DNA of 58,414 nucleotides, from contig JAFXUS010000008.1 of NCBI GenBank assembly GCA_017535125.1, forward strand, positions 1 to 58,414, given 5' to 3'. Position numbers and translations under genes: made by a program. The notes below the pieces were generated by a model. The model had not been told where the DNA came from. It did no database searches and worked only from the letters and a program-made list of their open reading frames with translations. Source of the stretch: Bacteroidales bacterium. Its GTDB lineage: Bacteria; Bacteroidota; Bacteroidia; Bacteroidales; UBA932. Positions within the stretch are counted from its first letter, which is position 1, and every line of letters begins with the position of its first letter. Positions 1 through 58,414 of this stretch are shown piece after piece.

Positions 1-358
1 GATACTTGGTCCACTCGTTGAGGTACAGGCAGTCCTCGCTGCACTGCTTTTCCTCGCCGTAGCCCCACTCCGTGAAATAGTTGCCCGGATAGTGGACGGC
101 CTGGTAGCTCGGATGGCCGAATTCGTCGGCCTTCAGCACGCCCTCCCAGGGCACGACCGGCTGCGGTTCCTTCCAGCGGTTCTCGCCGATGGGCGGAGCG
201 GCGTAGGGGATGCCGCGATAGACGAACACGCCGTCGAGTTCGGCGGCGACGCCTTGTACCTGCCCGCCTTCGATGGTCAGGACGGGGCTGAGTTTCTCGG
301 AACAGTTGCATGCGGCCAGGGTCAGAGCCAGGGCCAGGAAGAATAACTTTTTCATCAT
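1..358 (-). CDS. Type B carboxylesterase, N-terminal part (cut by window edge)
   Basis: About the first 119 residues of a secreted or lipid-anchored alpha/beta-hydrolase of the carboxylesterase type B (para-nitrobenzyl esterase) family, which hydrolyses carboxylic esters. The start at 358 (a second ATG follows at 355) leads into a short basic-hydrophobic signal ending in LAAC, a likely lipobox. Then come family hallmarks: YRGIPYAAPPIGENRW (fold entry motif), a KEPQPV..W segment, and SEDCLYLN, the conserved disulphide/EDCLYLN block. The catalytic Ser-Glu-His lie beyond the window. The RidA gene ends 11 nt upstream on the same strand, so the two are probably co-transcribed. The native substrate cannot be told from this fragment. 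Confidence 0.85.
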   Translation of the reverse strand, partial: MMKKLFFLALALTLAACNCSEKLSPVLTIEGGQVQGVAAELDGVFVYRGIPYAAPPIGENRWKEPQPVVPWEGVLKADEFGHPSYQAVHYPGNYFTEWGYGEEKQCSEDCLYLNEWTKY

Positions 359-368
359 GTGATTGGGT

Positions 369-752
369 TTATTGATTTCTTGCAGCAATGCACTCGATTT
401 CCACCAGGGCACCCTTGGGCAGCGTCTTGACCGCCACGGCGCTCCGGGCCGGGAAAGGGGCGGCGAAAAACTGGGCGTACACCTCGTTCATCGCGGCGAA
501 GTCCGCCATGTCGGCCAGGAAGACCGTCGTCTTGACGACGTCCTGCAGGCCGAGGCCGGCCGCTTCCAGGATGGCCCTGGCGTTGCTGAGGCTCTGCCGG
601 GTCTGCTCCCGGATGCCGCCTTCGGGGAAGGCGCCGGTCGCCGGGTTGATGGGGAGTTGTCCGGACACGAAAACGATGTCCGCGCCGCTGTCGATGGCCT
701 GGCTGTAGGGGCCGATGGCCGCTGGAGCCTTCTCTGTTTGGATTGCTTTCAT
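369..752 (-). CDS. ridA: RidA family enamine/imine deaminase
   Basis: 127-residue cytoplasmic protein of the Rid/YjgF/YER057c/UK114 family. Family members hydrolyse reactive 2-aminoacrylate and other enamine/imine intermediates made by PLP enzymes, and act as trimers. The full length is present, with the N-terminal signature APAAIGPYSQA, the FVSGQLPI block, the arginine that binds the substrate carboxylate (PARSAVAV) and the C-terminal VEIECIA with the active-site glutamate. The deaminase site is therefore intact. It is probably the first gene of a transcript reading into the carboxylesterase. A TAnnTTTG box lies 23 nt before the start. A second, larger Rid protein lies 3.5 kb away. Confidence 0.95.
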   Translation of the reverse strand: MKAIQTEKAPAAIGPYSQAIDSGADIVFVSGQLPINPATGAFPEGGIREQTRQSLSNARAILEAAGLGLQDVVKTTVFLADMADFAAMNEVYAQFFAAPFPARSAVAVKTLPKGALVEIECIAARNQ

Positions 753-774
753 CTTACGCTTGTTCTTGAATACC

Positions 775-782
775 CAAATATA
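775..782 (-). promoter_or_regulatory. -7 box of the ridA promoter
   Basis: TATATTTG on the minus strand matches the Bacteroidota -7 consensus TAnnTTTG, about 23 nt before the ridA start. It faces away from the box at 795-802, so the intergenic region holds a divergent pair. Confidence 0.6.
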
Positions 783-794
783 CTCATTTTATCG

Positions 795-802
795 TATCTT
801 TG
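795..802 (+). promoter_or_regulatory. -7 box of the DUF1295 gene promoter
   Basis: TATCTTTG matches TAnnTTTG and leaves a leader of roughly 20 nt before the start codon at 827. Confidence 0.6.
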
Positions 803-826
803 CACCAATTACCATAAGCAGTATCC

Positions 827-1765
827 ATGAATATCAAGCTCGTCGGAACCCTCATCGGGATTTCCATCATCGCCTGCCCGCTCCTGTACATCTTCGTCGG
901 ACCGGCCCTCGACGCTTCCCAGCTCGAAACGCTCAAGATCCTCGGCCTCATCACCGGTGGCAGCGCCCTATTCTGCTTCGTCGTCGGCGAACTGACCGGC
1001 AACAACAGCCAGATGGACAAGCTCTGGAGCCTGCTCCCCATCGCATATACCTGGGTGATTGCCGTCCGGAGCGGTATGATGCCGCGCCTCGTGGTGATGG
1101 CCATCCTGGCCACGGTCTGGGGCTGTCGCCTTACCTTCAATTTCGGTCGGAAGGGAGCGTACAAACTCAAATTCTGGGAAGGGGAGGAGGATTACCGCTG
1201 GTCGGTGCTGCGTGCGAAGAAGGAGTTCCAGCCGCACTGGAAATGGATGCTGTTCAACCTGTTCTTCATCAGCATCTATCAGAACGCGCTGGTGCTGATG
1301 ATTACCTTCCCGGCGCTGGTGCTGATGAACGTGACGGTGCCGTTCGGCTGGGTGGACGCCCTGGCGGCCGCGCTGATGCTGGGCTTCATCGTCTATGAGA
1401 CCGTCGCCGACGAGCAGCAGTGGGCCTTCCAGACGGCCAAGTGGAAGATGCTCAAGGCGGGAAAGAAGCTGGATGAGCTGCCGGCGCCGTACAACAAGGG
1501 CTTCAATACCGTGGGCCTCTGGAGCCGGAGCCGCCATCCGAATTATTTCGCCGAGCAGGGCACCTGGTGCGCCTTCTACGTGTTCAGCATTGGCGGCGGC
1601 ATCGGTATCTTCAACTGGAGCGTCATCGGCGCCCTGCTGCTGATTGTGCTTTTCCTGGGCAGCAGCGCCTTCGCCGAGGAGATCAGCTCCGCGAAATATC
1701 CCGAATACGCCCGCTACTGCCGGGAGGTTTCCAAATTCTTCCCGGGGAAGAAATATCAGGCATAA
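827..1765 (+). CDS. DUF1295 membrane protein (steroid 5-alpha-reductase-like fold)
   Basis: 312-residue multi-spanning inner-membrane protein with about six to seven hydrophobic segments. The C-terminal half carries the family hallmark for NADPH-dependent membrane reductases and isoprenylcysteine methyltransferase relatives: GLWSRSRHPNYFAEQ near residue 230, followed by the EEISSAKYPEYARYCREV tail with the conserved Y..Y..... F.P region. This places it in DUF1295 (PF06966), related to steroid 5-alpha reductases and NnrU/ergosterol reductases. The substrate is unknown; a lipid or polyprenoid is likely by family. It stands alone between divergent ridA and convergent trkH. Confidence 0.85.
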   Translation: MNIKLVGTLIGISIIACPLLYIFVGPALDASQLETLKILGLITGGSALFCFVVGELTGNNSQMDKLWSLLPIAYTWVIAVRSGMMPRLVVMAILATVWGCRLTFNFGRKGAYKLKFWEGEEDYRWSVLRAKKEFQPHWKWMLFNLFFISIYQNALVLMITFPALVLMNVTVPFGWVDALAAALMLGFIVYETVADEQQWAFQTAKWKMLKAGKKLDELPAPYNKGFNTVGLWSRSRHPNYFAEQGTWCAFYVFSIGGGIGIFNWSVIGALLLIVLFLGSSAFAEEISSAKYPEYARYCREVSKFFPGKKYQA

Positions 1766-1775
1766 GCCGCGCCCG

Positions 1776-3227
1776 TCACGATTCCCGGAAACCTTGGAGC
1801 AGGTACAGGATCGGGAAAATCTCCAGACGGCCGATCAGCATCTCCAGCATCCCGGATACCTTGAGCAGGGCCGGGAAATCGCCATAGTTCGCCATCGAAC
1901 CGACTTCGCCGAAGCCCGGTCCCACGTTGCCGATGCAGGCGATGGAGGCGGTGATGGAAGTCGTGAAGTTCAGGCCGCCGGCCATGTTGATGATGCCGCC
2001 GATGATCAGGATGACGAAGTAGCAAAACATGAAGCCGAACGCGTCATGGACCTGCCGCTCGCTGCGGGCGAATCCGTCCAGGCGGATGGTATATACGGCG
2101 TTGGGATTCATGAAGTTGCGCATTTTCCTTCCGACACCCTTGACGGCCAGGATCAGGCGGTCCATCTTGATGCCGCCGGAGGTGGAGCCGCTGCAGCCGC
2201 AGAAGATCGAGCAGACGACCAGGATGCCCATCGACAGGGACGGCCACAGGGTGGTGTCCTGCGTGGCGAAGCCCGTCGTGGTGGAAATGGATGCCACCTG
2301 GAAGGCGGCATCCCGCAGGGCGGTCCCGAGATCGTTGTATCCGCCGCGGGAGAGGAGGTCGAAGGTGATCAGGGCCGTGCAGAGGGCGACCAGCGCGAGG
2401 AAGATGCGGACGATTTCCGATTTGAAGACATTCCGGCGGCTGCCCCGCACGAAGGAGAGGAAGATGATGCCGAAGTTGATGCCTGACGCCAGCATGGCTA
2501 CGGTCAGGACCACTTCGGCGGCGGGGTTTCCGAAGGTGGCGATGCTGGCGTTGCCGTTGCAGAATCCGCAGGTGCTGCAGGCCGACATGGCCGTGGTCAC
2601 GGCGTCGAACCAGCCGAGTCCCGTGAGCTTCAGCGCGCCGAACGTCACGATCGTCAGGATGATATAGGTCACCAGAATCCGGTTGGCGAAGAATTCGCTC
2701 CGTGCGCCAGACAGGCTTTCGCGGGCCACGGTGGAGATGGCCGAACCGGACAGGGTGGACTGCTCCGGGCGCCCGAACATCAGCCGGGAGAACAGGGTCA
2801 CGATACCGATGCCGCCCACCCAGGCGGTGGCGATCCGCCAGAACTGCAGCCCGCGTGGGAGCGCCTCGATATCTGTGAGGATGGAAGCGCCGGTGGTCGT
2901 GAAGCCGGAGACGCTCTCGAAGAGCGCATTCACGAGCGTGAATTTTTCTCCGTATATGACGTATGGAAGCATGCCGAACAGGCAGCCGAACACCCAGGAG
3001 GCCACGACGATGCAGTTGGCCTCCCGGAAATTGAGCTTGTGGGAGCCGTTCCGGATGAAAATGATCGGGAAGAAGCCGACGATGCCGGTGGCAAAGGCGG
3101 AAAAGAGCAACGGGATCCGGCTGGCGTCTCCGGGCGTGTAGAAGGCGATGATTCCGGAAACGGCCATCAGCGCGCTGATCAGCAGCAACGCGACCCCGAC
3201 GTACCAGACGATGACCTTTGTGTCCAT
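1776..3227 (-). CDS. trkH: TrkH/KtrB-type potassium uptake membrane subunit
   Basis: 483 residues from the start chosen at 3227; upstream in-frame codons read through promoter-like AT-rich sequence. It is a four-fold pseudo-repeat cation channel subunit that takes up potassium. The four selectivity-filter loops are visible: SGFTTTGAS, SACSTCGFCNGN, SISTTTGFATQ and ACIGNVGPGFGE, each between hydrophobic helices. The length suits TrkH. The regulatory TrkA/KtrA ring protein is not next to it and not elsewhere in the window, so the gating partner must be encoded elsewhere. It is transcribed divergently from the LysR-type regulator at 3323. Confidence 0.93.
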   Translation of the reverse strand: MDTKVIVWYVGVALLLISALMAVSGIIAFYTPGDASRIPLLFSAFATGIVGFFPIIFIRNGSHKLNFREANCIVVASWVFGCLFGMLPYVIYGEKFTLVNALFESVSGFTTTGASILTDIEALPRGLQFWRIATAWVGGIGIVTLFSRLMFGRPEQSTLSGSAISTVARESLSGARSEFFANRILVTYIILTIVTFGALKLTGLGWFDAVTTAMSACSTCGFCNGNASIATFGNPAAEVVLTVAMLASGINFGIIFLSFVRGSRRNVFKSEIVRIFLALVALCTALITFDLLSRGGYNDLGTALRDAAFQVASISTTTGFATQDTTLWPSLSMGILVVCSIFCGCSGSTSGGIKMDRLILAVKGVGRKMRNFMNPNAVYTIRLDGFARSERQVHDAFGFMFCYFVILIIGGIINMAGGLNFTTSITASIACIGNVGPGFGEVGSMANYGDFPALLKVSGMLEMLIGRLEIFPILYLLQGFRES

Positions 3228-3287
3228 TTTGACAAAAAACAGCGCAAAAATAGGCCGCCTGTTTTCATTTATCAATACAATTATTTT

Positions 3288-3295
3288 TATCTTTG
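3288..3295 (+). promoter_or_regulatory. -7 box of the LysR-type regulator promoter
   Basis: TATCTTTG matches TAnnTTTG in an AT-rich gap and leaves a leader of about 20 nt before the ATG at 3323. Confidence 0.6.
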
Positions 3296-3322
3296 CATTG
3301 ATATAATCAATTGGAAAATTCA

Positions 3323-4249
3323 ATGACGCTGCAACAACTCCGCTACATCGTGGCCATCGACCAGTACCGGCACTTCGGGAAAGCGGCCGATGCCTGCGAA
3401 CTCACCCAGTCCACGCTCAGCCTGATGGTCAAGAAGTTGGAAGAGGAACTGGACGTGATTCTCTTCGACAGGGACGCCCGTCCGGTGGTGCCCACGGAGA
3501 TGGGCCGCAAGGTCATCGACAAGGCCAAGGTGGTACTCTTTAACGCTGCACAAATAACGGAAATGACGCGTTCCGAGAAGGAAATCCTGTCCGGCCCGCT
3601 GAAGATCGCCCTCATCTCGACCGTCGCACCTGTCCTGGTCCCCGGCCTGTTCAAATACGTTGGCGTCCATTTCCCTGCCATTTCCCTGCAGACGCAGGAG
3701 ATGCTGAGCGACACCATCCTGGATCGCCTGCACAAGGCGGAGGTGGACATGGGTATCCTGTCCTCGCCGACAGGCGATCCGGAATTGCTGGAGATTCCGT
3801 TATGGACGGAACGATATTTCGCGTACGTATCCGAAAAGGATCCCGCCTACGCGTGCGAGACCATCCAGGCCCGCAGCCTGATCGGCCGCCCCGTGTGGAT
3901 CATGAAAGGCGGCGTGCAACTGCTGGACACCACGTCCCTTCCGGAGTCGGAATCCGTCAACTATGAGCATTATTTCGAAGGCGGCCGCGTGGGTACCCTG
4001 ATCCAGATCGTCAACGACAGCGGCGGCCTCACGATGATTCCTGAAACGCACATCGACCTGATCCTGTTCAGCATGCATAAGAATCTGCGCCCGATCGTGA
4101 ATCCCGAGCTGAAGCGTACGATCTGTCTGACCATCCGCAAGGATTACATCCACGAATCCCTGCTTAACGTCGTCATCCAGGCGGTCAAAACCATTATTCC
4201 GGGGACCTTGCTGGCACCCGAAGTGAGAAAGGATTATCTGAGATTGTAG
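3323..4249 (+). CDS. LysR-type regulator of the OxyR clade, without the sensor cysteines
   Basis: 308 residues from the ATG at 3323; a TTG 12 nt upstream is in frame but less likely, since the family starts MTLQQLRYI. Residues 1-60 form the winged HTH (TLQQLRYIVAIDQYRHFGKAADACELTQ). A LysR substrate-binding domain follows. The sequence resembles hydrogen-peroxide regulators (OxyR) of Bacteroidota. The peroxidatic position, in E. coli the Cys199 of GHCLRDQ, reads KGGVQLLDT here with Gln at residue 199, and no cysteine occupies the Cys208 position. It therefore should not sense peroxide by that disulphide. It is divergent from trkH, so local control of potassium uptake is possible. The effector is unknown. 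Confidence 0.85.
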   Translation: MTLQQLRYIVAIDQYRHFGKAADACELTQSTLSLMVKKLEEELDVILFDRDARPVVPTEMGRKVIDKAKVVLFNAAQITEMTRSEKEILSGPLKIALISTVAPVLVPGLFKYVGVHFPAISLQTQEMLSDTILDRLHKAEVDMGILSSPTGDPELLEIPLWTERYFAYVSEKDPAYACETIQARSLIGRPVWIMKGGVQLLDTTSLPESESVNYEHYFEGGRVGTLIQIVNDSGGLTMIPETHIDLILFSMHKNLRPIVNPELKRTICLTIRKDYIHESLLNVVIQAVKTIIPGTLLAPEVRKDYLRL

Positions 4250-4251
4250 GA

Positions 4252-5256
4252 TCAGCCGTCCGTCTCGCACTCCATCTCGATGAGCCATGCCGGCCGGCAG
4301 ACGCGGGCCTCAAGCAGCACGCGCGGGACGGTCGGGAAGCGCTGCTGCATGTAGGCGTCCACGAGGGCGTAGTCGGAGATGTCCCGCAGGTAGATGAGGA
4401 AGTAGGGCACGCGGTCGAGGGAGGAACCTCCTTCGGCGAGCAGCATGGAGATGTTCTCCAGGAGGCGGTCCGCCTGGGCGAGGACGTCGCCCTCGTGCAG
4501 CACGTGGCCGTGCTTGTCGATGCTGGCGGTGCCGCTGATGAAGATTTTCCCGTCGGAGAGCCGTACGGCGCGCTCGAAGGCCACGCCGTAGTCGTGCGTC
4601 GGGCTGAGGTGCGACAGGGCCTTGAGGTAGGTCTTGTCGGATTCGCGGATGCCGGGATAGGTCAGGAAATCGATGGCGACGACGGCGGAGCGCCCTTCCG
4701 TGGCGCCGCCGATGCCGGTGGAGGCGATGTAGTGCGTGTCGTGGCTGAGGCCCTCCAGGTCGAAGACGTCGTTGCGGGCCTTCACGAGGCCGGCGTAGTT
4801 GGCGTCGATGTCGCGGACGTAGATCCAGGTCCGCACGCAGTGGGTCTTGAGATCCAGCCCGAGCGGGCGGATGATGTCCAGGTATTTGTCGAACAGCAGG
4901 CGCGACTGGGCGTAGGAGTCCCGGCCGGCGGCCTCTTCTTCGCTGAGCCGCAGGCTGTGGAAGAGGAAGCCGGGCAGTTCGTCGGCGGTCTGCACCAGCG
5001 CCGTGACGTGGCTGCCGTCCAGCGGCGGCTGCTCCACGAGGGAAACGGCGGGGAGGCCCCAGCAGCGTTCCTGCAGGGCGGCCTGCAGGGCGGTGGTCTG
5101 GTTCTGCGCGTCGCTCAGGAAGAAGCGGACGAAGACCGGGCGTCGGCCTGCGGCGGCTTCCGCCTGGAAATGGGCTTGTATCTTGTCTAACAGGGAGCGC
5201 AGCGCGTCATGATAGCGGCCGCCGGCTTCCGGGCGAAGGATCTCGTATCTATTCAC
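4252..5256 (-). CDS. Two-domain Rid (YjgF) family protein
   Basis: 334 residues with a GTG start at 5256; no nearby in-frame ATG keeps the N-terminus. The C-terminal ~130 residues are a Rid domain: a RLSDGKIFISGTASID block, PYFLIYLRDISDY, the substrate-carboxylate arginine in TVPRVLLEA and the final AWLIEMECE with the conserved glutamate. The N-terminal ~150 residues (ALQAALQERCWGLPAVSLVEQPPLDG) look like a degenerate Rid-like half, the layout of the FkbO/chorismatase-type and Bacteroidota long Rid proteins. The enzymatic role is unassigned; enamine hydrolysis is possible because the key residues of domain two are kept. It starts 9 nt after the lysoplasmalogenase stop and probably shares its transcript. 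Confidence 0.75.
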   Translation of the reverse strand: MNRYEILRPEAGGRYHDALRSLLDKIQAHFQAEAAAGRRPVFVRFFLSDAQNQTTALQAALQERCWGLPAVSLVEQPPLDGSHVTALVQTADELPGFLFHSLRLSEEEAAGRDSYAQSRLLFDKYLDIIRPLGLDLKTHCVRTWIYVRDIDANYAGLVKARNDVFDLEGLSHDTHYIASTGIGGATEGRSAVVAIDFLTYPGIRESDKTYLKALSHLSPTHDYGVAFERAVRLSDGKIFISGTASIDKHGHVLHEGDVLAQADRLLENISMLLAEGGSSLDRVPYFLIYLRDISDYALVDAYMQQRFPTVPRVLLEARVCRPAWLIEMECETDG

Positions 5257-5260
5257 AGTG

Positions 5261-5268
5261 CAAATTTA
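5261..5268 (-). promoter_or_regulatory. Possible internal -7 box before the two-domain Rid gene
   Basis: TAAATTTG on the minus strand matches TAnnTTTG. Its TAA is also the stop codon of the upstream gene, and only 4 nt separate it from the GTG start, so any transcript would be leaderless. Read-through from upstream is equally possible. Confidence 0.35.
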
Positions 5269-5943
5269 GTCAAAAAAACGTTGCCGGACCATGGCGCTGA
5301 CCAGCAGCCATTCGGCGAGGAGGTAGGTGGCCATGACCGCTGCGTGGCGCAGCGGGAAGTTGATGCCGTTGAAGGCGTTCAACGCGAGCAACGCATCCGA
5401 GGCGATGAAAAAGAGGCCGCCCGCGAGCACTCGCCAGCCGAGCTCACGCCCGCGCAGCCGCCAGAGTACACCGCTCGCGATCACGTAGAGCAGCGTGAGG
5501 GCATAGACTGCCAGGACGATGCGCAAAGCGCCCTCAGCCTCGAAGAAAGAGATGATGGGAAACACGATCAACAGGGGGACTACCCAGGTGAAGATCTCAT
5601 ACCATCCCCGAAGCCCGCCCATCTTGTAGAGCAGCACGGCGATGTAGCAGAAGTGCCCGAGCAGGAAAGCGCCCAGCCCGGCGGCGAACCAGACGAATCC
5701 CTTGCTGTCGAACAGCAGCAGGATGTCTCCCGCCGCATGGAATGCCATGCCGACGGCGAGCAGGGTGGTCTGCCGTCCCTTGTGCTCCGGAAGCAGGGCG
5801 AGCAGCGCCGCCGCCAGGAGGGAAAGGATCAGGAAAGGCTTGACGCAGGGATGGATGCTCTCGACTCCGAAACAGAGGGGGACGACGTCAAGCAGGGACA
5901 GGGCTATGAAAATGAAACCGGCGATCCGGGCGGATTTCTTCAT
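5266..5943 (-). CDS. Lysoplasmalogenase family (YhhN/TMEM86)
   Basis: 225-residue integral membrane protein with about eight hydrophobic helices, typical size for YhhN (PF07947). The family includes lysoplasmalogenases, which cleave the vinyl-ether bond of lysoplasmalogens. The family blocks are present: FHAAGDILLLFDSKGF..FAAGLGAFLLGHFCYI with the conserved aspartate and GH, and SDALLALNAF near residue 190 with a second acidic residue. Bacteroidales can make ether lipids, so the family activity is plausible, but the substrate here is inferred. The Rid-like gene lies directly downstream. Confidence 0.85.
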   Translation of the reverse strand: MKKSARIAGFIFIALSLLDVVPLCFGVESIHPCVKPFLILSLLAAALLALLPEHKGRQTTLLAVGMAFHAAGDILLLFDSKGFVWFAAGLGAFLLGHFCYIAVLLYKMGGLRGWYEIFTWVVPLLIVFPIISFFEAEGALRIVLAVYALTLLYVIASGVLWRLRGRELGWRVLAGGLFFIASDALLALNAFNGINFPLRHAAVMATYLLAEWLLVSAMVRQRFFD

Positions 5944-6008
5944 GAGGCTGATTTTTTCTGCAAGTTAGGGATTTTTTTGTAAATTGCATCCTCATAACAA
6001 ATGATGAA

Positions 6009-7253
6009 ATGGAATTGACGAGCTATATCATTCTGGGCGTGGCGGTGCTGGTCATCGTCGTGCTGGTCATGGTGATCATCCGCAAGGACGCGCAGGTCCG
6101 CACGGCGGAAGCGTTGCGCAAGAGCGACGCGGAAGCCAACGAGAAAGCGCTCCAGCTGCTTCGCGACGCCAACGAGAAGGCGCTTCAGCAGCAGATGGAT
6201 GGCATTCGCAGCCAGATGACCGCCGAGACGGAAAAGCTCCTCAAGCAGCGCGAGGAAGCGATCTCCAAGAAGGCGGAAGAGACGTTCCAGAATATTTCCG
6301 GCAACCTGGGGAAGGACCTCAAGGCGATGCAGGAGGCCTTCGTGGCGCAGCGGAAGTCCCAGACCGAAGGGACGGCGCAGATGAAGGAAGCGATGGAACA
6401 GGCCGTCAAGAACCTGCAGAACCAGACTTCCAGCATCGGTGCCAAGGCGGACAACCTGGCTTCCGCCCTGAAGGGGCAGAACAAGACGGCCGGCGGCTGG
6501 GGCGAAGTCATCCTTTACAACATTCTGGTGAACGAAGGCATGGTGGAAGGCCGCGACTTCGACCGGGAGGAGACGCTCCGCGACGCGCTCGGGCAGACGG
6601 TGCACAACGAGGACAGCAGCAAGCGCATGCGTCCGGACTACATCCTGCACTATCCGGACAAGACGGAGGTGATCATCGACGCCAAGGTGTCGCTGGACGC
6701 CTATTCCGACTGGTTCGCCGCCGAGGATCCCGCCGCGAAGGACGATGCCGCACAGCGCAACCTGCAGGCCATCCGCACGCAGATCAAGGACCTGTCCGGC
6801 AAGCGCTACCCGCACTACATCCGTGAGGGCTATAAGACCCTGGACTACGTGGTGATGTTCGTGCCGAACTACGGCTCGCTGCAGCTCGCGAAATCGCTCG
6901 CGCCCAACCTCTTCAACGAGGCGTACAGCCAGGGCGTGCTGCTCGCGACGGAGGAGACGCTGATGCCCTTCCTCCGGATGATACGCATCGCCTGGACCAA
7001 CTACGACCAGGTGCGCAACCAGGAGAAGATCATCAAGGCGGCGCAGAACATGATCGACCGCGTCTATGACTTCTCCAAGGCCCACGCGACGATGGGGGAG
7101 AAGCTGCGCGATGCGATGAAACAGTACGACGCCGTGTCGGCGAAGATTGACGAGTCCGGCCAGTCCATCCTGACCTCCGCCCGCCAGCTGATCAAGCTCG
7201 GCGTCCCGAAGAATCCGAAGAAACCCCTTCCTGAGGGAGAATCAGATAACTAA
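6009..7253 (+). CDS. rmuC: RmuC family DNA recombination protein
   Basis: 414 residues: one N-terminal transmembrane helix (residues 4-25), a long coiled coil rich in E/K/Q/A (about 30-135), then the RmuC nuclease-like domain. Recognisable blocks are NKTAGGWGEVILYNIL, MRPDYILHYPDKTEVIIDAKVSLDAY (the PD-(D/E)XK-like core with D and AK) and the C-terminal helical region. Family members limit DNA inversions and repeat recombination. The S46 peptidase gene follows after 6 nt, so the two are probably one transcript despite unrelated roles. Confidence 0.95.
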   Translation: MELTSYIILGVAVLVIVVLVMVIIRKDAQVRTAEALRKSDAEANEKALQLLRDANEKALQQQMDGIRSQMTAETEKLLKQREEAISKKAEETFQNISGNLGKDLKAMQEAFVAQRKSQTEGTAQMKEAMEQAVKNLQNQTSSIGAKADNLASALKGQNKTAGGWGEVILYNILVNEGMVEGRDFDREETLRDALGQTVHNEDSSKRMRPDYILHYPDKTEVIIDAKVSLDAYSDWFAAEDPAAKDDAAQRNLQAIRTQIKDLSGKRYPHYIREGYKTLDYVVMFVPNYGSLQLAKSLAPNLFNEAYSQGVLLATEETLMPFLRMIRIAWTNYDQVRNQEKIIKAAQNMIDRVYDFSKAHATMGEKLRDAMKQYDAVSAKIDESGQSILTSARQLIKLGVPKNPKKPLPEGESDN

Positions 7254-7259
7254 TCCTAT

Positions 7260-9332
7260 ATGAAGAAATACTTTATATTGACGGCGCTCTGCCTGGCGGC
7301 CGCCTTCCAGCCCTTGCGGGCCGACGAGGGCATGTGGCTGCCGGTGTTGATTTCGCAGCGCATCGAGGATATGCAGGCCCATGGTTTCCGCCTCACGGCG
7401 GAGGATGTGTACAGCGTCAACCAGGCGTCGCTCAAAGACGCCGTGGTGCTGTTCGGTTCGGGCTGTACGGGCGAGATCGTCTCGCGGGACGGACTGCTCT
7501 TTACCAACCACCACTGCGGCTACAGCCAGATCCAGCGGCACAGCAGCGTGGAGCATGACTACTTGAAGGACGGCTTCTGGGCGATGTCCCGCAGCGAGGA
7601 GCTGCCGAACCCCGGGCTGACCGTCAGTTTCCTGGAGCGGATGGACGAGGTCACGGACGTGGTGCTGAATGGCTATGAGCCTACGATGAGCGAGGCGCAG
7701 CGCGACTCGCTGGTCAAGGCCAACGGCGATGCGCTCGTCGCTCAGGTGGCGGACCCCTCCAAGGGAATCCAGGCCCGCGTGGAGGCGCTCTACTATGCCA
7801 ACCAGTATTTCCTTTTCGTCTACAAGGTCTACCGCGACGTGCGCCTGGTGGGCGCCCCGCCTTCGTCGATCGGCAAGTTCGGCGGCGACACCGACAATTG
7901 GATGTGGCCCCGGCACACGGGGGACTTCTCAGTCTTCCGCATTTATGCAGATAAGAATAACGAACCGGCTGATTATTCGGAAGATAATGTCCCCTATACG
8001 CCGAAGCGTTTCTTCAAGGTTTCGCGTGCCGGCCTGAAGGAGGGGGACTTCACGTTCGTATACGGCTGCCCGGGCAGCACGCAGGAGTACGTGGTCTCCG
8101 ACGCCGTCCGCTATGTGGGCGAGGTGTCCGACCCGGAGAAGATCGCCCTGCGCACGCTCCGGCTGGACATCCTGAAGAAGTACATGGCGCAGGACCAGGC
8201 GGTCCGCATCCAGTATTCGTCCAAGCACGCCAGCATCTCCAACGCCTGGAAGAAATGGCAGGGGGAGGAGAAAGGTATCGCACGGCTGAAGACCGTCGCG
8301 GCCAAGGAGGAGTATGAGCGCCGTTTCGCCGCCTGGGCGGCGGGAACGGCCTACGAGGGCCTGCCGGAGCGCCTGCACGGCCTCTACGCGCAGCGCAATC
8401 CGGTTTACCGGGCCTACGAGTACTACACGGAGACCGTCCGGACGGTGGAACTGCTGCAGTTCGCCAACCAGGTCAAGGTGGCGCTGGAAGCCGGCCAGTC
8501 CGTCGGCGAGCTGGCGGCATCCTTCTTCAAGGATTACTATCAGCCCATTGACGAGGAGATCTTCGTGGCGATGCTGGAGGCCTTCGACCGGAAGATGGCG
8601 CCCGGCTACAAGCCGACGTTCTTCGCGGAGCAGCTGGCGGCCTACGGTAGCGTGACGGCCTGGCGCGACGCGCTCTACAAGCAGTCGCTGTTCACGGACA
8701 AGGCGCGCGTGTCCGCCCTGACGAAGGACGACCTGGCGGCCGTGACGTCCGATCCAGCCTATGCCCTCTACGACGCGTTCTACCAGTGGTACCGGAGCGA
8801 CCTGCAGCCCGGGATCACGGAACTGGACCGGGAGATCCGCCTTGCGTACCGCGACTACATGCGAGCCCAGATGGCCTTTGAGCCGGACAAGGCTTTCTAT
8901 CCGGACGCCAACCTGACGCTGCGCGTCGCCTACGGCCACGTGGCGGGCTACAGCCCCTCCGACGCCGTGTATTATGCGCCCGTGTCCACGCTCAAGGGCA
9001 TCATGGAGAAGGATAATCCGGACATCTTCGACTACAATATTCCGCAGGTCCTGCGGGACATCTACGCCCGGGGCGGGCACGAGGACCAGCCGGTCTGCTT
9101 CCTGGCGACGAACCATACCTCCGGCGGCAATTCCGGCAGTCCGGTGATCAATGCGGACGGCAACCTGGTCGGTATCAACTTCGACCGGGTCTGGGAGGGG
9201 ACGATGAGTGATATCGTCTTCGACCCGGACTACTGCCGCAATATATCGCTGGATATCCGCTACCTGCTCTTCGTCATGCGCGAGGTCGGGCACGCCGACT
9301 GGCTCTTTGATGAAATGGTTTTCGCGGATTGA
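7260..9332 (+). CDS. S46 family dipeptidyl-peptidase, DPP11-like (acidic P1)
   Basis: 690-residue periplasmic or surface serine exopeptidase that removes dipeptides from peptide N-termini and feeds amino-acid fermentation. A signal peptide (about 1-21, ending RADE) is followed by a chymotrypsin-like fold: catalytic His85 in TNHHCG, an aspartate in NWMWPRHTGDF (about 222) and Ser625 in GGNSGSPV. The mature N-terminus DEGMW is typical of the family. The residue 18 positions after the serine is Arg643 (NFDR). In Porphyromonas DPP11 this position, Arg673, gives specificity for Asp/Glu, while DPP7 has Gly. Acidic P1 preference is therefore inferred. Confidence 0.93.
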   Translation: MKKYFILTALCLAAAFQPLRADEGMWLPVLISQRIEDMQAHGFRLTAEDVYSVNQASLKDAVVLFGSGCTGEIVSRDGLLFTNHHCGYSQIQRHSSVEHDYLKDGFWAMSRSEELPNPGLTVSFLERMDEVTDVVLNGYEPTMSEAQRDSLVKANGDALVAQVADPSKGIQARVEALYYANQYFLFVYKVYRDVRLVGAPPSSIGKFGGDTDNWMWPRHTGDFSVFRIYADKNNEPADYSEDNVPYTPKRFFKVSRAGLKEGDFTFVYGCPGSTQEYVVSDAVRYVGEVSDPEKIALRTLRLDILKKYMAQDQAVRIQYSSKHASISNAWKKWQGEEKGIARLKTVAAKEEYERRFAAWAAGTAYEGLPERLHGLYAQRNPVYRAYEYYTETVRTVELLQFANQVKVALEAGQSVGELAASFFKDYYQPIDEEIFVAMLEAFDRKMAPGYKPTFFAEQLAAYGSVTAWRDALYKQSLFTDKARVSALTKDDLAAVTSDPAYALYDAFYQWYRSDLQPGITELDREIRLAYRDYMRAQMAFEPDKAFYPDANLTLRVAYGHVAGYSPSDAVYYAPVSTLKGIMEKDNPDIFDYNIPQVLRDIYARGGHEDQPVCFLATNHTSGGNSGSPVINADGNLVGINFDRVWEGTMSDIVFDPDYCRNISLDIRYLLFVMREVGHADWLFDEMVFAD

Positions 9333-9353
9333 CGGATATTCAAAAAATTTGTT

Positions 9354-9361
9354 TACCTTTG
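9354..9361 (+). promoter_or_regulatory. -7 box of the tRNA-Ala promoter
   Basis: TACCTTTG matches TAnnTTTG and ends 11 nt before the mature 5' end of the tRNA. Confidence 0.6.
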
Positions 9362-9372
9362 CGTCCGCAATT

Positions 9373-9445
9373 GGGGGTATAGCTCAGTTGGTAGAGCGAT
9401 AGGTTCGCAATCTATAGGTCAGGGGTTCGAATCCCCTTATCTCCA
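9373..9445 (+). tRNA. tRNA-Ala (anticodon CGC)
   Basis: 73-nt cloverleaf. The acceptor stem GGGGGTA pairs with TATCTCC, including the G3:U70 wobble that is the alanine identity element. The D arm is GCTC/GAGC, the anticodon stem ATAGG/TCTAT with loop TTCGCAA gives anticodon CGC at 9406-9408, the variable loop is AGGTC and the T arm AGGGG/CCCCT. Discriminator is A. CCA is not encoded. It reads GCG codons, frequent in this GC-rich genome. Confidence 0.95.
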
Positions 9446-9480
9446 CAAAAAGAGTTGGCAAGCCTGCCAACTCTTTTTGT
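9445..9480. terminator. Perfect 16-bp hairpin after tRNA-Ala, two-way terminator
   Basis: ACAAAAAGAGTTGGCA and its exact complement flank the loop AGCC. The arm begins at the tRNA discriminator base, and both strands end in a run of T. It ends the tRNA transcript and may also stop minus-strand reading from the kinase gene downstream. Confidence 0.85.
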
Positions 9481-9500
9481 TTCGATATGCTTCGCAATGC

Positions 9501-9550
9501 TGGGGGGGGCGTTCCCCCAAGACCCCTTGGGTCGCTTTGCTCCGAAGCGC
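9501..9550 (+). repeat. Dispersed hairpin repeat, copy A
   Basis: A G-run, CGTT and C-run form a short hairpin, followed by AAGACCCCTTGGGTCGC and GCTCCGAAGCG. The same order of blocks appears inverted at 16911-16965. It sits between a tRNA terminator and the stop codon of a minus-strand gene. Confidence 0.5.
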
Positions 9551-9553
9551 CGA

Positions 9554-10204
9554 TTAAGAATATTTGATGAATTTCAGAATCAGTTTGACGGCGTCGTCTT
9601 CGGAAATGTTGTCCATATTGAGGGTGAGGTCGTAGTTGCGGGCGTCGTAGCGGCTCGTGCCAGTGTAGCGCTTGACATAATTGTCGCGCATCTCGTCCAC
9701 ACGCTTGATGGCGGCTTCGGCCTCCTCGCGGCTGAGCTGCTGCTTGCGCATCACGCGCTCGATGCGGTGCTCCATGGACGCCGTGATGAAAATGTCAACC
9801 TTGTTGGGATGGTCCTTGAGCACGAAGAAGCCGGAACGGCCTGCGATGACGCAGGAACCTTCCGCTGCGATGCCTTCGAGAATCTCGGACTCGGCCTTGT
9901 AAAGATCATCGGTCGTGAGGTCCGGACGGAACTCCTGGACGTATTTGCTTTCCGTATCCACCAGCATCTTGACCTTGGGTACGGGGGCCACGAACTGAAT
10001 GAACTCAGCCATCCAGTTCTTCTTTTTTCCTTTCAGCTGCTCGATGCCGCTGGTCGTGAGGTTGAATTTCTGCATGAGCTGATCGACCAGCTCCTTGTCG
10101 CTGTAGCGTACGTTCAGTTCGGCGGCGAGCTTGCGCCCGACGGTGCGTCCGCCGGAGCCGAGCTCGCGACTGATGGTGATGACGAAGGGTTCTTTGGTGT
10201 TCAT
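9554..10204 (-). CDS. Cytidylate kinase-like family protein
   Basis: 216 residues matching the cytidylate-kinase-like P-loop family (PF13189), common in Bacteroidota and Clostridia. The N-terminus ITISRELGSGGRTVGRKLAAEL is the nucleotide-binding loop variant of this family in place of the canonical GxxGxGK. YSDKELVDQL and the SCVIAGRSGFFVLKD block follow, then an arginine-rich lid (RIERVMRKQQLSREEAEAAIKRVDEMR). It is predicted to be cytoplasmic and to phosphorylate a nucleotide or related small molecule, but no substrate is established. It is the last gene of a LOG-pfkA-kinase transcript, 5 nt after pfkA. Confidence 0.85.
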   Translation of the reverse strand: MNTKEPFVITISRELGSGGRTVGRKLAAELNVRYSDKELVDQLMQKFNLTTSGIEQLKGKKKNWMAEFIQFVAPVPKVKMLVDTESKYVQEFRPDLTTDDLYKAESEILEGIAAEGSCVIAGRSGFFVLKDHPNKVDIFITASMEHRIERVMRKQQLSREEAEAAIKRVDEMRDNYVKRYTGTSRYDARNYDLTLNMDNISEDDAVKLILKFIKYS

Positions 10205-10209
10205 GTGGC

Positions 10210-11181
10210 TTAAATGGAAAGGATGCTAAGTACGTTGATGAGTTCCTTCTCGATGGGTTTGTCCATCTTGATGGCGCGGGAGATGGGGACATAGACGATC
10301 TGGTCGTTCTTGATGCCCACCATGATGTTGCGCTGGCCTTCCTTGAGCGCTTCGATGGAAGCGACGCCCAGGCGGCTGGCGAGGATGCGGTCGTAGGCGG
10401 TGGGGGAGCCGCCGCGCTGCAGGTGACCGAGGATGGAGACCTTCACATTGTACTCCGGGTACTCCTGGCGCACGCGTTCGGCGTAGTGCATCGCGCCACC
10501 GTCTTTCTCGGAGACGAGCACGATGGAGCTGTTCTTGCTTTTGCGGATACCGCGGCCGATGAAGGTGGCCAGCTGGTCGATGTCTGTCTGGTCCTCCGGG
10601 ATGATGGCGGCCTCCGCGCCGGCGGCGATGGCGCTGTTCTGCGTCAGGAAGCCGGCGTCGCGGCCCATCACCTCGACGAAGAAGATGCGGTCGTGGCTGT
10701 TGGCCGTGTCGCGTATCTTGTCCACGCACTCCATGATGGTGTTGAGGGCGGTGTCGTATCCGATGGTGGAGTCGGTGCCGTACAGGTCGTTGTCGATGGT
10801 GCCCGGCAGGCCGATCACGGGGATATCGTATTCCCGGGCCAGGATCTGGGCGCCTTCGAGGGAGCCGTTGCCGCCGATGACCACCAGGGCGTCGAGGCCG
10901 AATTTCTTGATGTTGGCCGCAGCCTTGGCGCGGCCTTCCGGGGTGCGGAATTCTTCGCTGCGGGCGGTCTTGAGGATGGTGCCGCCACGCTGGATGGTAT
11001 TGCTGACGCTGGCGCTGTTGAATTCCTTGATGTCGCCCATGATGAGGCCTTCCCAGCCCCGGTAAATGCCGAAGACCCGCCATCCTTCATAGATGGCGGC
11101 GCGGGTGACGGCACGGATCGCGGCGTTCATGCCAGGTGCATCACCACCTGAGGTAAGTACGCCTATAGAGTTGATAACCAT
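10210..11181 (-). CDS. pfkA: 6-phosphofructokinase
   Basis: 323-residue glycolytic enzyme phosphorylating fructose 6-phosphate. Blocks seen: [18 protein letters not shown] at the nucleotide site, PGTIDND with catalytic aspartate and Gly127 (glycine here favours ATP over pyrophosphate), [20 protein letters not shown] and VEVMGRDAG for the sugar phosphate. The loop that reads GGDGS in E. coli (Mg-binding Asp103) is GGNGS here, Asn105. The gene starts inside the stop codon of the LOG gene (TAATG), which indicates translational coupling. Its position ahead of a CMP-kinase-like gene suggests a core-metabolism operon. Confidence 0.95.
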
Positions 11182-12107
11182 TACTTAAAGAATTTACCTG
11201 GAATCGTGACCGCGTTTTCTTTCCTGAAAGCGAGGATCTCTTTGATGACATCCTCCGGCTCGTCGGAGATGGAGAGGAGCAGGTCGTGGTATTTGCCGCG
11301 GGCCATCATGTCCTCGAGGAAGGGATAGACGGGGATTTCTTTCGTGAAGAAATCAACGCCCATGAATGCCATCGGGCTGGACACCTCGCAGGTCTTGTAG
11401 TGGTCCTGGGCGGCTTCCTGGAAGATTTCCTGGATGGTGCCGGCAGAGCCGGGCGTGAAGATGATACCGCCGACCGCAACGGTCAGGATGGTGTCTTCGC
11501 GGATGCTGTTGTCGAAATATTTGGCGATCTGCGTGGCGAACGGGGTGGAGGGCTCGTGGCCGTAGAGCCAGGTCGGGATGCCGAGGCTCTTGTATTGCGT
11601 CTGCGGGTACTGGCGCATCACGCGGAAAGCCGTGGAGAGCCAGCCGCCGTCCCGGAAGGTGTCCGCCTTCTTCAGGATGGCGAGGGCGTCATCCAACTCC
11701 TTGTCGGTGCGTCCGGCCATCCAGGCGCCGAAATGCGTGGCCTCCATGGCGCCCGGGCCGCCGCCCGACACCATGAGCTTGCCGTGCTCGGTGAGCTTCT
11801 TGCTGATGAGGGCGACGCTGCGGAAGGAAGCGTCGCTGCGCTTCATGGCGTGGCCGCCCATCACGCCGACGATGTCGAACGGGTCGTATGCCCCGAGGAA
11901 GCGGTATAGCGCGTCGCTGATGGAATGGTCGTGCAGGGTGCGGGGGAGGGTGACCGCCAGGTCGCGGCTTCGCTTGCCGTTGGCGATGAAGTCGGCATAG
12001 ACATGTCCGTCATAGCAGCTGGCGTAGCTGCTCTCGTCGTCCGGATCGAATCCGGCATAGAGGGATGCGGCGTCGTAAAGTTCTTTTCGGATCTGATAAT
12101 TGTCCAT
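11181..12107 (-). CDS. LOG family protein (nucleotide phosphoribohydrolase-like)
   Basis: 308 residues with a Rossmann-like LOG/YgdH-type fold. The N-terminal ~80 residues are an extension. The core begins at [11 protein letters not shown], then [22 protein letters not shown] (substrate-phosphate loop) and the signature [17 protein letters not shown], a variant of PGGxGTxxE with Ser at the second glycine. Relatives remove ribose 5-phosphate from nucleoside monophosphates (cytokinin LOG, YgdH/PpnN). It heads a transcript with pfkA and the CMP-kinase-like gene, so a link between nucleotide salvage and sugar phosphate supply is plausible but unproven. Confidence 0.88.
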
Positions 12108-12126
12108 AGTCAGGCTCTATTTTCTG

Positions 12127-12134
12127 CAAAATTA
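12127..12134 (-). promoter_or_regulatory. -7 box of the LOG-pfkA operon
   Basis: TAATTTTG on the minus strand matches TAnnTTTG and leaves about 19 nt before the ATG at 12107. The AT-rich 244-bp gap up to 12351 holds this and the next promoter, with no ORF. Confidence 0.55.
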
Positions 12135-12303
12135 CTAAAAAAATATGGTTTTGCCTGCTGAACCCCACTCTTTTCTGCACATCGAATTAAATGTTTGAAC
12201 TATAGTAAATAAAACATTTGAGTTAATCAATATAACATTTTTGTTATACACAATTTCGGCTAAAAATAACGCAAAATGGGGTGCAAGTGAATCAATAATT
12301 TAC

Positions 12304-12311
12304 TATATTTG
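12304..12311 (+). promoter_or_regulatory. -7 box of the YegP-like gene promoter
   Basis: TATATTTG matches TAnnTTTG, 40 nt before the ATG at 12352, giving a leader of roughly 35 nt. Confidence 0.6.
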
Positions 12312-12351
12312 TCCATACGACAATTCATCAACACTTTAAAACAATACAACC

Positions 12352-12678
12352 ATGGGTAAATTTGTTGTTACTGTTCGCAAAAATGGCGAATTCCAGTTCA
12401 ACCTGAAGGCCACGAACGGCCAGGTTATCCTCACCAGCGAAGGCTATAACACCAAGGCCGCCTGCCTGAACGGCATCGAGTCCGTCAAGAAGAACGGCCC
12501 CGTCGCCGAGCGTTACGAGGTCAAGGAAGCCAAGAACGGCAAGCCTTTCTTCAACCTGAAGGCCACGAACGGCCAGGTCATCGGCTCCAGCCAGATGTAT
12601 GCCTCCGAGCGCACGATGAAGGCGGGCATCGCTTCCGTGATGCGCAATGCCGATTCCCCGGTCGTCGAAGAGATCTAA
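12352..12678 (+). CDS. YegP-like DUF1508 tandem-repeat protein
   Basis: 108 residues made of two DUF1508 repeats of about 50 residues. Each contains FNLKATNGQVI followed by S..Y.....M/CL.GI.SV..N. The octet FNLKATNG is identical in both copies, also nearly so at DNA level. It is a small basic-acidic cytoplasmic protein of unknown biochemical role, very widespread, in a monocistronic unit with its own promoter, an AT-rich leader and a strong terminator. Such an arrangement with near-optimal codons suggests high expression; this is inference. Confidence 0.92.
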   Translation: MGKFVVTVRKNGEFQFNLKATNGQVILTSEGYNTKAACLNGIESVKKNGPVAERYEVKEAKNGKPFFNLKATNGQVIGSSQMYASERTMKAGIASVMRNADSPVVEEI

Positions 12679-12697
12679 TCATCCTTTTCCCGCATGA

Positions 12698-12729
12698 AAA
12701 AAACCGGATCCGTGAGAATCCGGTTTTTT
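12698..12729 (+). terminator. Intrinsic terminator of the YegP-like gene
   Basis: AAAAAACCGGAT pairs with ATCCGGTTTTTT around an 8-nt loop, 20 nt after the stop codon. It overlaps the upstream in-frame ATG at 12694, which argues for the methylase starting at 12733. Confidence 0.88.
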
Positions 12730-12732
12730 AAT

Positions 12733-13458
12733 ATGAATATCACGCAGGCCGAAATCAAGCAGATCCGTTCGCTTCGTGAGAAGAAATTCCGCGATGCGTA
12801 CGGATTGTTTGTCGTGGAGGGGGAGAAGATGGTGCAGGAGGCCCTCCTGTCCGATTTTGAGGTGGTGCGCGTCTGGCGCCGCGAGGAAATCGGCGAGGCG
12901 GCCATGGCCCGCATCAGCCAGCTGTCGTCCCCGTCGCCCGTACTGGCCGTGGTGGCCCGTCCGGAGCCGTCCGGAATCGCGCTGCAGCGCGGTCTGTGCC
13001 TGGGCCTGGACGGTATCCGGGATCCCGGCAACATGGGGACCATCCTGCGTATCGCCGACTGGTTCGGCGTGGAGACGGTGTTCGTCTCCGACGACTGCGT
13101 GGATTTGTACAACCCCAAGGTCATCCAGGCGTCGATGGGCTCCATTTTCCGCGTACGCGTGGTGATCGCCGATCTGGCAGACCTGGCCCGCCGTTTCCGC
13201 GAAGCTGGCATGCGCGTGTACGGGACATTCCTGGACGGGAAGAACCTGTATCGGGAAACGCTGGTGCCGGAAGGTCTGGTGCTGATGGGGAACGAGGCGT
13301 CCGGCATACGGCCGGAGCTTGCCGCCGAGGCGGATGCCCGCCTGCTGATCCCTTCGTTCGGGCGGTCCGCCCGGGAGACGGGGGCCGGGACGGGAGCCGA
13401 GTCGCTCAACGTGGCCGTGGCAACGGCCGTAACCCTCTCTGAGTTCAGAAGAAGATGA
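12733..13458 (+). CDS. TrmH/SpoU family RNA 2'-O-methyltransferase
   Basis: 241 residues from the ATG just after the terminator. A SpoU-type substrate-binding N-domain (ITQAEIKQIRSL..KKFRDAYGLFVVEGEKMV) precedes the knotted SPOUT catalytic domain. All three SpoU motifs are present: GIRDPGNMGTILRIADWF (Asn and Arg of motif 1), LVLMGNEASGI (motif 2) and ESLNVAVATAV (motif 3, SAM site). It methylates 2'-OH of rRNA or tRNA with S-adenosylmethionine; the exact target is unknown. Its stop codon overlaps the next start by 4 nt (ATGA). Confidence 0.93.
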   Translation: MNITQAEIKQIRSLREKKFRDAYGLFVVEGEKMVQEALLSDFEVVRVWRREEIGEAAMARISQLSSPSPVLAVVARPEPSGIALQRGLCLGLDGIRDPGNMGTILRIADWFGVETVFVSDDCVDLYNPKVIQASMGSIFRVRVVIADLADLARRFREAGMRVYGTFLDGKNLYRETLVPEGLVLMGNEASGIRPELAAEADARLLIPSFGRSARETGAGTGAESLNVAVATAVTLSEFRRR

Positions 13459-15608
13459 AGCGTATCTTGTTGTTGGTCATATTCTTATTTGCTGTCATCT
13501 CGTGCAGTACTACAAAACTGATACCCGAGGGCAGCTACCGGCTTGTGTCCAACAAGGTCGCTTTCGACGGAGAGAAGCTTTCCACCAACGAGGTGTCGCC
13601 GTATATCCGGCAGCAGGCCAAGAAGGGCGTGTTCTTCGGCTGGAGTCCCGGCCTGAGCATCTATAACTGGTCGGACGGCAGCGGCCGGGGCATCAACAAA
13701 TTCTGGGAGACGCTCGGCACGGCGCCGGTCGTTTTCGACTCGACCTCGGTGCAGAGTTCCTGTTCCAACATTACCAACCACCTGGAGTCGCTGGGTTATT
13801 ACGGTTCCCGCGTCAGCGGGGACGTGCGCTACAAAGGCCGCAAGGCCTGGGTGGATTACGTCGTCACGCCGGGCAAACGCTACCCCATCGACGAGATCGT
13901 GTACCAGGTCCCGGACGGCGAGTTCGGAGAGGCTTTCCGGGCCGACAGCGCCAACATGTCCGTCCATGTGGGGGACTACCTGTCGGAGAAGGCGCTGGAG
14001 GCCGAAACGGTGCGGGGCGCCGGCGTCTATCGCAACCTGGGCTATTACGATTTCAACAAGAAATATTACTCTTTCGAGGCGGACACGCTGACGGAGAAGA
14101 CGACGCTGTACTACCGGATCAAGGACGAACCCTATCAGAAATACCACATCGGGAACGTCAACATCATTCATCCCGCCGGCATTCCGTTCCGGGAGTCCCT
14201 GCTGCGGAAATTCAACCGGATCGAGCCCGGGGCGCTGTTCAACGAGCAGATGGTCAATACGACCTATTCCCGTCTGTCGGCGCTCAAGGTGTTCAACAGC
14301 GTCAGCGTCGAGATGACCCCGACCGACAGCGCCACGGTGGACTGCGACATCCGCCTGTCCGGCCTGGAGCAGCTGGGCTTCAAGGTTAACATGGAGGCGT
14401 CCACGAACTCCTCCGGCCTGCTCGGCTTCTCGCCGCAGCTGAATCTGTTCCACAAGAACCTGTTCCATGGCGGCGAGTGGCTGGACCTGGGATTCACGGG
14501 TAAGTGGCAGTGGATTCCGAACTCGGACGTTTCCTCGTCGGAACTCGGCGTGACGGCGTCCATCAGTTTCCCGCGCCTGCTCGGGTTTTCGCTGCGCAGG
14601 ATGCGCGGCGAGAACATTCCGCGGACGGAGATCAAAGGCTCGTTCAACTACCATAACCGGCCGGAATACCGCCGTATCCTCACGTCCTTCAAGTTCGGAT
14701 ATAACGGGCAGATCGGCCGCGACATCTTCTATCAGATCCAGCCCTTGCGGGTCAGCACCGTCCGGCTGTCCAGCGTCAGCAGGGATTTCATGGATACCCT
14801 TTTTGATTACCCCTATCTCTGGGACACGTTCGAGGACCAGATCGATGCGGGCGTGAGCCTGATGCTGTACCATACGACCGATGCCGCCGTCGTGCCCAAG
14901 ACTTCCTATCACTACGAGCGGCTCAGCCTGGATTTGTCCGGCAACGTCATTTCCCTGTTCAACCGTTTCCTTCCCGTTTACGAATCCGATATCGACGTGC
15001 TTCGGCAGCACATGCTTTTCGGCCTTCCGTACAGGCAATATGTCCGGGCGGAACTGAACCTCGGCCGGGTCTTCCGCATCGGCTGGAACGACAACATGGC
15101 CCTGGCCCTGCATGCGATGGCCGGCTTCGGCCTGGTTTACGGCAATTCCGTATCGCTGCCGTTTGAACAGCAGTTCTACTGCGGCGGCGCGAGCAGCATG
15201 CGTGGCTGGCAGGCTCGTACGCTGGGACCGGGTTATCAAGCCAAGAGCACGGTATTCAAGATTCCGAGCCAGACCGGCAACGTGAAGTTCGAGCTGGATG
15301 CAGAATACCGTTTCCCGCTTTTCTGGAAGCTGGAGGGCGCGCTGTTCGCCGAGGCGGGTAACGTCTGGTCGGCAGCCATCAAGTCGCAGGAAGACTTGAT
15401 AGATCCCATCGAAACGCTGTCTATCGGGAGTGTGGCCGCTGACTGGGGCCTGGGTATCCGGGTCAACCTGGACTTCATCCTGATCCGTCTGGATGCCGGT
15501 TTCCGTATTCATGACCCCGCCCGGGCGGCGGGGGACCGCTGGGTGACGCCCCGCGACTGGTTCCACGGCAGCTCTGCCATCCATTTCGGCGTCGGTTATC
15601 CGTTCTGA
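13455..15608 (+). CDS. Omp85/BamA-TamA family outer-membrane lipoprotein
   Basis: 717 residues. A signal peptide ends in VISCSTT, a lipobox with Cys17. POTRA-like periplasmic repeats span about 30-330. The C-terminal half is a 16-strand barrel of the bacterial surface antigen family. The barrel shows CGGASSMRGWQARTLG, the strand-6 loop counterpart of the (V/I)RGF motif, and ends with the aromatic terminal strand HFGVGYPF recognised by the outer-membrane assembly machinery. Such Bacteroidota paralogues probably help insert or export outer-membrane proteins; the client is unknown. It is translationally coupled to the methylase and 1 nt before the GH13 gene. Confidence 0.9.
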   Translation: MKRILLLVIFLFAVISCSTTKLIPEGSYRLVSNKVAFDGEKLSTNEVSPYIRQQAKKGVFFGWSPGLSIYNWSDGSGRGINKFWETLGTAPVVFDSTSVQSSCSNITNHLESLGYYGSRVSGDVRYKGRKAWVDYVVTPGKRYPIDEIVYQVPDGEFGEAFRADSANMSVHVGDYLSEKALEAETVRGAGVYRNLGYYDFNKKYYSFEADTLTEKTTLYYRIKDEPYQKYHIGNVNIIHPAGIPFRESLLRKFNRIEPGALFNEQMVNTTYSRLSALKVFNSVSVEMTPTDSATVDCDIRLSGLEQLGFKVNMEASTNSSGLLGFSPQLNLFHKNLFHGGEWLDLGFTGKWQWIPNSDVSSSELGVTASISFPRLLGFSLRRMRGENIPRTEIKGSFNYHNRPEYRRILTSFKFGYNGQIGRDIFYQIQPLRVSTVRLSSVSRDFMDTLFDYPYLWDTFEDQIDAGVSLMLYHTTDAAVVPKTSYHYERLSLDLSGNVISLFNRFLPVYESDIDVLRQHMLFGLPYRQYVRAELNLGRVFRIGWNDNMALALHAMAGFGLVYGNSVSLPFEQQFYCGGASSMRGWQARTLGPGYQAKSTVFKIPSQTGNVKFELDAEYRFPLFWKLEGALFAEAGNVWSAAIKSQEDLIDPIETLSIGSVAADWGLGIRVNLDFILIRLDAGFRIHDPARAAGDRWVTPRDWFHGSSAIHFGVGYPF

Positions 15609-15609
15609 T

Positions 15610-16908
15610 ATGACCAAGAAGATCATTTACCAGACCCTGCTCCGGCTGTGGGGCAAAGGGCGCTTCTCCGATTGGGATGAGGCATCCTTCCGCCATCTGC
15701 ATACGCTGGGGGTCGATTATGTATGGTACACCGGCGTGCCGCGGCATGCGACCGGCAAGGACTTCGTCAAGGGCAATCCCGGTTCGCCTTATGCCATCAC
15801 CGACTGGCGGGACGTCAATCCCTACCTGGCGGACGACCCGGAGCGCCGGATGGAAGAATTCGACGCCCTCGTCGCGCGGACGCATGCGGCGGGTTTCAAG
15901 GTCCTGATCGACTACATCCCCAACCATGTGGCGCCGGACTACCGGGGGCGCATCTGCCGCTATGACTGGTGCGACGGCGACTGGACGGATACGCGCAAAA
16001 ACGACTGGTCCTCGCCGGATACGCGGGCGGAGATGTTGGAAATCCTCCGTTTTTGGGCTTCCCGGGGCGTTGACGGCTTCCGTTGCGACATGGTGGAGCT
16101 GGTCCCCCCGGAAGCGTTGAAGGCGCTGATTTCGGCTGTAAAAGCCGATTTTCCGGATCTGCTCTTCGTGGCGGAGGTCTATCAGAAAGAGAATTACCGC
16201 CGCTACCTCGACGAGGTGGGCTTCGACCTGCTCTACGACAAGTCCGGGCTGTACGACACCTTGCGTGCCGTCTGCTGCCATGGCGCCTCGGCGCGCGGCA
16301 TCACCTGGAACTGGCAGTGGCTCGGCGACTTGCAGCCCCGCGTGCTGAATTTCCTGGAGAATCATGACGAGCAGCGGCTCGGTTCGCCGGAATTCCTGGG
16401 CGACGCCCGCAAGGGCTATGCGCCGCTGGCCTGCTCGCTGCTGCTGAACACGGCCCCGTTCATGCTCTATTTCGGGCAGGAAGTGGGGGAGGACGGCATC
16501 GAAGGCGCCGACGGCCGCACGTCCATCTTCAACTGGAGCGATCCGCCGGAGCTGCGCGAACTCTACCGCGCCCTGCACGGCGGCACGCCGCTCGCCCCCG
16601 CCGAAGCGGACATGCTGGCCCGCTACCGCGAGCTGTTCTCTTATGCCAAACGCCCGGCTTTCGCCGAAGGGGGCAGCTGGGACCTGACTTACTGCAACGA
16701 AAACGCCCCGGGTTACGACCCGGAGCGTCATTACGCCTTCATCCGCTACAGCGCCGACGAAGCCTGGCTGGTCCTCTGTAACTTCTCCGACACCCCCGCC
16801 TCCGTCACCCTCTCCTTCCCGCCAGAACTCCGCGCCGCCTGTCCGTCCATCCCGGAGACCATAATGACAACAGCGCCCGCATGGGACGCTGCTGTCGTTC
16901 GCCTCTGA
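15610..16908 (+). CDS. GH13 alpha-amylase family enzyme, cytoplasmic
   Basis: 432 residues with no signal peptide, so it acts in the cytoplasm on imported or stored alpha-glucan. The (beta/alpha)8 barrel carries the four GH13 regions: DYIPNHV (region I), GFRCDMVEL with nucleophile Asp160, FVAEVY with acid/base Glu189, and FLENHDEQR with Asp253. A small beta domain ends the protein. The barrel is compact, without extra binding modules. Exact specificity (amylase, glucosidase or maltogenic) is not readable. It is the last gene of the methylase-Omp85-amylase transcript. Confidence 0.92.
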   Translation: MTKKIIYQTLLRLWGKGRFSDWDEASFRHLHTLGVDYVWYTGVPRHATGKDFVKGNPGSPYAITDWRDVNPYLADDPERRMEEFDALVARTHAAGFKVLIDYIPNHVAPDYRGRICRYDWCDGDWTDTRKNDWSSPDTRAEMLEILRFWASRGVDGFRCDMVELVPPEALKALISAVKADFPDLLFVAEVYQKENYRRYLDEVGFDLLYDKSGLYDTLRAVCCHGASARGITWNWQWLGDLQPRVLNFLENHDEQRLGSPEFLGDARKGYAPLACSLLLNTAPFMLYFGQEVGEDGIEGADGRTSIFNWSDPPELRELYRALHGGTPLAPAEADMLARYRELFSYAKRPAFAEGGSWDLTYCNENAPGYDPERHYAFIRYSADEAWLVLCNFSDTPASVTLSFPPELRAACPSIPETIMTTAPAWDAAVVRL

Positions 16909-16910
16909 CT

Positions 16911-16965
16911 GTCGCTCGGAGCTCGGCGACGCAGGGGAGTTTGAGGGGGTACGCCCCCTCAATCA
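16911..16965 (-). repeat. Dispersed hairpin repeat, copy B, with UACG tetraloop
   Basis: TTGAGGGGG and CCCCCTCAA (16941-16962) form a perfect 9-bp stem with loop TACG. On the minus strand it is followed by AAACTCCCCTGCGTCGC and GCTCCGAGCG. The block order matches copy A at 9501-9550. It lies between convergent gene ends and may end transcription, though no T-run follows. Confidence 0.5.
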
Positions 16966-16983
16966 TAGATGCATTGGCGCATG

Positions 16984-17424
<441 letters not shown>

Positions 17425-17431
17425 TTATTGT

Positions 17432-19222
17432 TTATTCATTATTCGTCAAAGGGTTGAACTTGCGGCCCCCGGCCTCGTAGCCGGAATTCTTGAAGAACTC
17501 CAGGAAATTGAGTCGGAGCGGATGCACGAAGGCGCCCAGGGCGCACATCGCGATGTTGAGCGTGTGCCCGATCAGCACCAGCAGGATGAAGAATATCCAG
17601 AGAATCGGGTTGGATCCGTCGCCGAGGACCATCTTGCCCATGTCGTTGAATGCCATGCCGAGCATGCTGCCGGCCAGGCCGAGGGCGTACAGGCGCAGGT
17701 AGCTGAGCACGTCGCCGAGCAGACCGGTGACCATCTGGTAGCTGTCCCAGAAGCCCAGGCCGACGTTGGCGAGCTTGTTGCGCTTGGGGTTATTGAGCGG
17801 GAAGATGCCGATGGCGGAAATGACGCCGAGGGCGATGACGACCCACTTCGTGACTTCGGAACTCATCACGCCGGTCAGCGAGATGCCGCCCACGATCACC
17901 CCGCCTACGATGAGCAGCGTCCAGCCGAGCGTGCCGAGTGACGCGGCGAAGCCGTTCACCCGCACCGCATTGATCGCCTTGACGACCATGGCGAGGCAGA
18001 GGTGCACCACGCCGACGATGAGCGACAGCACCATGCCGCCGGCATATCCGGCGATCTCGTCGGGCAGGAAGATGCCGCGGATGCCCGCGAAACACTTCCA
18101 CTGCGCGATGTCGATGGAGAAGAAAGTATGCAGGAAGAAACCCACGACCACCGTGGCCCCGCCGAGGGTGACCACGAGCGGCGCGAGACGCTTGAAGCTA
18201 TCGACCTTTTTGAGCAGCATGCCGACGAGGATCAGTACGAGTCCGTAGCCCGCGTCGCCCATGCAGAGGGCGAAGAAGAGCATGAAGAACACGGCGATGA
18301 ACGGCGTCGGGTCGAATCCGTTGTATTCGGGGCGGCCGTACATGTCGGTCAGCACCTCGAACATCTTGACGAACTTGTTGTTCCTGAAGCGGATGGGAGG
18401 CCGGTCTTCGATGCTGGCGGCTTCCTGCAGGTAGAAGATGCCGGCGTCGTCCAGCGCCTGCGTCACGGCAGCGTCGCTTTCGGTGGGCGCGTAGCCCACC
18501 AGGGTGACGATGGTGTTTTCCGCAGCGGGTACGGCGGCCTGTCCGGCCAGGTATTTGTCCAGTTGGGCATAAATGCCTTTTTTCTTGGCTTCCAATTCGG
18601 GGAGACGCTCCTTGATGGCGGCGACGATGCCCAGAACGTTGGCTTGCTCCTTGAGGGCGTCCTGTAATTCTGTGTCCGCCTCGGCGGCGCTGCGCGTCGG
18701 GACCGGCACTTCGCCGGGCAGGCCGTCTTCTCCGGCCACCACGAAGTACACGCGGTCCTTGTCGCGGGAAATGACGTTCAGGGCAAATTGCCCCTCCCAT
18801 TCCGCTTTGAACTGCTTGGGTGCCAGGGCATGGAAGTGCAGCGGAACGCCCGCCTCGGACAGTTTTTGCAGCAACGCCGGGTCGAAGGAACCCCAGTGTT
18901 GCAGGGAGGCCGTTTCCGCACGGAGCGTCGAGACCTTCGTCGTGGAATCGGTATAATGCATGAGCGCACCGCCCGCAAGGCGAACCAGGTCGTCTTCCGG
19001 GTAGGTGACGGGCTGCGTTCCTTCCGGGAGATCGATTTTGCGTATGCCCTGGATGAGGCCCTGGATAAGATCGATCTCGTTGGACAGCGAGGAGGATTCG
19101 GCGTCCACGGGTTTTTCGCTGCGGGTGATGTCCACCAGACCCAGGGCCTGGAGCCGATCCAGCAGCGCGCCTTCTTCTCCGTTCAGGAGAATGAAGGAGT
19201 ATTTCGTCATCCGGTCAATCAT
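17432..19222 (-). CDS. ntpI: V-type ATPase subunit I (a-type stator)
   Basis: 596 residues. The N-terminal ~300 are cytoplasmic with coiled-coil segments (EASSLSNEIDLIQGLIQGI; ELQDALKEQANVLGIVAAIKERLPELEAKKKG). The C-terminal half has seven to eight helices starting at PFIAVFFMLFFALCMGDAGYG, a family hallmark, and the GDVLSYLRLYALGLAGS segment with the essential arginine facing the K ring. This is the half-channel subunit that lets ions onto the rotor. Its start overlaps the D stop by 4 nt. Confidence 0.95.
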   Translation of the reverse strand: MIDRMTKYSFILLNGEEGALLDRLQALGLVDITRSEKPVDAESSSLSNEIDLIQGLIQGIRKIDLPEGTQPVTYPEDDLVRLAGGALMHYTDSTTKVSTLRAETASLQHWGSFDPALLQKLSEAGVPLHFHALAPKQFKAEWEGQFALNVISRDKDRVYFVVAGEDGLPGEVPVPTRSAAEADTELQDALKEQANVLGIVAAIKERLPELEAKKKGIYAQLDKYLAGQAAVPAAENTIVTLVGYAPTESDAAVTQALDDAGIFYLQEAASIEDRPPIRFRNNKFVKMFEVLTDMYGRPEYNGFDPTPFIAVFFMLFFALCMGDAGYGLVLILVGMLLKKVDSFKRLAPLVVTLGGATVVVGFFLHTFFSIDIAQWKCFAGIRGIFLPDEIAGYAGGMVLSLIVGVVHLCLAMVVKAINAVRVNGFAASLGTLGWTLLIVGGVIVGGISLTGVMSSEVTKWVVIALGVISAIGIFPLNNPKRNKLANVGLGFWDSYQMVTGLLGDVLSYLRLYALGLAGSMLGMAFNDMGKMVLGDGSNPILWIFFILLVLIGHTLNIAMCALGAFVHPLRLNFLEFFKNSGYEAGGRKFNPLTNNE

Positions 19223-19833
19223 AGGGCGGAGGCCTCCTGTTCCTCTTCTTCTGCGTGACGGGTCTTGACAATCTTGGACGAAGCCTTGGAGAGGTTCTCC
19301 TCGTCCTCCATGTAGCGCTTGATCTTGCGGATCGCCTCCTTGTAGCCGGGGATCTGGACCTTCTCGTAGAGGTTCACCTTCTGGGTGGTCTTCTTGCGGT
19401 TGTATTCAAGAATCTGTCGCTTCTGCTCGAAGACTTCGGACTTGATCCCGAGGGTCGAAAGTTCCTTGAGGATCTCCACGCCGTCGGCGAACCAGGCCGG
19501 CTTGCTGAAGGCGTTGAACGGCTGAACTTCGAACTGGATGTCGTCCAGACGGGGTGTCTTGACGCCCGCGACCTTGGTGATGCCCAGGTCCACGTCCACG
19601 ATGCGGATCAGTCCGGGGTCGAATTCGTTCCACAGCGCGGCAAGGTAGTCGTAGCGCTGGAGGGCGGCTTCAAGTTCGGCGGCCAGGCGCTCGGACTCCG
19701 TCTTGGCTTCCTGTACGCTCGAACGCAGGGCCGACTCCTTGTTCTTGAGGGTAGGCAGGGCGTTCTGGCGCACCTTGAGCTGTTTGCCAAGATTCGTCAG
19801 CGAGGTCTTGTTGTATTGGAACTTTATTGCCAT
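19219..19833 (-). CDS. ntpD: V-type ATPase subunit D (central stalk)
   Basis: 204 residues forming the long antiparallel coiled coil of the rotating central stalk. N-terminal KTSLTNLGKQLKVRQNALPTLKNKE and C-terminal RRKTTQKVNLYEKVQIPGYKEAIRKIKRYMEDEENLSKASSKIVKTRHA are both helical. The IRKIKRYMEDEE region is typical of D. Subunit F, which usually caps D, is not encoded in this operon. A 38-bp gap with a hairpin separates it from ntpB. Confidence 0.95.
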   Translation of the reverse strand: MAIKFQYNKTSLTNLGKQLKVRQNALPTLKNKESALRSSVQEAKTESERLAAELEAALQRYDYLAALWNEFDPGLIRIVDVDLGITKVAGVKTPRLDDIQFEVQPFNAFSKPAWFADGVEILKELSTLGIKSEVFEQKRQILEYNRKKTTQKVNLYEKVQIPGYKEAIRKIKRYMEDEENLSKASSKIVKTRHAEEEEQEASAL

Positions 19834-19846
19834 TGCTTTGGTTGGG

Positions 19847-19867
19847 ATCCCCGGTCAGGTCGGGGAT
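19847..19867. repeat. Hairpin inside the V-ATPase operon, between B and D
   Basis: ATCCCCG and CGGGGAT flank the loop GTCAGGT in the only clear gap of the operon. There is no T-run, so it is more likely a processing, stability or attenuation element than a full terminator. Confidence 0.5.
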
Positions 19868-19871
19868 GACG

Positions 19872-21194
19872 TTATGCTTTCTTCCAGTATTTGTCGACCA
19901 GTGCCTGCTTGATGCCGGTCTCGGCCGGCGAGAAGTACTTGGCGAAGATTTCCCAGGCGGTGTCCAGCATCTGCTCCACGGTGATGTTGACGTCGATGGA
20001 AAGCAGGCGCGTGGCGTATTCCTTGGCGTAGTCCAGGCAGCGCAAATCGTAGTCGGACAGGTCAAAACCGTTCTCGAGTTTGGTCTTCGCATTCTGGGCA
20101 TCGGCATAAAGGCGTACGCCCGCGTTCATGATCTGGGAGTGGTCTTCGCGGGTCTTCTTGCCCTGCACGAGCTGTTTGAGTCGGGACAGGGAGCGGAACG
20201 GGTCCACGATGACCTTTCCGGTATCCGGGTCCGCGCGCAGGAAGAGCTGGCCTTCGGTGATGTAGCCCGTGTTGTCCGGGATGGCGTGCGTGATGTCGCC
20301 GTCGTTGAGGGTCGTGACCGCGATGATGGTGATGGAACCGCCGTCAGGCAGCTGCACGGCCTTTTCGTAGATCTTGGCGAGATCGGAGTAGAGCGAGCCC
20401 GGCATGGAGTCCTTGGACGGGATCTGGTCCATGCGGTTGGACACGATGGACAGGGCGTCGGCATACAGGGTCATGTCCGTCAGCAGGACGAGCACCTTCT
20501 CGTTCTTGTCCACGGCGAAATACTCCGCGGCGCAGAGGGCCATGTCCGGGATGAGCAGGCGCTCCACCGGGGGTTCTTCGGTCGTGTTGACGAAGGAGAC
20601 GATCTTGTCCAGGGCGCCTGCCGCCTCGAATTCGTGGCGGAAGAAGAGGTAGTCGTCGTTGGACAGACCCATGCCGCCGAGGATGATCTTGTCCACGTCG
20701 GCGCGCAGGGCCACGTCGGCCATGACTTTGTTGTACGGCTGGTCCGGATCGGCGAAGAAGGGGATCTTCTGGCCGGAGACCAGGGTGTTGTTGAGGTCGA
20801 TGCCGGCGATGCCGGTCGGAATCAGCTCGGAGGGCTGGCGGCGCTTGTAAGGGTTGACGGATGGGCCGCCGACCTCGCGTTCCTCGCCTTCGATTTCGGG
20901 GCCGCCGTCGATCGGGTGGCCGTAGGCGTTGAAGAAGCGGCCGGCGAGCTGGTCGCTCACGTGCAGGGTCGGAGGCGCTCCGTGGAAGGACACCTCGGCG
21001 TTGGTCGGCACGCCTTCCGTGCCGGAGAATACCTGCAGGGTGACGCTGTCGCCCTTGGTCTTGACGACCTGGGCGAGCTTGCCGCTCACGGTAGCCAGCT
21101 CGTCGTTCGACACGCCCTTGGCGTTCAGCGTGACCGTGGCCTTGGTGATGGCCTGGAGCTGCGTGTATGTGCGTTGGAATGCTTTCGTTGCCAT
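19872..21194 (-). CDS. ntpB: V-type ATPase subunit B
   Basis: 440 residues, the non-catalytic nucleotide-binding subunit of the A3B3 hexamer. Diagnostic blocks are GHPIDGGPEIEGEEREVGGPSVNPYKRRQPSELIPTGI-type text around residues 95-125 and LLTDMTLYADALSIVSNRMDQIPSKDSMPGSLYSDLAKIYEKA. As expected for B, the Walker A loop is degenerate (SGQKIPFFADPDQPYN). The start lies 4 nt after the stop of A. Confidence 0.97.
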   Translation of the reverse strand: MATKAFQRTYTQLQAITKATVTLNAKGVSNDELATVSGKLAQVVKTKGDSVTLQVFSGTEGVPTNAEVSFHGAPPTLHVSDQLAGRFFNAYGHPIDGGPEIEGEEREVGGPSVNPYKRRQPSELIPTGIAGIDLNNTLVSGQKIPFFADPDQPYNKVMADVALRADVDKIILGGMGLSNDDYLFFRHEFEAAGALDKIVSFVNTTEEPPVERLLIPDMALCAAEYFAVDKNEKVLVLLTDMTLYADALSIVSNRMDQIPSKDSMPGSLYSDLAKIYEKAVQLPDGGSITIIAVTTLNDGDITHAIPDNTGYITEGQLFLRADPDTGKVIVDPFRSLSRLKQLVQGKKTREDHSQIMNAGVRLYADAQNAKTKLENGFDLSDYDLRCLDYAKEYATRLLSIDVNITVEQMLDTAWEIFAKYFSPAETGIKQALVDKYWKKA

Positions 21195-21198
21195 AATT

Positions 21199-22941
21199 CT
21201 ATGCGAGGTGTTTGCGGAGCTGCTGCTCGTATGCGTTGAATTCCGGACTCTGGAACTTGGTGTAGTTCATCTGCCGGAGCGTGTTGATCAGGTCCTTGAA
21301 GTACACGCGGCACTCGTCGAAGTTCTCAAACTCGAAATGCTGGTCGCACAGCTCCAGAATGAGGTCGAGCATGAACTTCTGCCGCTCCAGCGGGCAGAGG
21401 GCGTCGATGGCGTCGAACGCGTCCTGCTGCAGGAAGGCGAAGTCGATGAGCTCGGACTTCCAGAAGGCCTCGTGGTAGGACATCGGCACGCCGTCGTCGC
21501 CGAGGATGTTGATCTGGTCGGCCATCTCGCGTCCGCGGCGGACGTAGTTCTTGGCCCGGAGCACCTTGTCCGTCCAGCCCGGCTGGATGGTGGTGTCGAG
21601 GAATGCGGAGATCTCGGGATACTCCAGGTATTTGGAATAGGAATCGATCGGGTTGACGGCCGGATAGCGCTTCTGGTCGGCGCGGCTCTGCTCGAGGGCG
21701 TAGAAGCAGCGGGCGGCCTTCTTGGTGGATTCGGTGACCGGCTCCTTGAGGTTGCCGCCGGCAGGAGAGACCGTACCGATGAAGGTCACGGCGCCGGACT
21801 GGCCGTTGTTCAGCACGACCATGCCCGCACGGGCGTAGAAGTTGGAAATAATGGCGGAGAGGTCCACCGGGAAGGCGTCCTGCCCGGGCAGTTCCTCCAT
21901 ACGGTTGGACATTTCGCGGAGCGCCTGCGCCCAGCGGGACGTGGAGTCGGCCAGCAGCAGGCATTTGAGGCCCATGGCGCGGTAGTACTCGCAGATGGTC
22001 ATGGCCGTATAGACGGAGGCTTCGCGCGCGGCCACGGGCATGTTGGACGTGTTGCAGATGATGGTCGTGCGCTCCATGAGCTTGCGGCCCGTGTGCGGAT
22101 CGACCAGTTCCGGGAACTCCGTGAAGATTTCCACGACCTCGTTGGCGCGTTCGCCGCAGGCGGCCATCACGATCACGTCGGCGTCGCCCTGTTTGGCGAT
22201 GGCATGCTGAAGCACCGTCTTGCCGCAGCCGAACGGGCCCGGAATGAAGCCGGTGCCGCCTTCGGCGATGGGGTTGAAGGTGTCGATGCAGCGGACGCCC
22301 GTCTCCATGATGCGCTGCGGGCGCGGTTTTTCCTTGTAGGCGCGGACGGCCACCTTGACCGGCCAGCGCTGCGTCATGGTCACGTTGACGTCTTCGCCGT
22401 CGGGACCGGTGAGCACCGCGATGGTCTGGTCCACGTTGTATTCGCCTGCGGGCGCGACGCTCTTGACGGTGTATTCGCCCCGGAAGGAGAAGGGAACCAT
22501 GATCTTGTGGGGCAGCCAGCCTTCCTTGACTTCGCCGAGCCAGTCGGCGGCGATCACGCGGTCGCCGGGCTGGGCGAGGGGCGTGAAAGCCCAAAGGGCC
22601 TCCCGGTCGAGCGGTTCCGTGTATTCGCCGCGTTTGAGGAAGACGCCGGTCATCGTGCGGAGGTTGTTCTGCAGGCCGTCGTAGATGCCGGACAGCAGAC
22701 CGGGACCGAGCGTGACCTCGAGCATCCTGCCGAGGAAGTCGACCTCGTCCCCGTTCTTGAGCCCGCGGGTGCTTTCGAACACCTGGACGGAGGCTTTGTC
22801 TCCGTTGACCTTGATGACCTCGGCGAGCAGCTGCTCACCGCCGACAGAGATGTAGCAGAGTTCGTTCTCCGCCACCGGCCCGTCCACGGCCACGGTCACC
22901 AGGTTGGCTACGATGCCTGTAACCTTTCCTTTTGTACTCAT
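21199..22941 (-). CDS. ntpA: V-type ATPase catalytic subunit A
   Basis: 580 residues, the ATP-hydrolysing subunit. The Walker A loop GPFGCGKTVLQHAIAKQ, the catalytic glutamate region ACGERANEVVEI, the DSTSRWAQALREMS block and the A-type insertion (about 110-190) are all present. The cysteine in GPFGCGKT is the form seen in spirochaete and chlamydial enzymes. The start overlaps the DUF2764 stop by 4 nt. Confidence 0.97.
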   Translation of the reverse strand: MSTKGKVTGIVANLVTVAVDGPVAENELCYISVGGEQLLAEVIKVNGDKASVQVFESTRGLKNGDEVDFLGRMLEVTLGPGLLSGIYDGLQNNLRTMTGVFLKRGEYTEPLDREALWAFTPLAQPGDRVIAADWLGEVKEGWLPHKIMVPFSFRGEYTVKSVAPAGEYNVDQTIAVLTGPDGEDVNVTMTQRWPVKVAVRAYKEKPRPQRIMETGVRCIDTFNPIAEGGTGFIPGPFGCGKTVLQHAIAKQGDADVIVMAACGERANEVVEIFTEFPELVDPHTGRKLMERTTIICNTSNMPVAAREASVYTAMTICEYYRAMGLKCLLLADSTSRWAQALREMSNRMEELPGQDAFPVDLSAIISNFYARAGMVVLNNGQSGAVTFIGTVSPAGGNLKEPVTESTKKAARCFYALEQSRADQKRYPAVNPIDSYSKYLEYPEISAFLDTTIQPGWTDKVLRAKNYVRRGREMADQINILGDDGVPMSYHEAFWKSELIDFAFLQQDAFDAIDALCPLERQKFMLDLILELCDQHFEFENFDECRVYFKDLINTLRQMNYTKFQSPEFNAYEQQLRKHLA

Positions 22942-23549
22942 ATCGTAAGATTCTGTTTTTTGTTGTCGTAAGTGGAGCGGATGTCTTCGACGAGCTTGCG
23001 GAAGAGTGCCCGGCCGGATTCCGGATCCAGCTGGAGCCAGCGGTCGATGATCTTGAGCTTCAGGACATAGCCGAGCAGGAGCTCCAGGTCGAGACTGTCC
23101 AGCATGGTCAGTTCGTCGATCTTCTGCCAGCGCAGCGTGTCCAGGCCTTTCTCGCGCTTGAGGATGTCGGCGCCGTTCAGCACTTGCTTCGTGTCTTCCA
23201 GCTCGTAAAATTCTTCCGTCTCGCGGCCTTCCAGCAGGACCATGTCTTCTTCGTCCGGACGGCCCAGCGAGTCGTTGAGGTACGAAACGACGGTGTTGCG
23301 CAGATCCAGGTCGAAGCGGAACCAGTCGCGGATGAAACTGTTGCCGTGCTGCAGGGCCTTCGTATAGAAATCCGCGTCGAGCCTGTCGGGGTCGCAGCCC
23401 TCGAGCAACAGGTCCAGCACCGCCACGTCGCGCGCGGAGAGCTGGCCCCGGATCTCGTCAATGAGCTCCCGGGCGGAAATCTCCCACGTGCTGTCGTCCT
23501 CCGGCTGAAGGGCCGGGAGACTGGCGATGATATACGCGTAATTGTCCAT
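22938..23549 (-). CDS. DUF2764 protein, probable V-ATPase subunit C substitute
   Basis: 203-residue helical, acidic cytoplasmic protein matching DUF2764, a family found only in V-ATPase operons of Bacteroidota, spirochaetes and chlamydiae between E and A. Motifs are YIIASLPAL at the N-terminus and IDELTMLDSLDLELLLGYVLKLKIIDRW near the C-terminus. The latter resembles the ends of subunit C/d, which joins the rotor ring to the stalk. No other C subunit is encoded here, so a C-like socket role is inferred. It overlaps ntpA by 4 nt. Confidence 0.88.
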   Translation of the reverse strand: MDNYAYIIASLPALQPEDDSTWEISARELIDEIRGQLSARDVAVLDLLLEGCDPDRLDADFYTKALQHGNSFIRDWFRFDLDLRNTVVSYLNDSLGRPDEEDMVLLEGRETEEFYELEDTKQVLNGADILKREKGLDTLRWQKIDELTMLDSLDLELLLGYVLKLKIIDRWLQLDPESGRALFRKLVEDIRSTYDNKKQNLTI

Positions 23550-23556
23550 CTGCTGC

Positions 23557-24162
23557 TTAACCGAAGAGAAGCTTGCGTGTCACGGGACGGAGATACTCGG
23601 CGATCAGCTCGCGGAAGGTCTCGTCGCTGAGGCTGACGAACCAGCTGCCGTCCTTGGGTCCGATGGAGAAGCCGCCGCTGACCTTCTTGCTGAATTCGGC
23701 CTTGGGGGCACTGCCGAGGGCCTTGGCGAGGGCGCCGGCGACCCAGGGCTCCAGCTCCTGCTGCAGGGAAGCGGGCAGGATGAGTGCGAGGTCGGCGGAT
23801 TCCGTGGCGCTGAAGCGCTCGGCGACGGCCGTGATGATCTTCTTGAGGAAATCGGGATCGGAGAGGGACTGCTTCACGCTGTCGGCACTGACGGCGCCGA
23901 CCAACATGTCTTCGATATCCTTCTTGGTGGCTTGCAGGCACTGGGCAGAGGCCATCTTGACGTCGGAAGCGGTTTTGTCCCGGAGGTCGTCGGCCTGCTG
24001 CTGCGCGGCCGCGACGATCTCGTCAGCCTGCTTGCGGGCGTCGGCGACGATGCGGTCGGCCTCCTCGCGGGCGCGTGCGAGCAGCTGTTCTCCTTCTTCC
24101 TTGCCTTTGGAGAGCCCTTCGTTGTAGAGTTTCTCCGTGAGTTCCTGTAATTTGTTGGACAT
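23557..24162 (-). CDS. ntpE: V-type ATPase subunit E (peripheral stalk)
   Basis: 201 residues. Residues 1-95 form a long charged coiled coil (LQELTEKLYNEGLSKGKEEGEQLLARAREEADRIVADARKQADEIV), and the C-terminal half is the globular head that binds B. It is the first gene of the operon. The usual helical partner G/H is not encoded here, so E may pair with a protein encoded elsewhere or with itself. Confidence 0.92.
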   Translation of the reverse strand: MSNKLQELTEKLYNEGLSKGKEEGEQLLARAREEADRIVADARKQADEIVAAAQQQADDLRDKTASDVKMASAQCLQATKKDIEDMLVGAVSADSVKQSLSDPDFLKKIITAVAERFSATESADLALILPASLQQELEPWVAGALAKALGSAPKAEFSKKVSGGFSIGPKDGSWFVSLSDETFRELIAEYLRPVTRKLLFG

Positions 24163-24209
24163 ATCCTATAGCAGTTATTAGTCAGGTTGCACCTGGGCAG
24201 GTGGTTCTA

Positions 24210-24217
24210 CAAATCTA
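24210..24217 (-). promoter_or_regulatory. V-ATPase operon promoter (-7 box, -33 TTTG)
   Basis: TAGATTTG on the minus strand matches TAnnTTTG. A TTTG at 24238-24241 lies about 20 bp upstream, the expected -33 spacing. The start of ntpE is 47 nt downstream. Confidence 0.65.
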
Positions 24218-24241
24218 AAAAATAATCCCCGAAAGAGCAAA

Positions 24242-24273
24242 GAAAACCCGGCCTTTCAAAAGAAAAAGCCGGA
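24242..24273 (-). terminator. Terminator of the methylmalonyl-CoA decarboxylase operon
   Basis: CCGGC and GCCGG arms around an A/T-rich loop, followed on the minus strand by GTTTTC, 28 nt after the mmdB stop. It separates the decarboxylase and V-ATPase transcripts. Confidence 0.7.
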
Positions 24274-24300
24274 TTATTGAAACATCGTGAAAGTTCTGTG

Positions 24301-25461
24301 TCAGCCGAGGAATCCCAACAGGATACCCGCCGCGACGGCGGAGCCGATCACGCCGGCCACGTTCGGGGCCATGGCGTGGGTCAGCAGGTGGTTGGTGGGA
24401 TCCGCCTCGAGTCCGACCTGCTCGGACACGCGGGCTGCATCGGGCACGGCGGACACGCCGGCGTTGCCGATGAGCGGGTTGATCTTCTTGCCTTCCTTGA
24501 GGAAGAGGTTCATGAACTTCGTGAAAAGCACGCCGAAGGTGGTGGCGATCACGAAGGAGGCGAGACCGAGGCCGAAAATGAGGGCCGAGCGGCCGTTCAG
24601 GAACACGTCCGCCTGCGTGGAGGCGCCTACGGTGAGGCCGATGAGCGTGGTGACCACGTCGATGAGCGGACCGCTGGCCGTGGCGGCGAGGCGCTTGGTC
24701 ACGCCGCTCTCCTTGAGCAGGTTGCCGAAGAAGAGCATGCCCAGCAGCGGCAGGCCGGAAGGCACGATGAATGCGGTGCAGAGGAAGCCGACGATGGGGA
24801 AGATGATCTTCTCCTTCTGGGTGACCACGCGCGGCTTGTTCATGCGGATCACGCGCTCCTTCTTGGTCGTGAGCAGCAGCATGATGGGCTTCTGGATCAC
24901 GGGCACGAGGGCCATGTAGGAGTAGGCCGACACGGCGATGGCGCCCATCAGTTCCGGGGCGAGTTTGGAGCTCAGGAAGATGGCCGTCGGGCCGTCCGCA
25001 CCGCCGATGATGCCGATGGCACCGGCTTCATTGGGGGCGAAGCCGAGCACGAGGGAGAGCAGGTAGGCGCCGAAGATGCCCAGCTGCGCGGCGGCGCCGA
25101 TCAGAATCAGGCGCGGCTGCGAGATCAGGGCCGAGAAGTCCGTCATGGCTCCGATGCCCAGGAAGATGAGCGGGGGATACCAGCCGTTCTTCACGCCGTG
25201 GTAGAGGATGTTCAGCACGGAGTTCTCCTCGTAGATGCCGATCCTGAGTCCGACGCCGGTGGCCGGGTCGAAGAAAAGGGGAATGTTGCCCACGATCATG
25301 CCGAATCCGATCGGCACGAGCAGCAGCGGTTCCCAATGCTTGACAATACCCAGGGTGATGAAAACCAGGCCGATGCCTATCATCATCAGGTGCTGCCAGG
25401 TGCAGTTCGCGAAACCCGTGAACTGCCAGAACTGCTGGAGGCTTTCGAATACGTTTTCCAT
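24301..25461 (-). CDS. mmdB: Sodium-pumping decarboxylase beta subunit (MmdB/OadB)
   Basis: 386-residue membrane protein that decarboxylates carboxybiotin and exports sodium. It has about nine helices. The sodium-site residues mapped in Klebsiella OadB are kept: Asp203 as Asp156 (GGADGPTAI), Tyr229 as Tyr182 (AYSYMALVP), and Asn373, Gly377, Ser382 as Asn328, Gly332, Ser337 (NPLIGNAGVS). The gene starts within the stop codon of the biotin carrier gene (TAATG). Oxaloacetate or glutaconyl-CoA systems share this subunit, so the substrate is set by the alpha subunit. Confidence 0.95.
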   Translation of the reverse strand: MENVFESLQQFWQFTGFANCTWQHLMMIGIGLVFITLGIVKHWEPLLLVPIGFGMIVGNIPLFFDPATGVGLRIGIYEENSVLNILYHGVKNGWYPPLIFLGIGAMTDFSALISQPRLILIGAAAQLGIFGAYLLSLVLGFAPNEAGAIGIIGGADGPTAIFLSSKLAPELMGAIAVSAYSYMALVPVIQKPIMLLLTTKKERVIRMNKPRVVTQKEKIIFPIVGFLCTAFIVPSGLPLLGMLFFGNLLKESGVTKRLAATASGPLIDVVTTLIGLTVGASTQADVFLNGRSALIFGLGLASFVIATTFGVLFTKFMNLFLKEGKKINPLIGNAGVSAVPDAARVSEQVGLEADPTNHLLTHAMAPNVAGVIGSAVAAGILLGFLG

Positions 25462-25886
25462 TAAGCGATCGTTACGATGTCAGCGCCTTCCAGGACGGAA
25501 TCGCCCTGTTTGACGTGGATGGCGGTGATGGTGCCGTCGCACTCGGCGAGGATCTCGTTCTCCATCTTCATGGCCTCGATGACGGCGACCTTCTGGCCGC
25601 GCTTCACGGCCTGGCCTTCCTTCACATCGACGGAAATGATGACGCCAGGCAGCGGGGAGCCGATTTTTTTACCACCGGCTGGCGCTGCCGCGGCAGGAGC
25701 TGCCGGTGCGCTTGCCGCCGCGGGAGCGGCGACGGGGGCTGCGGCCGCAGGGGCGGCGGCGACCTCGTTTTCGAGTTCGACCTGATAGTTGACGCCGTTG
25801 ACGGTCACGTCGGCGAGTTTTCCTTCGATGCCGTTGACGGTCACATCATACTGGTTGCCGCCAATCTTGAACTTGTATGCTTTCAT
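25461..25886 (-). CDS. mmdC: Biotin carrier subunit of the sodium-pumping decarboxylase
   Basis: 141 residues from the MKAYKFKIG start; an ATG 42 nt upstream is inside the gamma gene and unlikely. It has a short N-terminal beta domain (1-43), an Ala/Pro hinge (44-70) and a biotinyl domain with Lys107 in EAMKMENEI, the biotinylation site. The swinging biotin moves CO2 from the carboxyltransferase to the beta subunit. It overlaps the gamma stop by 4 nt and shares TAATG with mmdB. Confidence 0.95.
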   Translation of the reverse strand: MKAYKFKIGGNQYDVTVNGIEGKLADVTVNGVNYQVELENEVAAAPAAAAPVAAPAAASAPAAPAAAAPAGGKKIGSPLPGVIISVDVKEGQAVKRGQKVAVIEAMKMENEILAECDGTITAIHVKQGDSVLEGADIVTIA

Positions 25887-26299
25887 TTGCGGGGTGTTTT
25901 TCTGAAGTTGTACTGTCTGTCGTCCCATGCGGACGGGGTGTGCCGGAGGGTGATGAAGCCCGGTTCGATGTCATGCACGCTTTCCGAGAGATACAGGTGC
26001 AGGGCCGTGGCGATGGCCGCTTCGGTCTCGCCGCCGGCCTCCGCCTGCAGGGCGAGGGCGATGGCGGCGGCCACTTCGCCGGACGGCGCGCCCTTCGCGG
26101 CCTTGGGGGCCTTCGGTTTGCGCTTGTACTTGCCGGAGAAGAGGTTGCCGGAGAAGTTGTAGATGAAATACAGGATGATGAGCGCCGCGAAGACGGTGCT
26201 CACGCTGATGATGGTCAGCGTCCATCCGTGCGGGTCCACCTGCGCCATCCTGTCGCCGCCCGCCGTGAGGGGGAGGAGACTATAAAGGAAGGTTGTCAT
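25883..26299 (-). CDS. mmdD: OadG-like gamma subunit
   Basis: 138 residues. One transmembrane helix (about 28-50, [21 protein letters not shown]) precedes a Lys/Pro-rich linker. A C-terminal region, [25 protein letters not shown], is typical of Bacteroidota OadG proteins. Gamma subunits hold alpha, biotin carrier and beta together and bind zinc in Klebsiella. The start overlaps the end of the alpha gene by 20 nt; a later ATG at 26248 would remove the overlap and still keep the helix. Confidence 0.85.
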
Positions 26300-27842
26300 G
26301 CTTCTTCGCGGGGATTTCCTGTCGTTTGCCTTCGAGGGTGGCGAGGGCGCGGATCACGCGGAAGCGCGTGTTGCGCGGCTCGATGACGTCCTCGATGTAG
26401 CCCTTCTGCGCCGCCTGGTAAGGGTTGCAGAAGAGATCGTTGTATTCCTGTTTGCGGGCTTCGGCGATCTCCGCCTGCCTGGCGGGATCCGTCTCGGCCT
26501 TGATTTCCTTGCCGTAGAGGATGCCCACAGCGCCCTCCGCGCCCATCACGGCGATGTTCGCCGTCGGCCAGGCGTAGTTGACGTCGCCGCGGAGCTGCTT
26601 GCAGCTCATGACGATGTGCGCGCCGCCGTAGCTCTTGCGCAGGGTTACGGTCACCTTGGGGACGGTGGCCTCGCCATAGGCGAAGAGGAGCTTGGCCCCG
26701 TTGGTGATGATGGCGCCGTATTCCTGCTGGGTGCCGGGCAGGAAGCCCGGAACGTCCACGAGGGTCACGAGGGGGATGTTGAACGCGTCGCAGAAGCGCA
26801 CGAAACGGGCGCCCTTGCGGGAAGCGTTGATGTCCAGCACGCCGGCGAGCACGCCGGGCTGGTTGGCCACGATGCCCACGCTGCGGCCGCCCATGTGGGC
26901 GAAACCGACGATGATGTTCTTGGCGAAGTCCTTGTGGATCTCGAAGAATTCGCCGTCATCCACGATGCTGCGGATCACGCCGTACATGTCGTAGGCCTTG
27001 TTGGGATTGTCGGGAACGATGTCGTTCAGGGCGTCGTCCACGCGGCCCACGGGATCCTGGGTCGGACGCTCGGGGGCGATGGAGAGGTTGTTCTGCGGGA
27101 GGAAGGAGAGGAGCTTCTTGATGGTGGCGATGCCTTCTTCTTCGGACGGGGCGCTGAAATGCGCCACGCCGGACTTGGAGGCGTGCACCCCGGCGCCGCC
27201 GAGGCTCTCCTGGTCCACGTCCTCGCCCGTGACGGACTTGACGACCGCGGGGCCGGTCAGGAACATGTAGGAGGTGTTCTGTACCATCAGGGTGAAGTCG
27301 GTCAGGGCGGGGGAATACACGGCGCCGCCGGCGCAGGGACCGAAAATGCCGCTGATCTGGGGAACCACGCCGCTGGCGAGGATGTTGCGCTCGAAGATCT
27401 CGCCGTAGCCGGCTAGGGCGTCGATGCCTTCCTGGATGCGGGCGCCGCCCGAATCATTGAGGCCGATCACCGGGGCACCGGCACGCACGGCCATGTCCAT
27501 GACCTTGCAGATCTTCTCGGACATGGTCTTGCTCAGGGAGCCGCCGTTGACGGTGAAATCCTGGGCGAACACATAGACGAGCCGTCCGTCGATCGTGCCC
27601 TGTCCGGTCACGACGCCGTCGCCGTCCGGATGGGATGCGTCCATGCCGAAGTTGGTGCAGCGGTGCTGCACGAACATGTCGAATTCTTCAAAGCTGCCCG
27701 CGTCCAGCAGCAGGGCCAGACGCTCCCTTGCGGTGAGCTTGCCCTTCTCGTGCTGGGCGTCGATGCGCTTCTGGCCGCCGCCGAGTTTCGCGCTTGCGCG
27801 GCGTTCGACCAGTTCTTGGATTTTATCTTGCTGGATACTCAT
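26280..27842 (-). CDS. mmdA: Methylmalonyl-CoA decarboxylase alpha (carboxyltransferase) subunit
   Basis: 520 residues from MSIQQDK; five upstream in-frame codons are ignored. It has two crotonase-like carboxyltransferase domains: acyl-CoA-binding [45 protein letters not shown], and in the second half [21 protein letters not shown] and [10 protein letters not shown]. It resembles propionyl/methylmalonyl-CoA carboxyltransferases. The gamma, biotin and sodium-pumping beta genes next to it identify a decarboxylase, converting methylmalonyl-CoA to propionyl-CoA with sodium export. Confidence 0.93.
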
Positions 27843-27864
27843 AATTCGGAAATGCAAAATCGAG

Positions 27865-27872
27865 CAAATATA
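27865..27872 (-). promoter_or_regulatory. -7 box of the mmdADCB operon
   Basis: TATATTTG on the minus strand matches TAnnTTTG, 22 nt before the mmdA ATG. Confidence 0.6.
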
Positions 27873-27897
27873 TAGAAAATCCTTTGGAATTCCTACC

Positions 27898-28428
27898 CTA
27901 TTTGATGATGCGGTAATAATTCTCCTTGCGGGGTTTGACGGTCGGCGGGAACGAGGCGGGATAGCCGAGCGCCAGCGCGCCGATGCCCACCAGGCCTTCC
28001 GGGAGCCCCAGTTCCTTCATGAGGGCCTTGCCCTCTTCGGTCGCGAACATTTCCCGCTCGCGGTTGATCCAGCAGGAACCCAGGCCGATGGCGTGCGCCG
28101 CATTCATCATGTTGCCCAGCACCAGGGCGCCGTCATAGACGGAATTCGCCCATTTCTGGGGGTCGGAGCCGAAGACGAGCACGTAGGTGGGGGCGCCGTA
28201 GAAGGGGTCGATGTCGCGTCCCCAGATCTCCCGGTTCATCCGGGAGATCCGCTCCATGAGTGCGGGGTTCTGGATGGCGATGATCCAGGGATCCTGGTAT
28301 CCCATGCCCGTGGGGGCCCAGGTGCCGGCTTCCAGCACGGTTTTGAGCTCTTCGTCCGTGATCTGTTCCGGCTTGTATCTCCGGATGCTTCTGCGCGTCT
28401 GCAGCGCGGTGATGATCGGATTCTCCAT
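27898..28428 (-). CDS. Nitroreductase family FMN oxidoreductase
   Basis: 176-residue NAD(P)H-dependent flavin enzyme, normal family length. The FMN-phosphate motif is [13 protein letters not shown] at residues 12-24. [14 protein letters not shown] and [10 protein letters not shown], the FMN pyrimidine-contact region, and the C-terminal [12 protein letters not shown] follow. It reduces quinones, nitro compounds or related electrophiles; the natural substrate is unknown. It starts 1-2 nt after the stop of the phosphatase gene and shares its transcript. Confidence 0.92.
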
Positions 28429-28429
28429 A

Positions 28430-28879
28430 TTATATCGTTTTATCTAGCATTGCTTCGCAGCCTTCCAGCAGATCCTGGAAGGTGGTCTCGAAATCTCCCG
28501 TGTACCACGGGTCCGCCACGTCGCGGCCCTTACCCGCATAAGACATCATCAGGTGGACCTTGCCGTCCGGATCGTCGGGAATGATGCGGCGCAGCAGTCG
28601 CAGGTTGGAGGCGTCCATGCAGATGAGCCGGTCGAAGCGGTCATAGTCGGAGCGGGTGACCTGCCGCGCCTGCTTGCCGGGATCGAACCAGACACCGTGC
28701 TGGTTGAGGCAGCGTTTGGCGGGGGGATAGATGGAATTGCCGATCTCTTCCGTCGATACGGCGGCGGATTCGATATGGTATCGGTCCTCAAGCCCGCGTG
28801 CCTTGACCATCGTCTTGAGCAGGAATTCCGCCATCGGACTGCGACAAATGTTACCGTGGCATATGAACAGGATCTTCAT
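28430..28879 (-). CDS. Low-molecular-weight protein tyrosine phosphatase
   Basis: 149 residues. The start at 28879 (another ATG at 28882) gives MKILFICHGNICRSP, with the C-x5-R catalytic loop Cys7-Arg13. The general acid is the aspartate of VADPWYTGDF near residue 122. Family members dephosphorylate tyrosines, often on exopolysaccharide kinases, or arginine. Upstream in-frame sequence runs into the opposite-strand tRNA and is not coding. The -7 box lies only 6 nt before the first ATG. Confidence 0.94.
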   Translation of the reverse strand: MKILFICHGNICRSPMAEFLLKTMVKARGLEDRYHIESAAVSTEEIGNSIYPPAKRCLNQHGVWFDPGKQARQVTRSDYDRFDRLICMDASNLRLLRRIIPDDPDGKVHLMMSYAGKGRDVADPWYTGDFETTFQDLLEGCEAMLDKTI

Positions 28880-28888
28880 CATAGCCCA

Positions 28889-28896
28889 CAAAGATA
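28889..28896 (-). promoter_or_regulatory. -7 box of the phosphatase gene, close to the start codon
   Basis: TATCTTTG matches TAnnTTTG with 6 nt to the ATG at 28882, so the transcript is predicted to be leaderless or nearly so. Confidence 0.5.
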
Positions 28897-28948
28897 CGAA
28901 ACGCTCCAAGTTTTTTTCGAAAAGAAGATGCTTTTTTGAAAAAATTGC

Positions 28949-28956
28949 TAACTTTG
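28949..28956 (+). promoter_or_regulatory. -7 box of the tRNA-Pro promoter
   Basis: TAACTTTG matches TAnnTTTG, 19 nt before the mature tRNA 5' end. Confidence 0.55.
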
Positions 28957-28975
28957 CAATCCCTTTCGAGGGCAT

Positions 28976-29048
28976 CTGGGTGTGGCGCAGTTGGTAGCGC
29001 ACCTGGTTAGGGACCAGGAGGTCGCTCGTTCAAGTCGAGTCACCCAGA
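28976..29048 (+). tRNA. tRNA-Pro (anticodon AGG)
   Basis: 73-nt cloverleaf. The acceptor CTGGGTG/CACCCAG is perfectly paired with C1:G72 and A73, the bacterial proline identity features. D stem GCGC/GCGC, anticodon stem CCTGG/CCAGG with loop TTAGGGA gives AGG at 29009-29011 followed by G37. T stem GCTCG/CGAGT. CCA is not encoded. A34 in a proline tRNA is unusual in bacteria. Confidence 0.92.
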
Positions 29049-29050
29049 CA

Positions 29051-29080
29051 AAAAAGCCGCAGCAATTGCTGCGGCTTTTT
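29051..29080. terminator. Perfect 15-bp hairpin terminator after tRNA-Pro
   Basis: AAAAAGCCGCAGCAA is followed directly by its complement ending in TTTTT. It can end the tRNA transcript on the plus strand and the lipoprotein transcript on the minus strand, whose stop codon abuts it. Confidence 0.88.
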
Positions 29081-29647
29081 CTATTCCTCTTCCTCTTCGC
29101 CGGTCCGCCTGAGCATCTGCAGGTAACCGGGGATGGCGTGGCCGCCCGATTTGTGCAGATCCCTGCGCTCGGAGCACAGGGCGACGACTTCGAGGCCGGG
29201 GGTCATGCTTGCGAAGGCATTCAGGTAATTGGTGGTCTCTTCGCCGATGACCGACTGCCCGGAGAAGACATAATCATAGTAGGCGATTTCGTCCAGACGG
29301 CCCTCCATCACGGCCCGGAGACTATCCAGTCCTTTGATGGCCTGCTCGGTACGCTGGATGGCTTCCCAGTGGCGCGCGGCGTTCTTGGGCTTGCGCTGCA
29401 TGGTGTAGCTGCCGTAGAGCACGGTCTCTTGCTCCATCTTGCGCTGGAAGACGTGCTCCCGGCGCTCGAACTCCGTACGGAAGGTGGTGGAGTCGATTTT
29501 TTCGATGCGGAACAACTCGAAACTACCGGCCTGTCCCTGGAGGATGTATGCGCCCAGGGCTTCCTGGAAGGGATCCGGCTCCTGCTTGCAGCCGCATGCG
29601 AGGACGCAGAGAAGCGGAAGAATAAGGACTTTGACGATGGTCTTCAT
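29081..29647 (-). CDS. Hypothetical lipoprotein
   Basis: 188 residues from the ATG at 29647, chosen because it begins a lipoprotein signal MKTIVKVLILPLLCVLACGC. The lipobox is LACG, or LACGC with two cysteines. The mature part is mostly helical and charged (ERREHVFQRKMEQE; AIQRTEQAIKGLDSLRAVMEG), has a GHAIPGYLQMLRR block near the end and finishes in a run of five glutamates. I do not recognise a family. It follows the DUF4301 gene by 2 nt and is probably co-transcribed. It probably sits in the periplasmic face of a membrane. Confidence 0.75.
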   Translation of the reverse strand: MKTIVKVLILPLLCVLACGCKQEPDPFQEALGAYILQGQAGSFELFRIEKIDSTTFRTEFERREHVFQRKMEQETVLYGSYTMQRKPKNAARHWEAIQRTEQAIKGLDSLRAVMEGRLDEIAYYDYVFSGQSVIGEETTNYLNAFASMTPGLEVVALCSERRDLHKSGGHAIPGYLQMLRRTGEEEEE

Positions 29648-29649
29648 GT

Positions 29650-31143
29650 TTATTGATGTGCTTCGCGAAGCAAATCGAGGACGACCTTGACGGGATTGAA
29701 GGTCTCGATGGGGACTTCGACGAAGAGGGTATTCCAGTCGGACATCGAACCGTTCCACAGGCCGGGCAGTTCGAGGGCCTTGAGCTCGCGGCCCTGGTAG
29801 CTCTTGGAGCTGATCAGGCCGGTCTCTTCATCGACGTAATCCAGCAGGTTGAACTTCGTGCCGTCGTGGCGGTGCAGGCAGCAGACGAGGTCCACGGGGT
29901 TGAAGTGTGTGGCGGACTTGAGGGCGGCCACGGCCGCCGGGTCGTCCGGATTGATCTGGGCGCCCTCGAGGATCTGCAGGGAGGTGGCGCCGTCCTTGTC
30001 GCGGATGATGAAGGGGCCGCCGCCCGGTTCGCCGAGGTTCTTGACCATGCCGCAGACGCGGATGGGGCGGTCCAGCTTGGCGCGCAGCATCTCGGCGCGG
30101 TCGCGGCTGTCCTTGGGCTCCGGCAGTTCGATGCAGAGCTCGTCGTGCAGGAAGTCCTCGATCTCGTTGCAAAGCTCCTGGCATTCCGGCGTGGCGAACG
30201 GGTCGTCCAGGTACACGACGTTGCCGGGAATGAAGGCGAGGTCGGAGATCTCCTTGCGCACTTGCGTGAGCTGGTCCAGGGCGAAGATGTAGCCGTGGAT
30301 GCGGTCGCGCAACTCCAGCGCGCGTCCCATCAGGACCTTCTTCCAGCGGTAGGTGACGGGCTGCATGCGCTCCACGCAGACGTTGTCGATATTCTTGATG
30401 GACACGAGTTCCGCATCCAGCGCGTTCAGGTTGTGGATGAGGGCGCCGTGGCCGGCGGGGCGGGTGAGGATGCTGCCGTCCTCCTTGAGGAAGGGCTTGT
30501 TGTCGGCATCGACCGCCAGGGTATCGGTCTCCTTGGCCTGGAAGGTGAAACTGACGTTGTACTTCACGCCGTAGCGCTGCTCGTAAGCGGTCTTGATCTC
30601 CGCCACGGCCGCCTCGAAGAGCGGCTTGTGCTCCGGGGAGATGGTCACGACGAGGTCCACGCTGCCGTCGGCGTTGCGCATGTAGGCCTGGCCTTCGACG
30701 AAATGCTCCGCCAGGGCGGTGCGTGTCTCAGCGGGGTAGCGGTGGAACTTCAGCACGCCCTTGGGCTTGCTGCCGTAGGCGAGGCCGGCTTCGGTGAGCA
30801 GCTTGCGCGCGGCGTCAACGGGGTCGAAGGGGGCCGTGCCGAACAGTTCGGGGGTGTAGAAGGCGAATTTCTCCAGGTTGGCGGCCAGTTTCTTCGTGGC
30901 GTCGTTGGGCGCGTCCAGTCCGGCGAAGATGTCCTTGAACATGCGGGAAGCGGCGCCGGATGCGGGCACGAACTTGCAGCGGCCGTGCACTTCGGCCTCG
31001 TCGGCATAGCGGACGGCTTCGTCCTGCCGGGCCTCGTCCAGGACCTCGATGCCGTTGCCCGGGACGGCGGGGGCGACGATCTTGAGCCAGGGGAATCCTT
31101 TGCGGAAGCGCTCGATCTGAGCATTCATGGTGGTTTTGTCCAT
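29650..31143 (-). CDS. DUF4301 family protein
   Basis: 497 residues matching DUF4301, a family confined mostly to Bacteroidota. The central region has FVPASGAASRMFKDIF (about 58-73) and ILTRPAGHGALIHNLN (about 225-240). The glycine-rich pattern and AGHG.L..NLN recall nucleotidyltransferase or UDP-sugar pyrophosphorylase folds, a similarity only and not a proven activity. The C-terminal third has a nucleic-acid-binding-like RIRVCGMVKNLGEPGGGPF segment. It ends 2 nt before the lipoprotein start. Confidence 0.85.
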   Translation of the reverse strand: MDKTTMNAQIERFRKGFPWLKIVAPAVPGNGIEVLDEARQDEAVRYADEAEVHGRCKFVPASGAASRMFKDIFAGLDAPNDATKKLAANLEKFAFYTPELFGTAPFDPVDAARKLLTEAGLAYGSKPKGVLKFHRYPAETRTALAEHFVEGQAYMRNADGSVDLVVTISPEHKPLFEAAVAEIKTAYEQRYGVKYNVSFTFQAKETDTLAVDADNKPFLKEDGSILTRPAGHGALIHNLNALDAELVSIKNIDNVCVERMQPVTYRWKKVLMGRALELRDRIHGYIFALDQLTQVRKEISDLAFIPGNVVYLDDPFATPECQELCNEIEDFLHDELCIELPEPKDSRDRAEMLRAKLDRPIRVCGMVKNLGEPGGGPFIIRDKDGATSLQILEGAQINPDDPAAVAALKSATHFNPVDLVCCLHRHDGTKFNLLDYVDEETGLISSKSYQGRELKALELPGLWNGSMSDWNTLFVEVPIETFNPVKVVLDLLREAHQ

Positions 31144-31166
31144 AGTGTTATTCGTTATAGTGGTTA

Positions 31167-32201
31167 TCAGAAATAGAATTCGCGCCGGTAACTGTAATTG
31201 AGCCGGAGCTCGTTGAAACGGCTGGGATTCATGCGGAACATGAAGTCGTCCGTGAAGATGGGGTAGTTGTACTGGATCAGCGAGGCGATCTGCCCCTGCG
31301 TCTTGTCGTGGGCGTCGATGCGGACGGCCTGGTATTCAAGTATTTCCGTGGTCGGGAAGAACTCGTACAGGCCGCTTAGCGAGAAGAAGCGCGCCACGGC
31401 GCGGATGGCCAGCGAAGTGCCGATCTGCTTGCCCTGGAGGGTGTAGCCGGCGATGTGCGGGGTGGCGATGTCCACGAGGTCCAGCAGCTCGCGGTTGACG
31501 TTGGGCTCGTGGCACCAGGCATCGAGGGCCACGGGACCCAGGCGGGGAATGGCGTCGATAAGATCCTGCTCCACGACCAGCTCTCCCTGCGCGGTGTTGA
31601 TGAAGAAGGCGCCGGCTTTCATTTTCTCGAAGAACTCGGCGCCCGCCATGCCGCGGGTGGAGGCGTTAACGGGGATGTGCATGGTGATGACGTCCGACCC
31701 GGCCAGGACGGCGTCCAGGTCATGGAACTCGGACTGGCCTTCATTGGCGGCCCGCCAGGGGTCGTAGCGAAGGGTCTTGAAGCCCAGTGCCAGGGCCATT
31801 TCCTCGACGCGCGAACCGGCGGTTCCGAGGCCGATGATGCCGATGGTGGCACCGTCGAGGGGGATGCTCTTGCGCGAGGCGGTCCCGAACAGGGCGGAGA
31901 AGACGTAATTCGTCACGCCGCCGGCGTTGCAGCCGGAGGCGTTCTGGACGAAGATGCCATGTTCCTTGCACCACTCCTGGTCGATGTTGTCCATGCTGAC
32001 GGTGGCGGTGGCGATGAGCTTGATGCCGGTCCCTTTCAGCAGGGCGGCGTCGCAGCGGGTGCGTGTGCGGATCACGAGGGCGTCCGCATCCATCAGGTCC
32101 CCGCGAACGATTTCCGGTCCGTCTTTATAGATGACTTCGGCCCCGTAGGGCTCGAAGACGCCTTCGATGAAAGGTATGGCCCGGTCGATGACGAATTTCA
32201 T
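31167..32201 (-). CDS. pdxB: 4-phosphoerythronate dehydrogenase (vitamin B6 pathway)
   Basis: 344 residues, the D-2-hydroxyacid dehydrogenase oxidising 4-phospho-D-erythronate in pyridoxal phosphate synthesis. The NAD loop is GIIGLGTAGSRV (121-132). Catalytic Glu232 (AWCHEP) and His249 (TPHIAGYT) are in place, and the PdxB-type C-terminal dimer domain follows. The catalytic arginine of the NxxRG motif reads INTAQGE, Gln205. Either the enzyme uses another residue or it is impaired. Its start overlaps the DUF721 stop by 4 nt. Confidence 0.88.
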   Translation of the reverse strand: MKFVIDRAIPFIEGVFEPYGAEVIYKDGPEIVRGDLMDADALVIRTRTRCDAALLKGTGIKLIATATVSMDNIDQEWCKEHGIFVQNASGCNAGGVTNYVFSALFGTASRKSIPLDGATIGIIGLGTAGSRVEEMALALGFKTLRYDPWRAANEGQSEFHDLDAVLAGSDVITMHIPVNASTRGMAGAEFFEKMKAGAFFINTAQGELVVEQDLIDAIPRLGPVALDAWCHEPNVNRELLDLVDIATPHIAGYTLQGKQIGTSLAIRAVARFFSLSGLYEFFPTTEILEYQAVRIDAHDKTQGQIASLIQYNYPIFTDDFMFRMNPSRFNELRLNYSYRREFYF

Positions 32202-32524
32202 TTCAGAATAAGTTCTTTGACGCAGCCCGACTGGGGGTCGCCACAGGTAAACAATTCGTCCTGCGCAAGCAGGGCGTTGATTTTCTCCAGCAGCGTGTCG
32301 CGCTGGAAGGAAAGCTGGCTGCGCACGACGGAGGAATCCACGGTGATGTAGAGCTTCCCGTCCCGGAAAAAGCGGCGGACCGTGTAGCGGCCGGCGCCGG
32401 AGGCGGCGTCCCAGGCCGCGAAGATGCGCTGCGTGTTGAGGCCGGAAGTGAGTTTGCTGGCCTGGATGTATTCCCGGATGAGGTCGGACAGGGGAACGGC
32501 GGTTTTGCGGGCGACTCTACTCAT
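32198..32524 (-). CDS. DUF721 protein, DciA-like
   Basis: 108-residue small basic protein of the DUF721 family (PF05258), which includes DciA, the ancestral loader of the replicative helicase DnaB. Features are the N-terminal LSDLIREYIQASKLTSGLNTQRIFAAWDAASG and KLYITVDSSVVRSQLSFQRDTLLEKIN, the KH-like core. Its place directly after recF, overlapping by 8 nt, mirrors recF-dciA neighbours in other phyla. This supports a role in replication, although the Bacteroidota member is untested here. Confidence 0.85.
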   Translation of the reverse strand: MSRVARKTAVPLSDLIREYIQASKLTSGLNTQRIFAAWDAASGAGRYTVRRFFRDGKLYITVDSSVVRSQLSFQRDTLLEKINALLAQDELFTCGDPQSGCVKELILK

Positions 32525-33620
32525 TGACGGGAGTGAAGACGCCTCCTGCCGTCTCGAAATAGCTGCGGTCCGCGGTGAGCGTGTCCACGATGGACTCCGT
32601 GCGGACCTTGTTGGAATCGGACAGGAAGATCTGGCCGAATTCCTTGTCGGCGACCAGCCGCAGCAGGTTGCCGACCCGGTTCATGTCGAGTTTGTCGAAG
32701 AGGTCGTCCAACAGCATGACGGGCGGGTAGCCGTAGGCGGATTTCATGACCTCGTACTGGGCGAATTTGAGGGCCACGAGGAAGGATTTCTGCTGCCCCT
32801 GCGAGCCGCATCGGCGGATGGGATGTCCGTCCATCGTGAAGAGGAAATCGTCGCGCTGCACGCCTGCCGTGGTGAATTTGAACACCTGGTCCCGGTCGCG
32901 GTGTGCGCGCAGGATTGCGCCCAGCTCGCCTTTCTGCAGGTCGGAACGGTACTCGATGCCCACCTGCTCGCGGCCGCCGGAGATCTCGGCGTAGTACTGC
33001 TGCACCACGGGCACGAGCCGCTCGCAGAATGCCTTGCGCCGCTCGTAGATGGGGACGGCGAGGGCGGAGAGCCGGTCGTCGAAAGTGGTCAGCAGGTCTT
33101 CGTCCCAGACGCCTGCCTTGAGCAGCTTGTTGCGCTGGAGAAGCAGCCGGTTGTATTGCTGGACGTCCGCCAGGTAGGGCTGCTCCATCTGGGCCAGGAC
33201 GGCGTTGACGAATTTCCGGCGCTCCTCGCCGGCCTCGCTGACCATGGCGATGTCGGCGGGGGAGACCATCACGATGGGCAGCACGCCGATGTGGGCGGAG
33301 ATGCGCTCGTAGGGCTTGTCATCGCGCTTGACGGTCTTTTGTCCGCCGTCCTGCACGCGGATGCTGAAGCGGGCGGTGCCGCCGCCCGGCATGGCGTAGG
33401 TGCCGGAAAGGGCGAACGCGGACGTGCCGTAGCGGAAATTGAAGCGGTCGGAGGTGGAAAAGGCGCTCTTGGTCATCGACAGGTACCAGATGGCGTCCAG
33501 GAGATTGGTCTTGCCTTCGCCGTTGCCGCCGCTGATGCAGTTGATGTTGGGCGAAAAGGTAAGTTCCTGCAACTGGATGTTGCGGAAGTCCTGTATGACG
33601 ATTTTCTGGAGTGTGGCCAT
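32517..33620 (-). CDS. recF: RecF recombination mediator ATPase
   Basis: 367 residues from MATLQKIVIQDFRN (three upstream codons ignored). SMC-like ABC ATPase that helps load RecA at gapped DNA with RecO and RecR. Walker A GGNGEGKTNLLDA (about 34-46), signature GSQGQQKSFLVALKFAQ and Walker B PVMLLDDLFDKLD are all present. It is the first gene of a recF-DUF721-pdxB transcript. The -7 box sits 6 nt before the ATG. Confidence 0.96.
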   Translation of the reverse strand: MATLQKIVIQDFRNIQLQELTFSPNINCISGGNGEGKTNLLDAIWYLSMTKSAFSTSDRFNFRYGTSAFALSGTYAMPGGGTARFSIRVQDGGQKTVKRDDKPYERISAHIGVLPIVMVSPADIAMVSEAGEERRKFVNAVLAQMEQPYLADVQQYNRLLLQRNKLLKAGVWDEDLLTTFDDRLSALAVPIYERRKAFCERLVPVVQQYYAEISGGREQVGIEYRSDLQKGELGAILRAHRDRDQVFKFTTAGVQRDDFLFTMDGHPIRRCGSQGQQKSFLVALKFAQYEVMKSAYGYPPVMLLDDLFDKLDMNRVGNLLRLVADKEFGQIFLSDSNKVRTESIVDTLTADRSYFETAGGVFTPVNE

Positions 33621-33626
33621 GTCTTG

Positions 33627-33634
33627 CAAAGTTA
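33627..33634 (-). promoter_or_regulatory. -7 box of the recF operon, close to the start codon
   Basis: TAACTTTG matches TAnnTTTG and is separated from the recF ATG by 6 nt, which predicts a leaderless mRNA. It is back-to-back with the plus-strand box at 33647. Confidence 0.55.
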
Positions 33635-33646
33635 AAGTATTTTTTC

Positions 33647-33654
33647 TAATTTTG
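33647..33654 (+). promoter_or_regulatory. -7 box of the TPR-yebC operon
   Basis: TAATTTTG matches TAnnTTTG and leaves about 33-39 nt of AT-rich leader before the ATG at 33694. Confidence 0.6.
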
Positions 33655-33693
33655 CGGGCTTAAAAACAACGAGTAAACAAAATAATTTACAAT

Positions 33694-34371
33694 ATGGCTC
33701 AGAAAAATCTGAATGACAAAGAGGCCCAGCGGCAGGAGAACATCGAGCAGACCGTCTCCGCCACCGAGCAGTTCTACAACGAAAACAAGAAAACCATCTG
33801 GTGCATCGTGGCCGCTGTCCTCGTGATCGGTCTCGGTGTCCTCGCCTACAACAAATTCATCTACCAGCCGAAGTGCGTGGAGGCCATGCAGCAGGCTTAT
33901 CCTGCCGAGATGAGCTTCCAGAACGGCGAATATGAGCTTGCGCTCAACGGTGACGGCAACAACCTCGGTTTCGCCGACATCATCGCCGACTACGGCACCA
34001 AGGCCGGCAAGGCCGTCTACCTGTATGCCGGTATCTGCGAGCTGCAGCTCGGCAACAACGAGGAAGCGCTCTCCTACCTGAAGAAGTACAACGGCAAAGA
34101 GCCCATCCTCGCCGCCCGCGCCAAGGCCTGCGAAGGTGACGCTTATGTCGCCCTCGGCGACTATGCCGCCGCCGTCCGCTGCTACAAGGCTGCCGCTTCC
34201 ACCGCCGACAATATCTTTGCTCCGGCCTACCTGCTGAAGGAAGGTTCCGCGCTGGAGGCCCTTGGCCAGAAGGAAGAGGCCCTGGCCTGCTACAAGACCA
34301 TCGAGAGCGACTACCCGTCCTCCCTCGAGGCCTACGAGATCGCCAAGAACATCGCCAGAGTTTCCGAATAA
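33694..34371 (+). CDS. Membrane-anchored tetratricopeptide repeat protein
   Basis: 225 residues. A charged N-terminus (1-32) precedes one transmembrane helix (about 33-52, TIWCIVAAVLVIGLGVLAYN), then a soluble region with at least three TPR-like units (AVYLYAGICELQLGNNEEALSYLKKY; RAKACEGDAYVALGDYAAAVRCYKAA; APAYLLKEGSALEALGQKEEALACYKTI). The layout resembles YfgM-type periplasmic TPR proteins that assist protein export. Codon use is strongly biased to C-ending codons, suggesting high expression. yebC follows after 1 nt. Confidence 0.9.
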   Translation: MAQKNLNDKEAQRQENIEQTVSATEQFYNENKKTIWCIVAAVLVIGLGVLAYNKFIYQPKCVEAMQQAYPAEMSFQNGEYELALNGDGNNLGFADIIADYGTKAGKAVYLYAGICELQLGNNEEALSYLKKYNGKEPILAARAKACEGDAYVALGDYAAAVRCYKAAASTADNIFAPAYLLKEGSALEALGQKEEALACYKTIESDYPSSLEAYEIAKNIARVSE

Positions 34372-34372
34372 T

Positions 34373-35125
34373 ATGGGAAGAGCATTTGAATTCCGCAAGG
34401 AGCGCAAACTGAAGCGCTGGGGCCACATGGCCCGTACGTTCACCAAGCTGGGCAAGGAAATCACCATCGCCGTCAAGCAGGGCGGTCCCGACGTGACCGG
34501 CAACCCGCGCCTCCGCGCCCTGATGGCCGAGGCCCGTGCCGAGCAGATGCCCAAGGAAAACATCGAGCGCGCCATCAAGAAGGCCACCGAGAGCAAGCAG
34601 GGCGACTTCAAGGAGATCATCTACGAAGGCTTCGGCCCGCATGGCATCGCCTACCTCGTGGAGGCCGCCACGGACAACAATACCCGCACCGTCGCCAACG
34701 TCCGCAGCTACTTCAACAAGTGCGGCGGCTCGCTCGGCACGACCGGTTCCGTGAGCTTCATGTTCGACCGCAAGTGCACCTTCCGCGTCAAGGAGAAGGA
34801 GGGCATTGACCTCGAGGAGCTCGAGCTCGAACTCATCGACTACGGTGTGGAGGAACTCTTCCGCCAGGAAGAAGAGGACAAGGACGGCAACGTGACGCCC
34901 GTCATCGTGATGTACGGCGATTACAGCGCCTACGGCCAGATCCAGAAGTACATCGAGGAGAACGGCTACGAACTCATCTCCGGCGGTTTCGAGCAGATCC
35001 CCAACGTGGACCTCAAGGAAGTCACCGACGAGCAGCGCGCCACGCTCGACAAGCTCATCGGCATGCTGGAAGACGACGAGGACGTGACCAACGTCTATAC
35101 GACGATGAAGCCTGCCGAAGAGTAA
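34373..35125 (+). CDS. yebC: YebC/PmpR family translation and regulatory factor
   Basis: 250 residues from the ATG 1 nt after the TPR stop; a longer in-frame reading is an artefact through the TPR gene. The three-domain YebC/TACO1 fold is evident: MGRAFEFRKERKLKRWGHMARTFTKLGKEI, GNPRLRALMAEARAEQMPKENIERAIKKA and the acidic C-terminal domains. The family binds DNA or ribosomes and has been linked to relief of polyproline stalling. The C-terminal tail is longer and more acidic than in short members. A tandem repeat begins at its stop codon. Confidence 0.95.
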   Translation: MGRAFEFRKERKLKRWGHMARTFTKLGKEITIAVKQGGPDVTGNPRLRALMAEARAEQMPKENIERAIKKATESKQGDFKEIIYEGFGPHGIAYLVEAATDNNTRTVANVRSYFNKCGGSLGTTGSVSFMFDRKCTFRVKEKEGIDLEELELELIDYGVEELFRQEEEDKDGNVTPVIVMYGDYSAYGQIQKYIEENGYELISGGFEQIPNVDLKEVTDEQRATLDKLIGMLEDDEDVTNVYTTMKPAEE

Positions 35126-35164
35126 ATCGGGCAATTCGTCGAAGAAATCGGGCAATTCGTCGAA
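35124..35164 (+). repeat. Two-copy 21-nt tandem repeat at the yebC stop codon
   Basis: The 20-mer AAATCGGGCAATTCGTCGAA occurs at 35124-35143 and 35145-35164 with one base between. It starts inside the TAA stop and runs into the terminator. Confidence 0.85.
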
Positions 35165-35165
35165 A

Positions 35166-35194
35166 AACCGGACCGGACACGGCCCGGATTTTTT
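35166..35194 (+). terminator. Terminator of the TPR-yebC operon
   Basis: CCGG-A-CCG and CGG-C-CCGG arms with one A:C mismatch and a 4-nt loop, followed by ATTTTTT. Confidence 0.75.
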
Positions 35195-35281
35195 ATGTTT
35201 GTACCAGAAAACGACGACAAATCATTAACTAAAATAAATATAACAAAGTAAAATTAAGTTTAACTCTACGCTCCGAAAAGT

Positions 35282-35311
35282 TTGCGGGCATCCTTCACAG
35301 GGTGCCCGCAA
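35282..35311 (-). terminator. Hairpin downstream of the head-GIN lipoprotein gene
   Basis: TTGCGGGCA and TGCCCGCAA arms, extended by CC/GG with one mismatch, loop TTCACA. On the minus strand it lies 41 nt past the stop codon at 35352 and is followed by a weak T tract. The rest of the 226-bp gap is AT-rich with no ORF. Confidence 0.6.
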
Positions 35312-35351
35312 GCCGTTTAAGTATAGTATGTTTAATCAGGTTTTGTTCTGC

Positions 35352-36074
35352 CTAAGGGCGCTTGACGCTTCCCATGCCGCGGATCTTCGAGTTGATGTCG
35401 GTGCAGTCCAGCTGACGGGCGTCGATGTCGCCCGCGCCGCTGATGCTCAGGTCTGCGCTGGCGGCCTTGCCGGAGAGCTTCGCGTCGCCGGCGCCGTTGA
35501 TGGCGACTGCGATGGCGTCGCAGTCGATGCCGTTGATCCTGGCGTCGCCGGCGCCGTTGACGGTGATCTCCGCGTCGCTGGCCTTCAGGCCGTTGATGTC
35601 GATGTCGCCGGCACCGTTGACGATGGCGTCAAAGTTGAGGGCTGTGATGCCTTCCGGTGCGTTGAAATCCACGGCCCCGTTGAAGTTCAGGCTTTCCATC
35701 ACCGGGCTCGAGATGTTGATGGTGATCTTCTTGAGATTGCGGATGCGGTTGAGGTTGGACTTGATTACCAGGGTGCCGTTCTCGTTGGTGACGCTCACGC
35801 GCTCCATGACGTTGTCCGGGGCGTAGATGGACACGGCGCAGTCGCCGGGGGTGTAGATCACGTCGCCGGGAAGGTTGCAGGTTATGGCGTGGAAGTCTCC
35901 GACCATCGCTTCGCGGGTGATATAGTTGTCGCTGGCGGTAATCTTCTCGCCGGCGCTGTCGCCGGTAATGCCGAGCATGTTCTCGTTGAAGTCGTCGCTG
36001 ACGCGGATGAAGCGGCAGGAGGAGAGGGGGAGCAGCGTAGCGGCTGCCAGGAGGAGGGTAACTATCTTTTTCAT
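35352..36074 (-). CDS. Head-GIN domain (DUF2807) lipoprotein
   Basis: 240 residues. The lipoprotein signal ends LSSC (Cys20). The mature protein is a DUF2807 head-GIN right-handed beta-helix. From about residue 150 it contains an exact 20-residue repeat starting NGAGD (three times NGAGD, then SGAGD), one turn per repeat. Head-GIN lipoproteins are common in Bacteroidota and their function is unknown. It is the last gene of a GntR/ABC operon and follows the regulator by 10 nt, so it may answer the same envelope signal. Confidence 0.9.
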   Translation of the reverse strand: MKKIVTLLLAAATLLPLSSCRFIRVSDDFNENMLGITGDSAGEKITASDNYITREAMVGDFHAITCNLPGDVIYTPGDCAVSIYAPDNVMERVSVTNENGTLVIKSNLNRIRNLKKITINISSPVMESLNFNGAVDFNAPEGITALNFDAIVNGAGDIDINGLKASDAEITVNGAGDARINGIDCDAIAVAINGAGDAKLSGKAASADLSISGAGDIDARQLDCTDINSKIRGMGSVKRP

Positions 36075-36084
36075 GTCTTGTGTG

Positions 36085-36423
36085 CTAGTTGATAAAGTCT
36101 TTGAGGTCGATTCCGAGCAGGCTGGCCCGGCTTCGGAAGAGCGGCAGCTCTTCGTCGATGAACTTGCGGCGCTCCGTGTCGCGTATCACGTCCAGGGCGT
36201 CGCCCGCGACGAAGAATCCGATGCCGCGCTGGTTGAAGATGACCTTGCGGTCCGTGAGGATCTCGTAGGACCTGGCCACGGTGTTGGGGTTGACCCCGAT
36301 CTGTGCACCCCATTCCCGGACCGAGGGGATGCGCCCGCCGGGTTTGAACTCCCCGGAGAGGATCCGCTCGCAGAGATTGTCCGCGATCTGGATGTAGATG
36401 GGTTTGTTGCTGTCGAATTCCAT
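36085..36423 (-). CDS. GntR regulator, YtrA subfamily
   Basis: 112 residues. The GntR winged helix (about 8-75: PIYIQIADNLCERILSGEFKPGGRIPSVREWGAQIGVNPNTVARSYEIL) is followed by only a ~35-residue helical tail, the short YtrA layout. YtrA regulators repress ABC operons and bind GTGTA..TA/TA..TACAC-type palindromes, often during cell-envelope stress. Such a palindrome lies at the operon promoter (38063-38084), so autorepression is likely. It ends 4 nt from the permease gene. Confidence 0.92.
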   Translation of the reverse strand: MEFDSNKPIYIQIADNLCERILSGEFKPGGRIPSVREWGAQIGVNPNTVARSYEILTDRKVIFNQRGIGFFVAGDALDVIRDTERRKFIDEELPLFRSRASLLGIDLKDFIN

Positions 36424-36427
36424 ATGT

Positions 36428-37228
36428 CTAATGTTTAAGTGTGCGGATGCGGTAGTAGATGCCGCCCAGCAGACCGCCCACGAAGACGGTGAAGGTGATG
36501 CTGAGGGCCCAGTTGAGCGCGCTGATGGCCTTTCCCGCCGTGTCGAACTGGTCGAACCAGTTGAAGTAGAAGGAGCCGCTGTGGCCGACGATGATCATGC
36601 CGATGGTGGAGAGGATCATGCTGAGGCCGAAGATGCAGAGAATGGTCTTGGCGACCTTGCTCTTCTTGAAGCAGATGGCACCGAGGGTGAAGGTCAGGAC
36701 ATACTCGCTCCATTCCAGCAGGATGATGCCGAGCCAGTTGATACGGATGCCGTTTTCAATCAGGGTGTCATTCATTTCCTGCACTGCGATGAGTTCCAGG
36801 AGACGGTCGCCGTAGTGGTTCGGGAAGAGGAAGCTGACCAGGGCGTCGCTGCCGAGCTGCAGGACAAAGAGGACGATCGGAAGGATGAAGCAGACGATCA
36901 GCCCCATCGAGAGCCATTTCTCGAAGGTGGACGCCGGAAGCATCAGGAAGTTGGTTCCGGCCTTCTTCTCCGTCAGGTTGCCGTAGATCTTCGTGCCGGC
37001 TCCGAGGAGGACGACGGTGATGGCGGCGAAGAACTGCATGTATTTCATGGCCACGGGAAGTTCCACGAAATGCTGCGTGAAGATCAGGGAGAAGAGTTCG
37101 TAGATGACGAACAGGCTGATGGGCAGCGTGCCGAGGATCAGCAGGCTGAGGCCGTAGTTATTCTTAGCGTTGCGCAGGTCGTACAGGAAGTACTGGCCGA
37201 AGCGCTTGATGTCGAAGATGTTATTCAT
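36428..37228 (-). CDS. ABC transporter permease-like membrane protein
   Basis: 266 residues with about six transmembrane segments, including NYGLSLLILGTLPISLFVIYELF, YMQFFAAITVVLLGAG, WLSMGLIVCFILPIVLFVL, YVLTFTLGAICF, TILCIFGLSMILSTIGMIIVG and ALSITFTVFVGGLLGGIYY. It has no catalytic motif. It matches the one-permease type paired with YtrA-like ATPases. It starts inside the 3' end of the ATPase gene (8-nt overlap). The exported or sensed compound is unknown. Confidence 0.82.
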   Translation of the reverse strand: MNNIFDIKRFGQYFLYDLRNAKNNYGLSLLILGTLPISLFVIYELFSLIFTQHFVELPVAMKYMQFFAAITVVLLGAGTKIYGNLTEKKAGTNFLMLPASTFEKWLSMGLIVCFILPIVLFVLQLGSDALVSFLFPNHYGDRLLELIAVQEMNDTLIENGIRINWLGIILLEWSEYVLTFTLGAICFKKSKVAKTILCIFGLSMILSTIGMIIVGHSGSFYFNWFDQFDTAGKAISALNWALSITFTVFVGGLLGGIYYRIRTLKH

Positions 37229-38051
37229 GGTTGAAGAGGTTTTTGACGAGGTCTTTGTGCTTGTGGACGGTGTTGAAGAGGGCTTCGATGTTCACCTTGC
37301 TGTCGGCCTTCTCCGTGTTGGGGAGCACCTGGATGAAGCCGCCGGGCAGCTGCTCGGAGTAGAGGGCGTCGGGGTGCAGGGTGGTGCCGTAGTCGAAGTA
37401 GAGCTTGTCGGCGATCTCTTCGATGGATGCGTTCAGGAGGACGTCGCGGCGGTCCAGGATGATGATCGGGTCGATGATGTTCTCCAGGTCGCGCACCTGA
37501 TGGGTGGAGATCACGATGGTGCTGTCTTCGGCCGTGTACTTCATCAGGGCGGAGCGGAACTGGGCCTTGGACGGGATGTCCAGGCCGTTGGTCGGCTCGT
37601 CGAGATAGAGGAAGCGGACGTTGCAGGCGAGTGCGAAGGCGATGTAGGTCTTCTTGAGCTGGCCGGCGGACATGGCGTTCATCTTCTGCTCCGGATTCAC
37701 CTCGAACTCGCGGATGATCTTGTCGAAGGTATCGAACTGGAAGTTCGGCCAGAACTTGCCGCAGGACTTCGCCCAGCAGCGGGCCTTATCGTTGACCGGG
37801 GCCACCTCGTCGGGGAGGTAGTACTGGTCCTGCAGGAGGGCGGGCTCGCGCTTCCAGGGATCGCGGCCGTCCGTTTCAATCGTACCGGTCTGGGTCTTCT
37901 TGAGACCGCAGAGGAGGGTCAGCAGCGTCGTCTTGCCGACACCGTTCTCGCCCAGGAGACCATAGATCTTACCGGGCTCCAGGTTCATCGAAATGTTCGT
38001 CAGAACCTCGTTTTTTCCATAGCTGAAGGCTAAATTGTTGATTTTTATCAT
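37221..38051 (-). CDS. ABC transporter ATP-binding protein
   Basis: 276 residues. Walker A is GLLGENGVGKTTLL (33-46), Q-loop YYLPDEV, signature MSAGQLKKTYIA (an MSAGQ variant of LSGGQ), Walker B FLYLDEPTNGLD and switch His in ISTHQV. It is the first gene of the ATPase-permease-GntR-head-GIN transcript. Transporters of this type work in cell-wall antibiotic or lipid export; here the substrate is unknown. Confidence 0.95.
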   Translation of the reverse strand: MIKINNLAFSYGKNEVLTNISMNLEPGKIYGLLGENGVGKTTLLTLLCGLKKTQTGTIETDGRDPWKREPALLQDQYYLPDEVAPVNDKARCWAKSCGKFWPNFQFDTFDKIIREFEVNPEQKMNAMSAGQLKKTYIAFALACNVRFLYLDEPTNGLDIPSKAQFRSALMKYTAEDSTIVISTHQVRDLENIIDPIIILDRRDVLLNASIEEIADKLYFDYGTTLHPDALYSEQLPGGFIQVLPNTEKADSKVNIEALFNTVHKHKDLVKNLFNHE

Positions 38052-38062
38052 GGCGTTTTGCA

Positions 38063-38084
38063 GTGTATTAGTTCAATAGTACAC
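38063..38084. promoter_or_regulatory. Probable YtrA-type operator
   Basis: GTGTATTA and TAGTACAC form an inverted repeat (one mismatch per arm) around GTTCAA. It lies 3 nt inside the transcript side of the -7 box, so a bound regulator would cover the transcription start of its own operon. Confidence 0.75.
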
Positions 38085-38086
38085 CG

Positions 38087-38094
38087 CAAAGGTA
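38087..38094 (-). promoter_or_regulatory. -7 box of the ABC/GntR operon
   Basis: TACCTTTG on the minus strand matches TAnnTTTG, 35 nt before the ATPase ATG and next to the operator. The remainder of the gap to 38208 is AT-rich with no ORF. Confidence 0.65.
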
Positions 38095-38208
38095 CAACAA
38101 AAAATTAATCTTCCAAATTTTTTTCAAGAAAAATGAAAAAACTTTTTCTTCCTCCTCAAAATAGTCTGTATCTGAGGACGAAAGCCACGAAAGGATGTGA
38201 CGGGGGAG

Positions 38209-39147
38209 TTATTGCAGCGGACGGTGTTGGGCGGCGCGGGCGGCGCGTTCGGCGGCGAGGATGCGCTCGCGCTCGGCAGGGACGGTGCAGCTGTCCAGGA
38301 AGCGTTCCCAGACGATCTGTACGGCGGCGGAAGACGGGTGGACGAGATCCTCGGCGTAGAACCGGTAATCCCGCAATTCGTCCATCAGAATCTCGTAGGC
38401 CGGGAAATAGCTGACGCCGCCGGACGGAAATAGAGCGGCGCCGGTGCTGCCTGGCGGCGAAGGCTCAGCCGCAGCAGGCTCACCGGGCCGCTTTCCGTCC
38501 GCCGGCAGAGAGACCTGCTTTACCGCCAGGTGCAAGGTAGACTTGGAGATGGTATTGGCGTGCGCGCCGTCGCCGAGGTGTCGGATGGGGGAGACGGTCA
38601 GGATGAACTGTTTGTCGGGGTGTGCGTCGATGATGCCGCGCAGCAACTCCGTGCAGGCTTCGACGGACAGCAACTCGTGTGCGAATTCCCGCGCGGGCCG
38701 CTTGAGGCAATTGGCGACGACCGGCTGCCCCGGCCGTTCCAGCGCCCGCCATACCCGGGCGGTGCCGAGCGTCAGGATGACCCGGTTGCATGCGCGCCAG
38801 CGCGCGGAATCTTCTTTCAAACGCGCATTCGCGTGCGCGAGGAATTCCTCCGCCGTCGGGCGGGCGAAAGCCGTGTGGTGCGAGAAACTGCCAATCCGGC
38901 CGGCGCCGGCTCCCATTTCCACGCAATCCGCCTGCGCGAACGGCTCCGCGCTGTCCAGCCGCGCCACCGCGGCGGCGATGGAGGCCGGATTATAGAGGGT
39001 GCCGAAGGGATTGCGGAGTACGTCGAAGCCGGCCGCTTCCATGCGTGCGCCGATTTCATCGGCAAAGCAGCTGCCCATGACGCAGATATGGTCGGAAAGT
39101 GAGATTTCCGTGATTTTTTCGCAAGGAATGTCGGTAAACAGTTTCAT
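38209..39147 (-). CDS. GSCFA domain protein
   Basis: 312 residues from the ATG at 39147; the longer in-frame reading would run through the divergent promoter. The namesake motif is ICVMGSCFADEIGARM (about 17-32), followed by DVLRNPFGTLYNPASIA, the SFSHHTAFARPT block and FILTVSPIRHLGDGAHANTISKSTLHLA. The GDS/SGNH-like arrangement (Ser in GSCFA, Asn and His later) suggests a hydrolase or acyl-esterase, but no activity is established. It is cytoplasmic by prediction and divergent from the 5'-nucleotidase. Confidence 0.9.
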   Translation of the reverse strand: MKLFTDIPCEKITEISLSDHICVMGSCFADEIGARMEAAGFDVLRNPFGTLYNPASIAAAVARLDSAEPFAQADCVEMGAGAGRIGSFSHHTAFARPTAEEFLAHANARLKEDSARWRACNRVILTLGTARVWRALERPGQPVVANCLKRPAREFAHELLSVEACTELLRGIIDAHPDKQFILTVSPIRHLGDGAHANTISKSTLHLAVKQVSLPADGKRPGEPAAAEPSPPGSTGAALFPSGGVSYFPAYEILMDELRDYRFYAEDLVHPSSAAVQIVWERFLDSCTVPAERERILAAERAARAAQHRPLQ

Positions 39148-39155
39148 TTTCTTCG

Positions 39156-39163
39156 CAAAATTA
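39156..39163 (-). promoter_or_regulatory. -7 box of the GSCFA gene
   Basis: TAATTTTG matches TAnnTTTG, 8 nt before the ATG at 39147. Confidence 0.5.
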
Positions 39164-39164
39164 A

Positions 39165-39172
39165 TAAATTTG
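39165..39172 (+). promoter_or_regulatory. -7 box of the 5'-nucleotidase gene
   Basis: TAAATTTG matches TAnnTTTG, 6 nt before the ATG at 39179. The two divergent boxes sit one base apart in a 31-bp gap. Confidence 0.5.
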
Positions 39173-39178
39173 TCGATT

Positions 39179-40897
39179 ATGAGACCACGATTAATAGCGC
39201 TATTCTTTTCCGCAGCGTTGTTGGCACTTTCCTGCTCGCACGGAGAGCAGACCCTGCATATAGTCACGACGGGCGATGTCCACGGCAACTGGTTCGACGA
39301 ACCGTATATCGAAGGGCAGGCGACCAAGACCAGCCTGATGTCCGTCCATGCCTGGGTGGACAGCCTGCGCAGGGCTGTCGGGAAGCAGAACGTCCTGTTG
39401 CTGGATGCCGGCGACTGTCTCCAGGGAGACAATGCCCCCTACTACTATAATTATGTCGATACGGATGGAGAACACTTGTTCGTCCAACTGATGGCTTACA
39501 TGGGGTACGACGCCATCGCCGTCGGCAACCATGATATCGAAGCCGGTCATGCCGTTTACGACAAAGTGGCCGCCCAGCTGCGCGGACACGGTATTCCTTT
39601 CCTCGGCGCCAATGCCGTCTGCGAGGATGAAGATGATGAAACCTATTTCCCCGCCTACAAGGTATTCCGCCGCGGCGGCTTCAAGGTGGCCGTCATCGGC
39701 TTCACGAATCCGAACATCGAGGCCTGGCTGGACGAGCCGGTCTGGGAGGGGATGGAATTCGAATCCCTGCTCGACTGTGTCCAGGACTGGGTGGACGACG
39801 TCCGTGAGAAGGAACGCCCGGATGTTGTCGTGGTCCTGACGCATTCCGGTTCGGGCGAGGGCGACGGCTCCAGCCTGGAGTCGGAGGGCCTGGACCTGCT
39901 TCAGGAACTGGAGGGCGTGGACGTCCTCATCTGTGCGCATGACCACCGGCCTTTCGTCACGGAGAAAGACGGCACCTGGCTGATCGACGGCGGCGCCCGT
40001 GCAGGCAACGTCGGTCACGCCGTCATCACGAAATCGAAAGAGCATGGCAAGCAGGTCCGCGGCGAGTACGTCCGCATGGACAAGAACAAGGTGGACCGCG
40101 CCATGAAGGAGCATTTCCGGCCGGCCTTCGAGGCCGTCAAAGCCTTCACCCTGCAGCCGGTGGGAGAACTGACGGCGGAGCTGCGTACGCGCGACGCGTA
40201 TAGTGGCATGTGCGACTACGCCGCCCTCATCCACATGGTCCAGCTGGAAGCATCCGGCGCGCAGATTTCCTTCGTCGCGCCTTTGACCTTTGACGGTACG
40301 GTCGCTGCCGGCCAGGTCATCTTCAACGACATGTTCACGATTTATCCTTTCGAGAACCAGCTCTACGTCGTCAAGATGAAAGGATCGGAAATCAGGGACT
40401 ATCTGGAATATTCCTACGACAACTGGATCCAGACCCCCGGCGAGCATGTCCTGAAGATCGTGAACGAACCGGATCCCAGGACGGGTGCGGAGCGGTGGTC
40501 CTTCGCCGGCCGTACCTACAATTTCGATTCAGCGGCCGGAATCTATTATACCGTCGATGTGACGAAGCCTTTCGGAAAGCGCGTGAAGATCACCTCGCTT
40601 GCGGACGGCTCTCCGTTCAAGCTGGATGCCTGGTACACCGCGGCCATGACGTCGTATCGGGCCAGCGGCGGCGGGGACATCCTCATGAAGGGGGCCGGCC
40701 TGTCGAAGGACGAGGCCGAAGACCGGATTGAGGAGCGGCTTCCCGAGGTCCGGGAAATGGTCTATCAGTATTTCAAGAAACACGGTACCGTGGGCATTTC
40801 GGATTTCGGCAATCGCGCCGTGCTCGGCGAATGGCACTTCGTGCCGGAGAAAACTGTCGCTCCGTTGTTCGAAAAGGATCTGTCGCTTATCTTCTGA
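39179..40897 (+). CDS. Bifunctional metallophosphatase/5'-nucleotidase lipoprotein (UshA-like)
   Basis: 572 residues. The signal peptide ends LALSC (Cys19), so it is a lipoprotein acting outside the inner membrane. Residues about 24-300 are a calcineurin-like phosphoesterase: TTGDVHGNWF, DAGDCLQGDN, VGNHDIEAG, and VLTHSGSGEGDG with CAHDHRPF. Residues about 330-550 are the 5'-nucleotidase C-terminal substrate domain (FVAPLTFDGTVAAGQVIFNDMFTIYPFENQLYV; YRASGGGD). It dephosphorylates extracellular nucleotides for salvage. Confidence 0.94.
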   Translation: MRPRLIALFFSAALLALSCSHGEQTLHIVTTGDVHGNWFDEPYIEGQATKTSLMSVHAWVDSLRRAVGKQNVLLLDAGDCLQGDNAPYYYNYVDTDGEHLFVQLMAYMGYDAIAVGNHDIEAGHAVYDKVAAQLRGHGIPFLGANAVCEDEDDETYFPAYKVFRRGGFKVAVIGFTNPNIEAWLDEPVWEGMEFESLLDCVQDWVDDVREKERPDVVVVLTHSGSGEGDGSSLESEGLDLLQELEGVDVLICAHDHRPFVTEKDGTWLIDGGARAGNVGHAVITKSKEHGKQVRGEYVRMDKNKVDRAMKEHFRPAFEAVKAFTLQPVGELTAELRTRDAYSGMCDYAALIHMVQLEASGAQISFVAPLTFDGTVAAGQVIFNDMFTIYPFENQLYVVKMKGSEIRDYLEYSYDNWIQTPGEHVLKIVNEPDPRTGAERWSFAGRTYNFDSAAGIYYTVDVTKPFGKRVKITSLADGSPFKLDAWYTAAMTSYRASGGGDILMKGAGLSKDEAEDRIEERLPEVREMVYQYFKKHGTVGISDFGNRAVLGEWHFVPEKTVAPLFEKDLSLIF

Positions 40898-42209
40898 ATG
40901 CCTTGAGGCGCTGCTGTAGCGATCCGTCCACAGCCATCTTCATCATCTTGCGGGTCTGTTCAAACTGTTTGAGCAGTTTGTTGACGTCCGCGACCGTCGT
41001 GCCGGAGCCCTTGGCGATTCGCTGGCGGCGGGAGCCGTTGAGGCACTCGGGATGCTCCTTCTCGTAGGGCGTCATGGACTGGATGATGGCTTCGGTTGAC
41101 TTGAATGCGTCATCGGGAATGTCCACGTCGCGGAGCGCCTTGTCCATGCCCGGCAGCATGCCGGCCAGATCCTTCATGTTTCCCATTTTCTGCACCTGCT
41201 TGAGCTGATTGTAGAAATCGGCCAGGGTAAACTGGTTGTGCGCGATTTTCTTCTTGAGGGCACGTGCTTCCTTTTCATCATATTGCTCCTGGGCTTTCTC
41301 GACGAGGGAGACGACGTCGCCCATGCCGAGGATGCGGTCGGCTACGCGGGCCGGATAGAAGATATCGAGGGCCTCCATCTTTTCGCCTGAGCTGACGAAT
41401 TTGATGGGCTTGCCGGTGACGGCCTTGATGGAAAGCGCGGCGCCTCCGCGCGTGTCGCCGTCCATCTTGGTCAGCACCACGCCGTCGTAGTCGATGGCCT
41501 CGTTGAATGCCCTGGCGGACTCGACGGCATCCTGACCGGTCATCGCGTCCACGACGAAGAGTGTCTCCGTCGGAGCGACGGCTTTGTGCAGGGTGGAGAT
41601 TTCCTCCATCAGTTCCTGATCGACGGTCAGGCGGCCGGCCGTATCCACGATTACGACGCTGATGCCTTGCTGGCGGGCGTACTGGATGGCGTCCTTCGCC
41701 ACTTTCACGGGATCTTTCTCTCCGTCTTCCGCATAGACCTCGACGCCCACCTGCGTGCCGAGCGTCTTGAGCTGCTCGATGGCGGCGGGACGGAAGGTGT
41801 CGCAGGCAGCCAGGAGGACTTTCATGCCGCGCTTGCTCTTGACGTGCAGCGCGAGCTTGCCGCTGAAGGTCGTCTTACCGGAACCGTTCAGACCGGCAAC
41901 GAGCACCACGGCGGGGGATCCCTTGAGGTTGATCTCAGCATGCTCGGAACCCATGAACCCGGCCAGTTCGTCGTGGACGATCTTGACAATCATCTGCTGC
42001 GGCTTGACGGCCGTCAGCACGTTGGCTCCCATAGCTTTCGCCTTTACACGGTCGCAGAACTCCTTGGCCACCTTGTAGGATACGTCCGCGTCGAGCAGCG
42101 CCCGGCGGATCTCCTTGAGGGTCTCAGCCACGTTGACTTCTGTGATCTTACCTTCACCCTTCAGTATTTTGAAGGATCTTTCAAGTCTATCGGACAGGTT
42201 TTCGAACAT
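40887..42209 (-). CDS. ffh: Signal recognition particle protein Ffh
   Basis: 440 residues, the SRP54 GTPase that delivers inner-membrane proteins to the translocon. It contains the N domain, then G1 GLNGSGKTTFSGKLA, DTFRPAAIEQL, VDTAGRL (G3), LTKMDGDTRGG (G4) and the methionine-rich M domain with GSRRQRIAKGSGTT for 4.5S RNA. The C-terminus is short, as usual. It ends convergently with the 5'-nucleotidase gene, with an 11-nt overlap. Confidence 0.97.
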   Translation of the reverse strand: MFENLSDRLERSFKILKGEGKITEVNVAETLKEIRRALLDADVSYKVAKEFCDRVKAKAMGANVLTAVKPQQMIVKIVHDELAGFMGSEHAEINLKGSPAVVLVAGLNGSGKTTFSGKLALHVKSKRGMKVLLAACDTFRPAAIEQLKTLGTQVGVEVYAEDGEKDPVKVAKDAIQYARQQGISVVIVDTAGRLTVDQELMEEISTLHKAVAPTETLFVVDAMTGQDAVESARAFNEAIDYDGVVLTKMDGDTRGGAALSIKAVTGKPIKFVSSGEKMEALDIFYPARVADRILGMGDVVSLVEKAQEQYDEKEARALKKKIAHNQFTLADFYNQLKQVQKMGNMKDLAGMLPGMDKALRDVDIPDDAFKSTEAIIQSMTPYEKEHPECLNGSRRQRIAKGSGTTVADVNKLLKQFEQTRKMMKMAVDGSLQQRLKAFRR

Positions 42210-42228
42210 ACTTTTTCATTTAATCTCG

Positions 42229-42236
42229 CAAATATA
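42229..42236 (-). promoter_or_regulatory. -7 box of the ffh promoter
   Basis: TATATTTG matches TAnnTTTG, 19 nt before the ffh ATG; it lies in the 30-bp gap to the divergent HTH gene. Confidence 0.6.
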
Positions 42237-42239
42237 GCT

Positions 42240-42641
42240 ATGAATTATTTATTTCGAAAATTGAAGTGGCGTCACGGACTCTCCGAATCGCAGTTGTGCC
42301 TGCTCCAACGGGCCCGGGACGCCGTTGATGCGTGGGTGGAACAGAAGGGATTCACCAAGCCGATCGTCTCGCTCGACGGGCTTGCTTCGGATATCGGGAT
42401 TCCCGCCGATCAGCTGAATATCTATATCCGGCTCCTTGCCCGGAAGTCGGTGCTGGCATGGCGCAAGTCGTTGCGCATCCGGGAGGCGTGCCGCTTGCTG
42501 CTGGATTATCCGGACATTCCGATCTCCGTCGTTGGGGAAATGGTGGGCATTGACGACAAGTCCAATTTCAAACGCCAGTTTGAACAGATTGTCGGGATGC
42601 AGCCTCGCGTCTGGCGGGACAAACACCTGCGCAGGACTTGA
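42240..42641 (+). CDS. Stand-alone AraC-type helix-turn-helix protein
   Basis: 133 residues from the ATG at 42240; a longer in-frame reading crosses ffh on the opposite strand. The whole protein is essentially an AraC DNA-binding domain: first HTH SLDGLASDIGIPADQLNIYIRLLARKSVLAWRKSLRIREACRLL, second HTH PISVVGEMVGIDDKSNFKRQFEQIVGMQPRVWRD. No ligand-binding domain is present, so its activity must be controlled by level or by a partner. The target is unknown; the zinc transporter gene lies just downstream on the other strand. Confidence 0.85.
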   Translation: MNYLFRKLKWRHGLSESQLCLLQRARDAVDAWVEQKGFTKPIVSLDGLASDIGIPADQLNIYIRLLARKSVLAWRKSLRIREACRLLLDYPDIPISVVGEMVGIDDKSNFKRQFEQIVGMQPRVWRDKHLRRT

Positions 42642-42646
42642 TGGAT

Positions 42647-42677
42647 GCGGGCCGGGTACTCCGGCCCGCTTTTATTT
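42647..42677. terminator. Terminator between HTH and CDF genes
   Basis: GCGGGCCGG and CCGGCCCGC with loop GTACT form a perfect 9-bp GC stem, followed on the plus strand by TTTTATTT. It partly overlaps the end of the minus-strand CDF gene. Confidence 0.88.
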
Positions 42678-43310
42678 CCGGAACAGCGTGCGGAGTGCGT
42701 CCAGCAGGAGCCGTAGCGTGTTGAAGAGAATCACCGCGGCGACGACGAGGCTGATGGCCGGGTCGATGACGTGCAGGCCGGTCCGGCTGATGATGATACC
42801 GGCGATGACGATGCCGAGCGAGAGAAGCGAATCCGTCGCCATGTGCAGGAACGCCGCCCGGGTGTTGATGTCGCCGCGGTGGCGCATCAGCAGCCAGGCG
42901 CTGAGACCGCTGACCAGGATGCCGACGCCGGCGGTCCAGGAAATGGCGGCGCCGTCCACCGGCTCGGGGTGGCCGATTTTCCCGACGCTCTCATAGATGA
43001 TCATGCCCACGGCGAACAGCAGGACGAGGGTGTTGACCAGGGCGATGAGGGCCGAAACGCGCCGAGCGTCCGTCGAAGGCCGGCTGGCAAGCCGGAAACC
43101 GACCAGGGCGATGCCCAGGGCAAAGACATCCAGCAGTTTGTGCCCGGCGTCGGACACGAGGCCGAGGGAGTGGCTGATCCGCCCGACCACGACTTCCAGT
43201 ATGACGAATGCGAGGTTGAGCGCGATGGCGATCCAATACGCTTTCCGGAGGGTACAGTCTTCCTGTCCGGAGACCGGAAGATCATGGATGTGGTGATGTC
43301 CTGAGTGCAT
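42672..43310 (-). CDS. Cation diffusion facilitator, short form without C-terminal domain
   Basis: 212 residues with about six transmembrane helices and a His-rich start (MHSGHHHIHD). The metal-site motifs are SLGLVSDAGHKLLD (the His/Asp of helix 2; one histidine replaces the usual HxxxD His) and AAFLHMATDSLLS (HxxxD of helix 5). Zinc, cadmium or cobalt export is the family role. Canonical CDF proteins have a ~90-residue cytosolic zinc-sensing domain after helix 6. This one stops right after it. It shares the region with a zinc-type P-ATPase. Confidence 0.9.
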   Translation of the reverse strand: MHSGHHHIHDLPVSGQEDCTLRKAYWIAIALNLAFVILEVVVGRISHSLGLVSDAGHKLLDVFALGIALVGFRLASRPSTDARRVSALIALVNTLVLLFAVGMIIYESVGKIGHPEPVDGAAISWTAGVGILVSGLSAWLLMRHRGDINTRAAFLHMATDSLLSLGIVIAGIIISRTGLHVIDPAISLVVAAVILFNTLRLLLDALRTLFRK

Positions 43311-43313
43311 GGT

Positions 43314-44015
43314 CTAGAAACGCCAGCCCAGACCCATCGAGACCTTGTAAGGATGTCCGTAGGACTTGGCGCTTTCGTAATTGATGATATCGAGTACGCT
43401 GTACTTTACGCTGAGGTTGATCTGAAGGCCGCTGGCGAATTCGTAGCCGAACAGGCATCCGACGCCGGCATGGCTGTCATTGAGATAATAGCGGGGCTTC
43501 CCGGTCACGTCGTTGGTGTCAAGGACGCGCTTGTAGGGGGTGACATAGCCTTTGTCCTTCGGGCACCAGGCATCGAACGTGATGTGGGTAAAAATACCTG
43601 CGCCGAAGTTGAAATGGCCGTTCCCGGAAGGGAGGCCATAGACGAGGTAGATGGGGATATCGAGTCCCACCATACGCATGCCCACCACGTCGGAGACGGG
43701 TCGTTTGTGCCAGAACAGGAATCCGAGGTCTTTGTCGGTGGTAATGTAGCTGCCGTTTTGCAGTCCGACTATGGCCTGGACCTCGACCGCCAGCCGCCGG
43801 GTGATATGGTAATCGATGAATGCACCGATTTCAAAGCCGAATCCGGGGTAGGCGGACAGATTGATTTCGGAAATGAACATATCCTCGCCGGCATAATTGG
43901 CCTGGGCCAGCACGCCGAGCGTAACCGGTTTGATTTTTAGGCTGTCGGCATCCTGTGCCCGGGTACCGGTCAGGAAAAGGCAGAGCGCCAGCAGAGTCAA
44001 AATATATTTTTTCAT
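43314..44015 (-). CDS. Outer-membrane beta-barrel protein
   Basis: 233 residues. A signal peptide (1-20, ending TRAQD) precedes a beta-rich protein with alternating hydrophobic strands, for instance PGFGFEIGAFIDYHI, RLAVEVQAIVGLQNG and LQINLSVKYSVLDIINY. It ends SMGLGWRF, the aromatic terminal strand of Bacteroidota barrels. It looks like the PorT/OMP_b-brl class. The function is unknown. It lies 12 nt after the DUF5686 gene and 3 nt before the CDF gene, so these may be one transcript. Confidence 0.8.
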   Translation of the reverse strand: MKKYILTLLALCLFLTGTRAQDADSLKIKPVTLGVLAQANYAGEDMFISEINLSAYPGFGFEIGAFIDYHITRRLAVEVQAIVGLQNGSYITTDKDLGFLFWHKRPVSDVVGMRMVGLDIPIYLVYGLPSGNGHFNFGAGIFTHITFDAWCPKDKGYVTPYKRVLDTNDVTGKPRYYLNDSHAGVGCLFGYEFASGLQINLSVKYSVLDIINYESAKSYGHPYKVSMGLGWRF

Positions 44016-44027
44016 GCGTCCAGTCGG

Positions 44028-46613
44028 TTAAATGGTAATACGGATGGAAATCTTGAAGCCGTTCTTCTGGGCTTCCGTCAGCCCTTCGGTATAGCTGATA
44101 CGGCGCACGTAATCTACGCGGAGGAACTTGAAAATGTTCTCTATGCCGACCGTGTACTCCATGTACGGGGTCGTATTCAGGAGACCGGTTCCTTCCGGCA
44201 GGGCATAAAGCCCCGGTGTGTTGAAGAGCGGATTGTTCTTCTCGGAGAGCGAGCCGATGATGGCCCGGAACGACACCACCTCGCGGAGTTTGAGCTTGTT
44301 GAGGAGCGGAATCCGGTTGAAGATCCAGCCCTTAAGATAGTAGGTGACGAACAGATCGGCATACTGGTCCATCACGAATTCCATCGGTCTCATCAAGTTG
44401 AATGCATCCGCGACCAGCAGGAACGAAGGGTTGGCGTTGGGGGCGAACAGCTTGGGGAGCGGAACGCGGTTCCAGATGAATCCGGTCGAGAGCGCGGCGT
44501 CGATATGGCCGAACGAGGACAGCCAGATACGTTTCTGGGCGGAGAACTCCGTCTTGTTGTACCAGAACTGGTTGTCAAAGTAACCCACCGTGTGGGTCAG
44601 GCTCACGATCGGGGCGTCCTTCGCCAGCGAGATGGGGGCTTCCTTGCCCAACCGGCTCGAGAAGAGCGGCTCGCCCGGAGCATACCGGATGCGCGCCGTC
44701 CAGGAGTAATCGTTGAAGACGGGAACGGGCTCCAGGCCGCCGTTCGCGTCATAACGGGTATAGGACAGCGTGCCGGTCGGCGTGATGCGGTCGAAGCGGA
44801 GTGTGGAGGTGAAGGAGAGGCGGGACAGCCACTCCCGGTCATACTTGACCTGGAAACGCCGCACGTACTGCAGGGGCTGCTCCTTGAAGGTCGTCATCAA
44901 GATGTTGTCGCGGTCGAGGAGCGTGTAGCTCTGGCCCGGTCCTTCCAGGTCGTAGCTGGCCGTGAAGGTGATGTAATGGCGCAGGGGCTCGAAGGGGTGG
45001 AAATCCTTTTTCTCAAAGGTGTGGATGTAGCTGAGTTCGCCCTTGAACTTCTGGTCGCGGAAACCGTAGGCCACGTAGCCGTTGAAGAAGTTCTTGTTGT
45101 GCAGCGTTGCGGTCGTCATGAAGCCGAGACGCAGGCGGAATCCCTCCTGCATGTTGTAGTTCATGGTGTTGAAGACGGGACCGATGTCCACCAGACTCTT
45201 CTTGCGGTCGTTCGGGCTCTTCTGTGTCTTGAGCGGCACGGTCGGGAAGTATTCGGCACCCATGGATTCCGCGAAGCTGGCGATGCGGCGCAGTTTCGGG
45301 ACGGCGTATATGTCCGTCATGATGCTGTCCAGCAGGGATTCCGTCCGGGTGAGGGGAACGGGACGGCGCGGGGTCCACCATTCGTCGGGGCGCCACCAGT
45401 CGCGGTTGGCGATGGTCTCGTCCGCCTGACGCAGCAGGCTGTCCGGGACGGAAGTCTGCGTGAAGTCGTAATTGGTGTGGACGATCTTCTTGTGGGCATA
45501 GAGCTCGCGCATCTTCTTGAAGATGTAGAACTGTGCGTAGGTGTTCTTCTCCGTGGACGCCCATTTGCCGTTCTCCATCTTTTCGAAAGATTCCTCGATG
45601 GCGAGGTTGCTGACGAAATTGAGGTTGATGTGGGCCGGGATGCCCAGGGTATATTTCTTGACGGCGTAGGTGCTGTCCTTGACGACGTAGAGGTGACCTG
45701 TGAAGCTGAAGCTCTCGCTGTTGAACGGCACGAAGGTCAGGTCGATGCACTCGACGCCGTCCACCATCAGCGTGTCGGAGATGTAGTACTTGTAGTACGT
45801 GGTGGCGAGCGAACTGGAAAGCGGGCTCACGAAACGGTTGAGCAGCACTTCCATGTTGTCCTCAAAGATGTCCGAGTCGGCGAAGATGGTCCGGATGTTG
45901 GTGCCTAATCCGCCGGCATCAAGCGGTTCGTCCAGACCGAGGCTGCGGCGCCGCAGTACATACGTGCGGGTGCGCTTGGGGCTCTTCTGGAACCAGGTCG
46001 TGGAGAGATTTTCCCGCAGGGAGACGGTCAGAACGGGCGTGTTCTTGAACTGGGCCGTATCGACGTACTTCTCCATGAAGGGGAACTTGCTCCAGAACTT
46101 GTGGTTTTCGAAATCGACGTCGAACTTGTCCAGCGACATGACGAGCTTGTCGTAGTTGTCCACCTTGTAGCCCTGCGCGGATTTGATGTGGTTTTCTTCC
46201 TTGTGCTGGATGACGTTCTTGACGAGTTCGACGGCCGGATTGCCACGGCGGCGATAGACGTTGTCGCGGCGGCGGCGCGGCCGCACGACTACGGCCTGGA
46301 TGCCGTAGGTGTCGGGGTTCATCTTGATCTTGGCGTCCCGGGTGGTGGCGCCTGCGCGGATGTTGAAGATGTAGGTCTCGTATCCGAGCATCTGGAAGCT
46401 CACGTTGGAGTAGCTGCCGGCGGCTTCGATGGAGAATTTGCCCTCCAGATCGGTCATGGTGCCGATCCGGGTGCCGGGGAAGACGACGGAGACATACGGC
46501 AGCGGTTCACCAGTCGAAGCATCCGTCACGACGCCATAGACACGTGTCTGCGCCAGGGCGGAAAAGCCGAGGGAACAGAGCAGCAATATGGTAAGAATCA
46601 AGTATTTTCTCAT
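44028..46613 (-). CDS. DUF5686 outer-membrane protein with carboxypeptidase-like domain
   Basis: 861 residues from MRKYLILT, 32 codons inside the longest reading. The signal peptide (1-22, SALAQ) precedes a CarboxypepD-regulatory-like Ig fold (about 23-110: TRVYGVVTDASTGEPLPYVSVVFPGT..GTMTDLEGKFSI) and the long DUF5686 region. The last third is barrel-like, ending in RISYTEGLTEAQKNGFKISIRITI. The arrangement is that of TonB-receptor-like proteins without a plug. Such proteins probably export or assemble surface material. It shares a strand with the barrel and CDF genes. Confidence 0.88.
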   Translation of the reverse strand: MRKYLILTILLLCSLGFSALAQTRVYGVVTDASTGEPLPYVSVVFPGTRIGTMTDLEGKFSIEAAGSYSNVSFQMLGYETYIFNIRAGATTRDAKIKMNPDTYGIQAVVVRPRRRRDNVYRRRGNPAVELVKNVIQHKEENHIKSAQGYKVDNYDKLVMSLDKFDVDFENHKFWSKFPFMEKYVDTAQFKNTPVLTVSLRENLSTTWFQKSPKRTRTYVLRRRSLGLDEPLDAGGLGTNIRTIFADSDIFEDNMEVLLNRFVSPLSSSLATTYYKYYISDTLMVDGVECIDLTFVPFNSESFSFTGHLYVVKDSTYAVKKYTLGIPAHINLNFVSNLAIEESFEKMENGKWASTEKNTYAQFYIFKKMRELYAHKKIVHTNYDFTQTSVPDSLLRQADETIANRDWWRPDEWWTPRRPVPLTRTESLLDSIMTDIYAVPKLRRIASFAESMGAEYFPTVPLKTQKSPNDRKKSLVDIGPVFNTMNYNMQEGFRLRLGFMTTATLHNKNFFNGYVAYGFRDQKFKGELSYIHTFEKKDFHPFEPLRHYITFTASYDLEGPGQSYTLLDRDNILMTTFKEQPLQYVRRFQVKYDREWLSRLSFTSTLRFDRITPTGTLSYTRYDANGGLEPVPVFNDYSWTARIRYAPGEPLFSSRLGKEAPISLAKDAPIVSLTHTVGYFDNQFWYNKTEFSAQKRIWLSSFGHIDAALSTGFIWNRVPLPKLFAPNANPSFLLVADAFNLMRPMEFVMDQYADLFVTYYLKGWIFNRIPLLNKLKLREVVSFRAIIGSLSEKNNPLFNTPGLYALPEGTGLLNTTPYMEYTVGIENIFKFLRVDYVRRISYTEGLTEAQKNGFKISIRITI

Positions 46614-46656
46614 AAAATGAAACGGTCGGACGGTCCGGCCAGCAAAAAACAGACTG

Positions 46657-46664
46657 CAAAGATA
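46657..46664 (-). promoter_or_regulatory. -7 box of the DUF5686 operon
   Basis: TATCTTTG matches TAnnTTTG and begins 3 nt after the T-run of the upstream terminator, giving a leader of about 40 nt. Confidence 0.6.
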
Positions 46665-46666
46665 AC

Positions 46667-46693
46667 AAAAAAAGCGGGAAACCCCGCCTTTTT
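46667..46693 (-). terminator. Terminator of the P-type ATPase gene
   Basis: On the minus strand AAAAAGGCGGG, loop GTTT, CCCGC and then seven T. It lies 21 nt past the ATPase stop codon. Confidence 0.85.
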
Positions 46694-46713
46694 CGAATAA
46701 AACCCTCACAGCA

Positions 46714-48588
<1,875 letters not shown>

Positions 48589-48609
48589 AATTTGGTTGAT
48601 TTTCGAAAG

Positions 48610-48617
48610 CAAAGGTA
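48610..48617 (-). promoter_or_regulatory. -7 box of the metal ATPase promoter
   Basis: TACCTTTG matches TAnnTTTG, 21 nt before the ATG at 48588. Confidence 0.6.
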
Positions 48618-48629
48618 CGGCGCCGGCGC

Positions 48630-48644
48630 TGCAACCGGGTTGCA
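48630..48644. promoter_or_regulatory. Perfect 15-bp palindrome between divergent promoters
   Basis: TGCAACC-G-GGTTGCA. It sits upstream of the metal ATPase -7 box and overlaps the -33 position of the divergent promoter at 48662, a typical site for a metal-responsive regulator. The regulator itself is not identified in the window. Confidence 0.6.
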
Positions 48645-48661
48645 AACTCGTCAGTAATTGC

Positions 48662-48669
48662 TAACTTTG
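48662..48669 (+). promoter_or_regulatory. -7 box of the arabinoxylan cluster, with a 6-codon upstream ORF
   Basis: TAACTTTG matches TAnnTTTG; TTG at 48640-48642 lies 19 bp upstream. Six nt after the box an ATG opens MIPESF-stop (48676-48696), ending 11 nt before the real start at 48708. Confidence 0.55.
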
Positions 48670-48707
48670 TGTACCATGATCCCGGAATCTTTTTAACCAA
48701 TTAATTT

Positions 48708-49424
48708 ATGATATCCAATTTCATCAAGCGTGCCGCCCTGGCGGCCCTTGCGCTCGGTTTCTTCGCGGCGCTTCCCGCCCGTGCACAGGAACTGGACCTT
48801 TCGTACCATCATCCGGTCCTCGAGGACTATTTCGCCCCGGCATCCGCCACGCCCGCTACTCCGGACGAGCAGGGCTTCATCCGCCGCTGGTCGCTGCTGG
48901 AGCCCATTGCCAAACCGGAAATCCGCACCAATGCCATCTTTGACGACACGTATCTCAACACGGAGTTCGCGAAGATCTATTTCCCGGAGCAGATGACCAT
49001 CGTCCCGAAGGACGGACAGAAAGTCAAACTCGACAAGAAGACCAAGCTCGCCTGGCACTGCTACGACAGCCGGCGCTACAACGTGAAGCTCTATCGTTTC
49101 GCCACCGGTCTGGGCCTGCACCCGACCGAGGCGCTGTACCTGGCCGTGACCGTCGTCAACGTCCCTGAGGACATGACGGTCCGGATGTCCGTCGGCTCCA
49201 ATTCCGGCTCCAAATGGTGGGTGAACGGCGAGGAGGCCATCCTGCTGTCCGGCGACCGCCGCATGGTCGTGGACGACTGCGTCTCCCGGAAGATTACCCT
49301 CAAGGCAGGGCGCAACGTCATCCGCGGCGCCGTGATCAACGGCCCCGGCATGAGCGACTTCTGCATCCGCTTCCTGGATGAGGCGGGCCGGCCCGTCACC
49401 AACTTCACCGTCACCAACCAGTAA
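48708..49424 (+). CDS. Secreted protein of a glycoside-hydrolase cluster, unknown
   Basis: 238 residues. The signal peptide (1-26, PARAQ) precedes a linker (EDYFAPASATPATPDEQGFIRRWSLLEPI). The body contains KFAIYFPEQ-like text and a C-terminal beta-sandwich-like module from about 145: SGSKWWVNGEEAILLSGDRRMVVDDC..ITLKAGRNVIRGAVINGPG, then DFCIRFLDEAGRPV. That pattern resembles the PA14/CBM-like binding module attached to acetyl-xylan esterases and other hemicellulases. I see no catalytic motif. It precedes GH43 and GH8 genes on one strand (12-nt gap), so a role in binding arabinoxylan is inferred. Confidence 0.7.
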   Translation: MISNFIKRAALAALALGFFAALPARAQELDLSYHHPVLEDYFAPASATPATPDEQGFIRRWSLLEPIAKPEIRTNAIFDDTYLNTEFAKIYFPEQMTIVPKDGQKVKLDKKTKLAWHCYDSRRYNVKLYRFATGLGLHPTEALYLAVTVVNVPEDMTVRMSVGSNSGSKWWVNGEEAILLSGDRRMVVDDCVSRKITLKAGRNVIRGAVINGPGMSDFCIRFLDEAGRPVTNFTVTNQ

Positions 49425-49436
49425 TCCGAACGCCTT

Positions 49437-50882
49437 ATGAAAAAGATAGAATTATCCCTGATCGCTTTGCTGCTGACGGCCCTGTTCGCACTTCCCGCTG
49501 CGGCCCAGATCGGCAACGTATATATCCATGACCCGTCCACGATCATCAAGTGCGACGGCAAGTACTACACCTTCGGCACGGGCTCCGGCGGGCTCATGTC
49601 AGCGGACGGCTGGACGTGGACCGACGGCGCCGTCCGCACGGGCGGCGGCGTGGCTCCCGACGTGATCAAGATCGGCGACCGCTACCTGGTGGCCTACAGC
49701 GCCGGTTATCCCGGCACCGAGGGCAAGACCCGCGGCGTCGTGACCACGATGTGGACCAAGACGCTGGATCCGGAATCCCCGGATTTCGGCTACTCCGAGC
49801 CTGAGCTCGTGGCCTGGGCCGGTGACGACGAGGACTGCTGGGCCATCGACCCGGCCTTCCTGATGGGCCCTGACGGCCGCCTGTGGTGCTCCTACGGCAC
49901 CTATTTCGGCGCCATCCGCATCGTCGAGCTGGACCCGGCCACCGGCAAGCGCATGCCCGGCAACAAGGCGGTGGACATCGCCATCGACTGCGAGGCCACG
50001 GCCCTGATGTACAAGGACGGCTGGTATTACCTGCTTGGCACCCACGGCACCTGCTGCGACGGTGTCAACTCCACCTACAACATCGTCTGCGGCCGTTCGC
50101 GCAGCGTCACCGGCCCGTATCTCGACAACATGGGCCGCGACATGCTGCAGGGCGGTGGCCGTATGGTCCTTTCCGCGGGCAACCGCGCCACGGGCCCCGG
50201 CCACTTCGGCTGGTTCGTGGAGGAGGAGGGCGTTGAGAAGATGTCCTTCCACTACGAGGCGGACTACAACCGCAGCGGCCGCAGCGTGCTGGCCGTGCGC
50301 TCCCTGCTCTGGAAGAACGGCTGGCCGGTGGCTGCCGACCCGTTCAAGGAGGGCACCTATGAGATTGAGTCCGAGCGTCGCGGCTACTCGCTGGAGCTGG
50401 CCGTCGATTTCGTGCGCCAGGCGGGTGGCATGCGCGCTTTCCGCATCAATCCGAACGACCCTGTGGTCGAGCTCGAGGAGCAGAAACTCGAGGAGGTCCA
50501 GGACCGCTGGCCGGCCGGCGAGATCGCCGTACGTGCCGGGGACTACATGTTCCGCCCTCACCAGCGCTGGACGGTGACGGCCGTGCCCGACAAGGGCGGC
50601 TACCTCGGCGCTCCGTACTATAAGATCACCATCGCCGGGACCGACCGCGCCCTGGCCGCCACGGAAGACGGCGAACTGGTCGCCGTTCCGGAGTTCACCG
50701 GCGCGGACGAGCAGCTCTGGCGCATCGAGCAGCTGACCGACGGCACCTTCCGTATCCTGACGAAGCTTGTCTGCAAGTGCGGCAGGCAGAAGTGCCTCAA
50801 GAGCACGGGCGACAGCACCGTCGCCCTGGGCGAGTTCGATTTCTCCAGCGACAATTGCAAGTGGAATTTCAGAGATAGATAA
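49437..50882 (+). CDS. GH43 family arabinosidase/xylosidase, secreted
   Basis: 481 residues. Signal peptide 1-23 (PAAAQ). The five-bladed propeller of GH43 spans about 25-315: base Asp32 (YIHDPST), pKa-tuning Asp138 (WAIDPAFL) and acid Glu186 (DCEATALMY). This close-to-N-terminal HDP and the CWAIDPA block match endo-1,5-arabinanase/arabinosidase-like subfamilies. A C-terminal beta-trefoil-like domain (about 360-481, EQLWRIEQL and CKWNFRD) may bind sugar. Products are likely arabinose or xylose from arabinan or arabinoxylan. Confidence 0.9.
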   Translation: MKKIELSLIALLLTALFALPAAAQIGNVYIHDPSTIIKCDGKYYTFGTGSGGLMSADGWTWTDGAVRTGGGVAPDVIKIGDRYLVAYSAGYPGTEGKTRGVVTTMWTKTLDPESPDFGYSEPELVAWAGDDEDCWAIDPAFLMGPDGRLWCSYGTYFGAIRIVELDPATGKRMPGNKAVDIAIDCEATALMYKDGWYYLLGTHGTCCDGVNSTYNIVCGRSRSVTGPYLDNMGRDMLQGGGRMVLSAGNRATGPGHFGWFVEEEGVEKMSFHYEADYNRSGRSVLAVRSLLWKNGWPVAADPFKEGTYEIESERRGYSLELAVDFVRQAGGMRAFRINPNDPVVELEEQKLEEVQDRWPAGEIAVRAGDYMFRPHQRWTVTAVPDKGGYLGAPYYKITIAGTDRALAATEDGELVAVPEFTGADEQLWRIEQLTDGTFRILTKLVCKCGRQKCLKSTGDSTVALGEFDFSSDNCKWNFRDR

Positions 50883-50886
50883 GAGC

Positions 50887-52170
50887 ATGAAGAAGTTTTT
50901 GATTTGTATGCTGGCGGCCGGTCTGACCCTGACCGCGTGCGGCCAGAAAGAGCTGAAGCCCTGGACCAAGGGCGGTTTCGAGACGGGCAAGTACCGCAAT
51001 GTCTTCGCCGAGATGGGCTATGCCAAGAAGGATATCGACGCGAAACTCGAGAGCATTTTCCAGGAAGTTTTCTATGGTCCGGACAAGGTGTATTTCGAGG
51101 TGGGGGACGACATGGCGTACATGTCTGACGTCAAGAATTTCGACGCCCGCACCGAGGGTATGTCCTACGGCATGATGGTCACGGTCCAGCTGGACAAGAA
51201 GGCCGAGTTCGACCGCCTGTTCCGCTGGGCGAAGAAGTATATGCAGTACCAGGACGGCCCGATGAAGGGTTATTTCGCCTGGAGCCTCGCTCCGGACGGC
51301 TCCATTCGCGGCGCCGGCCCGGCCTCCGACGGCGAGCTGTATTTCGTCACCGCGCTGATCTTCGCCTCCAACCGCTGGGGCAACGACGGCGAGATCAACT
51401 ACCTTGCCGAGGCGCAGAACATCCTGAACTGCTCCTGGGAGAAGGACGGCTCCGAGGGCATCAAGCCTTTCATTGACAAGGAGACGCACCTGATCGCCTT
51501 CACGCCCGACGGCCGCGGCACCACCTACACCGATCCTTCCTACCACCTGCCCGCCTTCTACGAAGTCTGGGCCCGCTGGGCGGATGACGGCCGCGCCGAT
51601 TTCTACCGCGAGTGCGCCAAGGCCAGCCGCGAGTACCTCCATAAGACCATCAACCCGGAGACCGGCCTGAATCCCGACACCAACAACTTCGACGGTTCGG
51701 TCATCGAGACCCCGGCCTTCTTTGGCCGCCGGATGAAGCCGGCCTTCCGCTTCGACTCCTGGCGCGTCCCGATGAACATCGCCCTGGATTACTCCTGGGC
51801 CTGCGCCGACCGCGAGTGGCAGACCTGGTATGCCAACACCATCCAGGATTTCTTCTACTCCAAGGGAATTGACGAGTTCGCCGACCAGTACAACGTGGAT
51901 GGCACGGAGGTCGATTTCGCCATGCCGGCCGGTATGGGTGAGTTCCGCGGCACCGGCACCCGCCACTCCGTGGGCCTCGTATCGACGCTTGCCGCCGCCA
52001 CGCTTGCCGCGGACCACGAGATTGCCCGAGAGTTCGCGCAGCGCCTGTGGGACAGCGAGAACAAGCCCTACGAGGACGGCTACTTCGACGCCTACTACGA
52101 CGGCCTGCTCCGCCTCTTCGCCTTCATGCACCTGAGCGGTCACTACCGCGTCATCACCCCCGCGAAATAA
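50887..52170 (+). CDS. GH8 enzyme, reducing-end xylose-releasing exo-oligoxylanase type
   Basis: 427 residues. Lipoprotein signal ending LTAC (Cys18). The GH8 (alpha/alpha)6 barrel shows the signature DARTEGMSYGMM with acid Glu90, then GYFAWSL, GPASDGELYFVTALIFASNRWG (catalytic-centre Asp/Glu), and SWRVPMNIALDYSWA. The size and FRFDSWRVPMNI fit oligoxylanase Rex rather than cellulase/licheninase members. It would remove xylose from the reducing end of xylo-oligosaccharides outside the cell. It lies 4 nt after GH43. Confidence 0.9.
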   Translation: MKKFLICMLAAGLTLTACGQKELKPWTKGGFETGKYRNVFAEMGYAKKDIDAKLESIFQEVFYGPDKVYFEVGDDMAYMSDVKNFDARTEGMSYGMMVTVQLDKKAEFDRLFRWAKKYMQYQDGPMKGYFAWSLAPDGSIRGAGPASDGELYFVTALIFASNRWGNDGEINYLAEAQNILNCSWEKDGSEGIKPFIDKETHLIAFTPDGRGTTYTDPSYHLPAFYEVWARWADDGRADFYRECAKASREYLHKTINPETGLNPDTNNFDGSVIETPAFFGRRMKPAFRFDSWRVPMNIALDYSWACADREWQTWYANTIQDFFYSKGIDEFADQYNVDGTEVDFAMPAGMGEFRGTGTRHSVGLVSTLAAATLAADHEIAREFAQRLWDSENKPYEDGYFDAYYDGLLRLFAFMHLSGHYRVITPAK

Positions 52171-52188
52171 TTAAGCGTTCTTCGCCGG

Positions 52189-52249
52189 AAGCGGCAGGGC
52201 TGGTGCCGTACAAGCTACAAAATGCTTGTCCGTCCCCACCCTGCCGCTT
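52189..52249. terminator. Nested inverted repeats after the GH8 gene
   Basis: The outer arms AAGCGGCAGGG (52189-52199) and CCCTGCCGCTT (52239-52249) are followed on the plus strand by TTTCC. Inside, ACAAGC and GCTTGT (52210-52229) close a second hairpin. It can end the GH cluster transcript. The rest of the 197-bp gap to 52367 is GC-rich with smaller stems and no ORF. Confidence 0.6.
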
Positions 52250-52367
52250 TTCCGTCTCCGAACGCTCCCTGCAGCCGCGCCCACGCACGCCACGCACGGC
52301 CCCCGACAGCACGGGCCACCGTGCGCAGGCTCCCGCACGGCCGGCACAACGGCTGCCGGCGCAGAAA

Positions 52368-54176
52368 TCAACAGTGGGAGTCCAGAACTTCGGCGAGGTC
52401 GCGGACGGGGCGGTCGGAGATGCGGACGAAGGTGGTGAGGCAGAGGGGGCAGCCGGTGACGATCTGGTCGGGATCCGCGACGGTGAGGTTGTCGAGGGCG
52501 TTCCGGGTCATCGGCTGGCGCTGCTCGTAGCTGAGCGTCAAGCTGCCCAGGCTGCCGCCGCAGCAAATGCTCTCGGCGTGGTGCTTGCCCGCCTCGACCA
52601 CGTCGCCGACGGCGGCGAGGGCCTGCCGCGGCTGCTCGTAGATGCCGCAGCCGCGCCCCAGTTCGCAGGGGTCGTGCCAGACGAGGCGGAGCCCGTCTTC
52701 GCGCGTAACCGGCAGCTTGCCGGCGGCGATCAGCTCCTGGAAGAACACGCTGTGGTGCACCACCCGGATGCCCTCCAGCGGATATTCCTCCTTGAATACC
52801 TTATAACAGATGGGGCAGGAGAGCAGCAGGGTGTCGCAGCCGCTGGCGCGGATGATTTCCATATTCTTAGCGATGAGTTCGCGCGCCTGCTCCGTGCGCC
52901 CGGCCATCATCAGCGGCCTGCCGCAGCAGAGCCCGCCGTCTGGATCCATGAGCTGCCAGCGCAGCCCGGCCTTGTCCAGCAGGGAAGCGGTGGCGCGGCG
53001 GATGGACGGAGTCAGCTGCGTCATGCAGCCGGCGAAATAGAGCACGCCGCCCTTGCCGGCGACGGCTTCGGCCATGGGCTGCACGTCGAGACCCGCGTAG
53101 GACGGCGTCAGGGCGAATTTGCGCCGCTCGCGTTGCGCCACGCGAAGCTCCGGTCCCTGCACGCCGACCTGGCAGACGGCCGAGCATTTGCCGCAGAGCA
53201 GGCATTTGTCGGAGATTTCCGCGATGCGCCGCTCGTTGCCGCGCCGCAGCTGACGGTTCAGATAGACCGTCGCGTCCCGGCAGTTGGCCTTGCGCACGCT
53301 CATCGGACAGGCATCGATGCAGACGCCGCAGCTCGGGCAGGAATAGACTTCCAGCAGGGCGAAACCCTTGCGGGGATGGCGGATCTTGATCCCGGCGTTG
53401 CGCATCGGAATCAGCAGCATCTCCGCCGGAATGTGCATGTAGCGGGTGAACGGCAGCACGCACATGAAGATGCAGAGGGCGATGGAATAGGCCCACCAGG
53501 TCGGCAGGGCGTGCAGATCGTTCCCGAGGAACTGGCGGAACAGCCAGTTGGCGGGAATGGTCATGAAGCTGCCGCCGCTGATGTGGGCGGTGAAGCTTTC
53601 CGCCAGCAGGCGCAGCGGGAAGATGGCCCACAGGGAATAGAGACCCACCTGGTCCAGCGCGCTCAGGCGCGTGGTGCGCCGCATGCCCACGATGCGGGAA
53701 GCGAAGCGCTTGATGATGGCAAGCAGGATGCCGCTGAGCACGATGAGCAGGAAGAAGTCCATCAGGAACATCAGCAGGGCGCCTTGCAGGGTCTGCTCCG
53801 TTTCCGCCACGAAGTAGTTGAAGAAAATCGGATAGTAGAAAAGGTGGATGCGTTCCGGCACGAAGAGCATCACTTCCAGGTGCCCGAGTACGATCAGCAT
53901 GAACCAGCCGAAGGCAATGCTCGAATGCATGTAGCCCAGGACTTTGTTGCGCTTCCACAACTTCACGTGGATCAGGCAGTTGAGGAAAATGTCCCGGATA
54001 TTCATCCAGATGTATTTCGGGGTGATGAGCGACAGCAGGAAACGTTTCCGGTCCGACTTGGGCAGCTGGCAGATCACGCGGATCATGGCGATCAGGCAGT
54101 AGCCCAGCACGAAGACCATGCCGATCAGGAAGGGGATCACGAAGGGATCGAAACCGCTGGCGAAACGCTCTCTCAT
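52368..54176 (-). CDS. Membrane Hdr/DsrMK-like subunit: heme-b-type helices, two 4Fe-4S sites, CCG domains
   Basis: 602 residues. The N-terminal half is a membrane domain of about five to six helices (from PFVIPFLIGMVFVLGYCLIAM onward) with histidines at helix ends (GYMHSS, LGHLEV, FTAHISG, RYMHIPAE) as in NarI-like b-heme proteins. Then two 4Fe-4S motifs, CPSCGVCIDACP and CLLCGKCSAVCQ, and two cysteine-rich CCG domains (YFAGCMTQL..GLCCGRP..LLSCPICY and WHDPCELG..SICCGGSLG..TGCPLC). It fuses HdrE/DsrM and HdrD/DsrK functions and would exchange electrons with the quinone pool. It is the last gene of the operon, overlapping the previous by 4 nt. Confidence 0.85.
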   Translation of the reverse strand: MRERFASGFDPFVIPFLIGMVFVLGYCLIAMIRVICQLPKSDRKRFLLSLITPKYIWMNIRDIFLNCLIHVKLWKRNKVLGYMHSSIAFGWFMLIVLGHLEVMLFVPERIHLFYYPIFFNYFVAETEQTLQGALLMFLMDFFLLIVLSGILLAIIKRFASRIVGMRRTTRLSALDQVGLYSLWAIFPLRLLAESFTAHISGGSFMTIPANWLFRQFLGNDLHALPTWWAYSIALCIFMCVLPFTRYMHIPAEMLLIPMRNAGIKIRHPRKGFALLEVYSCPSCGVCIDACPMSVRKANCRDATVYLNRQLRRGNERRIAEISDKCLLCGKCSAVCQVGVQGPELRVAQRERRKFALTPSYAGLDVQPMAEAVAGKGGVLYFAGCMTQLTPSIRRATASLLDKAGLRWQLMDPDGGLCCGRPLMMAGRTEQARELIAKNMEIIRASGCDTLLLSCPICYKVFKEEYPLEGIRVVHHSVFFQELIAAGKLPVTREDGLRLVWHDPCELGRGCGIYEQPRQALAAVGDVVEAGKHHAESICCGGSLGSLTLSYEQRQPMTRNALDNLTVADPDQIVTGCPLCLTTFVRISDRPVRDLAEVLDSHC

Positions 54177-54511
54177 CGCACGACCTCCCCGTTTTTATCC
54201 AGCCGGCAGAGCGTCAGGATGAGCTGCCGCGTGTTGATGCCGCGCGGGCAGACCATCGTGCACTTGCCGCAGAGCATGCAAGCGGACAGCATCCTGTCTA
54301 CTTCGGCGTCCTGCCCGCGCTGCAGGCCGAGCAGGACTTTCCGGACACTCATCCCCGTCCAGGGCGACGCCGTGCAGGTGGCACTGCAGCTTCCGCAGCC
54401 GATGCAGGTGCGCGCGTCGGGCACCAGCTGTACGAGCCGGTCGTAGCGGCGGCGGTCCACCTGGTCCAGGTTGACGGCGGAACTGGGGGCGAGCTTGAAT
54501 CCGAAATCCAT
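54173..54511 (-). CDS. HdrC-like two-cluster ferredoxin
   Basis: 112 residues with two 4Fe-4S motifs, CIGCGSCSATC (38-48) and CMLCGKCTMVCPRG (about 83-96). These are separated by a helix as in HdrC/QmoC N-terminal domains, without a membrane part. It would pass electrons between the flavin subunit and the membrane subunit. Its stop overlaps the start of the 602-residue gene by 4 nt, and it begins 3 nt after the flavoprotein stop. Confidence 0.88.
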   Translation of the reverse strand: MDFGFKLAPSSAVNLDQVDRRRYDRLVQLVPDARTCIGCGSCSATCTASPWTGMSVRKVLLGLQRGQDAEVDRMLSACMLCGKCTMVCPRGINTRQLILTLCRLDKNGEVVR

Positions 54512-54514
54512 GGC

Positions 54515-55537
54515 CTACCCGCGTGAATTGAAGTAATGGTGGATGGCAAGGGCGGCGCTGCGCGCCTCCGCCAGCGTCTCGGGAACCGTCTTGGCCCCGG
54601 TGCAGGCACCGGCGAAGAAGACGCCTGGGCGGGAAGAATCCGTGATGGCGGCGAGGTTGTTACGGCTCTTGAGGAAACCGTCGTCATCGACCGCCACGCC
54701 GATTTCGCGCGCGTACTGCTGCGCGTCAGGGTTGCAGACGATGCCGGCCATCAGTATCAGCAGGTCCAGCGTGACCTTGACCGGCTTGCCGGAAAGCGTG
54801 TCCTCCGCCTTGACGACGACGCGGCCGTCGATGGCTTCGCCGACTTCCGACACGCGTCCGCGGATGAAATGGATGCCGCAGTCGCGCTGCGCCTTGATGT
54901 AGAAATCTTCGTATTTCTTGCCGAAGAGGCGGAGGTCCATGTAGAAGCAGTAAACTTCCGCGTCCGGGAATTCTTCCTTCATCTCGATGGCCTGCTTGAT
55001 GGCGGTGATGCAGCAGACCTTGGAGCACTGCGGGTTGCCGGCCTTGAGGTCGCGGGAACCCACGCAATGCACGAAACCGACGGCGCGCGGATGGTCCACG
55101 CGGGCGTCCTGACGGCTGTTGAACCACTGCTCGAGGTCTCGGTTGGTGATCACGCGGTCGTAGATGCCGTAGCCGTATTCTTCCTTCTTGGTGGCGTCGA
55201 AAAGATGGAAGCCGGTGGCGAATAGCACGGCCTGGCAGAGCAGCGAGGAGCCGTCGCCGAGGATGAGGTTGAATTCATCCTTGAGGCGGTTGATGCTGGA
55301 GATCTCGGCGTTCAGCAGGGTGCGGATATTCGCCGTCCGCGCGAGGAGCGGCTGCAGGACGTCCCCGGCCGGCGTCATGTCCGGGAAGAGCCGGTTCCAT
55401 TCGGCCACGTGCCCGCCGACGGCGGGGGCTTTCTCGATCAGAACGGGCTTGTAGCCCAGCGCCGCAAGCTGGCTCGCGGCTTCCAGTCCGGCGATGCCGG
55501 CGCCGATGACGGCGATGACGGGTTGGCGGTTGATCAT
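54515..55537 (-). CDS. HdrA-like FAD and iron-sulfur flavoprotein
   Basis: 340 residues. FAD loop VIGAGIAGLEAASQLAALGYKPVLIEK (9-35) and GGHVAEWNRLFP. The HdrA cluster region reads HCVGSRDLKAGNPQCSKVCCITAIKQA with the conserved cysteines. The second FAD contact GVFFAGACTGAKTVPETLAEARSAAL ends the protein. It is shorter than methanogen HdrA (no ferredoxin or thioredoxin-reductase inserts), closer to QmoA. Whether it bifurcates electrons cannot be told from sequence alone. Confidence 0.9.
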   Translation of the reverse strand: MINRQPVIAVIGAGIAGLEAASQLAALGYKPVLIEKAPAVGGHVAEWNRLFPDMTPAGDVLQPLLARTANIRTLLNAEISSINRLKDEFNLILGDGSSLLCQAVLFATGFHLFDATKKEEYGYGIYDRVITNRDLEQWFNSRQDARVDHPRAVGFVHCVGSRDLKAGNPQCSKVCCITAIKQAIEMKEEFPDAEVYCFYMDLRLFGKKYEDFYIKAQRDCGIHFIRGRVSEVGEAIDGRVVVKAEDTLSGKPVKVTLDLLILMAGIVCNPDAQQYAREIGVAVDDDGFLKSRNNLAAITDSSRPGVFFAGACTGAKTVPETLAEARSAALAIHHYFNSRG

Positions 55538-55541
55538 AGGC

Positions 55542-56612
55542 TCAGCAGCATTTGAGGACCGTTGGCAGGCCCGGTTTCATGATTTCTTTTTCGTTCAGGC
55601 CCAGATACTTCTTCGCGGGGTCGTAGGCGATGCCGATCTTGTCGAGCAGCGGCTCGGGGCCCACCTGGTGGATCTGGAGCCCGAGGTCCCAGGGATCGTA
55701 ACCCAGCACCAGGCCGGCCAGTTCTTCATAGGTGAGGGCGGGGATGCCGAAGCCGTTCTGCCCGTAGGTCTTGCCCGTCTGCTCGGCGATGACGTACTGC
55801 CAGCGGTCGAGGAAATACGGGCAGCCGGGGCAGTTGGTGATGATCATGTCCGGATGGAAGGGCTCCATGGACTCGAACTTCTTGTGCGTGTTGGAGACGC
55901 TGTAGCCGCGGTTCGCCTTGACCAGGTACTGGCGGAAGCCGAAACCGCAGCAGTGCCGGCGTTCGGGATAATCGATGATCTGGCCGCCCCAGGATTCCAC
56001 CATGCCGCTCAGTACGCAGGGGTATTCGGCGCCTCCGACGCCCTTGTGCGGGAACATCTTGGAATAGTGGCAACCGATGTGTTCGACGATGCGGAGCGGT
56101 TCGCCGGTAGCGCGCGAAACGAGATGATACTGTGCACGTTCGGCGATCTCGTCACGAAGCTTGTAGATTACGTCACTGGCGTGTGCGACGTATTCCGGTT
56201 TCTCGAACTCGCGGCGGCAGGCCTTCCAGAGATGCTCCCGGATCCGGGCCTCCAGTTCGGGGAACTCGCGCCAGGTCTCCAGAATCTCCGTATAGTTCCC
56301 GAAGGAGGTGATGCAGCTGGTCACCAGGTTTTTATAGCCCGCTTCCGTCATCAGGGCGAACTGGCGGGCGACAATGGTCATCGCCGTCTCCTGCGGAATG
56401 GTGTCGCTGTGATAGGCGATGCCTCCGCAGGTGGTATGATGCGGCGTCTCATAAAGGTCCTTGCCGAGCAGGTCCCGAACGATCTTGACGAAATGCGTTT
56501 CGGAGGCCGGGAAGAAGCTCTGGCGTATGCAGCTCCGGACATAGAACCAATGGTCATCCGGAATCTCTTTCTGGTAGTCGGACCAGATTTTCTGTTTTCC
56601 TTGGTAGATCAT
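55542..56612 (-). CDS. HdrB-like CCG domain protein
   Basis: 356 residues from MIYQGKQ; upstream in-frame codons belong to the previous gene's span. It resembles the disulphide-reductase subunit HdrB. The C-terminal CCG motif is complete: IGCHYSKM, then HCCGFGF and NCPGCPYF, the ligand set for a non-cubane 4Fe-4S cluster. The N-terminal counterpart is degenerate (CIRQ, TTCGGIAYH, TSCITSF). Two cysteines end the protein. The acceptor may be a disulphide, but it is unknown. The start overlaps the upstream stop by 4 nt. Confidence 0.87.
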   Translation of the reverse strand: MIYQGKQKIWSDYQKEIPDDHWFYVRSCIRQSFFPASETHFVKIVRDLLGKDLYETPHHTTCGGIAYHSDTIPQETAMTIVARQFALMTEAGYKNLVTSCITSFGNYTEILETWREFPELEARIREHLWKACRREFEKPEYVAHASDVIYKLRDEIAERAQYHLVSRATGEPLRIVEHIGCHYSKMFPHKGVGGAEYPCVLSGMVESWGGQIIDYPERRHCCGFGFRQYLVKANRGYSVSNTHKKFESMEPFHPDMIITNCPGCPYFLDRWQYVIAEQTGKTYGQNGFGIPALTYEELAGLVLGYDPWDLGLQIHQVGPEPLLDKIGIAYDPAKKYLGLNEKEIMKPGLPTVLKCC

Positions 56613-57307
56613 TCGTTGTTGAAATGCCCCGGAGAGCAGTGTGTAAAGATATATTTGATGTATTCGTCGGGCGTCAGGCCCATTTCCTCCGCTTTGGCGA
56701 GGGAGTATTTTTCGACAAGTTCGATGCGCTCCGTGCCGCCGGTCTCGTCGTAAATGGCCTTGAGTTCGTCGAGGTCTTCCTGCGGAATCTTCCGCAAAGC
56801 GCCCGGGCCTTCTTTCCCGAAGTTCGCGCCCAGCCGGGCATAGACGTCTTCCTTGTGTGCAAGGACCCATTCGAATACGGGTCCGGATTCAGGGTGGTCT
56901 TCGAACGCGAAAGTGGACGGGTGGACGCAGTAGCCGAGGTGGAGTACGTTGTAGTTCAGAGCCTTGGTAAGCGCATAGAGCTGGCGGCCCTTCTCCGAGC
57001 AGGTGAAGTAGCCGAGCTTAGCGGACAGGTTGCGCAGGGCCATGATGACGAGCCCCGGGCCGTTCTTGCGCGGACAACGCGTCACGCAGGACATGCATTC
57101 GCCGCAGTACCAGATGGTCTCGCTCTTCAGGAGCGCCTCGATCTCCGCGTCATCTTTGCGCTGGACCGTGTCCACGATTTTGCGCGGGTCGTATTTGTAG
57201 AACTCCGCCGCGGGGCAGATGGCCGTGCAAGTCCCGCAGTTGATGCAGGTCTTGAGTCCTTCCCGGAAACGGTAGTCTTTACAGAGTTCGTCGTATAATT
57301 TGCCCAT
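56609..57307 (-). CDS. HdrC-like iron-sulfur protein with C-terminal extension
   Basis: 232 residues from MGKLYDELCKDYRFREG; a much longer in-frame reading runs antisense to the alarmone synthetase gene and is rejected. Two 4Fe-4S motifs are near the N-terminus: CINCGTCTAICP (about 19-30) and YCGECMSCVTRCP (about 63-75). A helical extension of about 130 residues follows and ends THCSPGHFNNE. It opens the five-gene Hdr-like operon. The -7 box is 6 nt before the ATG. Confidence 0.88.
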   Translation of the reverse strand: MGKLYDELCKDYRFREGLKTCINCGTCTAICPAAEFYKYDPRKIVDTVQRKDDAEIEALLKSETIWYCGECMSCVTRCPRKNGPGLVIMALRNLSAKLGYFTCSEKGRQLYALTKALNYNVLHLGYCVHPSTFAFEDHPESGPVFEWVLAHKEDVYARLGANFGKEGPGALRKIPQEDLDELKAIYDETGGTERIELVEKYSLAKAEEMGLTPDEYIKYIFTHCSPGHFNNE

Positions 57308-57313
57308 GTCGTG

Positions 57314-57321
57314 CAAAGTTA
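57314..57321 (-). promoter_or_regulatory. -7 box of the Hdr-like operon, close to the start codon
   Basis: TAACTTTG on the minus strand matches TAnnTTTG with 6 nt to the ATG at 57307; a leaderless mRNA is predicted. Confidence 0.55.
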
Positions 57322-57334
57322 CGGAAAAAATCAG

Positions 57335-57342
57335 TAAATTTG
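57335..57342 (+). promoter_or_regulatory. -7 box of the alarmone synthetase gene
   Basis: TAAATTTG matches TAnnTTTG, 28 nt before the ATG at 57371, divergent from the Hdr-like operon. Confidence 0.55.
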
Positions 57343-57370
57343 TAAGAATTAACCCCCAAAGCGAAGCGCT

Positions 57371-58414
57371 ATGGACAGACACCTGGATGCACACTGCGAG
57401 GCCATTCTGGAGGAGTTCAGGCAGGAACTTCCCCAGTTCAAGTCTGTCGCCAAAGAAGTGTATGACTCCCTGAAATCCACTTTTGAGGAGGCGGGACTGG
57501 TGGTGGCCGCGATCGAGTACCGCGTGAAATCGGAAGATTCCCTGGCCGGTAAACTTGAACTCAAGGGCGCCAAATACAAATCCCTGGCGGACATAACGGA
57601 CATCATCGGCCTGCGCGTGATCACGTTCTACATCGACGACGTGGACAAGGTGGCCTCCGCCGTGGAACGTCTCTTTACGGTGGACTGGGAAAACTCCGTG
57701 GACAAGCGCAAGATCCATGAGATCGACAGCTTCGGCTATCTCTCCCTGCATTACATCTGCTCGAAAAAGGGTTTCCCGTACCGCTTCGAAATCCAGATGC
57801 GCACCGTCCTGCAGCACGCCTGGGCCAACATGAACCATGACACGGGCTACAAGAGCGGCGTGGAGGTGCCGAAGGAGTACCTGCGCAACCTGAGCCGTCT
57901 CGCGGGCATGTTGGAGCTGGTGGACGAACAGTTCAGCATCATCCGGAATGATTTGACGGACTACCGCCGCCGGGTGCAGGCGCTCGTGGCCTCCGGCAAC
58001 CTGGCCGACGTCCCCCTGGACGGCGACACCTTCCGGAGTTTCCTGGACCTGAAACCGTTCGAACCGCTGAACCGGCGCATCGCTTCCGTCAACCAGGCGG
58101 AGATCCAGGAAGTGCCGCTGATGCCCTACCTGGCGGTTTTCAAGAATCTGGAGTGCAAGACGCTGGGCGATGTCCAGAAAATGATAAAGGATTATTCCGA
58201 AGGCGCATATCAGATCGCCTGCTATCAGATCGGCCTCACGGACCTGGATATCATCTCATCCTCCCTGGGGCCCCAGGACGTCTGCATCGCTTATATTCTC
58301 AAAAGCGGGGGTGGCCGCGCCGGCATCCGCGCCATGTTCGACACGCTCAACGGTCCGTCGGAAAGCAACGACGCGATGGCCGCGTTCCTGACCGAGCAGG
58401 CGTCCGCCCTACCA
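57371..58414 (+). CDS. RelA/SpoT-domain alarmone synthetase, C-terminus cut by window edge
   Basis: 348 residues seen, still open at the edge. Residues about 20-170 are a RelA/SpoT (p)ppGpp synthetase domain: YRVKSEDSLAGKLELKGAKY, DITDIIGLRVITFYIDDV with the metal-binding aspartate, SFGYLSLHYIC and RFEIQMRTVLQHAWANMNHD with the catalytic glutamate and the EIQxRT...WA..NHD block. No HD hydrolase domain precedes it, so it looks like a synthetase-only protein with a C-terminal regulatory tail of at least 150 residues. It would make ppGpp in stress. Confidence 0.9.
   Translation, partial: MDRHLDAHCEAILEEFRQELPQFKSVAKEVYDSLKSTFEEAGLVVAAIEYRVKSEDSLAGKLELKGAKYKSLADITDIIGLRVITFYIDDVDKVASAVERLFTVDWENSVDKRKIHEIDSFGYLSLHYICSKKGFPYRFEIQMRTVLQHAWANMNHDTGYKSGVEVPKEYLRNLSRLAGMLELVDEQFSIIRNDLTDYRRRVQALVASGNLADVPLDGDTFRSFLDLKPFEPLNRRIASVNQAEIQEVPLMPYLAVFKNLECKTLGDVQKMIKDYSEGAYQIACYQIGLTDLDIISSSLGPQDVCIAYILKSGGGRAGIRAMFDTLNGPSESNDAMAAFLTEQASALP

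Follow-up and report, generated by a model that had tools for sequence, protein, structure and literature searches.

A membrane-anchored Hdr-like operon of Bacteroidales and its probable link to sulfonolipid synthesis

A gut-type Bacteroidales carries five adjoining genes for proteins resembling heterodisulfide reductase (Hdr), which raises the question of what reaction such a complex would carry out there. The genes lie in a window of 58,414 nucleotides, the whole stretch of DNA that was analysed. A sequence-only reading had described them as an HdrABC-like set joined to a membrane HdrD/DsrK-like fusion, linked to quinones and without a known partner.

The operon and its conservation

The five-gene operon was confirmed at its reported place, in the order C1-B1-A-C2-E on the minus strand from 57307 to 52368 and with the reported spacing. 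The combination of an HdrABC-like set and a membrane HdrD/DsrK-like fusion in a Bacteroidales was likewise supported, and a quinone link is plausible. The features are as follows.

57308..57370, minus strand: intergenic gap between C1 and the divergent gene at 57371, from the sequence
56609..57307, minus strand: C1, HdrC-like, 232 aa, two 4Fe-4S sites (C21-C31, C68-C78), Fer4 domain match
within 56609..57307, minus strand: long C-terminal extension of C1 with the invariant C127, from the alignment
55542..56612, minus strand: B1, HdrB-like, 356 aa, CCG domain, 4-nt overlap with C1
54515..55537, minus strand: A, short HdrA, 340 aa, flavin/NAD Rossmann, 4-nt gap after B1
54173..54511, minus strand: C2, small HdrC-like dicluster ferredoxin, 112 aa, Fer4, 3-nt gap after A
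52368..54176, minus strand: E, 602-aa fusion of membrane helices, Fer4 and two CCG stretches, 4-nt overlap with C2

The sequence TAACTTTGC, located in the intergenic gap 5 bases before the C1 ATG, resembles the Bacteroidota -7 element and may belong to a promoter. No Rfam family reached the gathering score in 52000-58414. The divergent gene at 57371 was RelA/SpoT-like when judged by eye.

The cluster cysteines were conserved. All 8 ferredoxin cysteines were kept in C1 (103 aligned rows) and in C2 (88 aligned rows). Domain scan and alignment assigned to E two 4Fe-4S sites and two complete CCG sites of HdrD/sHdrB2-like type, and its 8 ferredoxin cysteines and both CCG sites were retained (121 rows; C539 in 120). 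E also has invariant histidines in its membrane half, H70, H84 and H248. Hydropathy analysis of E gave four clear hydrophobic segments and a borderline fifth that falls on an iron-sulfur motif, and the N-terminal half was helical in the predicted structure (mean pLDDT 91.1).

The module is common in Bacteroidales, and the co-occurrence of genes is beyond chance. E accompanied A in 58 of 61 Bacteroidota loci, and the three loci without it (L035, L050, L060) stop at contig ends. The set of 91 module genomes was defined by B1 matches with an E-value below 1e-35. Of the 92 B1 genomes, 78 were searched for E, which was present in 75, with no match at an E-value of 1e-60 in G072, G252 and G267; it was present in G108 and G258, both of which were counted in the final totals and the tree test. 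The survey genomes came without completeness values, so absences are soft, and small genes, C2 above all, were missed by the gene caller in some loci, so the gene orders also lean on tblastn.

Relation to sHdr and other Hdr-type systems

The closest layout among known systems is that of sHdr, for which the available text of PMC6067878 gives the order hdrC1B1A-hyp-hdrC2B2 in Hyphomicrobium denitrificans. The module shares the order C1-B1-A-C2-B2 but, unlike sHdr, has no hyp gene. The original description of a mixture of Hdr genes with a membrane module stood, whereas the arrangement is better described as C1-B1-A plus C2-B2, in the sHdr order. The solved structure 6tjr aligned to residues 8-331 of the 340 in A. 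In an HdrA tree, a branch with support 99/95 separated 12 HdrA rows from 17 module rows together with 9 sHdrA rows, the latter all close to 6tjr; the long sHdrA branch (1.59) and the meeting of long HdrA rows in this tree make attraction possible. Sulfite is the proposed product of both. The differences are that the B2-like part of the module, E, is fused to N-terminal membrane helices, which sHdr B2 is not known to have, and that the module occurs instead in gut-type Bacteroidales, linked to lipid synthesis.

With the HdrABC of methanogens the module shares an HdrB with CCG sites, an HdrC-like dicluster ferredoxin and the flavin core of HdrA. It differs in both A and B1. A kept C158, C171, C175 and C176 (114 rows), and domain scan found no Fer4 domain in it. 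In B1 (112 rows) the complete non-cubane site is the second (C181, C221, C222, C261, C264); the first has only 3 of 5 ligands (C28, C62, C100), T61 and S103 standing where methanogen HdrB has cysteine. Like DsrMK, TmcB, GlpC, LdhH and other CCG subunits, E joins CCG and 4Fe-4S sites to membrane helices, and the solved 'iron-sulfur-binding reductase' 9ojn matched its residues 379-583; unlike DsrMK, TmcB, GlpC and LdhH, E is a single fusion protein encoded within an Hdr-type operon.

A complex of the HdrABC-Mvh or DsrMK type, bifurcating electrons or linked to DsrC, would fit the profile matches to HdrA, HdrB, HdrC and DsrK. However, these scores and that of QmoC fell far below the NCBIfam cut-offs (HdrA2 250.4 of 1100, HdrB 131.6 of 450 and HdrC 78.6 of 350 bits; DsrK 37 against 400 and QmoC 46.5 against 300 bits), and A lacks the Fer4 domain. 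A search for DsrC in 46 genomes, a check proposed with the sequence-only reading, found it in only 9 of the 30 module-positive genomes that have the sulfonolipid enzyme SulA and lack CysH, and not in the nearest relative, G001. DsrC was rejected as the partner, and a complex of this type is highly improbable.

Sulfonolipid genes beside the module

Sulfite is required by cysteate synthase, and genes of sulfonolipid (capnine) synthesis recurred beside the module in relatives. Among 138 loci with E, drawn from L001-L068 and L097-L196, 34 had at least one of SulA, cysteate synthase and the VOC protein no more than 6 kb away in the same orientation (27/59 in the first set and 7/79 in the order survey). 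Of the named genes that follow the module immediately and in the same orientation, cysteate synthase (CS) was the most frequent, at 26 of 134 module loci. The arrangements varied: with [M] for the module, they included [M]-CS, VOC-SulA-SDR-[M]-CS, SulA-CS2-[M]-SDR-VOC, SulA-CS2-[M], SulA-CS2-SDR-VOC-C1-C2-E-B1-A and [M]-SulA.

The gene after the module in L013 scored 583 bits against the solved cysteate synthase 9k3c and 438.5 against TIGR03844 (cut-off 324.9), and the SulA-like gene of L043 scored 539 bits against the solved cysteate-C-fatty acyltransferase 28eh versus 228 against serine palmitoyltransferase. Lys281 of SulA is named as diagnostic in the available text of PMC9304779; the presumed equivalent, placed by motif and by its sharing with 28eh instead of by alignment with the SulA of that paper, was kept in 96 of 97 genomes and was Arg in one. 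CS2 was closer to threonine synthase than to 9k3c, and a second, CapA-like type of cysteate synthase was seen in 4 module loci. In the window itself, tblastn gave no match for SulA, cysteate synthase, SDR or the VOC protein. G001 has SulA with an adjoining SDR, plus cysteate synthase, and neither CysH nor any PF01507 match.

The proposed survey of neighbours across relatives returned recurrent sulfonolipid genes, while 72 of the 79 order-survey loci with E were not next to them, some of these loci ending at contig ends. A LuxR-type response regulator was an equally frequent neighbour family (10/100 survey loci). The sequence-only reading, in which the complex is a thiol-disulfide oxidoreductase linked to quinones and its carrier has nothing to do with sulfonolipids, would make these neighbours a matter of chance, and is consistent with the unlinked module in the window and in those 72 loci. 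Against it stand the several different layouts in which SulA and cysteate synthases of two kinds adjoin the module, and the co-occurrence in genomes described below; we consider it quite unlikely. Given the neighbours in relatives and this co-occurrence, the claim that the operon is without a known partner probably fails.

Co-occurrence, CysH and the proposed source of sulfite

SulA was present in 85 of 91 module genomes, being missing from six, compared to 124 of 204 others (OR 9.1, p 1e-9; no kinship control). TIGR03844 exceeded its cut-off in only 33 of 92 B1 genomes, and its co-occurrence was set aside as sole evidence because it is weak (p 0.03): 33 genomes had both, 59 the module alone, 47 the synthase alone and 156 neither.

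CysH is the reductase that turns activated sulfate into sulfite. A CysH of the PAPS/APS reductase family, unrelated to the module proteins, was linked to SulA with the same neighbours. In G256, G087, G103 and G162, SulA-CysH lay with CS2 in one gene run, and this company (SulA and a cysteate-synthase-like gene) is that of the module in four other loci. The CysH of these exchange genomes has the ECGLH motif and passes TIGR00434. No module B1 was found in the four, save a distant match in G087 (E-value 1e-8), and a single event may lie behind the CysH of all four. One module, in L126 (contig cut), adjoins CysH.

The complex could instead serve a different redox step in the making of sulfonolipids, such as one involving the VOC protein, and not form sulfite: SDR and VOC genes accompany SulA and in some loci adjoin the module, and electrons in the complex may flow either way. 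However, the VOC gene is also part of the CysH-type cluster of L290, CysH occupies the place of the module, and the steps after cysteate, as set out in the available text of PMC10191378, need no such complex. The probability of this alternative is low.

CysH was absent from 30 SulA-positive module genomes, 26 of which had no PF01507 match and 4 a weak one (best 49 bits, cut-off 22.5); CysD-like PF01507 matches elsewhere scored 155 or more. It was present in the remaining 55 of 85, versus 108 of 124 SulA-positive others (p 2e-4), so the module is not simply a substitute for CysH. Genome-wide exclusion of module and CysH was rejected as proof, being unsupported by the tree control: on a SulA tree of 97 genomes with 8 independent pairs, CysH went with the module in 3.4 and the opposite way in 1.6 (median p 0.69), and older labels (9 pairs) gave the same outcome. 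Ten SulA-positive genomes had no matches for module B1/E, CysH or CysD-like proteins.

The 55 genomes with CysH, together with the 72 unlinked loci, would also suit a general oxidation of sulfide or persulfide (for detoxification, redox balance or electrons for fumarate respiration), with sulfite for sulfonolipids as one use. Consistent with this, a gene that we take from its sequence to be methionine-gamma-lyase-like lies 11 bases after the module in L138, which has a presumably TusA-like gene at its start, and the gene after the module in L184 is presumably OsmC-like. However, the prevalence of SulA in module genomes and the rank of cysteate synthase as commonest named gene right after the module speak against so broad a role, which is unlikely but deserves some weight.

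Since the module resembles sulfur-oxidising complexes and adjoins sulfonolipid genes in relatives, it probably supplies their sulfite. On balance we favour a membrane-anchored sHdr relative, made up of the five proteins and serving as an anaerobic sulfite source for sulfonolipids. Oxidation of protein-bound sulfane sulfur (persulfide) would take place at the non-cubane clusters in B1 and E, with wiring provided by the FAD in A and by 4Fe-4S chains in C1, C2 and E. Sulfite would be the product, and menaquinone would receive the electrons by way of the membrane helices in E. In the pathway, sulfite is coupled to phosphoserine by cysteate synthase to give cysteate, and SulA then converts cysteate to 3-ketocapnine, which is why the complex is placed as the source of sulfite. 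It would serve cells lacking, or not relying on, sulfate assimilation. The potentials of sulfite/sulfide (about -116 mV) and menaquinone (about -74 mV) were counted in favour.

The available text of PMC6067878 calls LbpA "inevitably associated" with sHdr genes. LbpA was not found in 29 module-positive, SulA-positive, CysH-negative genomes; 26 had a single GCV_H protein, which was either over 500 kb from B1 or encoded on a different contig, and three (G001, G036, G271) had none. LbpA, not being found, was dropped as candidate carrier. With one TusA query against predicted ORFs, a TusA-like gene was near the full module only in L138, and near a B1-C1 pair in L151.

The word sulfite is missing from the main text of the sulfonolipid papers PMC9304779, PMC11211663 and PMC10191378, and no paper in the literature collection searched combines sulfonolipid with heterodisulfide reductase, sulfonolipid with both sulfite and cysteate synthase, or capnine with both cysteate and sulfite. 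The fuller proposal, an anabolic, lipoate-independent, quinone-coupled sHdr-like complex that turns reduced sulfur into sulfite without oxygen or sulfate and feeds the sulfonolipids of gut Bacteroidales, is advanced tentatively. If true, it would name the missing sulfite supply step of sulfonolipids, extend Hdr-like sulfur oxidation from lithotrophy to biosynthesis, call for another sulfur carrier than LbpA, and open sulfonolipid supply in Bacteroidales of gut and rumen to testing through a single operon.

The five-gene operon and its redox sites

The module in the window consists of five genes, each assigned here by domain scan.

C1, 57307-56609, minus strand, HdrC-like protein with Fer4
B1, 56612-55542, minus strand, HdrB-like protein with CCG
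A, 55537-54515, minus strand, short HdrA with a flavin/NAD Rossmann domain
C2, 54511-54173, minus strand, small HdrC-like ferredoxin with Fer4
E, 54176-52368, minus strand, membrane fusion with Fer4 and two CCG stretches

The sequence-only reading had described five tightly spaced genes, and a base-by-base check bore out their positions, overlaps and gaps and put all five on the minus strand. Matches of the module to the NCBIfam Hdr, QmoC and DsrK models fell far under the cut-offs. A divergent gene, RelA/SpoT-like by eye, starts at 57371, and the intervening stretch (57308-57370) contains TAACTTTGC five bases upstream of the C1 start. From its motif we take this to be a likely promoter element, and at such a distance the operon mRNA would be leaderless.

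The cluster cysteines of C1, C2, A and E are nearly invariant in alignments of fetched relatives, both CCG sites of E being kept (C384, C417, C418, C454, C457; C504, C538, C539, C576, C579). In B1, the second site alone is complete and the first is reduced to C28, C62 and C100; methanogen HdrB, in contrast, has cysteine at the first-site positions where B1 has Thr and Ser. In E, none of the 121 rows departs from His at positions 70, 84 and 248 (H70, H84, H248), hydropathy indicated four clear membrane segments, and the predicted structure, built from 35 sequences, had a mean pLDDT of 91.1. The membrane part of E is compatible with electron delivery to quinone.

The solved structure 6tjr, sHdrA of H. 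denitrificans, aligns with A over residues 8-331 of 340, whereas methanogen HdrA aligns only in separate pieces. In an HdrA tree of 38 rows, a branch with support 99/95 set the 17 rows from the module, together with 9 sHdrA rows, apart from the 12 other HdrA rows. Because the sHdrA rows are close relatives of 6tjr only and their branch is long, the tree supports kinship with sHdr, the sulfur-oxidising Hdr-like complex, but is no proof of it. LbpA, the lipoate-binding carrier of sHdr, was not found in 29 SulA-positive, CysH-negative module genomes, and with a single TusA query, locus L138 was the only one to show a TusA-like gene close to the complete module. If LbpA defines sHdr, the module falls outside it, but it likely works like sHdr.

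At L138 (34-14155), the five-gene module is preceded by the TusA-like gene along with a QmoC-like gene and two large HdrA-like genes, with one opposite-strand gene in between, and a methionine-gamma-lyase-like gene follows 11 bases after the module.

Sulfonolipid genes beside the module in relatives

One scan returned 68 loci, 61 of them from Bacteroidota. E as well as A was present in 58/61, and contig ends cut the remaining three, which are without E. In 24 loci, E is followed by a gene of about 428 residues belonging to one cluster; its L013 member scored 438.5 bits against TIGR03844 (cut-off 324.9) and 583 bits against a solved cysteate synthase. In other loci an alpha-oxoamine synthase, an SDR and a VOC protein lie ahead of the module. 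The alpha-oxoamine synthase was closest to the solved cysteate-C-fatty acyltransferase (539 bits, versus 228 for serine palmitoyltransferase), and the putative SulA Lys281 equivalent was Lys in 96 of 97 genomes and Arg in one. According to PMC9304779, PMC11211663 and PMC10191378, the known sulfonolipid enzymes are cysteate synthase, the acyltransferase that acts on cysteate (SulA, CapB) and ketocapnine reductase.

SulA, cysteate synthase or a VOC gene lay on the same strand at most 6 kb away in 34 of the 138 loci with E: 27/59 in the set L001-L068, which takes in one unrelated archaeal locus (L065), and 7/79 in the set L097-L196, one contig, judging by its length, standing as L039 in the first set and as L097 in the second. 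With sulfonolipid genes adjoining the module at these loci, the earlier description of it as lacking a known partner probably fails. None adjoins it in the window or in L001, the locus of the nearest relative G001 (HdrA 94 percent and B1 97 percent identical to those of the window). The SDR of G001 adjoins SulA, with cysteate synthase elsewhere, and no CysH, PF01507, GCV_H or DsrC was found in its genome.

A single inherited gene order does not account for all of these loci, since the arrangements differ and the module itself is reordered (C1-C2-E-B1-A) in L168 and L176. In L168, L175, L176 and L184, a threonine-synthase-like second cysteate-synthase-like protein (CS2) adjoins SulA, and may be CapA. 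Capnocytophaga CapA converts phosphoserine to cysteate, and Alistipes and Odoribacter use an archaeal-type synthase, according to PMC10191378. Linkage in relatives supports a role of the module in sulfonolipid metabolism.

Three further gene associations were observed. A protein of the VOC superfamily (about 350-364 residues), with weak similarity to glyoxalase I, accompanies SulA in L023, L168, L175, L176, L290 and L291, and the two occur together in both module and CysH clusters. In 8 of 134 module loci (L057, L058, L107, L110, L157, L169, L190, L191), the gene immediately upstream of the module and in the same orientation encodes a response regulator, LuxR-type by eye, which perhaps controls the module. 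A second family of B1-C1 pairs, with no A, C2 or E within the sequence fetched, occurs in L130, L136, L148, L150, L156, L161, L163-L165, L170, L173 and L181, some with Mrp/NifX-like, methionine-gamma-lyase-like or OsmC-like genes alongside.

CysH in the same gene company

CysH, of the PAPS/APS reductase family, converts activated sulfate to sulfite. In genomes G256, G087, G103 and G162, SulA is followed by CysH, with CS2 in the same gene run (one intervening gene in G103), and no close B1 was found in any of the four. All four CysH proteins carry ECGLH; in the search they are mutual nearest kin, sharing 48-59 percent identity with the G256 protein against 43 percent for the next, and the exchange of CysH for the module may thus be one event. 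The module keeps this same company (SulA, CS2) in L168, L175, L176 and L184, and it is chiefly for this reason that it is read as a sulfite source. At L126 (G158), a CysH-like gene lies 100 bases ahead of a module that the end of the contig truncates, and both therefore co-occur there.

Among 295 genomes from the order of G001, with SulA counted at E up to 1e-90 and absences being soft, SulA was present in 209, CysH in 184 and the module in 91. Many members of this order may thus be able to make sulfonolipids. SulA occurred in 85/91 module genomes versus 124/204 others, and CysH or the module in 193/209 SulA-positive versus 23/86 SulA-negative genomes, both by statistics that ignore kinship. 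Thirty SulA-positive module genomes were without CysH; PF01507 gave no match in 26 and a weak one in 4, so that these genomes seem to lack CysD-dependent activation of sulfate as well. Of 16 SulA-positive genomes with neither CysH nor module, 6 had CysD-like matches, and ten had none of the three.

A SulA tree was built for 97 SulA-positive genomes out of the 209, picked partly by trait, and gave 21 changes for the module and 21 for CysH. No exclusion between them was seen (8 independent pairs, 3.4 the same way versus 1.6 the other, median p 0.69), and genome-wide exclusion was dropped as evidence.

Putative sulfite formation

Redox potentials make it slightly favourable for menaquinone to oxidise sulfide to sulfite. 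Consumption of the sulfite by cysteate synthase would draw this oxidation forward, and electrons would leave through the membrane part of E to quinone. No title among the literature matches listed points to a link between module and sulfonolipids. We infer the direction, product and sulfur carrier of the module, and the best reading is putative sulfite formation, in which a membrane-anchored sHdr-like complex would oxidise sulfane sulfur to supply sulfite for cysteate.
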